From positions 1 through 55,405 of the forward strand of contig JAAYFS010000039.1 in assembly GCA_012728115.1 (NCBI GenBank): a DNA stretch of 55,405 nucleotides, read 5' to 3'. Under the pieces are notes generated by a model. It was not told the origin of the DNA and did not search any database. It saw nothing but the letters and a program-made list of their open reading frames with translations. A program made the translations under genes and the position numbers. Of this stretch, positions 1 to 55,405 are shown piece by piece (the first letter of the stretch is position 1; each line of letters begins with the position of its first letter). This stretch comes from Bacillota bacterium (GTDB taxonomy: Bacteria > Bacillota > Limnochordia > Darwinibacteriales > JAAYFS01).

Positions 1-130
1 GTTCGACGGAACGCCCTACCGTTACGAGAAGATTAGACTGTCTGAAGTGGAATTCCTATGTGGTTGTCAAAGGTCAATGACTTTGATTAACATGGTATGT
101 CTGCATCACCATTGTACAAGGAGGGTTTTC

Positions 131-1096
131 GTGGCTGGACTAGTAGTAAACGGAATTAGCAAGACCTATGGAACAAAAAAGGTTGTGGATAATATTTCTT
201 TTAAGGCTGAGCCTGGACAAATACTTGGAATTCTAGGTCCAAACGGCGCAGGAAAAACCACTGCAATTAGGATGATCATGGGAATTACCGCTCCTGACAG
301 CGGTAGTATCTCATACTCGCACGATGGACGTGAGTTAGCGGGTATTCCCAAATCCTTGGTTGGGTACCTCCCCGAAGAAAGAGGTCTTTATAAAGAAGCT
401 CGCGTTATCGAAATTCTTACATTCTTGGCAGGTTTAAAAAATATTTCTAAAAAAATCGCTCGTGAAATTGGGATGACATGGCTTACTAAGTTTGATTTAC
501 AAGACTATGCCAAGGCAAAGGTTGAACAATTGTCCAAAGGTATGGCACAAAAGGTACAGTTTATTGCCTCGGTGATTCATGAACCAAAATTCGTTGTCCT
601 CGATGAACCATTCTCTGGTTTGGATCCAGTAAGTCAAGAGATTTTTAAGACTGAAATCCGCGCCTTAGCGGATCGGGGTGCCACTGTCCTACTCTCTAGC
701 CATCAAATGAATATTGTAGAAGAATTATGCGACAAATTGTTCCTGATTCATAAAGGTAAGCATGTATTTTACGGTACTTTACCTGAAATCAAAGAGTTAC
801 ATGGAAATTATCGAGTAAATATCCTATCTGACGATGATTTAACCAGCCTTGAAAGTTTAGACTACGTTGAAAATGTTTCAAAAATCGGAGGTTTAAACTG
901 GGTTTTAACATTAAAAGATGGTACAAAGGCTAACGAGTTCCTAGTAAATCTACCAAGTACGATTAGCGTACAGGAACTAAATATCTCGCGACTTTCGTTA
1001 CACGAAATTTTTGTGAAAATTGCTCAAGGGGGGTTAGATGATGAAGGAAACCTGGAAGATAGCTACCTGGGAAATAATGAGAAATCTACGAAATAA
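131..1096 (+). CDS. natA: ABC transporter ATP-binding protein, NatA type
   Basis: This is the cytoplasmic ATPase of an ABC-2 exporter. Visible motifs are Walker A GPNGAGKT (about residues 36-43), the signature LSKGM, and Walker B followed by DEPFSGLDP and an H-loop (SSHQM). The C-terminal extension of about 100 residues is typical of NatA-like exporters for sodium or hydrophobic compounds. I start it at GTG 131, preceded by AAGGAGG at 118-124. The frame is open upstream to base 2 of the window, but the residues there (rich in Cys and His) do not look like an ABC protein. The gene overlaps the permease gene by about 59 bases, so the two are co-translated. The substrate is not shown by the sequence. 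Confidence 0.9.
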   Translation: MAGLVVNGISKTYGTKKVVDNISFKAEPGQILGILGPNGAGKTTAIRMIMGITAPDSGSISYSHDGRELAGIPKSLVGYLPEERGLYKEARVIEILTFLAGLKNISKKIAREIGMTWLTKFDLQDYAKAKVEQLSKGMAQKVQFIASVIHEPKFVVLDEPFSGLDPVSQEIFKTEIRALADRGATVLLSSHQMNIVEELCDKLFLIHKGKHVFYGTLPEIKELHGNYRVNILSDDDLTSLESLDYVENVSKIGGLNWVLTLKDGTKANEFLVNLPSTISVQELNISRLSLHEIFVKIAQGGLDDEGNLEDSYLGNNEKSTK

Positions 1097-2240
1097 GCAG
1101 TTTTTGATCGGTTTATTGTTAACCCCTGCGTTAATTGCCCTTTTTGCGGTATTACCCGCACTTTTGGATCGGTGGAATCAACCAGCACCATCGGAGTACT
1201 ATGTTGTTGACAAAATCGACGCTTTTCACTTTTTTGCAGAAAGCCCTAGCCCATCAGTCTCCTTCCTTGAGTATACCGATGATTTAGCCAATATAAATGA
1301 AGATGTTCAGGAAAACAAGCTGGCGGGGTACTTCATTTTAGATGAAGAGTTTCTGGAAACTGGCGAAATCGAAGTAGTTTTGAATAACCGAATGAGTGAA
1401 GGAGAAAACATTATTCGCACGTTGCTTTCGAGTGTGCTACAGTACTATCGAATCCAGCAGACTAATATCGATACTAATACCTTAGTTTATGTTACTGCAC
1501 CAGCTATTGTCCATACTGTTTCTATTGATCAGGACGACGATGCTTTTCTCTATAAAATAGTTGTAGCAGTAGCATACATGATCCTAATCTTTTACTTAGT
1601 GTTTGCTTCTGGCTCAATGCTGATGTATAGTGCACTTCAAGAACGTAGAGATCGAATGGCAGAAGTGGTGCTATCATCCATCGGAGCACAACAGTTGATG
1701 CAAGGAAAGATTATCGGGCACTTTATCCTAGGAATAATTCAGCTTGCTTTCTGGTTACTCTTGGGCATACCAGCTCTGATCTACTTCGTAGATTTCCCTG
1801 TTTGGGAAGCAATAACCCAATCGAACGTAGTAGTCCCAATCTTCTACGCTCTTTTGGGATACCTCCTATTCAGTGCACTTTTTGTTGGCATGGGTGCCAC
1901 CATGGAAGATATTCAAAGCGCTGGTAATTCACAGGGGCTTGTAATAATGATTCCAATGATGGGCTTGTTTTTCATTGGTCCAGTGATTTCAAACCCTGAT
2001 GGATTGATTTCTCAATTAGCGTCGATCTTTCCGCTTACTTCCCCGATCATTATGGTTTTGCGAGCGGCGATCACGGATGTTGGCCTTTGGGAGTTTATCC
2101 TAAGCGGTATCTTACTAATTTTAGCGACCATCCTGATTGTAAAAGCTTCGGCGAAAATATTTAGAATCGGAATGTTAATGTATGGAAAAAACGCTGATCT
2201 GCGCGAAATTATCCGATGGTTGAGGTATAAGGACGTATGA
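1038..2240 (+). CDS. natB: ABC-2 type transporter permease, NatB type
   Basis: This is the membrane partner of the preceding ATPase, about 400 residues. A first transmembrane helix near residues 18-45 is followed by an extracytoplasmic domain of about 130 residues. A cluster of five or six hydrophobic helices fills the C-terminal half (from about residue 170), the layout of the ABC2_membrane_3 family to which NatB belongs. Two adjacent ATG codons (1038 and 1041) follow a run of G at 1028-1033, and either could be used. The stop overlaps the start of the next gene. The role as an exporter is family knowledge; the substrate is unknown. Confidence 0.88.
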   Translation: MMKETWKIATWEIMRNLRNKQFLIGLLLTPALIALFAVLPALLDRWNQPAPSEYYVVDKIDAFHFFAESPSPSVSFLEYTDDLANINEDVQENKLAGYFILDEEFLETGEIEVVLNNRMSEGENIIRTLLSSVLQYYRIQQTNIDTNTLVYVTAPAIVHTVSIDQDDDAFLYKIVVAVAYMILIFYLVFASGSMLMYSALQERRDRMAEVVLSSIGAQQLMQGKIIGHFILGIIQLAFWLLLGIPALIYFVDFPVWEAITQSNVVVPIFYALLGYLLFSALFVGMGATMEDIQSAGNSQGLVIMIPMMGLFFIGPVISNPDGLISQLASIFPLTSPIIMVLRAAITDVGLWEFILSGILLILATILIVKASAKIFRIGMLMYGKNADLREIIRWLRYKDV

Positions 2241-3430
2241 TAAACCCAATTATTCGTTCAACTGTGCTCGATCAAAATCTTAAATTACTGATTGGTTCAG
2301 TCCTTAATGCCAAAGTGCTTGAAATAATAGGCTCCAAGCATGCTGTATTAGATATCGACGGCAAAAGAGTGACCGTCACTAACGAGACTAATTTGGTTGA
2401 AGACGAGCAAATTAAAATTGAGTTTCGTGGCACAGATATCGATGGAAAGTTAATTTTTAGGATAGTTAATCAAGGCTCATCGGAAGGCATGCCTTCCGAT
2501 GAGCTCTTCCTTCTTAAACTTCGGGAGTTTAAAATCCCAGCTACTCCAAGTCTAATTAGCAAAATTAAAGAGTTTTCGCATACAGATAGTTCTAACATAG
2601 AGCAAATTTTATTACTAGCTAAAAAAGAAACCGCCCTTTCAACCGGCGGTTTCCGAATCTGGAATAATTTTTGGAACGAGGAGACTTTGCTCGAAAACTT
2701 AGAAGCACTTAGGTTAAACAGCATTTCTTCGGAAACGGAAGCGGCAGACGCTATTTCACTAGAAACTGAATCGTTAGAAACACAATCGGCAAGGACCAAA
2801 TCAACAAAGGCCGAATCTCTCGTAGAACAGTTTTTAATTAAACCCAGCAGCGAAGAAGGAATCGAAAAAGATCTAACCAACCTTGAAATTGCTTTTAGGA
2901 GGATACTCAAAGCAAAAACAACTAATAAATTACCTGAAGCTATTGCAAGACTAGAAACTGATTCCATAGACAAACTCAACTTACATAAAGTTGTTGAGCA
3001 ACTGACCGCAGAAGCACTTTTAAACAAAATTTTGCATCAGGATTTCCCCAATTATTTTTACTTTCAGATCCCTTTGTTTTATGAAAACAAATGGCTTCTC
3101 AATGAAATGCTTATTCAAAAGGAAGCAGCTACGAAATCTTTGAAAGTGACTCTGCAATTAAAAACTAAGAATTTAAATGACATTTTTGCGGTTTTGCATT
3201 TAATTGATCAAAAATTGGAACTTACCTTCTATGTCGCTAACCGAGAAATAGCAGGAGTTTTTAGCGATCAACTGCAACTGTTCAGACAATCTTTTAAAGA
3301 CTCACCATTTGAACTCGGAAACATCGCAATTAAGTATGGCCATGCATTTCGCAAGAATCAAACAATAAAACGAGAGATCATCAACTTAATGAAATCTCCT
3401 GCTTCTAGTTCAATCGATATTACTATCTAG
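2237..3430 (+). CDS. FliK-like flagellar hook-length control protein
   Basis: A 397-residue protein. The N-terminal 80 residues look like a small beta-barrel (GSVLNAKVLEI, VLDIDGKRVTV). The middle is low-complexity and rich in Glu, Ser and Thr (about residues 165-200). The C-terminal 120 residues resemble the Flg_hook domain of FliK, including LQLKTKNLNDIFAVLHL and LELTFYVANREI. The next gene encodes an FlhB-tail homologue, the same pairing as Bacillus subtilis ylqG-ylqH. The ATG overlaps the natB stop, with AAGGACGT as the ribosome site. A 30-bp perfect palindrome lies inside the gene at 2475-2504. The family call rests on weak C-terminal similarity plus context. Confidence 0.6.
   Translation: MINPIIRSTVLDQNLKLLIGSVLNAKVLEIIGSKHAVLDIDGKRVTVTNETNLVEDEQIKIEFRGTDIDGKLIFRIVNQGSSEGMPSDELFLLKLREFKIPATPSLISKIKEFSHTDSSNIEQILLLAKKETALSTGGFRIWNNFWNEETLLENLEALRLNSISSETEAADAISLETESLETQSARTKSTKAESLVEQFLIKPSSEEGIEKDLTNLEIAFRRILKAKTTNKLPEAIARLETDSIDKLNLHKVVEQLTAEALLNKILHQDFPNYFYFQIPLFYENKWLLNEMLIQKEAATKSLKVTLQLKTKNLNDIFAVLHLIDQKLELTFYVANREIAGVFSDQLQLFRQSFKDSPFELGNIAIKYGHAFRKNQTIKREIINLMKSPASSSIDITI
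2475..2504. repeat. 30-bp perfect palindrome inside the FliK-like gene
   Basis: The left half (2475-2489, GCTCATCGGAAGGCA) is the exact reverse complement of the right half (2490-2504), with no spacer. It encodes residues around EGMPSDE in the reading frame. It could be a protein-binding site, an insertion scar or a strong RNA hairpin within the message. Confidence 0.9.
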
Positions 3431-3438
3431 GTGGTATT

Positions 3439-3693
3439 ATGGAAAAGAAAAAAGCTATCGCTCTCACCTATTCACAAGATCAACATCTTGCTCCTGTAGT
3501 AATTGCTAAGGGACAAGGGTATGTCGCGGAAAAAATAATTGAAGTTGCCAAGCGAAACAATATCCCACTTTACAACAATCCCGCACTTGCTGAGGAATTG
3601 ATTAATTTAGAAATATTAACTGATATTCCGCCAGAACTATTTGAAGCGGTCGCCAAAGTACTTGCCTATGTTTATCATATCGACTCTAAGTGA
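3439..3693 (+). CDS. FlhB C-terminal-domain homologue (YlqH type)
   Basis: An 84-residue protein made only of the cytoplasmic C-terminal domain of FlhB/YscU export switches. The run AIALTYSQDQHLAPVVIAKG and the following helix with KRNNIPLYNNPALAEEL match the region just after the autocleavage loop. The NPTH cleavage motif and all membrane helices are absent, as in B. subtilis YlqH. It lies 8 bases after the FliK-like gene with GGTGG upstream, so the pair is probably one transcript. It ends directly against the stop of the convergent GGDEF gene. A role in flagellar substrate switching is inferred from family and neighbour. Confidence 0.85.
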   Translation: MEKKKAIALTYSQDQHLAPVVIAKGQGYVAEKIIEVAKRNNIPLYNNPALAEELINLEILTDIPPELFEAVAKVLAYVYHIDSK

Positions 3694-5913
3694 TTAGACC
3701 CCTATTCTTTTTCCAGCCTTTTCTTCATACAAGCGTCGATCGGCGGCTACCATTAAGTCCTCCAGCGTTAGCGCCTCTTCATTGGTACTTTCTATACAAC
3801 CGATACTAAGAGAGAGCTTATAGGGTTTATTAGATCCCTTATTATATAACTCGACATAGTAATCTAGGCGCTTTCGAAATAGTTCTTCTAAACCCCGCGA
3901 CGTTCCAATGGTTAGTACCGTAAACTCATCTCCTCCAAGACGAGCCACTACATCCATGCCGCGAAATGCCTTTTTTAAGATCTCCCCCGTTTGACGAATC
4001 GCATAATCCCCTTCTTCATGACCATAGGTATCATTTATATACTTTAATCCATCCAAATCTACAAAGAAGAAATGAACTACTTTTCCCATTTGGTATGCTA
4101 GATCTAGACTATGACTTGCGGCAATCATAAACCCTCTCCGATTTAGTAGCCCAGTGAGTTCATCAGTCTGGGTCATATCGTTCAATTGAATGTTGCGTTG
4201 TTGTAGTTCGAACATCGCATCTTGTAAGCGTTTTTGAACATCTTCTTTTTCTTTAAATACTTTAAACATCTTTAACACGCAACTGATCTCCAAAAAAAGA
4301 TGCTCATACATCCACGCATTTTGGAAATTAAAATTACATAACCCAATTCCCATTTGATGCCCTTGGAAAAAGAGCGGATAAACAATTAAAGTATGCCTCT
4401 TGTTCAATTTCAATTTTTCAAGATCAATAATCTCCTTGGTTCGTATCTGAGTTCCTGGTTTGAGTGTACGCTCCTCATCCCGACCACTAGCGAGAATAGA
4501 ATACTCTGGGAACGACCAAATCGAATTCTGAGATTGTAAAATCTCTTTTTCGTACAAATAGATATACCAAGGTTGGATTCCTAATTCAATAAGTTCTTCC
4601 CGCACAGACTCTATAGAAACAGGATCAGAACCGATATTTGCTACCATTATATCCAACACAGTTCTTAGATGCCTCGACGTATCGACACATTGGGTGTAAT
4701 TCTGGCTATAAGCTTGATGCACACGGTCAATTAGAAATGCGATTACATCGCTAAAGAAATTCAAAACGTCTTTATCGCGCTCGTTAGCCATTTGTTTTCT
4801 CAACAATTTACTGATTCGAATAAAACTGCGTTGTAATGCTAAACAAGCTTCACCAGAGAGTTTTTCTACGGCTACAATCTTTTTAAAATCGGTTAATATT
4901 CTCTGCAAATTGCACGTTTTATTGTTAACTGCCTCATAAATTAATTCAGTTAACTTATACTTTCCGTCAACAATGGATTTAGTACTTAGAATTTCTCGAT
5001 TAATGTCCACCATAGCCTCATTTCTTTTTTTGGCGACATTATTTTCGACCTTATTACATCCACATGATTCTCGAGCAATCAAAATTGGAGGAAAGATGAC
5101 GTTAGAAGGCGATTCACCCTTAATTCTCCTTAAGAGTAGATCTACTGCTGCATATCCCATCTCGTAAATTGGTTGGACAACGGTTGTGAGAGTGGGATCA
5201 CTAAAGTCACTTTCGTAAATATTATCAAAACCTATGACAGAAATATCCGCTGGAATGTTATAACCTCGCTTTTTAAGTCCTTCGATGGCCGTTAACGCCA
5301 TTTCGTCATTTGAAGCTACAATAGCATCAAAGTCTTCATGACGTTCATCAACGAGAATTGCAATCGCTCTTTCGCCCGAATCAGCGGAAAAATCCCCTGG
5401 AACAACAATATTTTGATCGAAAGCAAGGTTATTTTCTTTGAGACCATCTCGATAGGCTTCATAGCGCTGCTTCCCGTCATGGCTATTCATATTGCCTTGA
5501 ATAAAGGCAATCCGCTTACGCCCATGAACATTAACTAAATGCCTAATTCCATCAACAATCCCTATGTGATTATCTACCAAGACACCCGTGGTTCCATCAA
5601 CTCCTTCACCGATAACAACTATCGGCAAAGGAGAATACCTTGCATAAAATTCCTGAGCTTTCTTAAAATCGACAATTCTATGCATAAGTGAACTGGAAAT
5701 AATCAAACCGTCCACGTTTTTATCGATCAAATTATAGATCACATTGTACTGGTATTGAAAATAGAGTGGAGCTCCGAGAGCTTTACCTGGGAAAATTAGT
5801 AGGTTAACGTTCTTATCTTCTGCTGCTTCAACAACTCCCTGACATAACCGATTAGAAAATCCTTCCTCTACATCAGTTGTAAAAAAAGCTATGGTCAGCA
5901 TTTCTCGAGCCAT
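3694..5913 (-). CDS. Periplasmic-binding-fold sensor with GGDEF diguanylate cyclase
   Basis: A 739-residue protein. Residues 1-290 have the LacI/Peripla_BP_3 ligand-binding fold (VDGLIISSS, VLVDNHIGI, GRKRIAFIQG, VIGFDN), but there is no helix-turn-helix, signal peptide or membrane helix. The domain therefore senses a ligand in the cytoplasm. Residues 290-560 are a helical/GAF-like linker. The GGDEF domain follows, with ARLGGDEF near residue 660 and RGMD five residues upstream as a product-inhibition (RxxD) site, so it should make c-di-GMP. The start is ATG 5913, after GGGAGG; an in-frame TTG at 5928 lies inside that ribosome site. It is divergent from the FtsA-like gene. Confidence 0.9.
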   Translation of the reverse strand: MAREMLTIAFFTTDVEEGFSNRLCQGVVEAAEDKNVNLLIFPGKALGAPLYFQYQYNVIYNLIDKNVDGLIISSSLMHRIVDFKKAQEFYARYSPLPIVVIGEGVDGTTGVLVDNHIGIVDGIRHLVNVHGRKRIAFIQGNMNSHDGKQRYEAYRDGLKENNLAFDQNIVVPGDFSADSGERAIAILVDERHEDFDAIVASNDEMALTAIEGLKKRGYNIPADISVIGFDNIYESDFSDPTLTTVVQPIYEMGYAAVDLLLRRIKGESPSNVIFPPILIARESCGCNKVENNVAKKRNEAMVDINREILSTKSIVDGKYKLTELIYEAVNNKTCNLQRILTDFKKIVAVEKLSGEACLALQRSFIRISKLLRKQMANERDKDVLNFFSDVIAFLIDRVHQAYSQNYTQCVDTSRHLRTVLDIMVANIGSDPVSIESVREELIELGIQPWYIYLYEKEILQSQNSIWSFPEYSILASGRDEERTLKPGTQIRTKEIIDLEKLKLNKRHTLIVYPLFFQGHQMGIGLCNFNFQNAWMYEHLFLEISCVLKMFKVFKEKEDVQKRLQDAMFELQQRNIQLNDMTQTDELTGLLNRRGFMIAASHSLDLAYQMGKVVHFFFVDLDGLKYINDTYGHEEGDYAIRQTGEILKKAFRGMDVVARLGGDEFTVLTIGTSRGLEELFRKRLDYYVELYNKGSNKPYKLSLSIGCIESTNEEALTLEDLMVAADRRLYEEKAGKRIGV

Positions 5914-6043
5914 TACAACCTCCCCCAAAGACTATTTCCCTGAATATTACTTCGGCGCAATGGTAATTGTTTCCTTTAAAATAAGAATAAAGAACAAGGA
6001 AAGCTAAAGTGTTTGTTGAAATACTTTTCATGAGGTGGTTAGA

Positions 6044-8161
6044 ATGATAAATTCTGGTATCTTTGCACTTGATATTGGAACCAGAAAGATTGCTGGGCTA
6101 TTGCTTGAAAAAAATGAGGATAAGTACATTATTAAACATGCTCTTCAGAAGGAACAACGCCCTGGTGCAATGAAGGACGGGCAAATTCATGATATTCCAA
6201 AGGTCGCACAGACTATTCGGGAAGTAAAGGAACAATTAGAAAATATGGCTGGGGTGTCTTTTAACCAAGCAGCGGTTGCGGCTGCGGGTCGTTCTTTATT
6301 GACCCAAGAAGGCGAATCTTATTATACTTTGTTCAATAATCAATCGATCACCTCAGATGCATTGAAAACTCTCGAATTAGATGCCGTAAAAAATGCACTG
6401 GAACGATTGCCACAAACAAGTGAGAATAAAGTTAACGACCGATATCTTTGTGTCGGTTATAGTGTAGTGGAATATAAATTGGATGGGCAAGTACTAGCAT
6501 CATTGATCGGCCAACAAGGTGCTAGAGCGGAGGTAACGGTTATCGCCACCTTCCTTCCCCGCATCGTTGTTCAATCGCTTTCAGCATCTCTTAACGAAGC
6601 AGGTTTGGATATGGCTTCATTAACCTTGGAACCGATCGCTGCGATTCAAACTGTGGTTCCTAGCACAATGAGAATGTTGAACATCGCTTTGGTTGATATT
6701 GGCGCTGGTACCTCGGATATCGCTATTTCCTCAGAGGGTACTGTAATCAATTATGGAATGGTATCGGTCGCAGGCGATGAAGTTACCGAATGCATCTCAC
6801 GACACTACTTGCTAGACTTTATGATCGCCGAAAGTCTAAAAAGAAAGCTAACTGACAATGTTCAGGATGAACTTACATGTGAGGATGCTTTTGGAAATTC
6901 TTTAAAGATTTCCAGAGATGAGCTTCTAGAGGTTATTAAACCATTAGTAGGTGAACTAGCAGTTAAGATCAGTGACGAAATTAAAAGACTAAACAATGGA
7001 AGTCCAAAAGGCGTAATTCTCGTAGGTGGCGGTTCACAAACACCACTTTTAGATCAATTCTTAGCGGAAGAATTAAGCCTTCCCCAACACCTAGTTCGGG
7101 TTAGAGAAAGAGAGGCTATCAGTTTTATTTCAGGATGTCCAGATTTTAGTGGACCACAAACGATCACTCCGATAGCTGTTGGTTATACTCATCTTAATGG
7201 TCTTACGATGGAGCTCCAGAAAGCAACCATTAATCAAAATCTTATTCAGTTTTTGCGTTTCCCAGATTCAACAATCGCTGATGCCCTTATTTACGCAGGA
7301 TTTTCGGTCCGCAATTTAATCGGACAACCTGGAAAATCCATTACGATCAAACTAAACGGCCAAAAAAGAACCATTCCAGGCGATATCGGCAAAAAAGCGG
7401 GAATTTATTGTAATGGCGAACCTGCTTCTTTAGATACCAAATTAACTGGTAATGACATTATTGAGATTGAACAACCCAAAAACGGGGAAGATGCTAAACT
7501 TACTCTGGGCGATATCGTTGAAACTTCGTCCTCAAAGCTTACTCTTTTCGTCAATGGCAAACAGTATGAACTAGAATCAAAAGTCTTAGTAAATAACAAA
7601 CCCGAACTTCCTTCATATGTTTTGCAAGATGGAGACGATGTATTTGTTAATCGAATTTCTACCATTGGTGAAGTACTGACCGCTCTAGAGCTACCGACTA
7701 AACTTGAATATACGCTATTTATCAACGGTAAGCGAAAAGTGTATACCAAGCACTGTGAGATCAGAGTCAACAACAAGGAAGTATCTGTGGACGAAATAGC
7801 ATATGCAGGCATGAGGCTAGAATATGAACTAAAAAAACTCTTAGTAAAAGACCTTGCCGCAAACACAATGTCATATAAAGAAATCGAGGTAAGTGTAAAT
7901 GATAAAATTTTAGTACTTGAACCACCATATCCGAAGATAAACGGAAAACTGGTTGCTTGGAATACACCTGTATCAAATAACGATGTGATTCAATATCCTA
8001 CTTTTAGTGAAAGTGACTATATCCTTAGCGATATCTTCCGTAGTCTCCCAACGGAATCATTGATGAACCAAAAGAATTTCGAAATTAAAGTAAATGGGCA
8101 ATCAGTTAGTTTCACCCACCCGCTAAAACACGGTGATAAAATCACTTTTTCACATAATTAA
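6044..8161 (+). CDS. FtsA-like actin-fold ATPase with C-terminal repeat tail
   Basis: A 705-residue protein. Residues 1-390 carry the actin/FtsA fold: phosphate-1 FALDIGTRKIAG, an SHS2-like insertion, phosphate-2 LVDIGAGTSDIA and adenosine motif GVILVGGGSQTP. The remaining 300 residues are about five units of [VI]N[GN]K followed by L..GD.[IV] (KLTLFVNGKQYEL, YTLFINGKRKVY, IEVSVNDK, FEIKVNGQSV). These suggest tandem beta-grasp or barrel modules. FtsA itself is about 420 residues and ends in a membrane-targeting helix, which is missing here, so this is probably not the divisome FtsA. ATG 6044 follows GAGGTGG (6032-6038). The gene is monocistronic with its own terminator. Confidence 0.82.
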   Translation: MINSGIFALDIGTRKIAGLLLEKNEDKYIIKHALQKEQRPGAMKDGQIHDIPKVAQTIREVKEQLENMAGVSFNQAAVAAAGRSLLTQEGESYYTLFNNQSITSDALKTLELDAVKNALERLPQTSENKVNDRYLCVGYSVVEYKLDGQVLASLIGQQGARAEVTVIATFLPRIVVQSLSASLNEAGLDMASLTLEPIAAIQTVVPSTMRMLNIALVDIGAGTSDIAISSEGTVINYGMVSVAGDEVTECISRHYLLDFMIAESLKRKLTDNVQDELTCEDAFGNSLKISRDELLEVIKPLVGELAVKISDEIKRLNNGSPKGVILVGGGSQTPLLDQFLAEELSLPQHLVRVREREAISFISGCPDFSGPQTITPIAVGYTHLNGLTMELQKATINQNLIQFLRFPDSTIADALIYAGFSVRNLIGQPGKSITIKLNGQKRTIPGDIGKKAGIYCNGEPASLDTKLTGNDIIEIEQPKNGEDAKLTLGDIVETSSSKLTLFVNGKQYELESKVLVNNKPELPSYVLQDGDDVFVNRISTIGEVLTALELPTKLEYTLFINGKRKVYTKHCEIRVNNKEVSVDEIAYAGMRLEYELKKLLVKDLAANTMSYKEIEVSVNDKILVLEPPYPKINGKLVAWNTPVSNNDVIQYPTFSESDYILSDIFRSLPTESLMNQKNFEIKVNGQSVSFTHPLKHGDKITFSHN

Positions 8162-8176
8162 ATTTAAAACTAAGCG

Positions 8177-8213
8177 AAAAAGTAAGGGTATTCAACTCTC
8201 CCTTACTTTTTTC
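8177..8213 (+). terminator. Rho-independent terminator of the FtsA-like gene
   Basis: A 12-bp stem (8177-8188 with 8200-8211) around an 11-base loop, running into a T-rich tract. Confidence 0.85.
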
Positions 8214-8294
8214 TTTTCTTTTTTCCCTCTAAAAATCGTCCTTCTAGATATTTTCGTATTTTTCATTACTTCCATTACCATATTACGCAAGAAA

Positions 8295-8320
8295 TGGGTG
8301 CTGAAAAATTTCAGCACCCA
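8295..8320 (-). terminator. Hairpin, probable terminator of the metallopeptidase gene
   Basis: A 12-bp perfect stem (TGGGTGCTGAAA and its complement) with a 2-base loop, 28 bases beyond the minus-strand stop. The following T tract is short, so termination may be weak. Confidence 0.55.
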
Positions 8321-8347
8321 TCCAGCTTATCCTAGTACTTTATCCCT

Positions 8348-10381
8348 TTAGTACCTTGGGGCTGCGCCTGAGATTACCACTTGGTAATTAAGCCCGATTC
8401 TCTCTGGACTACTATCGGTACTCTCGAAAGCATTGTACGTGTACAAAGTTGTTGGGGTATTAGTTACTACCAAGACTGGCTCTTCTCCTGGCGCAACGTA
8501 GAAGTTACCAGATCCATTGTTAAGGTATACGTATCTGACAGCACCATTGGTTTGCTTAATTGCAACAATAGCTCTGAAATCACTTTCAGGTCGGCCATTG
8601 CCAAGATTGGTTACTGTTATCGAAACATTACCGCTTCCACCAGATACTTGCAGAGGAGTGATGTTACTTCCTCCATATTGTGGACGACGATCAGTCTTTA
8701 CACGATAAGTGTTGCCAGAAATATGTTGGAGGTTGGAATAAGCAGCATTTCTGAAATTGGAATCCCCTTGCCTATTAACAAGCGCTTGTTGGGCTAAGGG
8801 GTTACCAAAGTCCATAAACGCAAGCCTTGCGTTATAGTAGGCTAGGAAATCTTGAACAGTACCGTTGGTCATCATTCTATCAAGGGTATGAAGTGGTGTT
8901 TCATTCCCTTGATGTTGTTCAATGAGCCTGCGAACTGGGTTATTTCCAAGACCTGCCCATCCATCTGGATTCTTATCTAAATAGGTGAAGAAGTAATGAG
9001 CTTGATAAAGGTTGTTAGCATGGACAATCGTTAACTTCGAGTTCGCTATGCTAACATCTGGATTAAAGATTGTATAAGAAGTTGGTTTTCCATATTTCGA
9101 TGCCAAAGCAGCGAATTGTTGGGAAGAACCAAATTCTTCAGCAAACCATTGTGCCATTGTTTCCCACCAGGCACCAGTATTGGTCTTATCGATCCAATTT
9201 CTCATTGCCAGTGTCATACAGTGACCAAGCTCATGAGCAGTTACTGAGTTAAAGTTCATGTTACGGTTAAATGAATTGACGTGAACCATCAGAAAACTTA
9301 AGCCCGCAGTTGCGTTATAACCCATGTAACCAGCAGCTCCCAATTCGCTGTATACATACACATTAATCTTGTATGGTCCGCCGACATGATCATGAACTGA
9401 CATGCCTGGAGAAATAAATCCCATTTGTTTTACGTATAAATCGTACGCTGCTTCAAGATATTCTAAGTTTGCTTGAACCTCTGCCGCCGTGAGGATACCT
9501 AAATTGTTATTTGGTCCTCTCTTTCCAGTTGCACCATAGTACAATCTGAAGTGGGCAGAATCAGCATACATCGCGTTCGATGGATTTATTCCCTCATGTT
9601 GATAAGGTGCAATGTTGTGATAAACATCGTCATCACCATTGCCGTTGTCAGCCGCTGCGATGGTGGCGATCTCTTGAGCGGAAAGCACTCGATTATAGAT
9701 GCGAACATCATCAAAATCAGCTTCTGCCCAAGCAGCAGCCCATGTTGGACTGTTAAATCCCATGTAGGTGGTGATATTACTCGGTGCAGTTATTTTGAAG
9801 TTATTGATATTACCGTTAATTACTTGAGCGTTTTGCAGTACACCATTACGATAAACTGCATATTGCTTGGTTTGTGAACTAAAGGTTACCGCTATGTGTA
9901 CCCAAGTGTTTCGTGGATAGAAACTATTCACGTTGGAGGTTACACCAAAAATCTGTTGTCCATCAACCCAGAATTTAACTGGTTCTTGGGCACTTCGAGA
10001 GTCAATCGTTAAAAACCAGCCATTGCCAGCCCAATCGGTATCTCCTTTTGCCCAAAAAGCAACTCTTTCACCAGTACTCCAATCAGCTCCTGTCCGTTTA
10101 ATCCAGAAGGACACCGTGATGTTTGCTGGTTGATACTGGGAGCCTTGACCTAAAGCCAATGCATCATTTACACCGTTAAGCGAAATTGCTTGATTGATCA
10201 CGCCAGTGACAAACTGAGGATTACCTGAGTGGACTGAAGCTCCATCTAGTGTACCGTCAAAACGCCATCTTTTAACTAGTCCTTGGGTAATACCATCATT
10301 AGCACTAGCAACGATAGCCACCGACAATACTGCTAATAAAGTGAGAAGCAGAACAGCAATCTGTCTGTGCTTTACTCTCAT
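8348..10381 (-). CDS. Secreted LamG-domain zinc metallopeptidase
   Basis: A 677-residue secreted protein. The signal peptide is at residues 1-27 (RQIAVLLLTLLAVLSVAIVASA). A LamG/concanavalin-like domain spans about 32-245, ending in the typical DDVRIYNRVLSAQEI. The catalytic domain follows, with HELGH at about 383-387 and WWETMAQWFAEE about 20 residues later, supplying the likely third (Glu) zinc ligand of a gluzincin. The catalytic region resembles secreted DUF6055-type proteins. The C-terminal 100 residues look like a beta-sandwich. ATG 10381 follows AAGGAG. A strongly folded leader lies upstream. It probably degrades extracellular protein or glycoprotein; the substrate is unknown. Confidence 0.85.
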   Translation of the reverse strand: MRVKHRQIAVLLLTLLAVLSVAIVASANDGITQGLVKRWRFDGTLDGASVHSGNPQFVTGVINQAISLNGVNDALALGQGSQYQPANITVSFWIKRTGADWSTGERVAFWAKGDTDWAGNGWFLTIDSRSAQEPVKFWVDGQQIFGVTSNVNSFYPRNTWVHIAVTFSSQTKQYAVYRNGVLQNAQVINGNINNFKITAPSNITTYMGFNSPTWAAAWAEADFDDVRIYNRVLSAQEIATIAAADNGNGDDDVYHNIAPYQHEGINPSNAMYADSAHFRLYYGATGKRGPNNNLGILTAAEVQANLEYLEAAYDLYVKQMGFISPGMSVHDHVGGPYKINVYVYSELGAAGYMGYNATAGLSFLMVHVNSFNRNMNFNSVTAHELGHCMTLAMRNWIDKTNTGAWWETMAQWFAEEFGSSQQFAALASKYGKPTSYTIFNPDVSIANSKLTIVHANNLYQAHYFFTYLDKNPDGWAGLGNNPVRRLIEQHQGNETPLHTLDRMMTNGTVQDFLAYYNARLAFMDFGNPLAQQALVNRQGDSNFRNAAYSNLQHISGNTYRVKTDRRPQYGGSNITPLQVSGGSGNVSITVTNLGNGRPESDFRAIVAIKQTNGAVRYVYLNNGSGNFYVAPGEEPVLVVTNTPTTLYTYNAFESTDSSPERIGLNYQVVISGAAPRY

Positions 10382-10406
10382 TCTCAACACTCCTTGGTAA
10401 TTTTTT

Positions 10407-10500
10407 GTTTAAGGTACTTTATCGAGCTTGACCCTCTAGGTCGCAAACCCACCTCCTTATACATGGCTTCCGAGGAAAGTGAAATTTCAGTACCTTAAAC
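10407..10500 (-). promoter_or_regulatory. Structured leader RNA, class unknown
   Basis: A 12-bp perfect closing stem (GTTTAAGGTACT, 10489-10500 and 10407-10418 on the minus strand) encloses two smaller hairpins. One pairs CAC..CCTC with GAGGTG; the other is GACC..GGTC. Together they form a three-way junction just upstream of the metallopeptidase ribosome site. I do not recognise the class. A cis-regulatory RNA is inferred from position and folding. Confidence 0.5.
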
Positions 10501-10706
10501 CTGGGCTTCACCCACTTATCCTTGTCCTCGTTTGCTTTTATCTTACAATATTTACGAATTGTTTACACTAGTCCGTTTTTCCTATTTTTTATCTTGGATT
10601 GTAATATTTTTACATATATTGTTCTCTTATGCGACAATTTTAGGGACTTTGGTACTATGAGGGTTTTTCCAGCTCACTTTTTCCTATTCTAGCTCCCGCC
10701 TATTTT
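10501..10706. other. AT-rich intergenic region between divergent genes
   Basis: About 200 bases with no plausible gene. It should hold the promoter of the minus-strand metallopeptidase leader, but no convincing -35/-10 pair was found. Confidence 0.5.
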
Positions 10707-10735
10707 GCATAATCCGAGCCTGTTTGGAAATTCTA
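10707..10735 (+). promoter_or_regulatory. Forespore-type (sigma G/F-like) promoter for the ger operon
   Basis: GCATA (10707-10711), 17 bases, then AATTCTA (10729-10735). This resembles the sigma G -35 (GCATA-like) and -10 (CATnnTA) with one mismatch. Germinant receptor operons are sigma G-dependent in Bacillus, which supports the call. Confidence 0.4.
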
Positions 10736-10758
10736 ATCAGAAATGATATTGATTAGAA
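10731..10758. repeat. Inverted repeat in the ger promoter region
   Basis: TTCTAATC (10731-10738) and GATTAGAA (10751-10758) are perfect 8-bp arms with a 12-base spacer, overlapping the proposed -10 and transcription start. It could be an operator, for instance for a SpoVT-like regulator; this is speculative. Confidence 0.4.
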
Positions 10759-10771
10759 ATGGGCTGTTTTT

Positions 10772-12283
10772 ATGAAAGGATTTCTAAATAGACTCACCAG
10801 AAAAGGCAAGGAAGCCAATAAAACAGTAAGCCTGTCGCGATCTCTCGAGCAAAATCTCACTCTATTAAAGGAAAACATCTTTCAAAATGACCAGACGATT
10901 GTTTATCGTCGGTTTCGCACTAGAGGTCCGCAAGTTTTGAATTGCGCCTTGATTTTTGTTGATCAAATGATCGATAAGGAAGAATTAAGCCGAAACGTTA
11001 TTCGTCCTTTGATGAGGCTTTCAGTCGAAAGAAGATTTTTCAGACCAGATTTGTTGAAAGAAATCATTGAACAAGTGATTTCCATCAGCGAATTAGAGCT
11101 CCAGGATAATATGAGTAAGATCTTAAATGGGATCTTACATGGAGAAACACTTCTGTTAATTGATGGTTTAGCCTCAGGTATCCTTATTAACGCACGCAAA
11201 TGGACGGTTAGATCAATTGTTGAGCCTGCTTCAGAAAGTGTTGTCCGAGGACCCAGAGAAGGCTTTACCGAAACTTTAATGACCAATCTTTCAATGGTTA
11301 GAAGAAAAATTTCTTCTGAAAAACTGCGCTTTGAATTTATGAAACTTGGCACTCAGACAAAAACCGATGTCGCTATCGGCTATATTGACGGTATTGCTCC
11401 TCCTAATATTTTAGCTGAAGTTAAGAAGCGTCTTAATGAAATCAAGGTTGAAGCCATTTTAGAAAGTGGATATATCGAAGAATTGATCAAAGACTCTCCC
11501 TTAACCCCTTTTAAAACCGTTGGTCATACCGAGCGGCCAGATGTAGTAGCGGCCAAACTTTTAGAAGGGCGAATCGCCATCTTTTGTGATGGAACTCCAT
11601 TTGTCTTGACAATTCCATTTCTCTTTCTGGAAGCCTTCCAAGCCAACGAGGATTATTACAAAAACTACTTTCTCGCTTCCCTCGATCGTTTGATCCGTTA
11701 CATTTCTTTTATTATCACCACTACTACGCCCGCAATTTATCTTTCATTAGTAACGTATCACCAGGAATTAATTCCTACTCCACTTTTGTTAAGTCTTTCG
11801 GCTTCTAGAGAAGGTGTTCCCCTCCCTACCGTCGTTGAAGTAATTGCGATGGGATTTGTATTTGAGATCCTTCGCGAAGGCGGAGTGAGGTTGCCAAATC
11901 CGATCGGTTCAGCAGTCAGTATTGTAGGAGCAATAGTTTTGGGGGATGCTGCAGCAAGTGCTGGTTTGGTAAGTTCTCCGATGATTATTGTGGTTGCCTT
12001 GACTGCGATCGCTAGTTTCGCTGTACCAAAACTACTCGGATTAGCCACCTTAATCAGGCTTTACTTGGTTTTATTTTCAGCCTTTTTGGGGCTCTATGGT
12101 TTCTTTTTCGGGATCATCGGTTTATTTATTCAATTGTGTTCGATGCGCTCTTTTGGAGTCCCCTATTTATCAAACTTTGCCACACTGCAGCCACACGAGT
12201 TGCAAGATACTGTAATTCGAGCTCCTTGGTGGGTAATGAGCTCGCGTTCTCGAAAAACTGCAGGCAAAAAGGGTCTTGGTTAA
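10772..12283 (+). CDS. gerKA: Spore germination receptor subunit A (GerAA/GerKA family)
   Basis: A 503-residue protein of the GerA family. The N-terminal soluble half (about residues 1-270) contains the family features DVAIGYIDGIAPPNILAEVKKRL and the conserved RPDVVAAKLLEGRIAIFCDGTPF. Five or six membrane helices follow, and then the short tail with PWWVMSSRSRK. Together with subunits B and C it forms the nutrient receptor of the spore inner membrane. The operon order is A-C-small protein-B. The ribosome site is weak. Confidence 0.92.
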   Translation: MKGFLNRLTRKGKEANKTVSLSRSLEQNLTLLKENIFQNDQTIVYRRFRTRGPQVLNCALIFVDQMIDKEELSRNVIRPLMRLSVERRFFRPDLLKEIIEQVISISELELQDNMSKILNGILHGETLLLIDGLASGILINARKWTVRSIVEPASESVVRGPREGFTETLMTNLSMVRRKISSEKLRFEFMKLGTQTKTDVAIGYIDGIAPPNILAEVKKRLNEIKVEAILESGYIEELIKDSPLTPFKTVGHTERPDVVAAKLLEGRIAIFCDGTPFVLTIPFLFLEAFQANEDYYKNYFLASLDRLIRYISFIITTTTPAIYLSLVTYHQELIPTPLLLSLSASREGVPLPTVVEVIAMGFVFEILREGGVRLPNPIGSAVSIVGAIVLGDAAASAGLVSSPMIIVVALTAIASFAVPKLLGLATLIRLYLVLFSAFLGLYGFFFGIIGLFIQLCSMRSFGVPYLSNFATLQPHELQDTVIRAPWWVMSSRSRKTAGKKGLG

Positions 12284-12301
12284 AGAAAAGAGGGGTGAAG
12301 C

Positions 12302-13450
12302 GTGAAAAAGGTTATCTATCTTATTATTCTGATCGGACTAATTACGTTCAGCGGTTGCTGGGATTATCGAGAGATCAACGAATTTAGTATCGCTCTTGGT
12401 CTAGGGATTGATAAAGGCGAAGAAAAAGGATACTATATCTCCGCTGAACTCGCTGATATTCAAGGGGAAGGTTCCGAAGCAGAGCTGATACCGATCGTTA
12501 CAACCAGGCATGGAGAAACAATTTTTGATGGGATCCAGAACATGGTAACCCGATCCGGACAGAACCTATTTTGGAGCCATGCGATGATTGTAATTGTGAG
12601 TCATGAGCTCGCTAGAGAAGGGATGACACCCATTATTGATTGGATTCTACGGGAAGGATCCGTTCGCTCTGATATCTTTGTTCTGGTATCACTCGAAGAT
12701 TCAGCTTTTGATGTGATGAAGATAAAATCTCCAATCTATAACGCAATTTCATCTCACCTAGCTTATACCCTTAATTCTCATACCTTTTCTCCCAAGTTTA
12801 TCCCGAAGAAACTATGGGAATTGAAACAAGAGCTATCCGAACCAGGGATAGCAGCAACCCTTCCTACTGTGAGGGTGGTGCAAGACGGTGATACTAAAAC
12901 AACTGAAATCTGGGGAACGGCAGTTTTTAAAAAGGATAAAATGATTGGCTGGTTAGACGGTACCGAGAGCTTCTTTTTTTCGATGATCCGTCCTGTTCCA
13001 GTTTCTGGGGTATTGGCTCAAACCATCACTCTAGAAGGTACGACAGGTCATATCACATATGAACTAGCTCAAAAAAAATCTCGGTACATCGCTACGATTA
13101 GAGATGGCAAACCGCATATAGAAGTGGAGATAAAACTCGAAGTTGGTTTAGCTGATTTTGAGGACGTGAGTCCTGATATTAAAAAACCTGAAATAAGGGA
13201 ACTGTTGGAACATTACTTGGAGACCTACATCCATCAGGAAGTACTCAGTTTAATCACCAAGGTGCAACAAGAATTCAAGAGTGATATCTTCGAATTTGGA
13301 GCAACGATCCATCGAAAACATCCCAAAATCTGGCGGGAACTAGAATCTAACTGGGGTGAGGAATTTTCAAAACTCGACGTTTTGGTAACTATAGATGCAG
13401 TTTTAACATCAAGTGGATTACTAAGTAAGAGTATTTCATTGAGGGATTAG
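12302..13450 (+). CDS. gerKC: Spore germination lipoprotein, Ger(x)C family
   Basis: A 382-residue lipoprotein. The signal peptide ends in the lipobox TFSGC (Cys about 19), followed by the family hallmark WDYREINE. The rest matches GerAC: a first domain with GIDKGEEKGYYISAELA and SHAMIVIVSHELA, and a C-terminal domain with a long helix bearing KVQQEFKSDIFEFG. It is the outer-face subunit of the germinant receptor. It starts at GTG 12302 with GGGGTGAAGC upstream, 18 bases after subunit A. It ends one base before the next start, showing tight coupling. Confidence 0.92.
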   Translation: MKKVIYLIILIGLITFSGCWDYREINEFSIALGLGIDKGEEKGYYISAELADIQGEGSEAELIPIVTTRHGETIFDGIQNMVTRSGQNLFWSHAMIVIVSHELAREGMTPIIDWILREGSVRSDIFVLVSLEDSAFDVMKIKSPIYNAISSHLAYTLNSHTFSPKFIPKKLWELKQELSEPGIAATLPTVRVVQDGDTKTTEIWGTAVFKKDKMIGWLDGTESFFFSMIRPVPVSGVLAQTITLEGTTGHITYELAQKKSRYIATIRDGKPHIEVEIKLEVGLADFEDVSPDIKKPEIRELLEHYLETYIHQEVLSLITKVQQEFKSDIFEFGATIHRKHPKIWRELESNWGEEFSKLDVLVTIDAVLTSSGLLSKSISLRD

Positions 13451-13451
13451 T

Positions 13452-13649
13452 ATGATAATCGGTCTAATACTTGGCTTTACAATGTTAGGTGTATCCGAAG
13501 TTCTACTTTGGCAAGATAAAGATCCGAAGAAGATCTTTGTCTTTGGTGTGTTTATGTTGATTGCTTTAATCCTAAGTGTTCTCTTGGCACTAGATTTATT
13601 ATCCCCTAGTCTAGCAGAATTGCTTGAAAAAATAATCAATCTAATTTAG
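13452..13649 (+). CDS. Small two-helix membrane protein, D-type germinant receptor subunit candidate
   Basis: A 65-residue protein with two hydrophobic segments (about residues 2-20 and 27-50) separated by a charged turn (WQDKDPKK). It sits between subunits C and B of the ger operon, one base after C and 13 bases before B, with AGGGATTAGT upstream. Bacillus gerA-type operons sometimes carry a short two-helix D protein that modulates receptor activity. Size, topology and location fit that group, but I see no sequence signature that proves it. Confidence 0.65.
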   Translation: MIIGLILGFTMLGVSEVLLWQDKDPKKIFVFGVFMLIALILSVLLALDLLSPSLAELLEKIINLI

Positions 13650-13662
13650 AAAGGGTTTAAGT

Positions 13663-14745
13663 ATGAAAACCGAGGTTATTTCAGAACAACAGGGCGTGTT
13701 TTTAGTATCATTCTTTGTTATCGGAAGCGCGATTGTTATTAGTATCGGTGGTCAAGCAGGTAGGGATGTGTGGATCGCTATTTTTCTTGGAATGTGTATC
13801 GCCATCCCACTTTTAGCTATCTACGCTCGACTTCATGTCCTACTTCCAGGCAAAGACCTCTTTGATATTCTTGAATTCGCTCTAGGAAAGTTTCTCGGGA
13901 AAATAGTTGGTATTTTATACACTTCGTTTGCAATCAATTTGGGAGCAATAGTGCTAAGAGATTTTGGAGAATTTCTTACCACAGTTGCCTTGACGGAAAC
14001 ACCTCAACTTGTTCCAGTCGCAGTTTTAGGATTACTTTGTGCCTGGGGTGTGAAAGAAGGAATTGAAGTTCTAGGGCGTTGGAGTTCAATCTTTTTTCGT
14101 GTTGTGCTTGTGATATTTGTTGTTACTTTAACCTTAATCTCACCAGAAATCGAGTTAAAGCATCTTCAACCATTCTTTTATTACGGAATAACTCCCGTGC
14201 TTCTCGGAGCATTCTCCACCATCAGTTTTCCGTTTGCAGAAACGATCATGTTCCCAATGATATTCGCGACCTTTCTGAAAAAGAAATCTCCTTACAAAAT
14301 GTACCTCTTCGGTTTAATAATCGGAGGGATTATTCTAACCCTCTTTGGTCTAGTGGAGATCGCAACCATCGGACCAGAACTCTACGAAAATTGGTATTTC
14401 CCTGGCTATCAAGCGGTAGCGCGCATCAATATCCGAGATTTTCTCCAACGCTTGGAAATCATCGCGGCTTTAGTTTTCTTGATCGGTGGCTTTGTCAAAA
14501 CCAGTATTTGTCTTTTAGCCGCTAGCCGAGGAGTAGCTAAGGTCCTAGGATTTGATGACTATCGCTTCATAACCACTCCCTTAGCTGCCCATATGGTAGT
14601 TATGTCCTTTTGGCTATACGATAGTATCATGGAAATGAACACGTGGACACATTATGTGTGGCCTAAATATGCCTTTCCCTTCCAGGTGGGAATTCCAGTC
14701 ACTATTTGGATAATCTGTGAAATTAAAAAAAAGCTAGGACAATGA
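13663..14745 (+). CDS. gerKB: Spore germination permease, GerAB/GerKB family
   Basis: A 360-residue integral membrane protein with about ten helices, of the endospore germination permease family (APC superfamily). Typical features are the N-terminal ISEQQGVFLVSFFVIGSAIV, the LPGKDLFDILE region and the helix with PFAETIMFPMIF. It binds nutrient germinants in the Bacillus receptors. AAAGGG precedes the ATG. It is the last gene of the ger operon; no terminator hairpin is evident in the 70 bases after it. Confidence 0.92.
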   Translation: MKTEVISEQQGVFLVSFFVIGSAIVISIGGQAGRDVWIAIFLGMCIAIPLLAIYARLHVLLPGKDLFDILEFALGKFLGKIVGILYTSFAINLGAIVLRDFGEFLTTVALTETPQLVPVAVLGLLCAWGVKEGIEVLGRWSSIFFRVVLVIFVVTLTLISPEIELKHLQPFFYYGITPVLLGAFSTISFPFAETIMFPMIFATFLKKKSPYKMYLFGLIIGGIILTLFGLVEIATIGPELYENWYFPGYQAVARINIRDFLQRLEIIAALVFLIGGFVKTSICLLAASRGVAKVLGFDDYRFITTPLAAHMVVMSFWLYDSIMEMNTWTHYVWPKYAFPFQVGIPVTIWIICEIKKKLGQ

Positions 14746-14816
14746 TCTCAGCAACCTTTGACGCTCGGGGAATATATTAATAGTGATAATAACTTTCAAA
14801 AAGTTAGGTGAAGTAA

Positions 14817-15956
14817 ATGCCCTTAAGCCCGAGATTAAGAAAAAGGTATATTGAGATCTATGGTACGGAACCAGCTCACCAAAAGCAAGTCTACGAAATG
14901 ATTCTAGAGGCATTAAACAATAAAACCCCTCTTTCGCTTATCCGTGCTGGTGATATCGTTACTTTAACACTTTCGGATAAATCAAGATTTATAAGACCTG
15001 AAGTATTTGACTTTTTAGGTATAAGTTATCCCCCTCCAGCGGAATTAGTCGACAAATTACATCATGCGATCGTCGAAGCCACCATCTTAGGCGTTACAAC
15101 GTTCAAAGGTCGAACTGGTATTGCTGAACAATTAAAAGCATATTTAGATGAAAATTGTGAGGCAGAACCACTACTAACTCATTCGTTTATTAATGATGAT
15201 CTATATGATGATGGGTTTTTAAATAAACTGATTAATAATTACCGTGTTGTTTTTATTGGAAGAGCAGCTCCTTTAGCTGCTGCGCGCTACGGTTGCGAAG
15301 GATTTGTCTTGGATCATTGGACGAATGTAGATGAGGTAAAAGAGAAGTTACCTAGCGAGTGGGACCTAGCCTTAGTTGGTGCTGGGATACCAGGCAGAAT
15401 ACTCTGTAACGAACTACGACGCCAGGGTAAAGTTGCGATTGAAATCGGTCATATCATGGATGCACTCGCTTATCCTAATGTATGGGCAATGTCAGATAAG
15501 GCATACAGGCGTCAAGCCTTTAAAAACGCACAATTAGAAGAACGGGAACCACGCCCTATGATCAGAGCAACGGCAGTTATCCCTGGAGAGATCAAAAAAT
15601 ACATTATCATTTATCCAGGAACTGCCGTTTTAGATAAGGACACACATTTTGCGACAAACTCACGCAAAAATAATCGATTACGAAAGAAACTAAAAAGGTT
15701 GTTCGGGATTGATTTTATTCCTTATACTCTTGATATCGATCTAAATCAAGAGTTAAATATTGAAAATGCAACGAAATCCCGCTACGGGTCGGCATGTCCT
15801 GCCAAATTAAGTGGAACCAAGGTTTTTATCTACCAAAATAATAACCTTTCGCCGAAAACCGTTAGAGTCTTATCAGAAGAAAACTTAATTGAAAAGCTCA
15901 ACTTAAAGCACGGCGATAGAGTATCTTTAGAGGTTGATGGGATTAATTTAGAGTAA
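14817..15956 (+). CDS. GT-D-fold glycosyltransferase-like protein with RibK-like C-terminal domain
   Basis: A 379-residue protein. Residues 30-245 resemble GT-D glycosyltransferases (DUF1792-like): SLIRAGDIVTL near the start, then LALVGAGIPGRILCNELR and the typical AIEIGHIMDAL. The usual DGE-like acidic motif is reduced to AGD, so catalysis is uncertain. The last 130 residues differ from that family. FIPYTLDIDL and, at the end, VRVLSEENLIEKLNLKHGDR recall the DUF120/archaeal CTP-dependent riboflavin kinase barrel (pYPGTLNI..., and LR..L.LKDGD.V.IEV). ATG 14817 has TAGGTGA upstream. It is a single gene after the ger operon. Function is not known. Confidence 0.55.
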   Translation: MPLSPRLRKRYIEIYGTEPAHQKQVYEMILEALNNKTPLSLIRAGDIVTLTLSDKSRFIRPEVFDFLGISYPPPAELVDKLHHAIVEATILGVTTFKGRTGIAEQLKAYLDENCEAEPLLTHSFINDDLYDDGFLNKLINNYRVVFIGRAAPLAAARYGCEGFVLDHWTNVDEVKEKLPSEWDLALVGAGIPGRILCNELRRQGKVAIEIGHIMDALAYPNVWAMSDKAYRRQAFKNAQLEEREPRPMIRATAVIPGEIKKYIIIYPGTAVLDKDTHFATNSRKNNRLRKKLKRLFGIDFIPYTLDIDLNQELNIENATKSRYGSACPAKLSGTKVFIYQNNNLSPKTVRVLSEENLIEKLNLKHGDRVSLEVDGINLE

Positions 15957-15983
15957 AACCGTGCCAAATGTCCTAATCAGAAA

Positions 15984-17255
15984 TTAGCCAAAAAGCCACC
16001 ATACTAATAGGTACCCACTAGTTACAGCTGCTAAGGTTAGAGGCACACCAAGCTTCATAAACTCTAGTGTTGAAACTACATGCCCTTCTTTTCTTAATAT
16101 TCCTAAAGCAGCGATATTAGCCGAAGCACCGATTGGTGATAGGTTACCACCTAGAGTAGCACCTACTAACAAACCAAAGAGTAAAACCTCTGGCGGAGCG
16201 TTTAGACTGGTAGCAATGCTACTTGCAACTGGAAGCATCGCCGCCACATATGGGATATTGTCGATAAACGCTGAAAAAATCACCGATGCCCAAACGATCA
16301 AGGTATAGGCAAGGAAGACGCTATCACCAGAAATTGAAACAAATAATTTTGCAACATCCTGAATTACACCTTTTTCTACTAATCCACCGATTAAAATGAA
16401 AATACCTGTTAATAGCAGAAGTGTTTGGTAGTCAATCTCTCGAATTGCCTTCCAGACTACTTCAGCTTTTCCTTCTTTCAAGTATTCATGGATTAATCCT
16501 ATTAAAAACAGCCCTGTAGCAATTAAGCCGTTCGTAATGCTTGGTTTGTTTGGAATAAACGAAGCAAGGATCAATAAAACGATCATTGCTACAAGTAATA
16601 GTGATGGAACATAATCTTTAACTATAGTTGTAGAAGTGATATTGATCGGATCCTTTTCGCGACGAAGAATTACAAGAAGAACCAACATAGACGCTATCGC
16701 ACCAGCTTGCACAATCCAGAACATTCCAGGTTTCCCGAGATAGAAAAAGAAATCCAAAAAGTCAAGATTGGCATGTCCTCCTAGTAAAATTGACGTAGTA
16801 TCACCAACCAATGTAGCAGCCCCTTGAAGATTTGAGGAAATTGAAATCGCTAGTACCATTGGCACAGGGGAGGTTTTTAATCTATTGGCGATTGTTAACG
16901 CAACTGGAACCACTATCAATACTGTAGCTACATTGTCAATAAAGGCTGAAATTATGCCCGAGAATAAAAAAAGAGCTACAATCGCCCAGCGAATATTGGG
17001 CGTTCTAGAAAGCACCAGTCCTGCTAATAAAGCAGGCATTTTTGATTCGATAAAAAGAGCAACGATTCCCATCGTTCCAGCAATCATTAGTAGTACATTC
17101 CAATCGATTGCCTGTACCACATTGGCCAATGGCAATATTCCCAAAACCACATATAGTAACGCGGCAATAAATGCTATGTAGGATCTGTGCCGCGGTAATG
17201 CAAGCAAAAGGATATAGGTAACCACAAATATACCGATCGCTACTTCTTTCATCAT
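15984..17255 (-). CDS. ArsB/NhaD-type anion or Na+ transporter (SLC13/IT superfamily)
   Basis: A 423-residue membrane protein with about eleven hydrophobic helices in two related halves, each containing the superfamily signature: FIDNVATVLIVVP in the first and FIDNIPYVAAMLPV in the second. NLQGAATLVGDTTSILLG and GATLGGNLSPIGASANI are the paired substrate-binding hairpins. ArsB arsenite pumps, NhaD Na+/H+ antiporters and the YbiR/CitM group share this pattern. No ArsA, ArsR or other ars gene is nearby, so the substrate stays open. GGAGG precedes two ATG codons (17255 and 17252). It is divergent from the DUF1538 gene. Confidence 0.82.
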   Translation of the reverse strand: MMKEVAIGIFVVTYILLLALPRHRSYIAFIAALLYVVLGILPLANVVQAIDWNVLLMIAGTMGIVALFIESKMPALLAGLVLSRTPNIRWAIVALFLFSGIISAFIDNVATVLIVVPVALTIANRLKTSPVPMVLAISISSNLQGAATLVGDTTSILLGGHANLDFLDFFFYLGKPGMFWIVQAGAIASMLVLLVILRREKDPINITSTTIVKDYVPSLLLVAMIVLLILASFIPNKPSITNGLIATGLFLIGLIHEYLKEGKAEVVWKAIREIDYQTLLLLTGIFILIGGLVEKGVIQDVAKLFVSISGDSVFLAYTLIVWASVIFSAFIDNIPYVAAMLPVASSIATSLNAPPEVLLFGLLVGATLGGNLSPIGASANIAALGILRKEGHVVSTLEFMKLGVPLTLAAVTSGYLLVWWLFG

Positions 17256-17301
17256 TCATCCTCCAATCGTTATACCATGGGTATAGGTGTATGTATTCTA
17301 A

Positions 17302-17330
17302 TTGCGTGAAAAGTTTTACTGTGATATACT
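17302..17330 (+). promoter_or_regulatory. Sigma A-type promoter of the DUF1538 operon
   Basis: TTGCGT (17302-17307), a 17-base spacer, then TATACT (17325-17330). Transcription would start near 17337, giving a leader of about 120 bases. Confidence 0.7.
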
Positions 17331-17336
17331 CGAAAG

Positions 17337-17415
17337 GGATCCTAATACCATTTAAATATCCCACTTTCAACCGCTTTTGTCAAGGGCACTAGCGGTGGGG
17401 AAAGTGCTTTTTATT
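17337..17415 (+). promoter_or_regulatory. Leader with terminator (attenuator) ahead of the DUF1538 gene
   Basis: The leader contains a small GGGAT/ATCCC hairpin. A long stem follows, CACTTTC plus ACCGCT (17362-17375) with AGCGGT plus GAAAGTG (17391-17406), and then CTTTTTATT. Because the neighbour upstream is divergent, this terminator can only act on the downstream gene, which points to attenuation or a small riboswitch of unknown class. Confidence 0.6.
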
Positions 17416-17455
17416 TCCAGGATAGCCAACTAAATTCGGAAGCAGAGGTGGTAAA

Positions 17456-18994
17456 ATGTTAAAATTACTGTTGGAAAAATTCAAGGAATCATCGCAGTCA
17501 GTAATTCCAATCATTATTCTGGTGGCGGTATTGAACTTTACGATAGCAAAATTATCGAATTGGAGTTTCGTATTGTTTCTAGTTAGTTCAGTATTAATGA
17601 TAATCGGAATTGCCCTCTTCAATCTTGGCGTGGATATTTCCCTAATTCCGATTGGTGAACACATTGGATCCACTTTAGTTAAGAGCAGGAACTTAGTGCT
17701 AATTGTAATCTTAACTTTCGTTGTTGGTTGTTTTGTTACGGTCGCTGAACCTGATTTAGCTCTTTTGGCTGCCCAAATCACTGGCGTCCCAGATGCTGCC
17801 ATCATTGCTGCTGTGGCTATCGGTGTTGGACTTGCATTAGTAGGAGCGTTTTTACGAATACTATTTCAGTGGCGCCTTTCCTACATTTTAATTGGTTGTT
17901 ATGTTCTTGCATTTATTCTTTCGGGATTCACTAATACAAACTTTCTCTCCATTGCTTGGGAGTCTGGAGCAGTTACAACTGGACCGATCATGGTTCCATT
18001 CGTAATGGCATTGGGTCTCGGATTGGCTTCAGTCCGTGGCGATAAAGCTTCCGAAGAAGACAGTTTTGGTTTGGTGGCTCTAACCCTCATTGGGCCGATT
18101 TTGGCCGTTCTAATATTGGGAATGTTCTTTACCCCTGCTGGTGAGAGTAATCTCGCAATCCCAGAACTTCAATCCTTTAAAGATATTGTTTCACTTTATT
18201 TAAGGGGTACTCCAGAGTACTTCTCGCAAGTAGCAATCGCTTTATTCCCTATCCTTTTAGTATTTGCGATTTTTCAAGTACTAAAGTTAAAGCTAAAACG
18301 GAAAGCGATCTTGCAGATTATTGCTGGTACCGTTTATACTTTTTTTGGACTAGTAATCTTTTTGGCTAGTGCAAATCTTGGATTTATGCCTGCGGGTTAT
18401 GCGCTTGGGAGCGCAATGATCAATAATGCTCATTGGGTGTTATTAATCTTGGTAGGTTTTGCGATGGGCTACTTTGTAGTCGCAGCCGAACCCGCCGTTT
18501 TCGTCCTAAAAAGACAGGTAGATGAGGTGACCGCAGGGGCAATATCTCCCAAATCCATGGGGCTCGGTCTGTCAATCGGGGTTGGTACCTCGGTTGCATT
18601 AGCCATGGTTCGCGTCTTAACTGGTTGGTCACTCTTTTACTTTGTGTTATTAGGGTATGGTTTAGTAATCATTTTAACATTCTTAGCTCCTCGGCTGTTT
18701 ACATCGATCGCCTTCGACTCAGGCGCGGTTGCCTCGGGTCCATTAGCTGCTACGTTTATGCTCCCGTTTGCAATTGGGGCAAGCGAGACTCTTGGCGGAA
18801 ACATTTTTACCGATGCTTTTGGAATTGTTGCACTTGTTGCCTTAACACCAGTAATAGTGCTATTAATTTTCGGTGTAGCCTTCAATATTAGAGCTAGAAA
18901 AGCTGCTAAAGAGATGGCGGTACCTGCCGAAGATACTATTATCGAGTTGGATTATGTGGCGGAAGCCCCAGATGCTAATGAGACACCTGAATAA
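17456..18994 (+). CDS. DUF1538 family integral membrane protein
   Basis: A 512-residue protein built from two homologous halves of about 230 residues, each with the DUF1538 signature: LIPIGEHIG / VGCFVTVAEPDLALLA / WESGAVTTGPIMVPFVMALG in the first, and MGYFVVAAEPAVFVL / FDSGAVASGPLAATFMLPFAIG in the second. It has ten or more membrane helices. The AEP and SGA...GP motifs repeat in both halves and probably line a transport path. The tandem P-II-like gene follows by about 75 bases, so the permease is probably controlled by that protein. GAGGTGG lies just before ATG 17456. The substrate is unknown for the family. Confidence 0.85.
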   Translation: MLKLLLEKFKESSQSVIPIIILVAVLNFTIAKLSNWSFVLFLVSSVLMIIGIALFNLGVDISLIPIGEHIGSTLVKSRNLVLIVILTFVVGCFVTVAEPDLALLAAQITGVPDAAIIAAVAIGVGLALVGAFLRILFQWRLSYILIGCYVLAFILSGFTNTNFLSIAWESGAVTTGPIMVPFVMALGLGLASVRGDKASEEDSFGLVALTLIGPILAVLILGMFFTPAGESNLAIPELQSFKDIVSLYLRGTPEYFSQVAIALFPILLVFAIFQVLKLKLKRKAILQIIAGTVYTFFGLVIFLASANLGFMPAGYALGSAMINNAHWVLLILVGFAMGYFVVAAEPAVFVLKRQVDEVTAGAISPKSMGLGLSIGVGTSVALAMVRVLTGWSLFYFVLLGYGLVIILTFLAPRLFTSIAFDSGAVASGPLAATFMLPFAIGASETLGGNIFTDAFGIVALVALTPVIVLLIFGVAFNIRARKAAKEMAVPAEDTIIELDYVAEAPDANETPE

Positions 18995-19068
18995 ATGTCT
19001 AGACGTCTATAGCATTATCGACTAAAATTAAGTGCAAGACCCATTTAGAAATGAAATGGAGGCCTACG

Positions 19069-19782
19069 ATGATGGAGACTGCAGATAACAGACTTGAAGC
19101 CTTAATCACCATAATGGATTATAGCCTTAACGAACAACTGGTAGAGTTGTTTGAGGAGTATGATATACCAGTTGCTTTATTGACACCAGGATCTGGTTCG
19201 GCTAAGTCTAGTATCTATGAAATTCTGGGTTACGGAGGACCAAAGAAAGTGATCTCGATTACCCCACTCACTAGCAGAATGGCTAAGGATTTCATGGGGC
19301 AACTTTGTAAGAGATTTAATCTAAGCAAACCAGGTACAGGTATTGCTTGTACTATTAGATTGAGTAGTATTACAAGTACTTTAGCAAAAATCTTACACCA
19401 AGCTGATGAGAATAAAGAGATTGGAAGTGAGGAAATGACCGTGGCTCCAACGGAACAATATCATTTAATAGTGAGTATTGTAAATACTGGGCAGTTTGAC
19501 CAAGTTATGGAAGCTGCTAAAAAAGCTGGTGCAACTGGAGGAACCCTGGTACATGCACGTGGTCTAGGTTCCAAAGAGGCGATTAAATACCTCGGAATTA
19601 CGATCCAGCCCGAGAAAGACCTAGTTTTGATTCTTGCACCTGAGAGCAAGAAGCTAGCTATTATGGAAAGTATTAAAAAAGAAGTTGGGCTAACCACTCC
19701 AGGAATGGGAATATGTTTCTCCCTTCCAGTGAGCAGCGCGATCGGAGTCGAATCGCCAGTCGAAAACTTTAACGAGCTATAA
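19069..19782 (+). CDS. Tandem P-II-like signalling protein
   Basis: A 237-residue protein with two P-II (GlnB/GlnK-like) ferredoxin-fold domains, about residues 5-110 and 125-230. The second is the more canonical: a strand with HLIVSIVNTGQFDQVMEAAKKAGATGGTL... leads to the T-loop HARGLGSKEAIKYLGI and then EKDLVLILAP. Each domain ends in the C-loop pattern KPGTGIACTI or TPGMGICFSL. It lacks the uridylylated Tyr context of GlnB, so it belongs to the P-II-like family that binds nucleotides near transporters. The start is ATG 19069, after TGGAGG (19058-19062); an ATG at 19051 lies before that site. It ends the operon with DUF1538. Confidence 0.82.
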   Translation: MMETADNRLEALITIMDYSLNEQLVELFEEYDIPVALLTPGSGSAKSSIYEILGYGGPKKVISITPLTSRMAKDFMGQLCKRFNLSKPGTGIACTIRLSSITSTLAKILHQADENKEIGSEEMTVAPTEQYHLIVSIVNTGQFDQVMEAAKKAGATGGTLVHARGLGSKEAIKYLGITIQPEKDLVLILAPESKKLAIMESIKKEVGLTTPGMGICFSLPVSSAIGVESPVENFNEL

Positions 19783-19790
19783 TAAATTTT

Positions 19791-19827
19791 AAGGGCCGTT
19801 TGCCAAAAACGCAAAAGGCCCTTTTTT
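19791..19827 (+). terminator. Rho-independent terminator of the DUF1538/P-II operon
   Basis: AAGGGCC (19791-19797) pairs with GGCCCTT, with an inner GTTTGC/GCAAA pairing, followed by six T residues. Confidence 0.85.
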
Positions 19828-19852
19828 CATTCCTTATATTCTATATTGTCGA

Positions 19853-21430
19853 CTAAACCGTCAACTGTTGAATAATATTTTCCAAATCCTGAACGATATT
19901 TGCCAGATCGACTGAAGAACGAGCAATTTCCTGAGTAGAGGCAGCTTGTTCTTGGGTCATCGCCGCAATTTGTTCGCTTGCTGCCGCTTGCTCTTGTGTT
20001 TGAACGCTAATTACTTTTAATTGCTTCATAATGTTAGTTATCTGTTCAACAATCATTTTTAGCGATGCTGTGGTTTCCCTTACCGTTATAGCTCCTTCGC
20101 TAACCTTTTGACGACTCACATTGGTAGATGCCACCGCAAAACCCATCTGTTGTTCAAGATTAGCCACTATCTTATCTACTTCACCAAGACTATTCTTAGT
20201 TTGTTCCGCTAACTTGCGAACCTCATCAGCAACAACCGCAAAACCTCGACCATGCTCTCCCGCTCGAGCTGCTTCGATGGCAGCGTTGAGTGAAAGCAAA
20301 TTTGTCTGATCAGCTATATTTGTAACGACTTGAACAATCTTCACAATTTCTTGTGATGCACTCTTGAGACTGCTAATCGCTTTAACTGTATCATCTGAAG
20401 CAGCTTCGATCATGAGCATTGATTCTAGACATGATTCAATTCTTTCGCTCCCTGTGCGTGCTAATCTCTCAGTTTCTTGAGCAGCTTCGTTGATCCTAAC
20501 AGTTTCATCACTGATTTCAGTTGCACTACTTGCAAAATGCGTAGCGCTGCTCGCTATTTCCTCCACGGATGCACTGAGTTCTTCACTTGCTGCGGACATT
20601 GTTTGACTCGCTGAAACAGTTTCAACAATCACCTTTTTCGATGTAGCTATGATTTCCTTAATATTCTTAAGCATTATGTTGAAAGATTTAACCATTAATC
20701 CAGGTTCGTCCGCTGCCTTATAATCCGCCGAAACAGTTAAGTCACCGCTCGCAGCCTTGGTCATAACAGTAGTCAATAGGCCAATTGGTTTTCTAATACT
20801 TCGATTAATTAAGATAGCCATGAAAATACCACTTATCAAACCCACAATCAACAGAACTGTACTCCAGCTTAAAGTCGATTGATTAATTTTTACGATATTT
20901 TCGGATGCTTCAAGCTGATATTGACCCAACATTGTTCGGGTTTCAGCAAGATATCCTCTTAATTCCGTTAAGAAAGGTTTAGTTTCGTTATAAAAGATAG
21001 TGCGGGCACTATTCGCGTCTTTACCTATGACGTTACTGATCTTCGTAGCTGTAGCATGCATTTTGGCATGGGATTCCTCTAAGTTCTTGATTAAGACTTG
21101 AGAATCGGGCAACATTTCCTCTAACCGTCTACGTTCATCACTTAGCAGCCAACGACCTAACTGACATTTAGTCGGATCAAGTTCTACGTCAAAATGAGCG
21201 GAAGAACCTTCGTCAAGAATATCCCTTAGCCGATCAGACCAAAGTAAATGATCGATTTCGCGCAAAGTAAGTGTTTGCCTTAAATCTCCTGCCAATAAAA
21301 GTTCATCACCATGATTACGGATATTTAAAATTCCTAGATGATTAAAGAGTCCTACCGCAAGTAACCAAATTAGAACTAGAGCAAAACCAACCCCCAGTTT
21401 TTTCCCGACGCTAAGGTCAGTCCATTTCAT
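19853..21430 (-). CDS. Methyl-accepting chemotaxis protein with extracytoplasmic CZB-like domain
   Basis: A 525-residue chemoreceptor. A membrane helix at about 12-30 and a second at about 190-212 bracket an outside domain containing the CZB zinc-binding pattern: DHLLW, later [11 protein letters not shown], then SHAKMHATA (His, Cys and two His). A HAMP domain and the signalling hairpin follow, with the tip motif [21 protein letters not shown] near residues 370-390. CZB domains mostly sit in the cytoplasm of chemoreceptors and diguanylate cyclases and bind zinc; here the domain faces outward. ATG 21430 follows AAAGGAG. No cheA or cheW is in the window. Confidence 0.9.
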
Positions 21431-21522
21431 ACATGTTCTCCTTTCTTAACTTAAACGATAATCATTAATAATAAACAATAGCTTACTTCTAGTCCTATTA
21501 CCAAAATCCTCCTTTATGTTAC

Positions 21523-21552
21523 AAAAAGCCCTAGCAATTGTTCAGCTAGGGC
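21523..21552 (-). terminator. Rho-independent terminator of the CACHE chemoreceptor gene
   Basis: GCCCTAGC/GCTAGGGC (21545-21552 and 21528-21535) with a 9-base loop, then five T residues on the minus strand. Confidence 0.85.
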
Positions 21553-21596
21553 AATGAATCTATCGGATTTCGTAATATTCTTTTAAATCACTTACC

Positions 21597-23465
21597 TTAA
21601 TTCACTAACTTAAAGTGTTCAACTAATTCTTTTAACCGAGTACCAAGTTCTGTTAGATCTTGTGAGGAACTAGCAACCTGATGCATTGAAGCAGCTTGTT
21701 CTTCGGTAGCACTCGCTATTTCGTGACCATTTGTATTAATCGTTTCTATACCAATCGATATGTTTCTAACCTGATTGATAATCTCTTCAACCGCCTCGAG
21801 AATATTCTTTAGAACCCTACTTCCGAACTCAACATTCTTTAAAGCCTGTTCTGTTTGTTCTGCACCCTCATTCATCTCGGTAACTGTTCGGGAAATACCA
21901 CCTTGGATCTGTTGGATAAATGATGTGATTTCTCGTGTTGCATTTGCAGATTGCTCAGCTAGTTCCCTAACTTCTTCAGCTACTACAGCAAAGCCACGTC
22001 CATGTTCTCCAGCCCTAGCTGCCTCGATCGCTGCATTTAAAGCAAGTAGGTTAGTTTGCTCCGCAATCGCACTGATTACGTTTACGATCTCGTTGATCTT
22101 TCCTGATAAGGAACCAAGGTTTGCAATTTCAACGGCTAACTCCTGAGCATTGTTCTTTAATACCCACATCTCAGAAACAATTCCTTCAATCAATCGCTCT
22201 CCTTCTGCCGCCCTATGCGAAACTTCAACAGCTGTTTGATTAAGAGTTTGCGCATTGGTGTTGATTGAGTCAAGGGTTCCTGAAAATTGATTAGTGGTAC
22301 TTGCTACTTCTTCAATAGACGCACTTACTTCCTCAGCTGCTGTGGCTACCTCTTCACCAGTCATAGCCAACTTATTGGTGGCATCGGAAACTGCAGCGAT
22401 CGCTTCCTTCATACTTTCAACCGTGGTATTAAGTGCCCAGGAAACTTTCCCTATTTCATCATTTGATTCAATAACAACAGTCTTGGTTAAATCTCCTTCG
22501 GCGACCGCTTCGATTACTGCTTGAACTTTGCGTAGAGGGTTTGCGATCTGTTGTCCGATCATGATCGACATCGCGATACCTAAGGCGACAAATAAAATGG
22601 TCAAGGAGATTAAGAAGTTCCTTAGATTAATTACATCCCTCAACTCATCCCGTTCCAATGCTCCGACTCCGATAGTCCAGCCAGTTGAACCAATTGGGGC
22701 GACAGCAACCAATCTATTCTCTCCATCTTCCAGTTTATATCTGATAACTCCCATATTTCCTAAGCCTAAATCTCTGATCGCCTCGCCTGCAGCATATAGA
22801 GGGCTCGACTCCTGGAAGATATTCTCTTGCTTTAACACAATATCCCGATCATTGTAAGCAAAAACGGTTCCATCCTTGCCTATTATGTAAGCCCAGCCAT
22901 TCTCTCCAAAACCTAATCGATCAGTTATCTCACTTAGGGCGGTTCCATCCTCTCTTCCAATAAGGACGCCCACAACTTGATTATTATTGTTTCGAATTGG
23001 CACAGCAAACATAACCACAAGACTATTATCTGCTCGACCGACTAAAAGATCGGATACTGCTCGCTCGCCAGCAAGCGCACGAATCACATGATCACGATCA
23101 CCAAGATTAACAACCGAACCATCGGTGTAGCGACCAACACCGTTACGATCAACTACACCGAGTGCCAGAAATGAACCTATCCGTTCATGTTCAGCTTTGA
23201 GTACCTTTTCCTGTACTTGCCAATCCATACTCTTTATCTCATCTCTGGCTGCGATCGCCTCTAAAACAGCAAGTGGCACTTGAAATCGACTCTCTACATA
23301 TTCGCTTGCTTGTTCTACTTGAACAAGCAAAGCACGCTCAACCTCAGCAATTACAGCGCTTGAACTTCTATAATACGTTAAAACCACTAGGCCAATACAC
23401 ATTATGAGGATCAAACTACTAGCATAAATTGCTATCTTAGCACCAACGCTCTGATTCTTGAACAT
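21597..23465 (-). CDS. Methyl-accepting chemotaxis protein with double CACHE sensor
   Basis: A 622-residue chemoreceptor. The first helix spans about 10-30. The extracellular dCACHE domain spans about 38-270, with [21 protein letters not shown] and later [19 protein letters not shown], motifs common in receptors for amino acids and similar small molecules. The second helix is about 280-305, then HAMP, then the signalling domain with the tip [24 protein letters not shown] 23465 follows GGGAGGGG. A candidate promoter (TTGAGT, 17 bases, TGTAAT) lies at 23556-23584. The ligand is not predictable from the sequence alone. Confidence 0.92.
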
Positions 23466-23555
23466 TTGGTCCCCTCCCTTAAGATCATACCTGAGTCAAA
23501 GCTTTGATTTCACTTTAAACATTTACCAAGAAAATCCTGCAAATGCCTAAGATTT

Positions 23556-23584
23556 ATTACAATAAAATTAGTTTATAAACTCAA
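23556..23584 (-). promoter_or_regulatory. Candidate sigma A promoter of the CACHE chemoreceptor
   Basis: TTGAGT (23584-23579), 17 bases, TGTAAT (23561-23556) on the minus strand, about 90 bases before the ATG. Confidence 0.45.
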
Positions 23585-23596
23585 AACACAAGCTAG

Positions 23597-23625
23597 TTGA
23601 CTATTTCAGCCGTTTATGGTATGAT
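23597..23625 (+). promoter_or_regulatory. Sigma A-type promoter of the antiporter operon
   Basis: TTGACT (23597-23602), 17 bases, TATGAT (23620-23625), placing the start of transcription just before the riboswitch. Confidence 0.7.
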
Positions 23626-23631
23626 TTTCAT

Positions 23632-23750
23632 AGATATCTCCGAATACTGAAACGGTAGTGGGGGAACCAATTTTGGGGTGAATCTTTTTTCAAAAAGAAG
23701 GGCAACTTGGTCGTCCGAACCCGTCAGCTAACCTCGCAGGAGTGCACCAA
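23632..23750 (+). promoter_or_regulatory. c-di-AMP riboswitch (ydaO/yuaA class)
   Basis: The leader contains the conserved blocks of this class in order: TGAAAC, GTGGGGGAACC, TTTTGGGGTGAATC, AGGGCAACTTGGTCGTCCGAA, and CCCGTCAGCTAACCTCGCAGG. The class binds c-di-AMP and usually turns off potassium uptake and cell-wall genes when c-di-AMP is high. A terminator follows directly, and the downstream gene is a CPA2 cation antiporter, a common target of this class. Confidence 0.93.
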
Positions 23751-23790
23751 GCGTATGACAGATTATTGCGTGTCTGTTATGCGCTTTTTC
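23751..23790 (+). terminator. Riboswitch expression-platform terminator
   Basis: GCGTATGACAGA (23751-23762) pairs with TCTGTTATGCGC (23773-23784, with two G-U pairs), then CTTTTTC. It would stop transcription before the antiporter gene in the ligand-bound state. Confidence 0.85.
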
Positions 23791-23842
23791 TGTTGCCATA
23801 CTATATCAATCATTATCAGAAGCAGAATGGAGGTATTAAATC

Positions 23843-25030
23843 GTGGAAACTTTGTTAAAAATCAGTATTGTACTAATCGCTGGATTAATTGGAGGTAGAG
23901 TTGCAGGGTTACTAAAACTCCCAAACGTAACAGGCTACTTGGTCGCTGGCGTATTAGTAGGCCCATTTTTTCTTCACGTGATCACTGCGCAAGACAGTGT
24001 ATCTTTAGCAATCATTAGTGACGTTGCACTCGCTATCATTGCTTTTAGTATCGGAAGTGAATTTCTCTTAAAAGAGATACGAAAACTAGGAAAGAAAATC
24101 TTTATAATTACAGTTGCTGAGGTTTTGGGAGCTGTCATCTTAGTCTTTGTTGTAATGTTCTTTATATTTAAGCAACCTTTTGCCTTCAGTATCGTTATCG
24201 CATCTATGTCAGCAGCTACTGCTCCTGCCGCTACTATGATGGTTATTAAACAGTACCAGGCTAACGGTCCGCTTACTAGAACAGTATTGCCTGTGGTGGC
24301 TTTGGATGATATTGTAGGAATTATGGTCTTTGGAATCGCAATGTCACTAGCTCAACTATCAATCGGAAATAATCAAACCTCGCTAACCACTATGATCAGC
24401 CAACCAATAATCGAAATTGTAGGATCGTGTTTGTTAGGTCTAGTGCTTGGATTCATCCTGACCTACTTTGTGAGAAAGGCAAGGGATAACGAAGATCTTA
24501 TGATGATGGCTCTCGCTGCAATAGGTCTAGCCACTGGACTAGCCAGTTGGATGGGACTATCTCCCTTACTAGCCTGTATTATGCTTGGAGCAACGATGGT
24601 GAATCTAACTCCTACCGCTCACCGTACTTTTAACGCACTAAACAACTTTGCTCCACCAGTATACCTACTCTTCTTTACCCTAGCGGGAGCGAGTTTAGAT
24701 CTGAATATCTTAAAACAAGTCGGTTTAATCGGTATTGCATATATCTTTGCTAGAGGGGCTGGCAAGATCTTTGGTGCTTGGACTGGAACTACAATGGTTA
24801 ACGCTGAACAACAAGTGGCCCAAAACCTGGGGTTGGCTCTTTTAGCTCAAGGTGGAGTATCGATCGGTTTATCGATTTTGGTAAGACAGCAATTACCACA
24901 ATATAGTGCGGCTATTACTACGATCATTATGTTTAGCGTTTTGATATACGAAATATCTGGACCTATTTTGGCCAAGATCGCTCTCCAACGAGCAGGAGAA
25001 ATAACACTTCGTGAAGTAAGTACTGAATAA
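23843..25030 (+). CDS. CPA2-family cation:proton antiporter
   Basis: A 395-residue membrane protein with about twelve helices of the Na+/H+ exchanger fold (KefB/GerN group): LKLPNVTGYLVAGVLVGPF at the N terminus, MSAATAPAATMMVI and ALDDIVGIMVFG in the middle (the DD region of ion binding). There is no C-terminal TrkA-N nucleotide domain; a separate P-II-like protein is encoded next, which may take over the regulatory role. It starts at GTG 23843 after GGAGGT. The upstream c-di-AMP riboswitch suggests K+ or Na+ homeostasis. Confidence 0.88.
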   Translation: METLLKISIVLIAGLIGGRVAGLLKLPNVTGYLVAGVLVGPFFLHVITAQDSVSLAIISDVALAIIAFSIGSEFLLKEIRKLGKKIFIITVAEVLGAVILVFVVMFFIFKQPFAFSIVIASMSAATAPAATMMVIKQYQANGPLTRTVLPVVALDDIVGIMVFGIAMSLAQLSIGNNQTSLTTMISQPIIEIVGSCLLGLVLGFILTYFVRKARDNEDLMMMALAAIGLATGLASWMGLSPLLACIMLGATMVNLTPTAHRTFNALNNFAPPVYLLFFTLAGASLDLNILKQVGLIGIAYIFARGAGKIFGAWTGTTMVNAEQQVAQNLGLALLAQGGVSIGLSILVRQQLPQYSAAITTIIMFSVLIYEISGPILAKIALQRAGEITLREVSTE

Positions 25031-25053
25031 CGAACACTGGAAGGAGTGGTACC

Positions 25054-25401
25054 ATGTATGCTTTGTTTATAGTCCTCAATGAAGTCGATTACTTGGACAC
25101 AGTCTTGGCAAAATTCGTTGAAATTGGTGTTTCGGGTGCTACGATACTCGATAGCCAGGGAATGGCTGGCGCAATTGTTGATCGCAATCTTCCTCTCTTC
25201 GGATCGTTAAAAACCCTGCTAGATGGAAGTCGTCCATTTAACAAAACCATATTTACTGTTATCGATACAGAAGAATTACTTAACAAGACGATTTCGGTCG
25301 TGGAGGAAGTTACTAAAGATATAACTAAACCTGGGGTTGGAATGATGTTTACTGTTCCAGTTGGTAAAGTTCACTACTTAGGAAAAAAAGGGCAATCATA
25401 A
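25054..25401 (+). CDS. P-II-like protein linked to the antiporter
   Basis: A 115-residue single-domain P-II-like protein: MYALFIVLNEVDYLDTVLAKFVEIGVSG... leads to a shortened loop (MAGAIVDRNLPLFGSL) in place of the T-loop, then KTIFTVIDTEELL and the C-terminal KPGVGMMFTVPV. It follows the CPA2 antiporter by 23 bases, with AAGGAGTGG upstream. It probably binds a nucleotide and gates the antiporter. Its stop overlaps the stop of the convergent GGDEF gene inside a shared terminator. Confidence 0.78.
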   Translation: MYALFIVLNEVDYLDTVLAKFVEIGVSGATILDSQGMAGAIVDRNLPLFGSLKTLLDGSRPFNKTIFTVIDTEELLNKTISVVEEVTKDITKPGVGMMFTVPVGKVHYLGKKGQS

Positions 25402-25419
25402 ACGATTGCCCTTTTTTTC
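25383..25419. terminator. Bidirectional terminator covering both convergent stop codons
   Basis: GGGCAATC/GATTGCCC (25390-25397 and 25404-25411) is flanked by seven A on the left and a T tract on the right, so it works on both strands. Both stop codons lie within it. Confidence 0.88.
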
Positions 25420-27126
25420 TTCATAAATAACCACTTTGCCTTTCCCACTTCCTTTTGCCTGATACAATGCTTCATCAGCCTTCTTAAACATCTCTTCAAA
25501 CGAACATTGTTCGTTTATTAGCACTATACCAGTACTGACAGTTACAAAAGGAGTATCCAGACCCTCAAACCTCTGTTTAACGAAATCGACCGAAGGAATT
25601 TTCATCATATAAACACAAAAATCATCCCCACCGATACGGCCAATGATATCGGCTTTTCTAAAAGCTGCTTTTAGAACTTCAGCGAGCTTCTTCAACACCG
25701 TATTGCCTGTTAAGTGTCCATACGAGTCGTTGATTTCCTTAAAATCATCACAGTCGATGAGGATAAATGCATCTTGTTCTCCATCTCCCACGAAGTCCAA
25801 CCGTTCACTAATCAATTTCCTAGTTGTTTCAGCGTTATATAGACACGTCAATCCATCTATCTGGGCTTTGAATAGTAGGTCTTCCTTTTCCGCTTCTTCT
25901 TTACTTATATCGCTTAACTTCCCAATAATCGATACGATGTGTTTCCGTTCATCCATAACACAATAGTTAATGGATCTTAGTACCTTAACTTCCCCATTCT
26001 CCAGGGGAACTCTGATGTTCATATTACAATTTTCAGCGTCTAAATTTTTTAAGGCTTCCTTTAAAATAGAAATTGCCTTATATAAATCACTTTCACTATT
26101 AAAAAGCTCTCGGCCTTGATAAGATACTTGAAAATTATCGCTTGTAAAATCATATTGATAAAAAAATTCGTTTGAAATATGGGCTAAAGCCTCATACTTT
26201 TTATTCTGTAGCTTTAATTGTTTGTTCGTTCGCAAATTATAAAGAAAACTTATAAGAATAATGCTAAAGACAAGGCCCACGGATATAGAGATTTCTATCC
26301 AATACTCGTCCATGATCATTGAAAAGGTAATTTTACGATCTATTTTGGTAGAAGCCTCTAAGATCACAGCATGTAGTTGGTTAGGATCAATTAAGTCAAT
26401 GGATTTGTTTAATATTGAAACGAGGATTAAATCATCGCTTTTTATTGCGATACCATATTCCCGCGGTTCAATGCCACGTGGAATGGTAATAATGTTCTTA
26501 TATCCATTTAAGAGACTATAATAGGCAACTGAAAAAGTGTTTCCATAACCATAGTCAGCTAGGCCACTTTCCACAGCATTTAAGCTTTCTTCTCTACTAT
26601 CAAAATATATTACGTTTTCTTCTTTAATTCCATCTGGAAGAATTCCGCCCTTTATTCCCGCAAAAACCTTATTCGCTAGCTCGCTTGGTTCAACGCTTGA
26701 GTTCAAATAAACAATCGCTTAAGTTTCCAGAAAGGGTTTCGTTAAAAGCACATCTGATGTTACGTAATTTGGAGATATCCCAACTACAACAACCACATCA
26801 CTGTTGAATAGTTCTTAAACACTGGAATACAACTCGTATTCAAAAGTCAACCCTGATATATCAGCGATTTCGTCAAACAGCTGCATAAAAATACCCTGTG
26901 GTTTACCCTTCTCATCAAGGTATGACAGCGGCGCAACCCTATCCACCGAACCCGCTTTAATCACAGAGCTGTTTTGAATATATGCTAGCTCTTCTGGAGA
27001 AAGAAATAACTCTTTGCTAGGAGTTCTAATCTGTGCAGAAGCCTGAAAATCTAATACGAAATTTTGCGTAAAAAGGCAAGAGGCAACAATTAAATAGGCC
27101 GTAAAAAATAACCGTAAAAATTTCAT
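25396..27126 (-). pseudogene. SBP3-PAS-GGDEF diguanylate cyclase interrupted by two in-frame stops
   Basis: One reading frame of 577 codons encodes a signal peptide, an SBP_bac_3 (amino-acid-binding-like) sensor (LSPEELAYIQ...GKPQGIFMQLFDEIAD), a membrane helix (VGLVFSIILISFLYNL), a PAS-like region and a GGDEF domain (GRIGGDDF, with RKAD inhibition site). TAA codons interrupt it at 26815-26817 and 26719-26721, both in the sensor. No frameshift is seen: the residues between and after the stops fit the domain. The C-terminal piece could still be translated from an internal start but would lack the export signal. It is most simply a decayed gene. Confidence 0.82.
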
Positions 27127-27218
27127 GAGCTAAATCATCCTAAATTTGAGGTTCGTTGAACAAAGTTCTCTTTCACACCGAGACCTTCCTGCTCAAAAGT
27201 AGAAAATGATTTAGCTCA
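27126..27218 (-). repeat. Long-range inverted repeat in the GGDEF gene leader
   Basis: TGAGCTAAATCAT (27126-27138) and ATGATTTAGCTCA (27206-27218) are perfect 13-bp arms 67 bases apart. A nested TTTGAG/CTCAAA pairing lies inside. In the minus-strand RNA the 3' arm covers the GGATGA ribosome site and the first base of the ATG. It could be a translation-blocking leader or a tiny mobile-element remnant. Confidence 0.55.
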
Positions 27219-27249
27219 ATAATTGTTCTATACTTAGTCCGCACTGTAT

Positions 27250-29706
27250 TTAATGCACGGGTTTAAATCTCTTTAATCTCAAGGCATTAGTAACAACCGA
27301 AACTGAACTAAATGCCATTGCTCCAGCTGCGATCATTGGGTTAAGCAAAGGACCGTTGAAAGCATAGAGTAACCCAGCTGCAATTGGAATTCCCGCAGTA
27401 TTGTAAGCAAAGGCCCAGAATAGATTCTGCTTAATATTGCGGATGGTATTCTTACTGAGTTGAATCGCAGTTATTACATCCAATAGATCACTTCTCATCA
27501 AGACAATATCGGCTGATTCCATAGCCACATCTGTTCCAGAACCGATCGCAATTCCTACATCTGCTTGGGCTAAAGCGGGAGCATCATTGATGCCATCGCC
27601 AACCATGGCCACTTTTCTACCTGCAGCTTGTAACTTTTTGATTTCATTCGCCTTATCCTCAGGCAAGACTTCTGCTAAAACTCGATCAATTCCTACCTGC
27701 CTAGCGATCGCTTGCGCGGTACGAGTATTATCGCCCGTAATCATCACTACTTCAATGCCCATTCTGTGTAGTAATTCAATTGCGCGTTTGCTACTAGGCT
27801 TAATAGTATCGGCGACTGCAATAATCCCAACTAAAACACCATCAATTGCTAGAAACATAGGAGTTTTTCCTTCTTCAGCAAGTCGATCGGATTCATCATG
27901 CAAAGTAATCGAAATTCCTTTATCATCCTTTAACTTCTTATTACCTAACTCAACCTCTTTACCGTCGATTACAACCTCAATTCCTCTACCTGGCAATGCC
28001 TGAAACTCATCAACCTGAGTGGTTTCAATATTTTCATTACGAGCCATTCGAACAATCGCCTCTCCTAGAGGATGTTCCGAGCCTTTTTCGGCAGAAGCTG
28101 CTAGTCTCACTATTTCTTGTTTATCACTATCTTCAGTAGTAATAACATCAGTTACCTCAGGTTGACCTTCAGTAATGGTTCCAGTCTTATCAAATACAAT
28201 TGTTTGGATCTTATGGGCCGTCTCTAGCACTTCTCCACCCTTAATTAAGACGCCATGTTCGGCACCTTTACCAGTACCAACCATAATAGCGGTTGGGGTT
28301 GCTAATCCTAAAGCACATGGACAAGCAATAACCAAGACTGAAATAAAAATCGTTAATGAAAATGCTACAGACTGTCCTGATAAATACCATGCTAAACCTG
28401 CTATTATAGCAATACCCATCACTACGGGTACGAAGTAACCCGAGATCACGTCTGCCATTTTGGCGATCGGAGCCTTGGATCCTTGTGCATCTTCGACTAG
28501 TTTTATAATCTGAGCAAGTACTGTATCCTTTCCGACCTTTGTTGCTCGAAATTGAATGGTTCCATTCTTGTTGATGCTCGCGCCCGTAACGGTACTCCCA
28601 ATATCTTTTTCGACAGGAATGCTTTCTCCAGTCAACATCGATTCATCAACGGATGTTCGTCCGTGGATAACCACACCATCAACAGGGATCTTTTCTCCAG
28701 GTTTGACTAAAATAACATCGCCGACCTCGACCTCTTCAATCGGAATAACCATTTCTTGCTCATCCTGAATCACTGTAGCAGTCTTAGGAGCTAAACCCAT
28801 CAGTTTCTTAATCGCTTCCGATGTCTTGCGCTTCGATCGTGCTTCTAAATATCTACCTAAAAGAATTAGAGCAATGATTACTCCAGCAGTTTCAAAATAC
28901 AAGTGATGAGCGTAACTTCCATCTCCTCCGAAAATTCTAATCACTGCATAGATGCCGTAGATAAATGCAGCACTGGTACCTACCGCAATCAGAGAATCCA
29001 TATTTGGTTCTCGTCGCCATAATCGACTAAAACCAACAGTATAGAATCTATATCCTGAAACAACAACGGGTAGGGTAAGTGCAAGTTGTAAAAGAGCAAA
29101 GTTTAGTGGATTAATATCAGGATCGATTATAATAGGTAATGGCAAGCCGATCATATGCCCCATCGCGACGTAGAAAAGGGGAATGGTAAACACACAAGCT
29201 AGAATGAAACGATACCAGATATTTTTCACTTCCTGTTCTTTGCGCACCCGATGTTCATCCACTTGCTCGTCAGTTTCAATCTCTAAAGGCTGGTAGCCTG
29301 CTTTAATGATCGCATCTTTTATCTCGGAAATCCTTAATACCGAAGTGTCATAACTAATTGTCGCTTTTTCGGTGGCAAGATTAACAGAGACTTTTTGAAT
29401 CCCAGGCAGATTTGTCAACGTTCGGTCGACTGATTGAACACAGGAAGCACAAGACATCCCTCCTATCGGGATAGTCACTTCACGAATTACCGAATCCTCC
29501 TGTTCGGCCACATCAAAGCCCGCTTCGATGATCGCCTGCTTGATCCTTTCGACATCGATCTGGGTATTATCAAATTCAACAAGCAACTTTTCGGTTGCTA
29601 GATTAACATTAGCATTTGTTACTCCTTCAAGTCTACCCACGCTTCTTTCGACCGCTTTGGCGCAGGACGCACAGGTCATTCCGATTACGTTTAATGTCTC
29701 CTTCAT
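27250..29706 (-). CDS. copA: Copper-exporting P1B-type ATPase
   Basis: An 818-residue P-type ATPase. Two N-terminal heavy-metal-binding domains carry GMTCASC (residues 9-15) and GMSCASC (about 82-88). Eight membrane helices follow, with the transport motif [10 protein letters not shown], the phosphorylation site DKTGT, the HP motif in GSEHPLG, and [10 protein letters not shown]. The CPC motif and GMxCxxC domains indicate Cu(I) export. A strong promoter with a G-tract inverted repeat lies upstream, consistent with copper-responsive repression. Neither copZ nor csoR is within the window. Confidence 0.95.
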
Positions 29707-29806
29707 TTATCATCGCCTCTTTCATGCTAAGCGTTTGTCATGCTAAAATAAGGTTCTTTCCTTAGTATCTGCATGGCTGATTTTAATAATCACTTTTTAC
29801 CGCCCC

Positions 29807-29821
29807 CACCCCAGGGGGGTG
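29807..29821. promoter_or_regulatory. Candidate CsoR/CopY-type operator for copA
   Basis: CACCCC, three bases, GGGGTG forms a G-tract inverted repeat just downstream of the copA -10 box. CsoR operators have this G/C-tract character. The repressor gene is not in the window. Confidence 0.45.
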
Positions 29822-29831
29822 TTGTGTTTTT

Positions 29832-29860
29832 AGTATACTCCAGTTGAGAACAATTGTCAA
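29832..29860 (-). promoter_or_regulatory. copA promoter
   Basis: TTGACA (29860-29855), exactly 17 bases, TATACT (29837-29832) on the minus strand: a near-perfect sigma A promoter, with the G-tract repeat at its start site. Confidence 0.85.
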
Positions 29861-29867
29861 TATTGAA

Positions 29868-29897
29868 TAAAAAAATACTTGGGATACCCCCAAGTAT
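29868..29897 (-). terminator. Rho-independent terminator of the methyltransferase gene
   Basis: ATACTTGGG/CCCAAGTAT (9 bp, 5-base loop), then a T run on the minus strand. Confidence 0.85.
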
Positions 29898-29912
29898 CAG
29901 AATCAGCCAGTT

Positions 29913-30710
29913 TTATTTACAAACGAATAGCAAATGATTACTCGCACCGAGAAACTCAGGTTTTTCACAGACATAAAAATGGTATCTTAACCATTGTTGG
30001 TACGCGGTTTTGGTTAACGAACTTATCTTTTCTGCAAGTAGTTCGCTCATCCCATCGGCTGCGATCTCCTTTTCAATTGTTAAACCACAACCCCTCAAAA
30101 GATCGCGTGCCGAATCCACCGTATCGAATACAAACGGAAAATCTTTTACCTTAAATGTCTCTCTATTGTAGTTTCCTTGTTCGAGATAATTGGGATCATA
30201 AAACATCGTTTGCGTTACAATTACCATGTCGTTATTGATAAAAGCGAAAAACATTTTCCCATCTTTCTTACAAACACGCTTAACTTCCCTAACACACAAC
30301 TCTCGATCTTCTTTTTTTGCTAGATGGTACAATGGACCTAGACAAAGGACTAGATCAAAAGTTTTATCAAGAAATGCGGTTAATTCTTCAATTACATTTC
30401 CATGCAGTACAGTTAGATTGATTCCTTCTTCTTTTTGGCATTCAATAGCTTCAACATGCTTTTTAACGAGTTCAACTGCAACCACTTCATAGCCTTTATT
30501 AGCAAAATAAAGGCTATATCTCCCTGTGCCAGCACCTAGATCCAAAATCCTCATTCCAGGCTTTAAATAAGATTCAATGTACTTTATAGTTGTTAGAAAC
30601 TCAACTCTAGCAGCTTGAGAGTCAAATCTAGTAGCTTCATCAAAGATATCATAAATCGCTGAAACTCTCTCCGCCTCATTCTCCAATCTTTCTATTTCCT
30701 CAAAACTCAT
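29913..30710 (-). CDS. Class I SAM-dependent methyltransferase
   Basis: A 265-residue cytoplasmic protein. Motif I of the Rossmann-like methyltransferase fold is ILDLGAGTGRYSLYFA (about residues 55-70). The acidic motif II is in VVAVELVKKHVEA, and FDLVLCLGPLYHL is the motif IV region. The substrate is not indicated; the GPLYHL motif is common in small-molecule methyltransferases of Bacillota. It has its own terminator and stands alone between copA and the PP2C operon. Confidence 0.85.
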   Translation of the reverse strand: MSFEEIERLENEAERVSAIYDIFDEATRFDSQAARVEFLTTIKYIESYLKPGMRILDLGAGTGRYSLYFANKGYEVVAVELVKKHVEAIECQKEEGINLTVLHGNVIEELTAFLDKTFDLVLCLGPLYHLAKKEDRELCVREVKRVCKKDGKMFFAFINNDMVIVTQTMFYDPNYLEQGNYNRETFKVKDFPFVFDTVDSARDLLRGCGLTIEKEIAADGMSELLAEKISSLTKTAYQQWLRYHFYVCEKPEFLGASNHLLFVCK

Positions 30711-30890
30711 CTCGACTCATTCCTTCTGGTCCTATTATTCAAGACTTTAAAGTCATCTGTTCCAGTTAGCCAATCCGTTAACTTAGCACTAGGTAACGTA
30801 TGGGTAAAATGATCAGTTTGTTTTAGTTTAATTCACGCTAGCGCCCAAACTTCCTTCCTGGAATTAGTCAATTCTGCTAATAATTAAGTA

Positions 30891-30930
30891 ATTTAAGGCT
30901 TAAGGTGGAAAAACCTACCTTAAGCCTTAA
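30891..30930 (-). terminator. Hairpin at the end of the riboswitch operon
   Basis: TTAAGGCTTAAGGT and its complement form a 14-bp perfect stem around a 10-base loop, overlapping the stop codon of the PP2C gene. The T tract after it is poor, so it may protect the RNA 3' end as much as terminate. Confidence 0.6.
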
Positions 30931-32083
30931 GCACTAGAAAACTCATATCATCGCTTTGTTTATCACATTGCCTCATCACGGTATTTATTAAACCATCGCA
31001 GATTCCTTCTGCATCGTACTCCTGAAATTTTTTTAGGCTTTGTGATATTCCTTCGATCCCAAATTCCCGATTTTTATGATCCTTTATCTCTTTCAAACCA
31101 TCTGAGAAAACTATCAGAATATCTCCTTTGTTAAGATCCGCACTGTACGATTCGTATTCAGCATTTTCCTTTCCGCCAATAGCGATCCCTCTCCCTGTAA
31201 GTACGGAAACTCTGCTCTCATTTTTCCGCCAAATCAACGGAAGGTTATGCCCCGCATTAGCATAGATTAGTTTCCCTTGCTTTGGTTGATAAATTCCGAA
31301 AAACTGGGTAACAAACGAATCAAGCTGCGTTAGTTCTGAGATAAATTGATTATTTAACTCATAAAGAATTTTGCTTGGTAGATCAATATCTTTCGCAAGC
31401 ATCCGAAACATAGTTCTAGCCACAAGCATTACAAAAGCGCCTGGAACTCCCTTACCCATCGCATCGGCAACCGTTAGTCCAATAGAGCCACCTGGGTATA
31501 GAAGAATGTCCAAGTAATCGCCACCTAATTCATGAGCTGGAAGTACTCGATAGGCGATCGAAGAAGTTTGATCAACGTTTTGAATATTTGGCATTAGCTG
31601 TTGTTGAAAGAACCAGGTAGCTTGAAGCTCCCTACTTACTCGCTGCATATTTGGTGCATTTAAACCAACAACCAAGTCGATAAGTTTCGCCAATCGCTCG
31701 CCAAGATTCACACTAAGATCAGCAAATTCCATAGAAAAAGGATTGTCTGACCACAATATTAATGACGAATTGGTGTGCTTACCCATTAATGGTAGCGCAA
31801 AGTAATGCATTGGTGAATAGGTACCCGATAAAGTCTCTTTCGATTGTAAAATTTGTAAAGCTAAGCTTCGGTCATTTTCAGTTATTTCGCTAATATCCCT
31901 AGTATAGGAAAAAGCAATTCTAGAAGGAGCAGATTCTACCTGTGGATTATCTAGCCACAAGCTTACGGCAGCAAGTTTAAAAGTATTTATCAATTCGTTT
32001 CCAATACTAGTAAACGGCCCTTCACTTGATTCAAAACATCGTTCGTACAAAGTACTGAATAGTCGATCCAAGTGATTAATCAT
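30920..32083 (-). CDS. GAF-PP2C (RsbU/SpoIIE-type) serine phosphatase
   Basis: A 387-residue protein. A GAF-like N-terminal domain (about 1-150) precedes a short coiled linker and a SpoIIE/RsbU-type PP2C domain with the metal and active-site motifs ELGGDYLD, DAMGKGVPGAFVM, YANAGHNLPL, FSDGLKE and SDDMSFLVL. Such phosphatases dephosphorylate STAS-domain antagonists; the STAS gene lies in the same operon. The start is ATG 32083 after AGGAG; it overlaps the end of the HD-GYP gene by 8 bases (ATGATTAA). This is the last gene of the c-di-GMP-riboswitch operon. Confidence 0.9.
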   Translation of the reverse strand: MINHLDRLFSTLYERCFESSEGPFTSIGNELINTFKLAAVSLWLDNPQVESAPSRIAFSYTRDISEITENDRSLALQILQSKETLSGTYSPMHYFALPLMGKHTNSSLILWSDNPFSMEFADLSVNLGERLAKLIDLVVGLNAPNMQRVSRELQATWFFQQQLMPNIQNVDQTSSIAYRVLPAHELGGDYLDILLYPGGSIGLTVADAMGKGVPGAFVMLVARTMFRMLAKDIDLPSKILYELNNQFISELTQLDSFVTQFFGIYQPKQGKLIYANAGHNLPLIWRKNESRVSVLTGRGIAIGGKENAEYESYSADLNKGDILIVFSDGLKEIKDHKNREFGIEGISQSLKKFQEYDAEGICDGLINTVMRQCDKQSDDMSFLVLKA

Positions 32084-33104
32084 GACGTTCTCCTGTAATC
32101 GCCTCATCGGACTTACTGGTGATAAAATACGTTTTTTCTTTAACCAAATCTAAGTGATAGGTTGGTCTGACTTTTGTTCCAAGAATGTTTTGATCTATCC
32201 GAACAACAGGCCGTGTTGGGAACCCTTTATTAGCTTTCACCACTGTTCCTATTTCACCAGTATTCAATTTCACTTTCGTGCCAGCAGGATAAAAGGAAAC
32301 ACATTCTAAGAATTTCCGAACGAGTCTCGGTTCAAATAAAGTGCCGCTACCTGCCATCAAGTATTCAATCGCTTCTTCAATTGGATATCTATTATTTGCC
32401 GATAACTGATCAAAAGTATCGGTGATCCGAATAATACGAGCAAAATCTTGAATATGATCGTCCGCAAACCCTTTTGGAAAACCAGTCCCATCATAATTTT
32501 CATGATGTTGAATCACCGAAGCTATTATTTTAGAACTAACTCTCCCAGATTTTCGTAAAATTTGTGCACCAACCCGCGGATGTTCTTGATACTCCTCGTC
32601 GGAAACAAACAACAAACCTATATCATGAAGTAAAGCGGCAGTGGTTAAATCAGTCAACTCAAACTTATTGTACTGTAACTCAATACCTAAAATGGCAGCC
32701 AAGATCGACACGTTAAGAGTATGACTGAAAAGTTCTTCACTATAAGAACGAATATCCACCAAATTGATCATTACTTCATCTTTTAATAGCAGTTCATCGA
32801 TTACCGTTACTAAGGCCTCTTGGATTTTACCTATTTCTAACTTTGCTCCGTCCTTAACACTAGTCAATACTTCCCTAGTTGTATTTAAAGCTTGAATTCG
32901 CGTTTGGTCACTGATTACGTCTTCAACTGGTACATGATCATCTCGAGCAATGTACACAACATCGATTAAGTGTTTGTTTAAAAAGGTTATGTAGTTATCT
33001 GTCAATTCTACTCCTTGCCTTAGTAGTACTTGTCCCGTACTACCAAGAATCGTTCTCCCAAGGATCATGCCAGGCTTTAAATCTTGCACTCTAACTAAGA
33101 TCAT
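32076..33104 (-). CDS. HD-GYP-type phosphohydrolase, probable c-di-GMP phosphodiesterase
   Basis: A 342-residue protein. The N-terminal 100 residues begin VRVQDLKPGMILGRTI, a common leader of HD-GYP proteins. The HD domain has LLHDIG, later EHPRVGAQIL, and HHENYDGTGFPKG, which is the HD-GYP signature with GFP in place of GYP. It then has ITDTFDQL. This set of ligands fits c-di-GMP hydrolysis to pGpG or GMP. A small beta domain ends the protein. I place the start at ATG 33104, two bases after the previous stop; ATG 33113 is an alternative. Its place behind a c-di-GMP riboswitch suggests feedback. Confidence 0.87.
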   Translation of the reverse strand: MILVRVQDLKPGMILGRTILGSTGQVLLRQGVELTDNYITFLNKHLIDVVYIARDDHVPVEDVISDQTRIQALNTTREVLTSVKDGAKLEIGKIQEALVTVIDELLLKDEVMINLVDIRSYSEELFSHTLNVSILAAILGIELQYNKFELTDLTTAALLHDIGLLFVSDEEYQEHPRVGAQILRKSGRVSSKIIASVIQHHENYDGTGFPKGFADDHIQDFARIIRITDTFDQLSANNRYPIEEAIEYLMAGSGTLFEPRLVRKFLECVSFYPAGTKVKLNTGEIGTVVKANKGFPTRPVVRIDQNILGTKVRPTYHLDLVKEKTYFITSKSDEAITGERHD

Positions 33105-33105
33105 C

Positions 33106-33852
33106 TTAACCATCCCCTAAACGTTCAGCTAGTTTTTCTAAATCGGGATAAAGCACTAGCTTGGTTCCAGCTTTAGAGGTACAAACTAATACTTTACTCA
33201 TATACCTTATAATTATCGGGAAACCATAACCAATCGAGTTATCCTCGGTGGAATAACCTTTCAAAAATAATAAATAGGGTAGTTTGTTTAAATCCAAACC
33301 TGATCCTTTATCAATGATGTGAAACCGCGGATTATTACCTTCAATAATTAAATCTAACCTACCGCCAGGTGTATGTTTAATCACGTTCGTAACAGCTTCT
33401 GAGACACATAACAACACTCTATGACTTACCGACTTCGTCCACTTAGGCAGTTTGTCTTTTAGAAACTCATCCACTTCTTGGCGACAACGCCTAATATCCT
33501 CGACTTCGCGAATGGGTAACGACAACAAAGGTTGTTCCTGTCCAAACTTCAAATCATATTCGGTGGGGGTAAGTAAAGTTAGCGGATTTTGAGTTAAAGC
33601 CTCAATAACATTGTGATAAACCTGAAAGAGTCGCTCCCTCTCCTCATGCTCTTTTCTCAATTGATTTTGCGCACGAACAGCCTTATTACAAAACAGGCAA
33701 GTCAGAAACGAAGTTCCAAGCGTTCCAACAATTAATAGGCCTGTCCAAGTAAGACTAACTAATGTATTATCGATCAAGCCATCGATTAGAATAAACGCTA
33801 CTCCAGCAACAAAAAAACAGAAAACAAGCGGAACCATCATTGCCTTATTCAC
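33106..33852 (-). CDS. Membrane-anchored RsbW-like HATPase (anti-sigma or switch kinase)
   Basis: A 248-residue protein. Two membrane helices (about 5-27 and 33-56) are followed by a coiled segment (AQNQLRKEHEERERLF) and a GHKL ATPase domain with N box EAVTNVIKHT, G1 DKGSGLD and G2 IGYGFPIIIRY. There is no phospho-acceptor His domain, which sets it apart from sensor kinases and places it with RsbW/SpoIIAB-type serine kinases. Unlike those, it is tethered to the membrane. Its start (GTG 33852) overlaps the stop of the STAS gene by 4 bases. No sigma factor gene is adjacent, so the target is unknown. Confidence 0.85.
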   Translation of the reverse strand: MNKAMMVPLVFCFFVAGVAFILIDGLIDNTLVSLTWTGLLIVGTLGTSFLTCLFCNKAVRAQNQLRKEHEERERLFQVYHNVIEALTQNPLTLLTPTEYDLKFGQEQPLLSLPIREVEDIRRCRQEVDEFLKDKLPKWTKSVSHRVLLCVSEAVTNVIKHTPGGRLDLIIEGNNPRFHIIDKGSGLDLNKLPYLLFLKGYSTEDNSIGYGFPIIIRYMSKVLVCTSKAGTKLVLYPDLEKLAERLGDG

Positions 33853-34151
33853 TCTTCGATAATCTCCCTAAGACCGATTAATTCTAAGACCTCTTCTATT
33901 TCTCGATTATTGTTTTCCACTCTGAATTTAATTCCTCGTACTTTTAAAGCCCGATAAAGGCTAATAAGCTGCCCAATTCCTGAAGAATCAATAAACTGTA
34001 ATTTGCTTAAGCAAATGGTTATCCTTTCGATCATGTCTTTATCTAGTTCTTTGATAGCTGTGTTTAGGGTTTGGGTAGAAACCATATCTAACTCCCCAGC
34101 CAAAGCTATTGTTACACTCGGTGGTTGTCCTGAAACTTTAACGTAAAGCAT
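33849..34151 (-). CDS. STAS-domain anti-sigma factor antagonist
   Basis: A 100-residue single STAS domain. LAGELDMVSTQTLNTAI begins the fold, and LQFIDSSGIGQLISL carries the conserved serine that SpoIIAB/RsbW-type kinases phosphorylate (about residue 57). In the same operon lie the kinase-like HATPase (overlapping by 4 bases) and a PP2C phosphatase, so all three parts of a partner switch are present. It starts 10 bases after the FapA stop, with GGGGGATTACG upstream. Confidence 0.92.
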   Translation of the reverse strand: MLYVKVSGQPPSVTIALAGELDMVSTQTLNTAIKELDKDMIERITICLSKLQFIDSSGIGQLISLYRALKVRGIKFRVENNNREIEEVLELIGLREIIEE

Positions 34152-34161
34152 CGTAATCCCC

Positions 34162-36027
34162 CTAAGTTAGATTTCTTGTTTCCCATTCTCCATCTTTATA
34201 AGAAAACTTACACCACTGATGTTCTGTTTGAGTAATCATCCTTGCAGTGCCGACCTGGATCTGTACATCTGGGAAAAATAACTCCGCACCGATCCACCCG
34301 TCTTCAGCAACCATAAGTTTGGTCATAGCACTACCTCGTGCCCCAGCACGTTTCACTCTAATCGAATCTTTAGCACTATAGACTCCCATCCTGCACATAC
34401 CTTTTAGCTCAATTGTTTTCCCCGCGAACATTTCGCAGTTATATACTAATGGGCCAGTAACCGCGATACTGCCTGTGGCCTTGATTTTAGCACCATGGCA
34501 ATAGTTAACCTGAACATCGGCTAGATCATTTAAAAAATCGCTGAACGTCTCCCTCAATTCGGTTAGTACCCGCCTATTTTGAGCCACTTCATCTATCGAT
34601 TTTATTCTTAATGGACCTGCTCCTAAATACATACTAGCGGTAGATTCTAACAAGTCCACCATTCTCTTCGTTACTTGGTCATCTGGCTCTAGTTCTTCAA
34701 CCACATCTAAAAGATCTGTAAATAGTCTTGGAATATCTTTAAATCTGAGCTCTAAAATAAGTTTAAGTAAGTAACCATCACCTCTGACGTTAAGATCCTT
34801 TGTGGAAAAACTTGGATGGTTCTTAAGTTGGTGAAAAGCTCTTTCTAGTTTTTCAAGCTCGGAGCAAAGCTGTTTTAGTACGGCGACTAATTGCAAACAA
34901 ACCACTTGGTTACACCCTGCTGAAACCTCCCCACCAATTAGGTTCCTTTTTATTATCACGTCTGAACCCGCATTAATGGTAGCATGATAGACACTACCCA
35001 TTACTTCAACTGTCCCGCCTGCTTTTATCGTCATGGATTCCATTACATTACCATAAATCAATATGTCGCCTTTGAAACTCACGTTTCCTGTTCCTAAATC
35101 CACGTCCCCTGGGATTACTAACTGTGGATTAACTACCAACCTTCCGTGTTGGAAACTCGGACGACCAGCGATCTCAGCGACAGCAACTGTATCGTTATTA
35201 ACTAATTTAACACCTCGACCCACTAGAAATTTAGTTTTTCTGGGCGGCCGAGGTTGTACCAATTCACCAAAGACATCCACTCCAGGTACTCCTGGGACAG
35301 GAGGCTGCCAATATGCTAAAACATCTCCTGGTTCAACACAATTAATCACTTGCCTTTGCCAATAATCGATTCGATCGTTCTCATCAGTAATGATTGGGCG
35401 AGGTTTTAGGTCACAAACAATATCAATTTTGCCATCGACGGGTGGCGTGGCTGGTTTACCTTTAACAACAACCACTTCTGTGTCTATCCGCCCCTTACAG
35501 GCTCGATATATATCTTCATAAAAGATTTCCCCGTGAACATTCATTTCTTCTAGTTCTTCAACTACAAGTTCTGGGTCGATAACATCAGGGAAAATAGTCC
35601 TGCTTGGTTCAGCTTTAACAACTAGTTTTTGATTATAATCCGAATCGAGCAGCCTGTACTCCTGCCCCATGATAAATTGAGTTTTTAACACAATTTCCAT
35701 TTTATCAGAACTGACAACCAGTTGATAATCGCTGCTCGGTACTTTTACGATCGGCTTTACTTCTAAGTTTTCAATATCCTCAACAACAAAAGGTCTAAGC
35801 ATCCTTTGTTGATAATAGGTTACTTCGACTGTGTCTGTAGGCACAAGTACAGGCCAAGGACCCTTAATCCCTGGCCTTTTCAACGATATTTTACCATTAA
35901 CAATCGCTAATTTACCCGCTTCATCCTTTTCTGCTCGTTCTAATAATTGTGTTGAAGTATGATAGCTATCATCCGATTCTTCTGACCATGTAGCAATTAT
36001 TTTGTCAATTTCCTTTGCGTTAAACAT
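34162..36027 (-). CDS. FapA/DUF342 family polymer-forming protein
   Basis: A 621-residue protein of the DUF342 (FapA) family. An N-terminal region of about 120 residues and a middle domain precede the FapA core: DVLAYWQPPVPGVPGVDVFGE, then a beta-helix-like stretch (GDVDLGTGNVSFKGDILIYGNV, GTVEVMGSVYHATINAGSDV). A coiled region (about 430-520) interrupts it, and more beta-helix follows (KATGSIAVTGPLVYNCEMFAGK). FapA relatives act in flagellar assembly or cell-surface organisation in some bacteria. ATG 36027 follows a G-rich ribosome site. A longer frame to 36105 runs into the riboswitch terminator and is not real. It is the first gene of the c-di-GMP-controlled operon. Confidence 0.9.
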   Translation of the reverse strand: MFNAKEIDKIIATWSEESDDSYHTSTQLLERAEKDEAGKLAIVNGKISLKRPGIKGPWPVLVPTDTVEVTYYQQRMLRPFVVEDIENLEVKPIVKVPSSDYQLVVSSDKMEIVLKTQFIMGQEYRLLDSDYNQKLVVKAEPSRTIFPDVIDPELVVEELEEMNVHGEIFYEDIYRACKGRIDTEVVVVKGKPATPPVDGKIDIVCDLKPRPIITDENDRIDYWQRQVINCVEPGDVLAYWQPPVPGVPGVDVFGELVQPRPPRKTKFLVGRGVKLVNNDTVAVAEIAGRPSFQHGRLVVNPQLVIPGDVDLGTGNVSFKGDILIYGNVMESMTIKAGGTVEVMGSVYHATINAGSDVIIKRNLIGGEVSAGCNQVVCLQLVAVLKQLCSELEKLERAFHQLKNHPSFSTKDLNVRGDGYLLKLILELRFKDIPRLFTDLLDVVEELEPDDQVTKRMVDLLESTASMYLGAGPLRIKSIDEVAQNRRVLTELRETFSDFLNDLADVQVNYCHGAKIKATGSIAVTGPLVYNCEMFAGKTIELKGMCRMGVYSAKDSIRVKRAGARGSAMTKLMVAEDGWIGAELFFPDVQIQVGTARMITQTEHQWCKFSYKDGEWETRNLT

Positions 36028-36046
36028 TACCCGACCCCCTAAAAAC

Positions 36047-36077
36047 AAAAAAACTTTCCCCAGACAGTTGTGGAAAG
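36047..36077 (-). terminator. Riboswitch terminator ahead of fapA
   Basis: CTTTCC/GGAAAG stem (36077-36072 with 36059-36054) around a 12-base loop, then seven T residues on the minus strand, 20 bases before the ATG. Confidence 0.82.
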
Positions 36078-36080
36078 AAT

Positions 36081-36165
36081 CTTTCGGTAACTGGCTGGCA
36101 TACACTTTGAGTGTTTAGCCCCTATAGCTTTGCGTCCCAAGATTTCTCTTGGTTTGCCAAATATA
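36081..36165 (-). promoter_or_regulatory. c-di-GMP-I (GEMM-I) riboswitch
   Basis: Read on the minus strand, it has the diagnostic blocks in order: GGCAAACC, an AAGA-GAAA-TCTT hairpin with GNRA loop, GGGACGCAAAGC, TATAGGGGCTAAAC, ATGCCAGCCAGTTACCG. These form P2 with its tetraloop, the receptor helix P3 and the ligand pocket of the class. A terminator follows. It controls the fapA-STAS-HATPase-HD-GYP-PP2C operon. Whether c-di-GMP turns expression on or off cannot be decided by eye. Confidence 0.95.
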
Positions 36166-36169
36166 AAAT

Positions 36170-36198
36170 TGTATATACTTTTAGTGATACCTTATCAA
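36170..36198 (-). promoter_or_regulatory. Promoter of the c-di-GMP riboswitch operon
   Basis: TTGATA (36198-36193), 17 bases, TATACA (36175-36170) on the minus strand. Transcription would start near 36163, right at the 5' end of the riboswitch. Confidence 0.75.
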
Positions 36199-36500
36199 CT
36201 TATTAATATTTATCTTTATTTATCATGAAACCAACATCATGTCTACCATTTAATGTCATTTTTCCTTTAGAATACGAAACCTATTGGTCTATTTACTATT
36301 ATATCCTCGCTTAAGTAAATTGTTCATAATAGATTTTTCAAGAGATCTCTTTTTTTACTCCAGCTGCCCCCCTTATTGTGTCAAAAGGTAATCTTTTACC
36401 AATTTACGAAGGAATGTTTTGGTTTTTGTCGAATGTTCTTTTATGATTTGCGGTCTTTTCAGCCGATTTTCGTAAAAAGATCTAAGTAGTTTGGAGGAAG
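36199..36500. other. Intergenic region between divergent operons
   Basis: About 300 AT-rich bases. It should contain the promoter of the zinc-ribbon gene cluster; I see no clear -35/-10 pair and no gene. Confidence 0.5.
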
Positions 36501-36893
36501 GTGGTCAAAATTTATTGTAGAAACTGCGGGACGCAGATCAATGACAAAGCAATCGTTTGCGTCCATTGTGGCACTAGCACCATAGGCTCACAAAAAGGTA
36601 GCGGCACACCAGGTATCCTGGGTTTTATTTTTGCAATAATAGGTCTAATCTTGCCTATACCTTTGATCGACCTTTTGTTTGCGATTGTGGGATTGGTGCT
36701 GAGTATAATCGGCGTTACAGGAAATAGGCATTACAAGGGATTGGCCATTGCTGGCCTGGTAATCTCAATTTTCGCTGTTATAGGATGCATTAAGTTGCTA
36801 TTTACTCCCTGGGTTACGAGCAGTTTTGGTATTAAAAGATTAATCTTTAGGAGGAGCATGTTATGTATTGTAGACACTGTGGATCTGAAGTAA
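36501..36893 (+). CDS. Zinc-ribbon membrane protein (DUF4190-like)
   Basis: A 130-residue protein. An N-terminal zinc ribbon (CRNCG, then CVHCG) is joined by a short linker to two or three hydrophobic segments (PGILGFIFAIIGLILPIPLID, FAIVGLVLSIIGV, GLAIAGLVISIFAVIG), the arrangement of DUF4190-type membrane proteins. It starts at GTG 36501 after GGAGG. Its last 10 codons overlap the start of the next gene, whose ribosome site (GGAGG) lies inside it. Function is unknown. Confidence 0.75.
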   Translation: MVKIYCRNCGTQINDKAIVCVHCGTSTIGSQKGSGTPGILGFIFAIIGLILPIPLIDLLFAIVGLVLSIIGVTGNRHYKGLAIAGLVISIFAVIGCIKLLFTPWVTSSFGIKRLIFRRSMLCIVDTVDLK

Positions 36894-37312
36894 ATGAGAA
36901 GGCAGTTGTTTGTGTAAAATGTGGAGTTCATCCTTTAAACGATTCCCAACATTGTCAAGAATGTGGACAACCTACAAATGAGAAGCAAGAGATTTGTACT
37001 TCATGTGGCTGCAGACTTATGAGAATTAACACTACATCTGCTGGTGGTGGTGCTGATGTTATTTATCCATCAAACCCTCCAAAAAGCCCTGGTACAGCAG
37101 CATTCTTAAGTTGCCTAATAACTGGTGTTGGCCAAATGTATTTAGGACAAGTTAAGAAGGGCTTGGCATGGTTGCTTGGCGGAATAGTTTTGAGTGCTAT
37201 CTCTGCAGGTATCTTAAGTGTACCAATTGTAATCGCTTCAATCGTTGATGCGCATAAAATTGGTCAAAAATTAGCGAATGGACAACCCGTTGGACAGTGG
37301 GAATTTTTCTAA
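36863..37312 (+). CDS. Triple-Cys-pair zinc-ribbon protein with TM2-like membrane domain
   Basis: A 149-residue protein. Three CxxC-type pairs in the first 52 residues (CRHCG, CVKCG, CQECG, CTSCG) form one or two zinc ribbons. After a Gly/Ser/Pro linker, two helices (TAAFLSCLITGVGQMYLGQV, LAWLLGGIVLSAIS) resemble a TM2-type hairpin with its characteristic GVGQMYLG. It overlaps the previous gene by 31 bases and precedes the DUF2752 gene by 14. The three form one probable operon of unknown function. Confidence 0.75.
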   Translation: MYCRHCGSEVNEKAVVCVKCGVHPLNDSQHCQECGQPTNEKQEICTSCGCRLMRINTTSAGGGADVIYPSNPPKSPGTAAFLSCLITGVGQMYLGQVKKGLAWLLGGIVLSAISAGILSVPIVIASIVDAHKIGQKLANGQPVGQWEFF

Positions 37313-37326
37313 AGAGTGTGTTTTAA

Positions 37327-37806
37327 ATGCTTGATCTCTGTCCGCGTTTTATAACCAAGAATTTAAATGTGACTAATAAGCGGTATTTTACTTACTCCTT
37401 AACCTTGATCTGTATCGCTGTTGCTGCTTATTTCTATCTTTTTGGCGGGATGTCCAACCAAGGCTTATTGGCTGACGTTTTCGGGTGGGTTGGTAGAATA
37501 CGTACCCTCTCTCATTTCGGCTATCGATGTCCATTATGTGGAGGAACAAGGTCATTTATCTATATGTTTTCAGGCAATATTAAAGCCTCTTTACATCACA
37601 GCTTTTTTGGAACTTTTTTGTTTCTCTATCTCTATTTATCTTTGCCGCTAAGGTGTGCTATCACTTTTGGACATGAAAACCGTGCTGGAAAGCTATTGGT
37701 CCGTCTCGATTCTTGGTTCGAAAACAACGTTATTTGGTTAATATTTTTGGGAGCGTTAGTACAAATAACCTTAGACTATGTAGGTCTTTTTCATTGGGCT
37801 GCTTAA
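37327..37806 (+). CDS. DUF2752 family membrane protein
   Basis: A 159-residue membrane protein. The family signature CPLCGGTRSFIYMFSGNIKAS (Cys pair, then GGTR) lies near residues 70-90, with about four hydrophobic segments around it. DUF2752 proteins often occur beside TM2 and zinc-ribbon proteins, as here. Function is unknown. A strong bidirectional terminator follows. Confidence 0.82.
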   Translation: MLDLCPRFITKNLNVTNKRYFTYSLTLICIAVAAYFYLFGGMSNQGLLADVFGWVGRIRTLSHFGYRCPLCGGTRSFIYMFSGNIKASLHHSFFGTFLFLYLYLSLPLRCAITFGHENRAGKLLVRLDSWFENNVIWLIFLGALVQITLDYVGLFHWAA

Positions 37807-37838
37807 AAAGCCACTCCTCATTGGAGTGGTTTTTTAAG
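37802..37838. terminator. Bidirectional terminator between the DUF2752 and flagellin genes
   Basis: A 16-bp stem (37802-37817 with 37823-37838, one G-T pair) around a 5-base loop, flanked by A and T runs so that it serves both convergent genes. Confidence 0.9.
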
Positions 37839-37857
37839 TTGCTAATGGGATATTAAA

Positions 37858-38694
37858 CTAACCTAATAACTGAAGTACCATTTGCGGTGCCACATTCGCT
37901 TGTGCTAGCATAGCGATCGCTACTTGGAGCAGAATTCTATTCTTAGTGAAGTTCATCATCTCCTCGGCAATATCAACATCACGGATCCGTGATTCAGCAG
38001 CCTGGAGATTAATCGCAGTTTGGTCCAGATTGTTTATTGTATGTTCTAAGCGAGTTTGATAAGCCCCTAGTTTAGCCCGCTCTGAGGAAACCTTATTAAG
38101 TGCCTGGTCCACGATAGCCATCGCTTGATCTGGATTATCCAAGACATTAATCGCCTTTATACCTAAAGCTTGCGCACTCATATCGGAAAAACTAATCTCC
38201 ATATTTTGACCAGCATTGGCTCCTATATGGATTTTAAAAACATTGCTATTCGCCTCAGAATCAGGTTCTGTTTCCTCTTTGGGAGTAAATAATACTATAG
38301 TGTTAAAATTGGTGTCTTTCGCAATTCGATCAATTTCTTGGATTAACTGATCGATTTCAAATTGGATCGCTTCTAATTCTGATTCGGATTTAGTTCCATT
38401 AGCTGCTTGCACTGTTAGTTCCCGAATTCGATGTAAAATTGCAGTAGTCTCGTGCAATGCCCCTTCGCCAACTTGTAGCATCGAAATCGCATCTTGTGCA
38501 TTGCGGGAAGCTTGTTTTAAACCGCGGATTTGAGCGCGCATTCTTTCACTGATTGCGAATCCTGCAGGGTCATCGGCAGCGCGATTGATGCGTAAACCAG
38601 TGGACAAGCGTTCCATTGATTTCATCATCATTTGATATCTTAAAGTTACATTTCGATAGGCGGTAAGTGCCATAATATTGTTATTTATACGCAT
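37858..38694 (-). CDS. hag: Flagellin
   Basis: A 278-residue flagellin. The N-terminal D0/D1 domain starts MRINNNIMALTAYRN and includes ERLSTGLRINRAADDPAGFAISERMRAQIRG. The C-terminal domain ends in IRDVDIAEEMMNFTKNRILLQVAIAMLAQAN. The central variable region is very short, similar to Bacillus Hag. I start it at ATG 38694, which gives the standard N terminus after AGGGTGA; upstream GTG 38703 and ATG 38697 are less likely. A sigma D-type promoter lies just upstream. It stands alone, without FliW, CsrA or FliS in the window. Confidence 0.95.
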   Translation of the reverse strand: MRINNNIMALTAYRNVTLRYQMMMKSMERLSTGLRINRAADDPAGFAISERMRAQIRGLKQASRNAQDAISMLQVGEGALHETTAILHRIRELTVQAANGTKSESELEAIQFEIDQLIQEIDRIAKDTNFNTIVLFTPKEETEPDSEANSNVFKIHIGANAGQNMEISFSDMSAQALGIKAINVLDNPDQAMAIVDQALNKVSSERAKLGAYQTRLEHTINNLDQTAINLQAAESRIRDVDIAEEMMNFTKNRILLQVAIAMLAQANVAPQMVLQLLG

Positions 38695-38728
38695 CATTCT
38701 CACCCTAGTAGCTCTCTCGTTATATCTT

Positions 38729-38752
38729 TCGGTATTTTTTCTAAAGAATTTA
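38729..38752 (-). promoter_or_regulatory. Sigma D (sigma 28) promoter of flagellin
   Basis: TAAA (38752-38749), 15 bases, ACCGAAAG from 38733 on the minus strand, matching TAAA-N15-GCCGATAT in the key positions and spacing. The leader would be about 25-30 bases. Confidence 0.7.
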
Positions 38753-39009
38753 TGGGCAGCAAAATATTTTTTTGGACTAAGTCCTAGAGCCTAAGTTCTC
38801 AAATCTGACCTGCTTTTTCAAGCTCTTTGTTCAGTAATGGCGATTCCGAATTATGTTTTATCCCGCTTGTGGAAACCACTTAGCCTACTTAGTAAAGTCC
38901 TTTGAGATTGCTAAACACCAACCAAATCATCTTTCGATATAGTTTAATTATATCTTTTAGTTGTTTTAGCCTCATAACCGTTCGGCCCAAGAATTATAGT
39001 CTAGTTATT
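38753..39009. other. Region between flagellin promoter and PAS receptor gene
   Basis: About 250 bases without a gene. On the minus strand it holds several CTTAG/CTAAG repeats (for example around 38777-38800 and 38878-38901). No clear terminator for the PAS receptor gene was found. Confidence 0.4.
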
Positions 39010-39801
39010 CTATTTCTCGTGCTTCACTTCTTCCCATAACTGAAGGATATTCTGTACAAGGGTAGTAACTTCTTCGATAGCTTCTCTTACTTGGTTGGTA
39101 GCCTTCTGCGACTGATCTGAAAGATTTCCGACTTCCCGCGCCACAACCTCAAATCCACGTCCATGCTCTCCGACTCTTGCTGCTTCGATAGAGGCATTAA
39201 TCGCTACCATTTTAGTCTGCTTTGCAATGAGAGCAATCCCATCAACGAGATGTTCAATTTTCACTGGAATTTCAGACAACTCCACGATCATTTGCTCCAC
39301 CATATCTTGCTGTTCTTCAACTTTTTGCGACGCAAGCATTTTCTCTTGCTCTAGCCTTTTTTGAGCAGTAATGTCGTGTCCAAAACCGATCAAACCGATA
39401 ATATTTCCATGATCATCATAAAAAGGATACTTTTCTGTCACTTGCCAAGATTCTTTTCCGTCAGTACCAATAACTTGTTCTTCGCGGTCGGTAATGGATT
39501 GCCCTTTTTTCAAAACTGTACAATCATCTTCATAAAATTTTTCAGCTAAATGCCTTGGGAACATGTCAAAATCTGTTTTACCCAGTACGTCATCAGCCTT
39601 GTTAAATCCAGCCTGAGTGTAATTTGCTTTGTTGGCGACGATCTTTCTTGCTTCATGATCCTTTACATAGATCGAACTAGGCAAATAGTCAAGAATTGCA
39701 TTTAAAATTCGTCGTTGCCATAAGATCTTTTCGCGCAATTCTTCAACTGACTCATTTCCATCAAGCTTTTTAAAAACTGTACTTAAATTGACCGTTGACA
39801 C
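39010..39801 (-). CDS. PAS-domain chemoreceptor with minimal signalling tip
   Basis: A 263-residue soluble protein. A PAS domain (about 35-150) has the typical YVKDHEARKIVANKA, DFDMFPRHLAEKFYEDD and GLIGFGHDIT. After a coiled linker, only about 75 residues of the MCP signalling domain remain, including the tip MVAINASIEAARVGEHGRGF. It has no membrane helix and no HAMP domain. Such short PAS-MCP proteins occur widely in Bacillota and may join chemoreceptor arrays or act as redox or ligand sensors. GGAGTGG precedes the ATG. Confidence 0.88.
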   Translation of the reverse strand: MSTVNLSTVFKKLDGNESVEELREKILWQRRILNAILDYLPSSIYVKDHEARKIVANKANYTQAGFNKADDVLGKTDFDMFPRHLAEKFYEDDCTVLKKGQSITDREEQVIGTDGKESWQVTEKYPFYDDHGNIIGLIGFGHDITAQKRLEQEKMLASQKVEEQQDMVEQMIVELSEIPVKIEHLVDGIALIAKQTKMVAINASIEAARVGEHGRGFEVVAREVGNLSDQSQKATNQVREAIEEVTTLVQNILQLWEEVKHEK

Positions 39802-40180
39802 ATTACCACTCCTATTTTGTGAACTATGGAATTATCTGGTACTTATTTATTCCACCAAAGATCGGTGTTTTCCTGTAATTTTCTACGTTTTTATTTACTA
39901 ATCTGTAATCAATAATACACATTATTTACGGAATTTAACATGTCAAAACAGATATTTCGCGCCTACTATGCAATAGGATAATATCCCTCTCGAGAATACA
40001 ATTCTGATTGAGTCGAGAACATTTTGTGATAAAGACCATTCATATTGTAGAAATAAGATTACTTAATCTAGCAGCATTCTCAATTTTTTCTTTCCGACCT
40101 ATCGTTCCGATATTTTTGCAAAACATTTGCAAACTTTACACTGACTATATTTTGCTAAAATTTACCAATTTCTTCCAAAC
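39802..40180. other. AT-rich intergenic region
   Basis: About 380 bases without a supported gene. A plus-strand open frame of 85 codons (40008-40265) has no ribosome site and hydrophobic, AT-driven composition. The promoter of the PAS receptor gene should lie near its right edge. Confidence 0.5.
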
Positions 40181-40204
40181 AAAAATGAGCGATCTATTGA
40201 TCGC
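40181..40204 (-). terminator. Terminator of the hydroxyacid dehydrogenase gene
   Basis: GCGATC/GATCGC with a 4-base loop, then TCATTTTTG on the minus strand, about 68 bases beyond the stop. Confidence 0.65.
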
Positions 40205-40271
40205 CCTAATAAGCTTTCTCTTTGGGTTTCCCCCGATCAGAGGAACCTTTTTATCCAAACAGTGAATTAAA

Positions 40272-41228
40272 CTAAACCACCTTATTCTGTTGGCGTCCTG
40301 CTATCCACTGACGAATGTTTTCAAAAGCAATTTCTGCCCGTACTTCCAACGATTGGTGAGAACACCAAGCTATATGTGGTAAAGTTACGATATTTTTCGC
40401 TTGCAGTAGCGGATGATCCTGAGGTAGCGGAGGTTCGATCTCATATACATCAACGCCTGCACCAGCTAATTTACCACTGTTGAGCGCTTTTGCTAAAGCA
40501 TTACTATCTACTACGGGTCCTCTAGCCAGGTTAAAAAGGTAAGCTCCATCCTTCATCATTTCAATCTCTTTCGCTCCGATTAGGCCGCGAGTAGATTCAT
40601 TAAGTGGACAGTGGAGAGTAACTACGTCTGATTGAGCAAGTAGCTGCTCTAGTGACACCTTTTCGTATCCGATCCTACGAATTTCCTCCTCTGATTTTTC
40701 CGAAGGAGAATAACCCAAAACACGACAGCCAAAAGCGTTAAGTAACTTTATTACTGCGGAGCCAATCTTTCCTGGTCCGATAACTCCTACAGTCTTACCA
40801 TTCAGTAATGGACCGACTAACCCCTCCATGGTGCCACCTGTACGACAACGCTGTTCAGTTTCTTTAAAGCGGCGCATTGTGCTGATCATTAAACCAATTG
40901 TTGTTTCAGCTGTTGCTGCAGTAGCGTAACCTGAGGCATTGGACACTGCAATTCCTTGTTTTTTGCACTGCTCAATATCGACATGGTCGAACCCTGTAAA
41001 AGCAATAGAAATGAACTTTAGCCTTTTGCTTTGCGAAAGAATTTCACCAGGTAGAGGCATATTTCCAATCACCAGGACTTCAGCATCTTGAGTTTCTTTT
41101 AAAATTGTAGTTTTATCACTACCTTTAGGCAAAGCAATAAAAGTATGACCTGCATCTTCAAATGGTTGAGTAAGGGCTGACAGCTTCTCATCTGTAATAC
41201 CTAGTGGTTCTAATAAGACAATTTTCAT
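40272..41228 (-). CDS. D-2-hydroxyacid dehydrogenase, NAD-dependent
   Basis: A 318-residue enzyme of the D-isomer-specific 2-hydroxyacid dehydrogenase family. The Rossmann motif is GVIGPGKIGSAV (about 145-156). The catalytic Arg lies in FNLARGPVVD, the Glu in GAGVDVYEIEPPL and the His in LPHIAWCSHQS. It reduces a 2-oxo acid or oxidises a 2-hydroxy acid; phosphoglycerate, glycerate and lactate members share the motifs, so the substrate is not fixed. It is short for phosphoglycerate dehydrogenase (no ACT domain). It is monocistronic, with GGAGGATGCT before the ATG. Confidence 0.9.
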   Translation of the reverse strand: MKIVLLEPLGITDEKLSALTQPFEDAGHTFIALPKGSDKTTILKETQDAEVLVIGNMPLPGEILSQSKRLKFISIAFTGFDHVDIEQCKKQGIAVSNASGYATAATAETTIGLMISTMRRFKETEQRCRTGGTMEGLVGPLLNGKTVGVIGPGKIGSAVIKLLNAFGCRVLGYSPSEKSEEEIRRIGYEKVSLEQLLAQSDVVTLHCPLNESTRGLIGAKEIEMMKDGAYLFNLARGPVVDSNALAKALNSGKLAGAGVDVYEIEPPLPQDHPLLQAKNIVTLPHIAWCSHQSLEVRAEIAFENIRQWIAGRQQNKVV

Positions 41229-41400
41229 AGCATCCTCCTGTAATCATTAAGAGCGCTTAAGAAAACACTCTTAAGTTTTCTACAACTCTTTTCTTCTTCG
41301 ATGTTGCACATAAAGTTTTCTCTTTAATCATTATACCGTACTTGTCCAAAAATGGAAAAATCCCGAGTACAATTATCTGTTTCAGCATTCTGGATCAGGT

Positions 41401-43053
41401 TTACCCAGATTGTTTTTGAACTAGCTCCTCATAACTGATACCGTACTGGGATGCTATATCGCTTGCAAAACCAGTCGGCAAAGGATCGCCAGGCGTAATT
41501 TTGTACGTTGGTTTAATAGTATTGGTTTTTTCCTCCTTATTAGACTATGGTACCTCAACCCCAGCAACCATACTTACTAACCTTGTTTTTCCTTGGGTTT
41601 CTGCATTAATCTTATCGATCCTTTTGGCTATCTCATATAAATGAGTAACAAACACTACTCTAGTTCCTATTATACTTAAAGCTTTAAGAAACTCTTCAGC
41701 AATTATTGCTCCTTCACGAGCGTTTGTTGAAGAAAAAGACTCGTTCATAAGTAACAAGCTATTACCCGATACTTGTTGCATAATCTGCTTAAAACGAATC
41801 ATTTCCTCCTCTAATCTACCGCTGTCGCTATCAGTCTCTACACTTGAAAAATGGGTAAAAATCTGATCAACTGTACTAAGTAAAGCAACTTCAGCAGGCA
41901 CAAAACAACCAGCCTGAAAAAGCACTTGTGTTAGCCCAAGAGAACGAAGAAAGGTTGTCTTTCCTCCTTGATTCGGACCAGTTAGAATAAAAACTCTCCC
42001 TGTTTCATCCGAAGAATGGTTATTACAAACTATCGAATCAGCATTTTTGCCTTCTTCAATTATGCTTAGTGCTAAACTCAAATCATATACATTTTTCAAA
42101 TGTACTTGTCGTTCGCTCTTTTTGATTATCTCTGGTTTACAAAAACCGAACCCATGTAACTTTAGCTTGTTTATCATATTTATCATTGCCGTATTAAATC
42201 TTAACTCGTAACTATAAGCACGGACGTGTTCTATAGGATATTCTTGGAATTGTTCCTTAAACTTAGCGAGACCTTGAAAATACTGTGGGAATGCTCTTAT
42301 CGTTTCTTGCAGCAACTGTTCTTCTAACTGGGAAAAAATGCTTCCTTGATTCACATCGATTTTTTCATTTGAAACTAAATACGAAATCCGTTCACTTACT
42401 CTTATTAATCTTGCGGTCAACCATTCTTTATTTTCAACAGGAGTACTATCAATCGTTAAACTGACTATTGATTCATTTCGACAGTTAAAACAAACATTAA
42501 CCGCCAGAATATCTTTAGCCTAGTTTTCTAACCTGACAATGTCCAGTACCATGCTTTTGAAAGGATTAGAACTGGTTATTTGCGAAATAAGGTTTGCAAA
42601 CAGGCGAAATCCTTGAGAACGTATTTTCCATTTATATCGTTCCAAACCATCATTCAGAGAAGCGATAAGTCTAACATAGAGGATTGCTTTTTGAAAAAAG
42701 TTAGCAACTTGATGGGTAGAAACTAAGTTCATAGAATCAACGGTTTTGGTGGATTTTTAATCATCGATTTGCCAGATAGCTTCTTTAAATAACTGAAAAA
42801 GTTCCTCACAATGCAAAAGATCATCCATGATGTCTAACCGATATCTGATCACTTATTCTGAACTACATGGTCGATAGAATAGTTCTTCAACCACCCATCG
42901 CGATTTTTGATCCAAGCCTAAGTTCTCTACAATTTGCTTAAGGCCGAGATCGGTAATAAAAGAACGAGAAGGAGGATCAGAACTTCTCCAAATTTCCATT
43001 TGTGTCGGGTTTGGACACAAGAAACTAAAAAACGGAAGATTCACTAAACTCAT
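41401..43053 (-). pseudogene. MutS-like ATPase gene interrupted by four in-frame stops
   Basis: One frame of 551 codons reads as a MutS-family protein (the short clostridial type without mismatch-binding domain). It shows DLGLKQIVENLGLD, VIRYRLDIMDDLL, Walker A LTGPNQGGKTTFLRS, Walker B SLLLMNESFSSTN and VFVTHLYEIA. The C-terminal PTYKITPGDPLPTGFASDIA is followed by the final TAA at 41401-41403. Internal stops are TAA 42853-42855, TAA 42757-42759, TAG 42520-42522 and TAG 41545-41547. The sequence between them keeps the family pattern and no frameshift is needed. The start is ATG 43053, or GTG 43074. It is most simply a decayed gene, with unusual absence of indels. Confidence 0.8.
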
Positions 43054-43074
43054 CGAGCCATCGTCCTTTATCAC

Positions 43075-43400
43075 ATAATTATCGCAGAAATTTAAGAACT
43101 AGGTCCCATCAATCCTTACCAAACAATCATGCTACATACCAGAGCACTTGAAGTTTATATAAATTGTAGTACGTTCCTTGCTTTTCCATTAATCTTCATG
43201 CGGGCCATTTACCAAATTTGAGCACGATCGAAATAATCCTAAGTTAGTTCTTAACCATATTTTGATTCGCTCCTAATATAAAATTTTTTTGCTTTGGTGT
43301 CATTTTTATCTTACTATTGTATTTTGATAATATATTCTTCCTAATAAAACAATTACCTTTTTAATCTTTCGAACTATTTACTTATAGTTTTAAATAATGA
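43075..43400. other. Intergenic region upstream of the MutS-like gene
   Basis: About 330 AT-rich bases with no supported gene. The MutS-like frame extended upstream meets stops quickly and loses family resemblance. Confidence 0.5.
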
Positions 43401-43404
43401 AATG

Positions 43405-43473
43405 CCAAAAAACAAAACCAGAAAACGCACCTATTTCTTCCTTACCAACAGGAATAACAGGCTGTTTTCTGGT
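43405..43473 (-). terminator. Terminator of the bceAB operon
   Basis: ACCAGAAAAC/GTTTTCTGGT (43464-43473 and 43417-43426 on the minus strand) around a long loop, followed by TTGTTTTTT. Confidence 0.75.
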
Positions 43474-43496
43474 TTCGTTACCGCATTAAGTATTCT

Positions 43497-45482
43497 TTAC
43501 CCGACCACTTTCGCATACTGATGCTTGGTGATAAAGTAGAACACACCATAGACAAGCGCGTAAATCGCATACATCACACTTGAAAGGCCTAGTACCACTA
43601 AGTAGGAGTTTTGCTGAGTGATCATAAAGGAAAATACAACAGTGTCGGCTGACTTCATCGCAAAAATACTGTGGATAATCCCAATGATCAATGGAATCAA
43701 GAATACTGGCAGTAATCTTTTCGTAATTACTCTTTTTTCTAACTCGCTATCCATCCCTATTTTACGAAGCATCTGATACTGTCCCCGTTCTTCCTCGGCT
43801 GCCATCACTTGTTTAAAATACAAGAGACTCGCAGTCATTAAGATAAATACGATGCTCATAAAAAATCCAATGAAACAGACAAGCCCGAAAGTTTCTAGTA
43901 ATTCTACATAGGTATTGTAAGCTACCCGGAAACTATCTGCGTTGCCAGAAAGTATCTCGGTGATACTCCGAGCGACCTCCCCACTTCTTAACGGATTATC
44001 ATACTTAAACACCGTCACCTTACTAAACGGTGGCCCAGTTTCGGTCTTTCCCGTGATAATATCACCAGCTTGATGGAGGGATACAAAATCATCATCGTTT
44101 AGGATAATAACCTGAATGGCTCCAAATGCTAAAAACTGAGCATCGACAAAGGACGTAACTCGTATGGTCTGATTGGAAAACTTAAACGGACTATCCATGA
44201 TTGCTTGCTTTAGCTCTGCATCTAAGCTAGGGACATTAGTCCAAGACTCTAAAGCATAGATTGCTTCTCCTGGTTTTATATGCACTGGTTTTAAATCTCG
44301 CCTTGAAAAAGTGATTATTTCATTAAAGACGGATTGAGGATAGACGCGGAAATAGTCTCCAGCGTTATCACTGTCATAATACAACCAATCATCTAAAGTT
44401 ATCCTTAGTTCTGGTCTAGCCACCAATCTTTCGCTGGTATAAGATTCAAACTCCACTCCATGATTCTTAAACGCCTGATACACATCATCTAATAACTCTT
44501 CACTACCATAAAAATATGCATCAAAACCAACTCTCGAATAGGTGTCCTTTTCCGCATTCTTATAAAGCGTATATCCTGTGGCAACCGCAGTGGTGGCGAC
44601 CGCCGAGAGCACTGCGATGGTAGCCATGGTAGAAGCTATCGAACGAACCCGATGATTAAAAGCTGAGATAGCAATTAAATTATCACCACGATAATACTTG
44701 GTTTTATTCTTCTTTAGCCAATGGAGAATCTTAGGTAATCCTCCCCAAAAAAACAGGTACGTTCCAAGAATCACCGATATCAATATCGGAAGCGAATACA
44801 TAATAATTAAATAACTATCCACTGTGGCGGCAAAATAATACCCGCAACCGAGCAATAAAACAGATAAGAATAGTAAGATGTATGAGCCTTTGGACTTTCC
44901 TTCCGATACCTTCTCGCCTTTGAATAACTCTACTAATTCAAATTTACTGATCACTCGTAAACCAGATAAACCCATTAATCCAAAGACTCCTAAAAACGGT
45001 AAGATAGTCAGGTAAATACTCCTTGGATGAATCGAAAACGTGATGTCTCCCACGAAATCGACTAGGGTAACATTCAAAAGAATCATCGCAATGAGTTTTG
45101 AAAAGAAAATCCCTGCCAAAATTCCAACGACTAAAGCAGCTAAGCCCACCAACATTGTTTCCAGAAAGATTAGTTTACTCACCTTTCTATTGGTCATCCC
45201 AAAAAGTGAGTACAAAGAGATTTCTTTCTTACGTGCTCTGATAAAGCTGGTGTTTGAACTAATTAAGAAAAAGGTAACGAAAACAAAGATCACTACTCCA
45301 AACCCAATTAGCATGGAGCGATAACGCTCTCGATAGATAAAGGCGTGATTAACCACTTCGTTTTGAAGTAAAGCTAAAAACGAATACACAGTAAAAACAC
45401 TAAAGGTTAGCGTGAAAAAATACATCACATATTTTGAAAAATTCCGCTTGATATTTCGAAAAGCAAGAGTTGTTAACTTCAT
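43497..45482 (-). CDS. bceB: Bce-type ABC transporter permease
   Basis: A 661-residue FtsX-family permease with ten membrane helices. One helix is near the N terminus (KYVMYFFTLTFSVFTVYSFL), three follow by residue 170, and helices 5-6 end near 265. There is the characteristic extracellular domain of about 200 residues between helices 7 and 8 (about 310-520), then three final helices. This is the BceB/VraG/PsdB topology of detoxification modules against lipid II-cycle antibiotics such as bacitracin and nisin. Its ATG overlaps the ATPase stop. An adjacent histidine kinase and regulator complete the module. Confidence 0.92.
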   Translation of the reverse strand: MKLTTLAFRNIKRNFSKYVMYFFTLTFSVFTVYSFLALLQNEVVNHAFIYRERYRSMLIGFGVVIFVFVTFFLISSNTSFIRARKKEISLYSLFGMTNRKVSKLIFLETMLVGLAALVVGILAGIFFSKLIAMILLNVTLVDFVGDITFSIHPRSIYLTILPFLGVFGLMGLSGLRVISKFELVELFKGEKVSEGKSKGSYILLFLSVLLLGCGYYFAATVDSYLIIMYSLPILISVILGTYLFFWGGLPKILHWLKKNKTKYYRGDNLIAISAFNHRVRSIASTMATIAVLSAVATTAVATGYTLYKNAEKDTYSRVGFDAYFYGSEELLDDVYQAFKNHGVEFESYTSERLVARPELRITLDDWLYYDSDNAGDYFRVYPQSVFNEIITFSRRDLKPVHIKPGEAIYALESWTNVPSLDAELKQAIMDSPFKFSNQTIRVTSFVDAQFLAFGAIQVIILNDDDFVSLHQAGDIITGKTETGPPFSKVTVFKYDNPLRSGEVARSITEILSGNADSFRVAYNTYVELLETFGLVCFIGFFMSIVFILMTASLLYFKQVMAAEEERGQYQMLRKIGMDSELEKRVITKRLLPVFLIPLIIGIIHSIFAMKSADTVVFSFMITQQNSYLVVLGLSSVMYAIYALVYGVFYFITKHQYAKVVG

Positions 45483-46237
45483 TTGCTCTCACCGCCTACT
45501 ACGCTAACAACATCAATGATCGCATCAAAGTACTGCTGTTTATCCTCTCTGGCATAGAGTTCATGATAGATTTCCCCATCCCGAATAAACAAGATTCTTT
45601 GACAGTAACTAGCGGCAAAGGCATCGTGAGTAACCATTAAAATGGTGGTATTGTATGTGCGATTAATTTGTGCTAAAAGTTCTAACAAAGCTCTTCCTGA
45701 ACGCGAATCAAGGTTACCTGTGGGTTCATCAGCAAGTACTATTTTAGGATCAGTGATTAAAGCCCGGCAAGCAGCCGCTCGCTGCTGCTCTCCCCCAGAT
45801 ACTTCATAAGGGTATTTATCTAGGACAGTTAGAATACCCAGGTCCGTTGCCAACTTTTGCAACCTTGTTTCGATAGTATGCACATCCGCTCCATGGATCG
45901 CAAGTGGTAAAATTATGTTTTCTTTAAGAGTCATGGTATCTAAGAGATTAAAATCTTGGAAAACAAAGCCGATATTCTTTATCCGATGTTCGGCTAGTTG
46001 TTTCTTCTTCAGACTAGCGATATCTACCCCATCAAGAAACACTCGCCCATTTGTTGGCCGATCAATACTTCCTAGAATATTTAAAAGCGTAGTTTTTCCC
46101 GATCCAGATGGACCCATAATCCCAATGAATTCGCCTTCGTGCACTTCAAAATTGATTTGTTTTAAAGCTTGAAACTTTCTCGCACCCTTCCTGGTGCCAT
46201 ATACCTTATTGATGTTTTCCACTCTCATTAGCGACAT
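45479..46237 (-). CDS. bceA: Bce-type ABC transporter ATP-binding protein
   Basis: A 252-residue MacB/LolD-like ATPase. Walker A is GPSGSGKTT (about 42-50), signature SGGEQQRAA, Walker B VLADEPTGNLDS, H-loop VTHD. It pairs with the BceB permease, overlapping it by 4 bases. ATG 46237 has an excellent AGGAGGT upstream. In characterised modules the operon is induced by the cognate BceRS system. Confidence 0.95.
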   Translation of the reverse strand: MSLMRVENINKVYGTRKGARKFQALKQINFEVHEGEFIGIMGPSGSGKTTLLNILGSIDRPTNGRVFLDGVDIASLKKKQLAEHRIKNIGFVFQDFNLLDTMTLKENIILPLAIHGADVHTIETRLQKLATDLGILTVLDKYPYEVSGGEQQRAAACRALITDPKIVLADEPTGNLDSRSGRALLELLAQINRTYNTTILMVTHDAFAASYCQRILFIRDGEIYHELYAREDKQQYFDAIIDVVSVVGGESK

Positions 46238-46327
46238 CGTTTCTACCTCCTATACCTTGGTAAGAACATTCTACCTCCTACCAAAAAAACAACCAATCGA
46301 ACTAACTTACAATCAAACCCTTTACTC

Positions 46328-47359
46328 TTACAATTTTGTCACTTGATAAAGGGTCGGTTCTTGGCTGAAGGTAAGCGAAAACATCGCATATTGTCCAAGC
46401 TTTGAATCAACACTGAGCCTGTGCCCAAGTTTTTCTGCCACTTTTTTTGCTAAGTACAATCCGTAACCAGTTGCTTTACTTCCACTTCGATTATCAGATG
46501 AAGTATAGCCACGCTTAAAAATCTGGCAGATATCTTGTGAAGGAATCCCTTGACCGCTATTCTTTACCGAAATAGTCACTGAATTGTCGCTAAGCTTCGT
46601 ACTAATTTCAATCTGCCCACCTTGCGGAGTATATTTCACTGCATTAGAGATCAGTTGCGACAAAATGTATTCACTCCATTTTTCATCTGTTAGCACTTCA
46701 TAACTACTCCCCGTTAAATTAATCTTAAGCTCTTTGTAACCAAAGATGTTGGAGTATGGTTTTAATGCTGCCGCAATCAGGTTCTGGGTTTGGATCTTTG
46801 AGATTTTGTAATCTTCATACAAACTACCAGCTTTTATTTGATAAAAAACTTTTTCGATCGCTTTTTCAATCGTAAAAAGTTCCTGATCAATGCTTTGATA
46901 AAACCTAGGATCCACTTGGCTTTCGTGCTGATCAAGAACCAACCTAGTGGCAGCGATCGGGACTTTTACATCATGCAACCACTTAGTGATAAACTCTAAT
47001 TGCTCAGCCGAGTTTTGGCGGATCATTGATTTATATTGTTCATGCTCTGCTTTAAGGTTGTAAAAGAGCATCGCATAATGATTGTCCAAGGGATAAGCAA
47101 ATTTGCCGCTTGGTTCTTCTAGGGAATTGAATTGACAGTAGTCATCTAGTGTTGCGATTCGGTACCTAAACACTGTATAGTCTACGCTTATAAAAATCAC
47201 TAAAAGCATCAGCCAGCCAATGCAAATATAGTTTGCATTAGAAGGCGAGATATTAAATCTTCCATCAAGTTTATAAACGAGCGAGGCAAATAAAAAAGCA
47301 ACTATAAGAAAGAGATAGGTAAGCCAACGTTCCTTCAGGTACTTCCAAAAGTTTATCAT
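46328..47359 (-). CDS. bceS: BceS-type intramembrane-sensing histidine kinase
   Basis: A 343-residue kinase. Two closely spaced helices (about 12-30 and 38-58) leave almost no extracellular loop, the hallmark of intramembrane sensors that read the flux of their BceAB partner. The phospho-acceptor motif is WLHDVKVPIA (His about 130). The ATPase domain has an N box (QLISNAVKYT), G1 VKNSGQGIP and G2 ATGYGLYLAK. It overlaps the regulator gene by 4 bases. Confidence 0.92.
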   Translation of the reverse strand: MINFWKYLKERWLTYLFLIVAFLFASLVYKLDGRFNISPSNANYICIGWLMLLVIFISVDYTVFRYRIATLDDYCQFNSLEEPSGKFAYPLDNHYAMLFYNLKAEHEQYKSMIRQNSAEQLEFITKWLHDVKVPIAATRLVLDQHESQVDPRFYQSIDQELFTIEKAIEKVFYQIKAGSLYEDYKISKIQTQNLIAAALKPYSNIFGYKELKINLTGSSYEVLTDEKWSEYILSQLISNAVKYTPQGGQIEISTKLSDNSVTISVKNSGQGIPSQDICQIFKRGYTSSDNRSGSKATGYGLYLAKKVAEKLGHRLSVDSKLGQYAMFSLTFSQEPTLYQVTKL

Positions 47360-48027
47360 AAGCTGTAGCCTTCACCCTTTACTGTCTTAATGCAATCCTT
47401 TAATCCGATAGACTCAAGTTTTCGACGAAGTCGATTAACATTTACCGTTAAGGTGTTATCATCAACAAAGCTTTCATCATCCCACAAAGCTCTCATGAAA
47501 CGAATACGGCTAACTACTTTTCCGTGATTACGCATCAACAATGCTAAGATACGACTTTCATTGGGGGTAACTTCGATCGTATTATCACGAAAATGTACCT
47601 GCAAACGCTCTAGATCCAAAATTAGATCCTGAAACTGTAAGATATTAAGACTGTGATCATTATAGGAATAGGCTCGTCTAAGCGTAGCTTGAACTTTGGC
47701 AATAAAAAGGTCCATCGAAAACGGTTTTTCTAAATAATCATCACCGCCTTGCACGATCGCCCTGATTTTATCACTCTCGGTATCGCGCGAAGAGATAAAT
47801 ATAACAGGAACACTAGATAGCTCCCGAATCTTAGCACACCAATAGAACCCATCATAATATGGGAGATTTATATCCAATAATACAAGGTCGGGTTTGAAAG
47901 TAGTAAACTGAGTCAAGATGTTTTTAAAATCAGATACCCTAAAGGTATCGTAATCCCACTGTTTAAGTTTATTTTCCATAACTAAGGATATAGTCTCATC
48001 ATCTTCTACAATAAGGATTTTGTACAT
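47356..48027 (-). CDS. bceR: BceR-type response regulator
   Basis: A 223-residue OmpR-family regulator. The receiver domain has the acidic pair DD (9-10), phospho-acceptor Asp in LVLLDINLPYYDG (about 52) and a Lys in DYLEKPF. The C-terminal winged helix includes EVTPNESRILALLMRNHGKVVSRIRF and the ending TVKGEGYSL. It is first in the regulator-kinase-ATPase-permease order, and should activate bceAB. Confidence 0.93.
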   Translation of the reverse strand: MYKILIVEDDETISLVMENKLKQWDYDTFRVSDFKNILTQFTTFKPDLVLLDINLPYYDGFYWCAKIRELSSVPVIFISSRDTESDKIRAIVQGGDDYLEKPFSMDLFIAKVQATLRRAYSYNDHSLNILQFQDLILDLERLQVHFRDNTIEVTPNESRILALLMRNHGKVVSRIRFMRALWDDESFVDDNTLTVNVNRLRRKLESIGLKDCIKTVKGEGYSL

Positions 48028-48217
48028 CCTCTCACCGCCTTATCATAGTTTATTTCAGGTTGCTCTCTGCATTTTAATTATATCCTTGGGAATTTTTCCT
48101 GTCCATTAATGCGCTCCCTACCCTTCAATTTTCGCTTTTAATTGAAAAGAAAACCAAAGGAGGAATTTTTCTTTATTATCCCAATTATATAATAAATAAC
48201 ATGAAAGAAGTGATCTA

Positions 48218-49450
48218 ATGAGGAAATTAACTATCGCCTTGATCGTTCTGTTATTGCTTTTTAGTCAAGTTATAGCTCAATCCAATGACGATATTTATAC
48301 AGCAGTATTACAGGTTCTGAAAGAAGCACAAATCGGAGAATTTGTAAGAATCGGTTCATCCATAATAGAAAAACCTCGATTAAAAGAAACGAGGCTTGAT
48401 GACGACATACTTGTAGTCAGTCTAAATTCGAACGTAATCGACTCAGACGCCAAAGCCTACTCACTACCTCTTAGTCCCAAAATCCGCATGTCTGCTAAAG
48501 AATCAGTAGCAACCTTTATCAAAGATTTATTTGAGATCGCCCCTGAGATCAATGAAGTAAGAGTAGAGATCTGGTTACCTATCTACATAGATGAATTCGG
48601 CAACGTCGACGATGTACTTGCTGGGGAACTTTCTATGGATAAGCAAACATATACCAAGATTAATTGGGAGATGGCCAGCCTGCAGATTGTCGCTAACTTA
48701 CTTCAAGAAAATTGGGACTCTCAGCAATCCGATAATGATCCAAAAAGAATCTACAAAGAAATGTTTAGCCACTGTTGGTCAGGTAATGTTAATGAGGCTA
48801 TCAACCATTGGCATCCTGGGGTTTATGGAGAAATCCTAACGGAACTTCTCGAATCCGACGCCCAAGTAGCGCTTGAATATGGACCTGACTTATTCCTTTT
48901 TTATCTGGAGTTAATGGACCTGGAAGTTTATCCGATTGGTTATGATCGCTATATCATCTGGCCTACTGTAAACGGTAGGCATCTTAATCTTGACCTCCGC
49001 CTAATGGTCCAGCGTTACGCTGGAACTTATGTTGTTCTTCTTCCTGGAATGGCTTTTAACGAGACTGGCGCAATAAATTCTTTTGGCAAAATAATGTTTA
49101 ATACAGTTGATCGACCTGATCCAAATATTTCTTATAGAAACGCAATACTCGCCATACTTGATAAAGATTTCGCTACCCTACGGAGCTACACAACCAAATA
49201 TGTATCGGATGATTACATTAGACGAACTATAGAAGAGTTTTCATACTCTGAAGAAGATCACACAGTTCAAACTTTAAAACAATTTACGGAGATATCCTCC
49301 TATCCAGTTATATTAATCGATCCTTACACAGTAATCTTATCAAAATCGGAGGAAGAGCAAATCGTTATGCGCTGGGAAGATGGTATCTGGAAAATCTTCC
49401 CGCAAGAAGCGCTAGAAATCGTGTATGAAGACTATTCTGAAGGATTATAA
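48218..49450 (+). CDS. Secreted protein of unknown function
   Basis: A 410-residue protein. A clear signal peptide (MRKLTIALIVLLLLFSQVIAQ) has no lipobox, so it is probably released or cell-wall associated. The rest is mixed alpha/beta, acidic, and without motifs I can assign. A helix-strand unit of about 100 residues (FIKDLFEIAPEINEVRVEIW) recalls GerMN-like folds only vaguely. The C-terminal part may be an NTF2-like or Cys-less secreted domain (VTFIRR-type residues absent). It is a single gene between the bce operon and a HAD phosphatase, with its own terminator. Confidence 0.7.
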   Translation: MRKLTIALIVLLLLFSQVIAQSNDDIYTAVLQVLKEAQIGEFVRIGSSIIEKPRLKETRLDDDILVVSLNSNVIDSDAKAYSLPLSPKIRMSAKESVATFIKDLFEIAPEINEVRVEIWLPIYIDEFGNVDDVLAGELSMDKQTYTKINWEMASLQIVANLLQENWDSQQSDNDPKRIYKEMFSHCWSGNVNEAINHWHPGVYGEILTELLESDAQVALEYGPDLFLFYLELMDLEVYPIGYDRYIIWPTVNGRHLNLDLRLMVQRYAGTYVVLLPGMAFNETGAINSFGKIMFNTVDRPDPNISYRNAILAILDKDFATLRSYTTKYVSDDYIRRTIEEFSYSEEDHTVQTLKQFTEISSYPVILIDPYTVILSKSEEEQIVMRWEDGIWKIFPQEALEIVYEDYSEGL

Positions 49451-49465
49451 CTAAGTCTTTTACAT

Positions 49466-49488
49466 GGGGCAAAAAGCCCCTTTTTTTG
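49466..49488 (+). terminator. Terminator of the secreted-protein gene
   Basis: GGGGC-AAAAA-GCCCC followed by seven T residues. Confidence 0.88.
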
Positions 49489-49636
49489 TTTAGTAACAGA
49501 GGCAATCCGTAACCCACGGCAGGATTTTATTAACGTATACTTGAAGATATAGAAGGCGCTCTAGGTAAACGAAGTTCTAGCGCCAACCAAGCAACATACG
49601 TAAAAAAATTAGTAATAGCTTTAATAGGAGGATTTC

Positions 49637-50290
49637 ATGAAAAATCGTAAATATATTCTATTTGACTTAGACGGAACCTTAAGTGATCCTGGTGAAGGAA
49701 TTATTAATTCTTTGAAGTATGCGCTAAAGCAATTTGGAATAAATGGCGACCCACAAATTTTACGAAAATTTATTGGTCCCCCACTAGCAGATTCTTTCCA
49801 GGAACACTATGATTTCGATGAAGAAAAAACAGCAGAAGCAATCCGTTTCTATCGTGAATACTTTCATGAGTATGGACTATTCCAGAATGTGATCTACCCT
49901 GGGATACCTGAATTGCTTCAGGATCTAACCAACTCAGGAAAAACACTGGCTATCGCTACTACTAAACCAACCGTATATGCGCAACAGATTCTCGAGTATT
50001 TTAAGATCGATCATTTTTTCGAAAAAGATTTGGTCGTCGGTAGTTACCTCGATGGTAGAAGAACGAATAAGGCTGAGTTAATAGCGACTGTGCTGGAATG
50101 CTTAGGAGGAAATCCGCAAGAGATGGTAATGATCGGGGATCGTAAATTTGACATAATTGGGGCAAAGGCAAACGGCATAGATGTAATCGGAGTAACATAT
50201 GGTTATGGAGAAAAAGAAGAAATCAAATCGCATGAGCCCACGGCAATTGCTGCTACAGTTGGGAAACTAAGAGAAATTCTACTTGGTTAA
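49637..50290 (+). CDS. HAD-family hydrolase, phosphoglycolate phosphatase-like
   Basis: A 217-residue HAD phosphatase. Motif I is FDLDGTLSD (Asp 9 and 11), motif II IATTKP (about 107), with the following Lys, and motif III/IV MIGDRKFDIIGAKANG. The four-helix cap with FIGPPLADSF is the pattern of PGP/Gph and of pyrophosphatase PpaX-type enzymes. The exact phosphate ester cannot be told. AGGAGG precedes the ATG. It is monocistronic. Confidence 0.9.
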   Translation: MKNRKYILFDLDGTLSDPGEGIINSLKYALKQFGINGDPQILRKFIGPPLADSFQEHYDFDEEKTAEAIRFYREYFHEYGLFQNVIYPGIPELLQDLTNSGKTLAIATTKPTVYAQQILEYFKIDHFFEKDLVVGSYLDGRRTNKAELIATVLECLGGNPQEMVMIGDRKFDIIGAKANGIDVIGVTYGYGEKEEIKSHEPTAIAATVGKLREILLG

Positions 50291-50310
50291 GATAATAACA
50301 GATATGTTTT

Positions 50311-50352
50311 TGACCACCGATAAGGATATTTCCTTTCGGTGGTCAGCTTTTT
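50311..50352 (+). terminator. Terminator of the HAD hydrolase gene
   Basis: TGACCACCG/CGGTGGTCA with an inner AAGGA/TCCTT pairing, then GCTTTTTGA. Confidence 0.85.
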
Positions 50353-50353
50353 G

Positions 50354-50401
50354 ATTTGGATGGAATTGGGGTAAGGTTGGTGACTACAAAACCATCCAAA
50401 T
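50354..50401. repeat. Hairpin between convergent genes
   Basis: ATTTGGATGG (50354-50363) and CCATCCAAAT (50392-50401) are perfect 10-bp arms with a 28-base loop. It may serve the 3' end of the minus-strand dehydrogenase, although no T run follows. Confidence 0.45.
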
Positions 50402-50442
50402 ATCAAGGGAAAAGTAGTGATTGCTTTTCCTAGGGTCTGCAA

Positions 50443-51492
50443 TTAGGCATCAGCTTTTAGCACCACTTTGATCGCATTGTCACGACGTTCTTCAAAAATA
50501 TCATATGCTTTAGCAATTTGAGAAAGCGGTAGGGTATGAGTGATCAAAGGTTTCATATTGATTTTTCCCTCTTTAATCAAATCTATCAATTCTGGAATTC
50601 GATTCGCATTCACTAGCCCCATTCTAATTGTTAGATTTCTAATCCATATTTTATTCATGGGAACAGTTTGGGGTGTTTCAAACACACCGATAACCGAGAC
50701 AGTTCCAGCTGGTCTAACACCCTCTATCGCCCCTTTAAAGGTAGGCTCAAAGCCATTAGCTTCAATGGTCACATCAGCGCCTCGCCCATAAGTCATATCC
50801 TTTAAGGCTTGCACTACATCCACTTGGTTAGGATTAAGCCCAATATCTGCCCAGCCGTTTTTCTTGGCAAATTCTAAGCGAGAATCATCAATATCTACGG
50901 CGACAATTCTTGCTGGTCCCCAAAGGCGAGCAGTTGCCATAGCGCACATACCAACAGGTCCAGAACCGAAAACAGCTACGGTATCACCAGGTTGAATATT
51001 TCCAGATTCAGCACCAAAATATCCAGTCGAAAGAATATCTCCCACAAATAAAACGTCTTCGTCGGTCAGGTCTTCAGGAATAAGATGCATACCCGAATCA
51101 GCATAAGGAACTCTTACATAATCAGCTTGACAACCATCGATCATATACCCAAAGATCCAAGAGCCGTCTACACATTGTGAATAAATACCGCGACGGCAAT
51201 AATAACATTCCATACATTGAGTAACACAAGACACAGCGACACGATCGCCCTCTTTGAATTTAGTTACAGCTGGACCAACTTGTTCAACAATTCCACAAAA
51301 CTCATGCCCGATAATTCTTCCTGGTTCCACTTCGGGAAGACCACCATGGCGAATATGTTTATCTGTTCCGCAAATAGTAGATGTAGTGACTTTAACAATC
51401 GCATCAGTTGGTTTTAAGATTTTTGGCTTAGGAACCTCGTCCAAAGTCATTTTTTCGGGTCCATGATAAACAAAAGCTTTCATCGTTGACAT
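50443..51492 (-). CDS. Zinc-dependent alcohol dehydrogenase (MDR family)
   Basis: A 349-residue medium-chain dehydrogenase. Catalytic zinc ligands are in STICGTDKHI and GHEFCG. The structural zinc site is CMECYYCRRGIYSQC, and the Rossmann motif is AVFGSGPVGMCA, followed by an acidic residue in VAVDIDDSR that favours NAD. The group includes isopropanol-type and threonine/sorbitol-type dehydrogenases; the substrate is not fixed. GGGAGG lies 7 bases before ATG 51492. No operon partner. Confidence 0.92.
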   Translation of the reverse strand: MSTMKAFVYHGPEKMTLDEVPKPKILKPTDAIVKVTTSTICGTDKHIRHGGLPEVEPGRIIGHEFCGIVEQVGPAVTKFKEGDRVAVSCVTQCMECYYCRRGIYSQCVDGSWIFGYMIDGCQADYVRVPYADSGMHLIPEDLTDEDVLFVGDILSTGYFGAESGNIQPGDTVAVFGSGPVGMCAMATARLWGPARIVAVDIDDSRLEFAKKNGWADIGLNPNQVDVVQALKDMTYGRGADVTIEANGFEPTFKGAIEGVRPAGTVSVIGVFETPQTVPMNKIWIRNLTIRMGLVNANRIPELIDLIKEGKINMKPLITHTLPLSQIAKAYDIFEERRDNAIKVVLKADA

Positions 51493-51607
51493 ACTTAAAG
51501 CCTCCCGTGTACTATTCTCTAATCGAAAACACCATTACTGATAATACGATTATTGAACCTTAAGCGCGCTACATGGACTGCACCTCCTTTTTCCCCCAAA
51601 AACAAAA

Positions 51608-51647
51608 ACCAGGCTTTCAACTTCCAGTTGGAAGTCAAAAACCTGGT
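51608..51647 (-). terminator. Terminator of the DUF2294 gene
   Basis: ACCAGG/CCTGGT with an inner ACTTCCA/TGGAAGT pairing, then TTTTTGTTTTT on the minus strand. Confidence 0.85.
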
Positions 51648-51687
51648 CTATCGCAAGGCAACAGTTTGTTTCCTATTGATCCACCAT

Positions 51688-52107
51688 TCATTTTCCGTTT
51701 CTCTGTTCTACTTCTTGGGTAAGTACACGGTCAAGAATCATTACGTGCATCCAAAAATCTTTTTCAGCGTCAACTAAAAACGTTTGATGCAATACTTTGG
51801 CTTTGAAAATATCTTCGAATAAAGGGACATTATCATAGGCATGTTGTTTGGCGACATGCATCCGAGCGGAGTTAACCACGTCTTTTCCTGCGGCTGTCTC
51901 TACGATATATTTTTCTGGATCAGTGAGGAAACCTTGTCCCCGAATGATTAAAATGTCCTCCCATATATTGACCTGAGTATGGTCTACTCCTTTGCCAAGT
52001 TTTGATTTAAAATATTTTTCCATATAGATCTTTAATTGGTGCTGCATTTTTCTTCGAGCTTTCTCATTGAGTTTTTCGTGACCCTGAAGCTTTTCAACCC
52101 AAGACAT
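51688..52107 (-). CDS. DUF2294 (MpsC-like) protein
   Basis: A 139-residue soluble protein. The pattern GKGVDHTQVNIWEDILIIRG, then LTDPEK and a later NSARMHVAK, resembles DUF2294, now linked to the MpsC component of a sodium-driven membrane-potential system in Staphylococcus. MpsA and MpsB are not in the window, and DUF2294 proteins often stand alone, so a direct role in that system is not shown. ATG 52107 follows GGTGGTGAG; a GTG at 52119 is less likely. Confidence 0.62.
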   Translation of the reverse strand: MSWVEKLQGHEKLNEKARRKMQHQLKIYMEKYFKSKLGKGVDHTQVNIWEDILIIRGQGFLTDPEKYIVETAAGKDVVNSARMHVAKQHAYDNVPLFEDIFKAKVLHQTFLVDAEKDFWMHVMILDRVLTQEVEQRNGK

Positions 52108-52336
52108 AGTTCTCACCACCCAGCATCTTGCTATGACCGTGGTTACTGTTTGCGCCGAAGAATACAGCAGATTGGCATTTCAAATGACTTTTTAATAACT
52201 ATCGTGTTGAGAAAATCATAAGACAGTCTTAACTATATCAAAAGTTTGTGTTTTATTTATCATAGTCTAATTTCAATCAAATGTCAATATCAATTCTTTG
52301 TTCACACAAGAATCAATCTAGATATGAAAACGCGCC

Positions 52337-52366
52337 AAGATCACCATCAAAACCGATGGTGATCTT
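52337..52366 (-). terminator. Hairpin after the TPR protein gene
   Basis: AAGATCACCATC and its complement, a 12-bp perfect stem with a 6-base loop, 25 bases beyond the stop. The T run is short. Confidence 0.6.
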
Positions 52367-52390
52367 GTCAAATCCGTTAAATTCTTTACC

Positions 52391-53119
52391 CTACTTGAGT
52401 TTTGCCAATAGTTCATCAGCATCCGCACGTAGTATTTCGTCAATTTCCATTTCGGGTGATTCGTAAGCTTCCATTAGTATCTCTAAAGCCTCATCCTTAC
52501 GACGATAACTCAACAAAACTTTAGCTATTTGCACTTTAAATTCAGGATTATCTGGGTCTAACTCAAGCGCGATTTCAATCATCTCTAACGCTTTATTGCG
52601 ATTACCTATACTTATTGGCCATCCAGGGGCTTCATCGTATAGGCGACTTAGTACATAGTAGGCATCTGCGTATTCTTCATCAATCTCTAGTACCCGTTCC
52701 ATGGCTTCCTGGAGTGGTTTGATCATAAATAAACTGTTTAAAATACCCTTGGTTTGACCAATTCTTCCGATTAGTGTCCCTAACCAGTAATGAGCATGAG
52801 GATTATCTGGCGCTACAGTAATTGCTTGATCCGCATATTCTTTCCCTTGTTCATATATTTTAAGTTTATTATCCTCGCTTCGGTCCCCAAGGTACAAGTA
52901 CGCCTTAGCTAACGACCACAAAACATCACCATCATCCCCAGTTTCATATAGGGATTCCTCCAAAACTTCAATCGCACGTTCGATGTTTGGGACTTCCTTG
53001 GTTGCGAGTAGTGCATTGGCTTCTTGTACAACATCAGAAACTTCATTGGCACTTACAATCCATACACCTAACAAAAAGACACATGAAAAGAACAATAAAG
53101 TGCGTAGCAGTTTAGGCAT
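52391..53119 (-). CDS. Secreted TPR-repeat protein
   Basis: A 242-residue protein. The signal peptide is LRTLLFFSCVFLLGVWIVSANE. About five tetratricopeptide-like units follow: AIEVLEESLYETGDDGDVLWSLAKAYLYLG, YADQAITVAPDNPHAHYWLG, MERVLEIDEEYADAYYVLSRLY and LEMIEIALELDPDNPEFKVQIAKVLL. It is likely an extracytoplasmic scaffold. It is monocistronic; no partner is suggested by neighbours. Confidence 0.85.
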   Translation of the reverse strand: MPKLLRTLLFFSCVFLLGVWIVSANEVSDVVQEANALLATKEVPNIERAIEVLEESLYETGDDGDVLWSLAKAYLYLGDRSEDNKLKIYEQGKEYADQAITVAPDNPHAHYWLGTLIGRIGQTKGILNSLFMIKPLQEAMERVLEIDEEYADAYYVLSRLYDEAPGWPISIGNRNKALEMIEIALELDPDNPEFKVQIAKVLLSYRRKDEALEILMEAYESPEMEIDEILRADADELLAKLK

Positions 53120-53315
53120 TATTAAACCTCCCTAGCTAAGTTTTATGAATCTTTTCTCCAAAATGGATCTAAATCCTTCGTACGAAAATATAAGTTAAGT
53201 ACTAAAAATACGTTTTCCCGAGCTTATTAGCGCTACAATAAAGATTAGCGTAAAATAACATCGAAACAAGAATTTAAAGCGAATGAATGAGAATTATAAC
53301 CTAGACCCAGATCAG

Positions 53316-53993
53316 TCAACTTACAAAAACCTTAGCTTCGCCCGCTTTTACGGTTCGGATTAAGTCTTGAATATCTACCGCTGATCGTGGCAGTTCGAGT
53401 CCAGCAAAACGCTCAAGATACCCAACATGATTATCCGAGCCCGCAATTTTTAAAAGACCATAGTTATCTGCATACTGGTCTGCCAAAGCATTTTCGAAAT
53501 CGGTTCTGCAGGCATTACTCACCTCTACTGCTTCTACTTTTCTAGGCAAAAGCCGGATTAAATCCATATAGTCTGCTTCCCGAAAAGGATGGGCGTGAGC
53601 AATAAAGCCTCCATGTTCATGCACCAAGTCGCAGTATTCATTCATATGTAATTCCATTATCTCTGGGTGGGCCAACAACCATTCAGGACCCAGTCCATAG
53701 GTTAATAAATCTGTACCGCGAAAAGAATATTCCCAGCCAAAAAACACACTAATCCCAAGGCGCTTGCCTTCTAGATATGCCTTGTGATACCCTTGGCAAA
53801 ATAAAGCTATCTGTTCATCCCAAGGCAGATCATGTGGTACGGTAGTGTTCCCGTTGAGAAAATGATCTGTAATACACAGACCGCTAAATCCTAAGTCTTT
53901 ATAGGTTCTGACAAGTTCTACTGCACTGATTTGACCACATCTGCTTACCTCAGATGTATGTGTATGCATTTCATACCGATATAATTGTACCAT
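53316..53993 (-). CDS. PHP-domain metal-dependent phosphoesterase
   Basis: A 225-residue protein of the PHP superfamily. Metal ligands are in YEMHTHTSEVSRCG, LCITDHFLN, FFGWEYSF, IAHAHPFREAD and IAGSDNHV. This is the compact stand-alone form, similar to YciV/HisK-like phosphatases and to the PHP module of DNA polymerases; the substrate cannot be predicted. GGGGAG lies before ATG 53993. Confidence 0.88.
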   Translation of the reverse strand: MVQLYRYEMHTHTSEVSRCGQISAVELVRTYKDLGFSGLCITDHFLNGNTTVPHDLPWDEQIALFCQGYHKAYLEGKRLGISVFFGWEYSFRGTDLLTYGLGPEWLLAHPEIMELHMNEYCDLVHEHGGFIAHAHPFREADYMDLIRLLPRKVEAVEVSNACRTDFENALADQYADNYGLLKIAGSDNHVGYLERFAGLELPRSAVDIQDLIRTVKAGEAKVFVS

Positions 53994-54172
53994 TGATAAC
54001 TCCCCATATTATTTTTCACTTACTTTGAGATTATCTCCTGTATCTTTCATTCGATAAATTTGAACCCTAGAACGGGACATTTCAAACTGCGAATGGAGGA
54101 TCAGCATTAAATTTACGCTAGTGTAGCCTTAATCTTTCCTCTATCTAATTCTTTAGGATGAGATTGCAATTA

Positions 54173-54189
54173 TCCTGCTAACAGCAGGA
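54173..54189. repeat. Short inverted repeat upstream of the M42 peptidase
   Basis: TCCTGCT-AAC-AGCAGGA, 7-bp arms, 60 bases before the ATG. It may be an operator or an extragenic repeat. Confidence 0.4.
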
Positions 54190-54248
54190 ATTTTCCTGTC
54201 ATTAAACTAAATAGTTTTAAAGAATCTTAGATATGAGGATGTGAAAGC

Positions 54249-55304
54249 ATGGAAATTAATTTTGATGGTAAGAAAATGATGCAAATCATCTATGATTTAG
54301 TGAATACCCCGAGTCCAACTGGTTTTACAGATCAAATTTTAGATCAAATCGAGGACTATTTAGCTAAACTAGGCTTAGCGAGCTGGCGCAATAATAAAGG
54401 CGGTCTAATCACTACTCTGCCTGGTAAGAGTTCTGAAAAACAGCGAATGGTAACTGCCCACGTCGATGCCTTAGGGGCGATGGTAAAAGAGATCAAAGCA
54501 AATGGCAGGTTAAAATTGGCTTTGATAGGTGGCAGCCGCTGGAACCATCTCGAAGGCGAATACTGTCAAATTTTTTCCGCAGACGGTAAAACATACAAAG
54601 GCACAATTCTAATGCACCAAACTTCAGTGCATGTGTACAAAGATTCTGGTAGTGTAGAACGCAGCGGTGATAATATGGAAGTACGAGTTGATGAGAAAGT
54701 GGATTCTGCGAACGATGTAAGAAAGCTGGGAATCAATGTCGGTGACTTTGTTGCTTTTGATCCCCGTGCTGAAATTACTGAAAGTGGATTTATAAAGTCA
54801 CGCCACTTGGATGATAAAGCTAGCGTTGGGATTTTGATGTATCTGATTCAAGCTATTAGAGAAAATGATATCAAGCTGCCTTATACCACTCATATCCTTT
54901 TTTCAAACCATGAGGAAGTTGGTTATGGTGGAAACTCTAACATTCCAAATCAGGTGGTTGAATACCTCGCCGTAGACATGGGTGCTATCGGCGATGGACA
55001 GACAACAGACGAATATTCTGTTTCTATCTGTGCCATGGATTCTTCAGGACCTTACAATTACCATTTGCGACAGCGATTAGTAGATTTGGCTGAGAAGCAT
55101 CAGTTAAATTATAAGGTCGATATCTACCCTTACTATGGTTCAGATGCCAGTGCTGCACTGCGGGCAGGTCACGATATTATTCATGGACTAATAGGGCCTG
55201 GTATTGACGCCTCTCATGCTTTTGAGCGAACTCACGTTGAGGCAATAATAAACACAGCCAAACTCGTTTATTATTATCTGCTCTCGCCGATCATCAATGA
55301 CTAG
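54249..55304 (+). CDS. M42-family metallo-aminopeptidase
   Basis: A 351-residue di-zinc aminopeptidase/glutamyl aminopeptidase of family M42 (FrvX/YhfE/PepA type). Metal ligands and catalytic residues appear in order: TAHVDALGAM, HLDDKASVG, SNHEEVGYGG, VDMGAIGDGQ and the final THVEAIINT. It forms large self-compartmentalising shells in characterised members. The start lies after AGGATGTG. It has its own terminator. Confidence 0.92.
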   Translation: MEINFDGKKMMQIIYDLVNTPSPTGFTDQILDQIEDYLAKLGLASWRNNKGGLITTLPGKSSEKQRMVTAHVDALGAMVKEIKANGRLKLALIGGSRWNHLEGEYCQIFSADGKTYKGTILMHQTSVHVYKDSGSVERSGDNMEVRVDEKVDSANDVRKLGINVGDFVAFDPRAEITESGFIKSRHLDDKASVGILMYLIQAIRENDIKLPYTTHILFSNHEEVGYGGNSNIPNQVVEYLAVDMGAIGDGQTTDEYSVSICAMDSSGPYNYHLRQRLVDLAEKHQLNYKVDIYPYYGSDASAALRAGHDIIHGLIGPGIDASHAFERTHVEAIINTAKLVYYYLLSPIIND

Positions 55305-55320
55305 CGCAGTGATCTTAAAC

Positions 55321-55362
55321 AAAACTGACTTAACTCATTTTCGGGGTTAGGTCAGTTTTTTA
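55321..55362 (+). terminator. Terminator of the M42 peptidase gene
   Basis: AAAACTGAC/GTCAGTTTT with an inner TAAC/GGTTA pairing, then a T run. Confidence 0.85.
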
Positions 55363-55405
55363 TGCCTTCAGTCTTTGCCTAAGATACTGTTCATATTGGA
55401 CTTTA

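Follow-up and report, generated by a model that had tools for sequence, protein, structure and literature searches.

The minus strand of the window, a 55,405-nucleotide stretch of a Bacillota genome, carries an uninterrupted operon in which a c-di-GMP-I riboswitch is followed by fapA, STAS, HATPase, HD-GYP, and SpoIIE/PP2C genes (Table 1). On balance, we consider it probable that the riboswitch is an OFF switch gating a STAS/HATPase/PP2C partner switch directed at FapA2, the product of the first gene, with the HD-GYP protein as a further input. A broader reading, plausible and held less firmly, is that this pathway is widespread in the phylum: a c-di-GMP riboswitch would gate a partner switch in which the FapA scaffold is the direct target of the STAS protein, and no sigma factor would be involved. 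Such a sigma-independent, FapA-directed signaling pathway is apparently previously undescribed, and no description of a FapA–partner-switch system was found in the literature searched.

FapA/DUF342 proteins are common and, to our knowledge, their biochemical role is open; we also know of no output for many of the STAS/HATPase/PP2C sets of spore-formers and their relatives. The recurrent riboswitch-headed linkage of FapA with switch genes is a testable proposal for the role of FapA and the output of orphan switches alike, in which c-di-GMP determines when a FapA-directed phospho-switch is produced. If true, a scaffold-type protein would join enzymes and sigma factors as a target of partner switching, and a scaffold or polymer would come under the control of a phospho-switch.

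Table 1. Features of the riboswitch-headed fapA2 operon, in order of transcription (window coordinates)
Feature	Coordinates	Strand	Basis
Sigma-A promoter candidate, TTGATA-N17-TATACA (tentative)	36170..36198	-	Read from sequence
c-di-GMP-I (GEMM-I) aptamer	36083..36168	-	cmscan RF01051
Aptamer closing-helix 3' strand CAGTT, common to the antiterminator	36089..36093	-	Leader bases 75-79 in both structures
AACTG in terminator loop, antiterminator partner strand	36065..36069	-	Folding; complementarity in most homologous leaders
Intrinsic terminator CTTTCC...GGAAAG, then T run	36041..36077	-	Folding
fapA2 (FapA/DUF342, dedicated clade)	34162..36027	-	Pfam FapA and FapA_N; tree
STAS, anti-sigma-antagonist type; phospho-site Ser56 in IDSSG	33849..34151	-	Pfam STAS; NCBIfam ant_ant_sig
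RsbW/SpoIIAB-like HATPase with N-terminal hydrophobic segment	33106..33852	-	Pfam HATPase_c/_c_2
HD-GYP-type protein, active-site loop shortened	32076..33104	-	Pfam HD_5/HD; residue comparison; Foldseek
SpoIIE-type PP2C phosphatase	30920..32083	-	Pfam SpoIIE, 148 bits
14-bp inverted repeat at operon end, without T run	30893..30930	-	Read from sequence

A preliminary description of this region had proposed a five-gene operon behind a GEMM-I riboswitch, and both the Pfam calls and the covariance model bear this out. The genes are separated by gaps of at most 10 bases or overlap throughout, as it had claimed (junctions of +10, -4, +1, and -8 bases in gene order), and a scan of the operon strand found no terminator-like sites within the operon that might divide it. 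The RF01051 match covers model positions 1-87 of 87 at 80.1 bits (E 3.3e-14; curated cutoff, 35 bits) and is one of three sites above the cutoff genome-wide.

The proposed partner switch is also supported, as the phospho-site, kinase, and phosphatase residues are intact when 9 to 10 orthologues of the switch proteins are compared. The phospho-site Ser of the STAS protein is invariant, as are E152, N156, D181, G183, and G185 in the N-box and G-boxes of the HATPase and the metal-binding Asp residues D189, D207, D328, and D378/D379 of the PP2C protein. The set is similar to SpoIIAA/SpoIIAB/SpoIIE and RsbV/W/U in its phospho-Ser STAS protein, HATPase kinase, and SpoIIE-type PP2C phosphatase, with the catalytic residues all kept, but it differs from both in lacking a sigma gene and in having FapA, HD-GYP, and a heading riboswitch. 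Two details of the preliminary description fare less well. The phosphatase was called a GAF-PP2C protein, but Pfam detects SpoIIE only and no GAF domain. The HATPase was called membrane anchored, which suits the window copy with its two hydrophobic N-terminal stretches; several orthologues are without them, and membrane tethering was rejected as a defining trait.

FapA2 contains FapA and FapA_N domains above the cutoffs (PF03961/PF20250; 101.0 and 102.1 bits), and these beta-solenoid domains are in common with Vibrio FapA and the Borrelia FapA/DUF342 protein bb0267. Elsewhere, FapA is linked to flagella, HubP, EIIA-Glc, or sigma-28 (PMC6877527, PMC11607428); FapA tied to a partner switch was not found in the literature searched. 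A Foldseek search of the FapA model against the PDB gave no significant match, and weak MinC matches only. In a tree built without two out-of-frame canonical sequences, the fapA2 clade is separated from canonical FapA with support of 100/100, and the second FapA copy of the same genome, which is chemotaxis linked (CheB/CheR), lies outside it. The gene order is kept in relatives, including one from another order of the class, and the riboswitch lies ahead of 19 of the 21 fapA2 loci whose upstream DNA could be read; the two exceptions are both from one genome. The four downstream genes are gained or lost as one block and are seen behind fapA2 only; orthologues of the HATPase and PP2C proteins are confined to fapA2 genomes or to truncated contigs of the operon. 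Several lineages keep fapA2 without the four switch genes, and FapA2 is therefore not dependent on them.

The linkage of FapA with STAS, HATPase, PP2C, HD, and the riboswitch recurs in distant relatives with the gene order shuffled. A sample of 398 genomes of the phylum has relatives of the HATPase at 66 places, and at 46 of these a fapA is found no more than 8 kb away; the gene orders are many. FapA is encoded at 30 of 34 loci inspected in the phylum and adjoins STAS in 24/27, and a c-di-GMP-I or -GGC riboswitch is present at 17 of the 30 FapA loci. This shuffled yet persistent linkage speaks for one functional unit, with FapA as its probable output. The preliminary description had left the target of the switch as either FapA or an unknown sigma factor, and the phylum-wide linkage makes the former likelier.

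The latter would have the HATPase hold a sigma factor from another locus, such as FliA or sigma-F, to be released by STAS and PP2C, with FapA2 merely coexpressed. The STAS protein does match TIGR00377 (anti-sigma antagonist), the three switch proteins resemble SpoIIAB/AA/E, and the genome encodes a sporulation set of sigma factors together with SigA, FliA, SigI, two SigH-like, and two ECF-type factors. However, it contains no SigB-type sigma factor, the sole other STAS match in the genome adjoins sigF and so provides sigma-F with its own partner gene, and the operon is confirmed to have no sigma factor gene. The constant companion of the switch genes in the phylum loci, where sigma genes were not systematically searched for, is FapA. 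We therefore regard an orphan anti-sigma system as somewhat unlikely.

A second alternative is modeled on SiaABCD of Pseudomonas aeruginosa, in which a SiaA/B/C switch governs the cyclase SiaD (PMC8457831); here, STAS would control the HD-GYP protein, and hence the c-di-GMP level, with FapA2 as a passenger or a localizer of the complex. If the enzyme were active and the riboswitch OFF, the result would be a double-negative (bistable) loop. The two systems would share partner-switch logic tied to c-di-GMP and a non-sigma output, but they are different operons, the SiaABCD output being a diguanylate cyclase and the candidate output here being FapA plus an HD-GYP protein of doubtful activity behind a riboswitch; no GGDEF gene was found by Pfam in the window operon. 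Every complete module includes an HD-GYP gene, HD-HATPase fusions occur at several of the phylum loci, and the window protein retains E, H, HD, H, HH, and the last D. Against this, no HD was detected at several of the phylum loci that combine FapA, STAS, HATPase, and PP2C, and the orthologue group in the class has lost an active-site loop of ∼14 residues and most often the Lys of HDxGK, with the last metal Asp replaced by Asn or Ala in many members. We thus find this alternative decidedly unlikely. The preliminary description had the HD-GYP enzyme closing a feedback loop. The family assignment holds, as Foldseek matches the protein to HD-GYP structures (with a model of moderate confidence, mean pLDDT 71, that confirms the family only), and the window copy keeps HD, HHE, and Asp, but the loop and the HDxGK Lys are missing from it. 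The loop-closing role is weakened because the orthologue group lost active-site features, and the simple model in which the enzyme closes the loop was rejected on these grounds.

The leader is predicted to be a transcriptional OFF switch. Its terminator, proposed previously, was missed by a pattern scan because the loop is long but is clear in folding. The antiterminator and the aptamer are mutually exclusive, whereas the terminator and the aptamer are compatible, which gives the OFF layout. With the terminator stem set by hand, the computed energies are -30.2 kcal/mol for aptamer plus terminator and -30.3 kcal/mol for the antiterminator, values that ignore ligand and tertiary contacts and by themselves fix neither ligand nor sign. 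Most homologous leaders also have antiterminator-type complementarity, and in most the terminator is already the favored structure of the free full-length fold. The sign of the switch was absent from the preliminary description. The window aptamer retains the G before CAAACC, which we take to be G20 by Vc2 numbering. The change that enables GEMM-I to bind cGAMP is G20A (PMC6274999). Some GEMM-I relatives do bind cGAMP, and some are ON switches (PMC6274999, PMC9262584), but with this G kept, a full-length RF01051 match, and the OFF layout, we give little credence to an ON switch or to a different cyclic dinucleotide ligand (3',3'-cGAMP, for example). A counterpart is Cd1 of Clostridioides difficile, a c-di-GMP-I OFF riboswitch upstream of flagellar genes, which is like the window leader in aptamer family, aptamer-terminator coexistence, and competing antiterminator (PMC9262584); Cd1 controls the main flagellar operon, whereas the window leader, a predicted switch, precedes a FapA paralogue and a partner switch.

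Plain colocation without shared function is an extremely remote prospect: chance same-strand neighbors occur and relatives share ancestry, but the same partners recur in shuffled orders across many families, with a riboswitch at 17 of the 30 FapA loci.

The mechanism of a FapA2-directed switch, past co-occurrence, is one that we infer. At high c-di-GMP, the aptamer would keep its closing strand, the terminator would form, and the operon would be silent; at low c-di-GMP, the closing strand would instead pair with the loop of the terminator, allowing transcription of the operon. Its products are the dedicated FapA protein, a beta-solenoid, and a complete switch of STAS, serine kinase (HATPase), and PP2C. 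Most likely, unphosphorylated STAS binds FapA2 or a FapA2-containing complex and sets its activity, paralleling SiaC on the cyclase SiaD in place of sigma release. The leader would respond to its ligand in vivo, the HD-GYP protein would add a c-di-GMP-linked input by cleaving or merely sensing the nucleotide, and the pathway may play a role in the motile/sessile decision.

The sigma-A promoter of the preliminary description is plausible by sequence, but a promoter scan did not pick it; the top match is TGAACA-17-TATAAT at 36326-36298, and promoter-like matches are no commoner than in shuffled DNA. The inverted repeat behind the PP2C gene is a possible end of the transcript. We note that the host is a spore-forming, flagellated bacterium.

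The main points of the preliminary description of the operon are right: a c-di-GMP-I (GEMM-I) riboswitch and a terminator precede fapA and the genes for a STAS protein, a HATPase kinase, an HD-GYP protein, and a SpoIIE-type PP2C phosphatase, all tightly packed, with successive junctions of +10, -4, +1, and -8 bases. A scan of the operon's own strand found no terminator-like sites that would split the five genes. Three details are to be amended. The proposed sigma A promoter is no more than plausible. The membrane anchor proposed for the HATPase corresponds to an N-terminal hydrophobic segment in the window copy that is missing from several orthologues, and the GAF domain attributed to the phosphatase was not detectable in a domain search of the protein.

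Features of the riboswitch-fapA operon
Feature	Coordinates	Strand	Remark
c-di-GMP-I aptamer	36168-36083	minus	80.1 bits (cut-off 35)
Terminator		minus	between aptamer and fapA
fapA	36027-34162	minus	
STAS gene	34151-33849	minus	
HATPase gene	33852-33106	minus	
HD-GYP gene	33104-32076	minus	
SpoIIE-type PP2C gene	32083-30920	minus	

The source genome (G000) has two fapA genes, the other of which (on contig C15) is the canonical copy, adjoining cheR and cheB; in a tree, the window gene falls in a separate clade, fapA2, with support of 100/100. The association with GEMM-I extends to relatives, and a riboswitch heads 19 of 21 fapA2 loci with readable upstream DNA in the order and in G051, a genome from a different order of the same class, a count that leaves out L036 and L053, which are cut by contig ends. 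The two loci lacking it are both in genome G008. We note that the fapA2 copies in L052 (G016) and L054 (G015) have intact riboswitches and frames that are broken or contain stops, reflecting either decay or assembly error.

The order fapA2-STAS-HATPase-HD-GYP-PP2C recurs at ten additional loci of relatives, either whole or as far as the contig extends (L036, L037, L038, L039, L041, L045, L047, L053, L056, and L113; L038 is counted though its STAS frame was missed by gene calling). Seven others (L040, L042, L046, L048, L049, L050, and L051) have fapA2 and the riboswitch without the four downstream genes, and profile searches with the HATPase and PP2C gave no strong matches outside genomes with this block. 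Its presence requires at least five changes on the FapA tree, and in a basal clade (G008-G010 and G012) fapA2 stands alone, preceded by the riboswitch in three members (G009, G010, and G012). From this patchy presence and the basal clade, the riboswitch-fapA2 pair looks like the core and the partner switch an attached module. In L046, a PAS-MCP gene (8169-8975) lies directly 3' of fapA2, at a locus that lacks the four switch genes, and a short gene of the same kind (9088-9894) follows PP2C in L037. Judged by position and size, one likewise follows PP2C in L038, and by eye a similar PAS/MCP-like ORF lies at 39801-39010 in the window, beyond the flagellin gene upstream of the operon.

HATPase relatives are present in 44 of 398 genomes across the phylum and lie within 8 kb of fapA at no fewer than 46 of 66 places and in at least 36 of 43 genomes (window's own place left out). 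These are lower bounds, as not all fapA genes entered the count (L167, for example, is scored unlinked though it contains fapA). A genome of ∼3 Mb carries one to three fapA genes, and by our estimate chance would account for about 1%. FapA is present in 30 of the 34 HATPase loci read, and is next to STAS in 24 of the 27 holding both. The partners are constant and their order variable, including PP2C-HATPase-FapA-STAS (L161), HATPase-HD-PP2C-FapA-STAS (L170), HATPase-STAS-PP2C-STAS-FapA (L167, L205, L207, and L208), and further arrangements, with HD and HATPase domains fused into one protein in L158, L160, L162, L168, L169, and L171. Seventeen of the 30 FapA loci have a c-di-GMP-I or c-di-GMP-I-GGC riboswitch, a fraction that holds for this set, whose members were picked from HATPase matches and are not independent. 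This linkage in shuffled order is the strongest new evidence of the study, and constant membership under such shuffling is the mark of a functional unit. A minimal relative of this system is seen in L168 (7564-6143, minus strand), in which a c-di-GMP-I riboswitch (90.6 bits) lies upstream of the HD-GYP-HATPase fusion and fapA is absent from the vicinity. L159 and L163 (genomes G200 and G083) have PP2C-HATPase-STAS without fapA beside a ∼1,450-residue protein, and are possible sister switches with another output.

The preliminary description had the switch acting on a FapA polymer or a sigma factor. FapA would be the most economical target because it is the constant companion of the switch genes and adjacent to STAS, and the chances of direct STAS-FapA contact seem about evenly balanced. 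Non-sigma outputs have precedents in SiaC, which acts on the cyclase SiaD (PMC8457831), and in SypA, whose target is not named (PMC8256260); the switch may exert Sia-like control of the HD-GYP protein. The HATPase, STAS, and PP2C may also form an orphan anti-sigma system. G000 codes for SigA, SigE, SigF, SigG, SigH, SigK, SigI, one FliA/WhiG-type, two SigH-like, and two ECF-type factors; a genome search found no SigB, and the sole other STAS-domain match adjoins sigF. The linkage favors FapA.

Residues of the switch are invariant across the orthologues compared: STAS Ser56 (IDS[S/T]G), kinase E152/N156/D181/G183/G185, and phosphatase D189/D207/D328/D378/D379. The HD-GYP protein, described as degrading c-di-GMP, retains the Glu, the His/HD/His/HH set, and the last Asp in the window, but lacks the Lys of HDxGK and, as in its group within the class, a ∼14-residue loop that two canonical HD-GYP proteins from G000 have. 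In L036, L037, L038, L041, L053, and L113, Asn replaces the last Asp; full-length orthologues in other phylum families keep the loop and often have Ala at the Asp position, and the further HD-GYP domains encoded at these loci appear canonical. Sensing of c-di-GMP would be as likely a role as its cleavage.

In the window leader, CAGTT of the aptamer closing helix (36093-36089) can pair with AACTG of the terminator loop (36069-36065) to form an antiterminator. Forced folds give -30.2 kcal/mol for aptamer plus terminator versus -30.3 for the antiterminator, and the two states are mutually exclusive because both use aptamer bases 75-79. Across 17 fapA2 leaders (that of the window among them), the closing strand is complementary to the terminator loop more often than to shuffled loops (Fisher-combined P ∼ 2e-8), and 16 phylum-level leaders give a similar result (P ∼ 2e-9), the leaders in both sets being related and not independent. 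At the phylum level it is clearest in L162, L166, L202, L205, L206, L208, and L213 and absent in some leaders (e.g., L198, L207, and L212). The layout is that of the Clostridioides difficile Cd1 OFF switch (Landgraf et al., PMC9262584), from which c-di-GMP is predicted to turn the operon off; the sign is a prediction only, since folding energies leave out the ligand.

FapA is tied to flagella (PMC6877527, PMC11607428): in Vibrio, HubP recruits the protein, which binds EIIA-Glc in its dephosphorylated form (PMC6877527 and references therein), and sigma-28 and flagellar genes lie clustered with fapA (PMC11607428). Literature on FapA/DUF342 with partner switches, STAS, or c-di-GMP riboswitches, mostly from outside subscription journals, did not describe the system, and novelty is unproven; known parts (GEMM-I riboswitch, partner switch, and FapA) appear in a recurrent, seemingly undescribed combination.

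Other c-di-GMP-I sites in G000 precede genes for a curlin-repeat protein and an aldehyde dehydrogenase, and none precedes the canonical fapA. In L059 (contig C36), tandem c-di-GMP-I-type aptamers (5645-5875), one under the cut-off and the other matching c-di-GMP-I-GGC, lie directly upstream of the curlin-repeat gene and just after a second large one, which suggests c-di-GMP control of a curli-like fiber in a spore-former. In L058 (contig C49, minus strand), a strong c-di-GMP-I aptamer (8866-8781; 79.4 bits) lies upstream of the aldehyde dehydrogenase gene (8559-7069), an unusual target. The window also has a c-di-AMP (ydaO) riboswitch (23628-23758, plus strand; 97.6 bits) upstream of a gene at 23843-25030.
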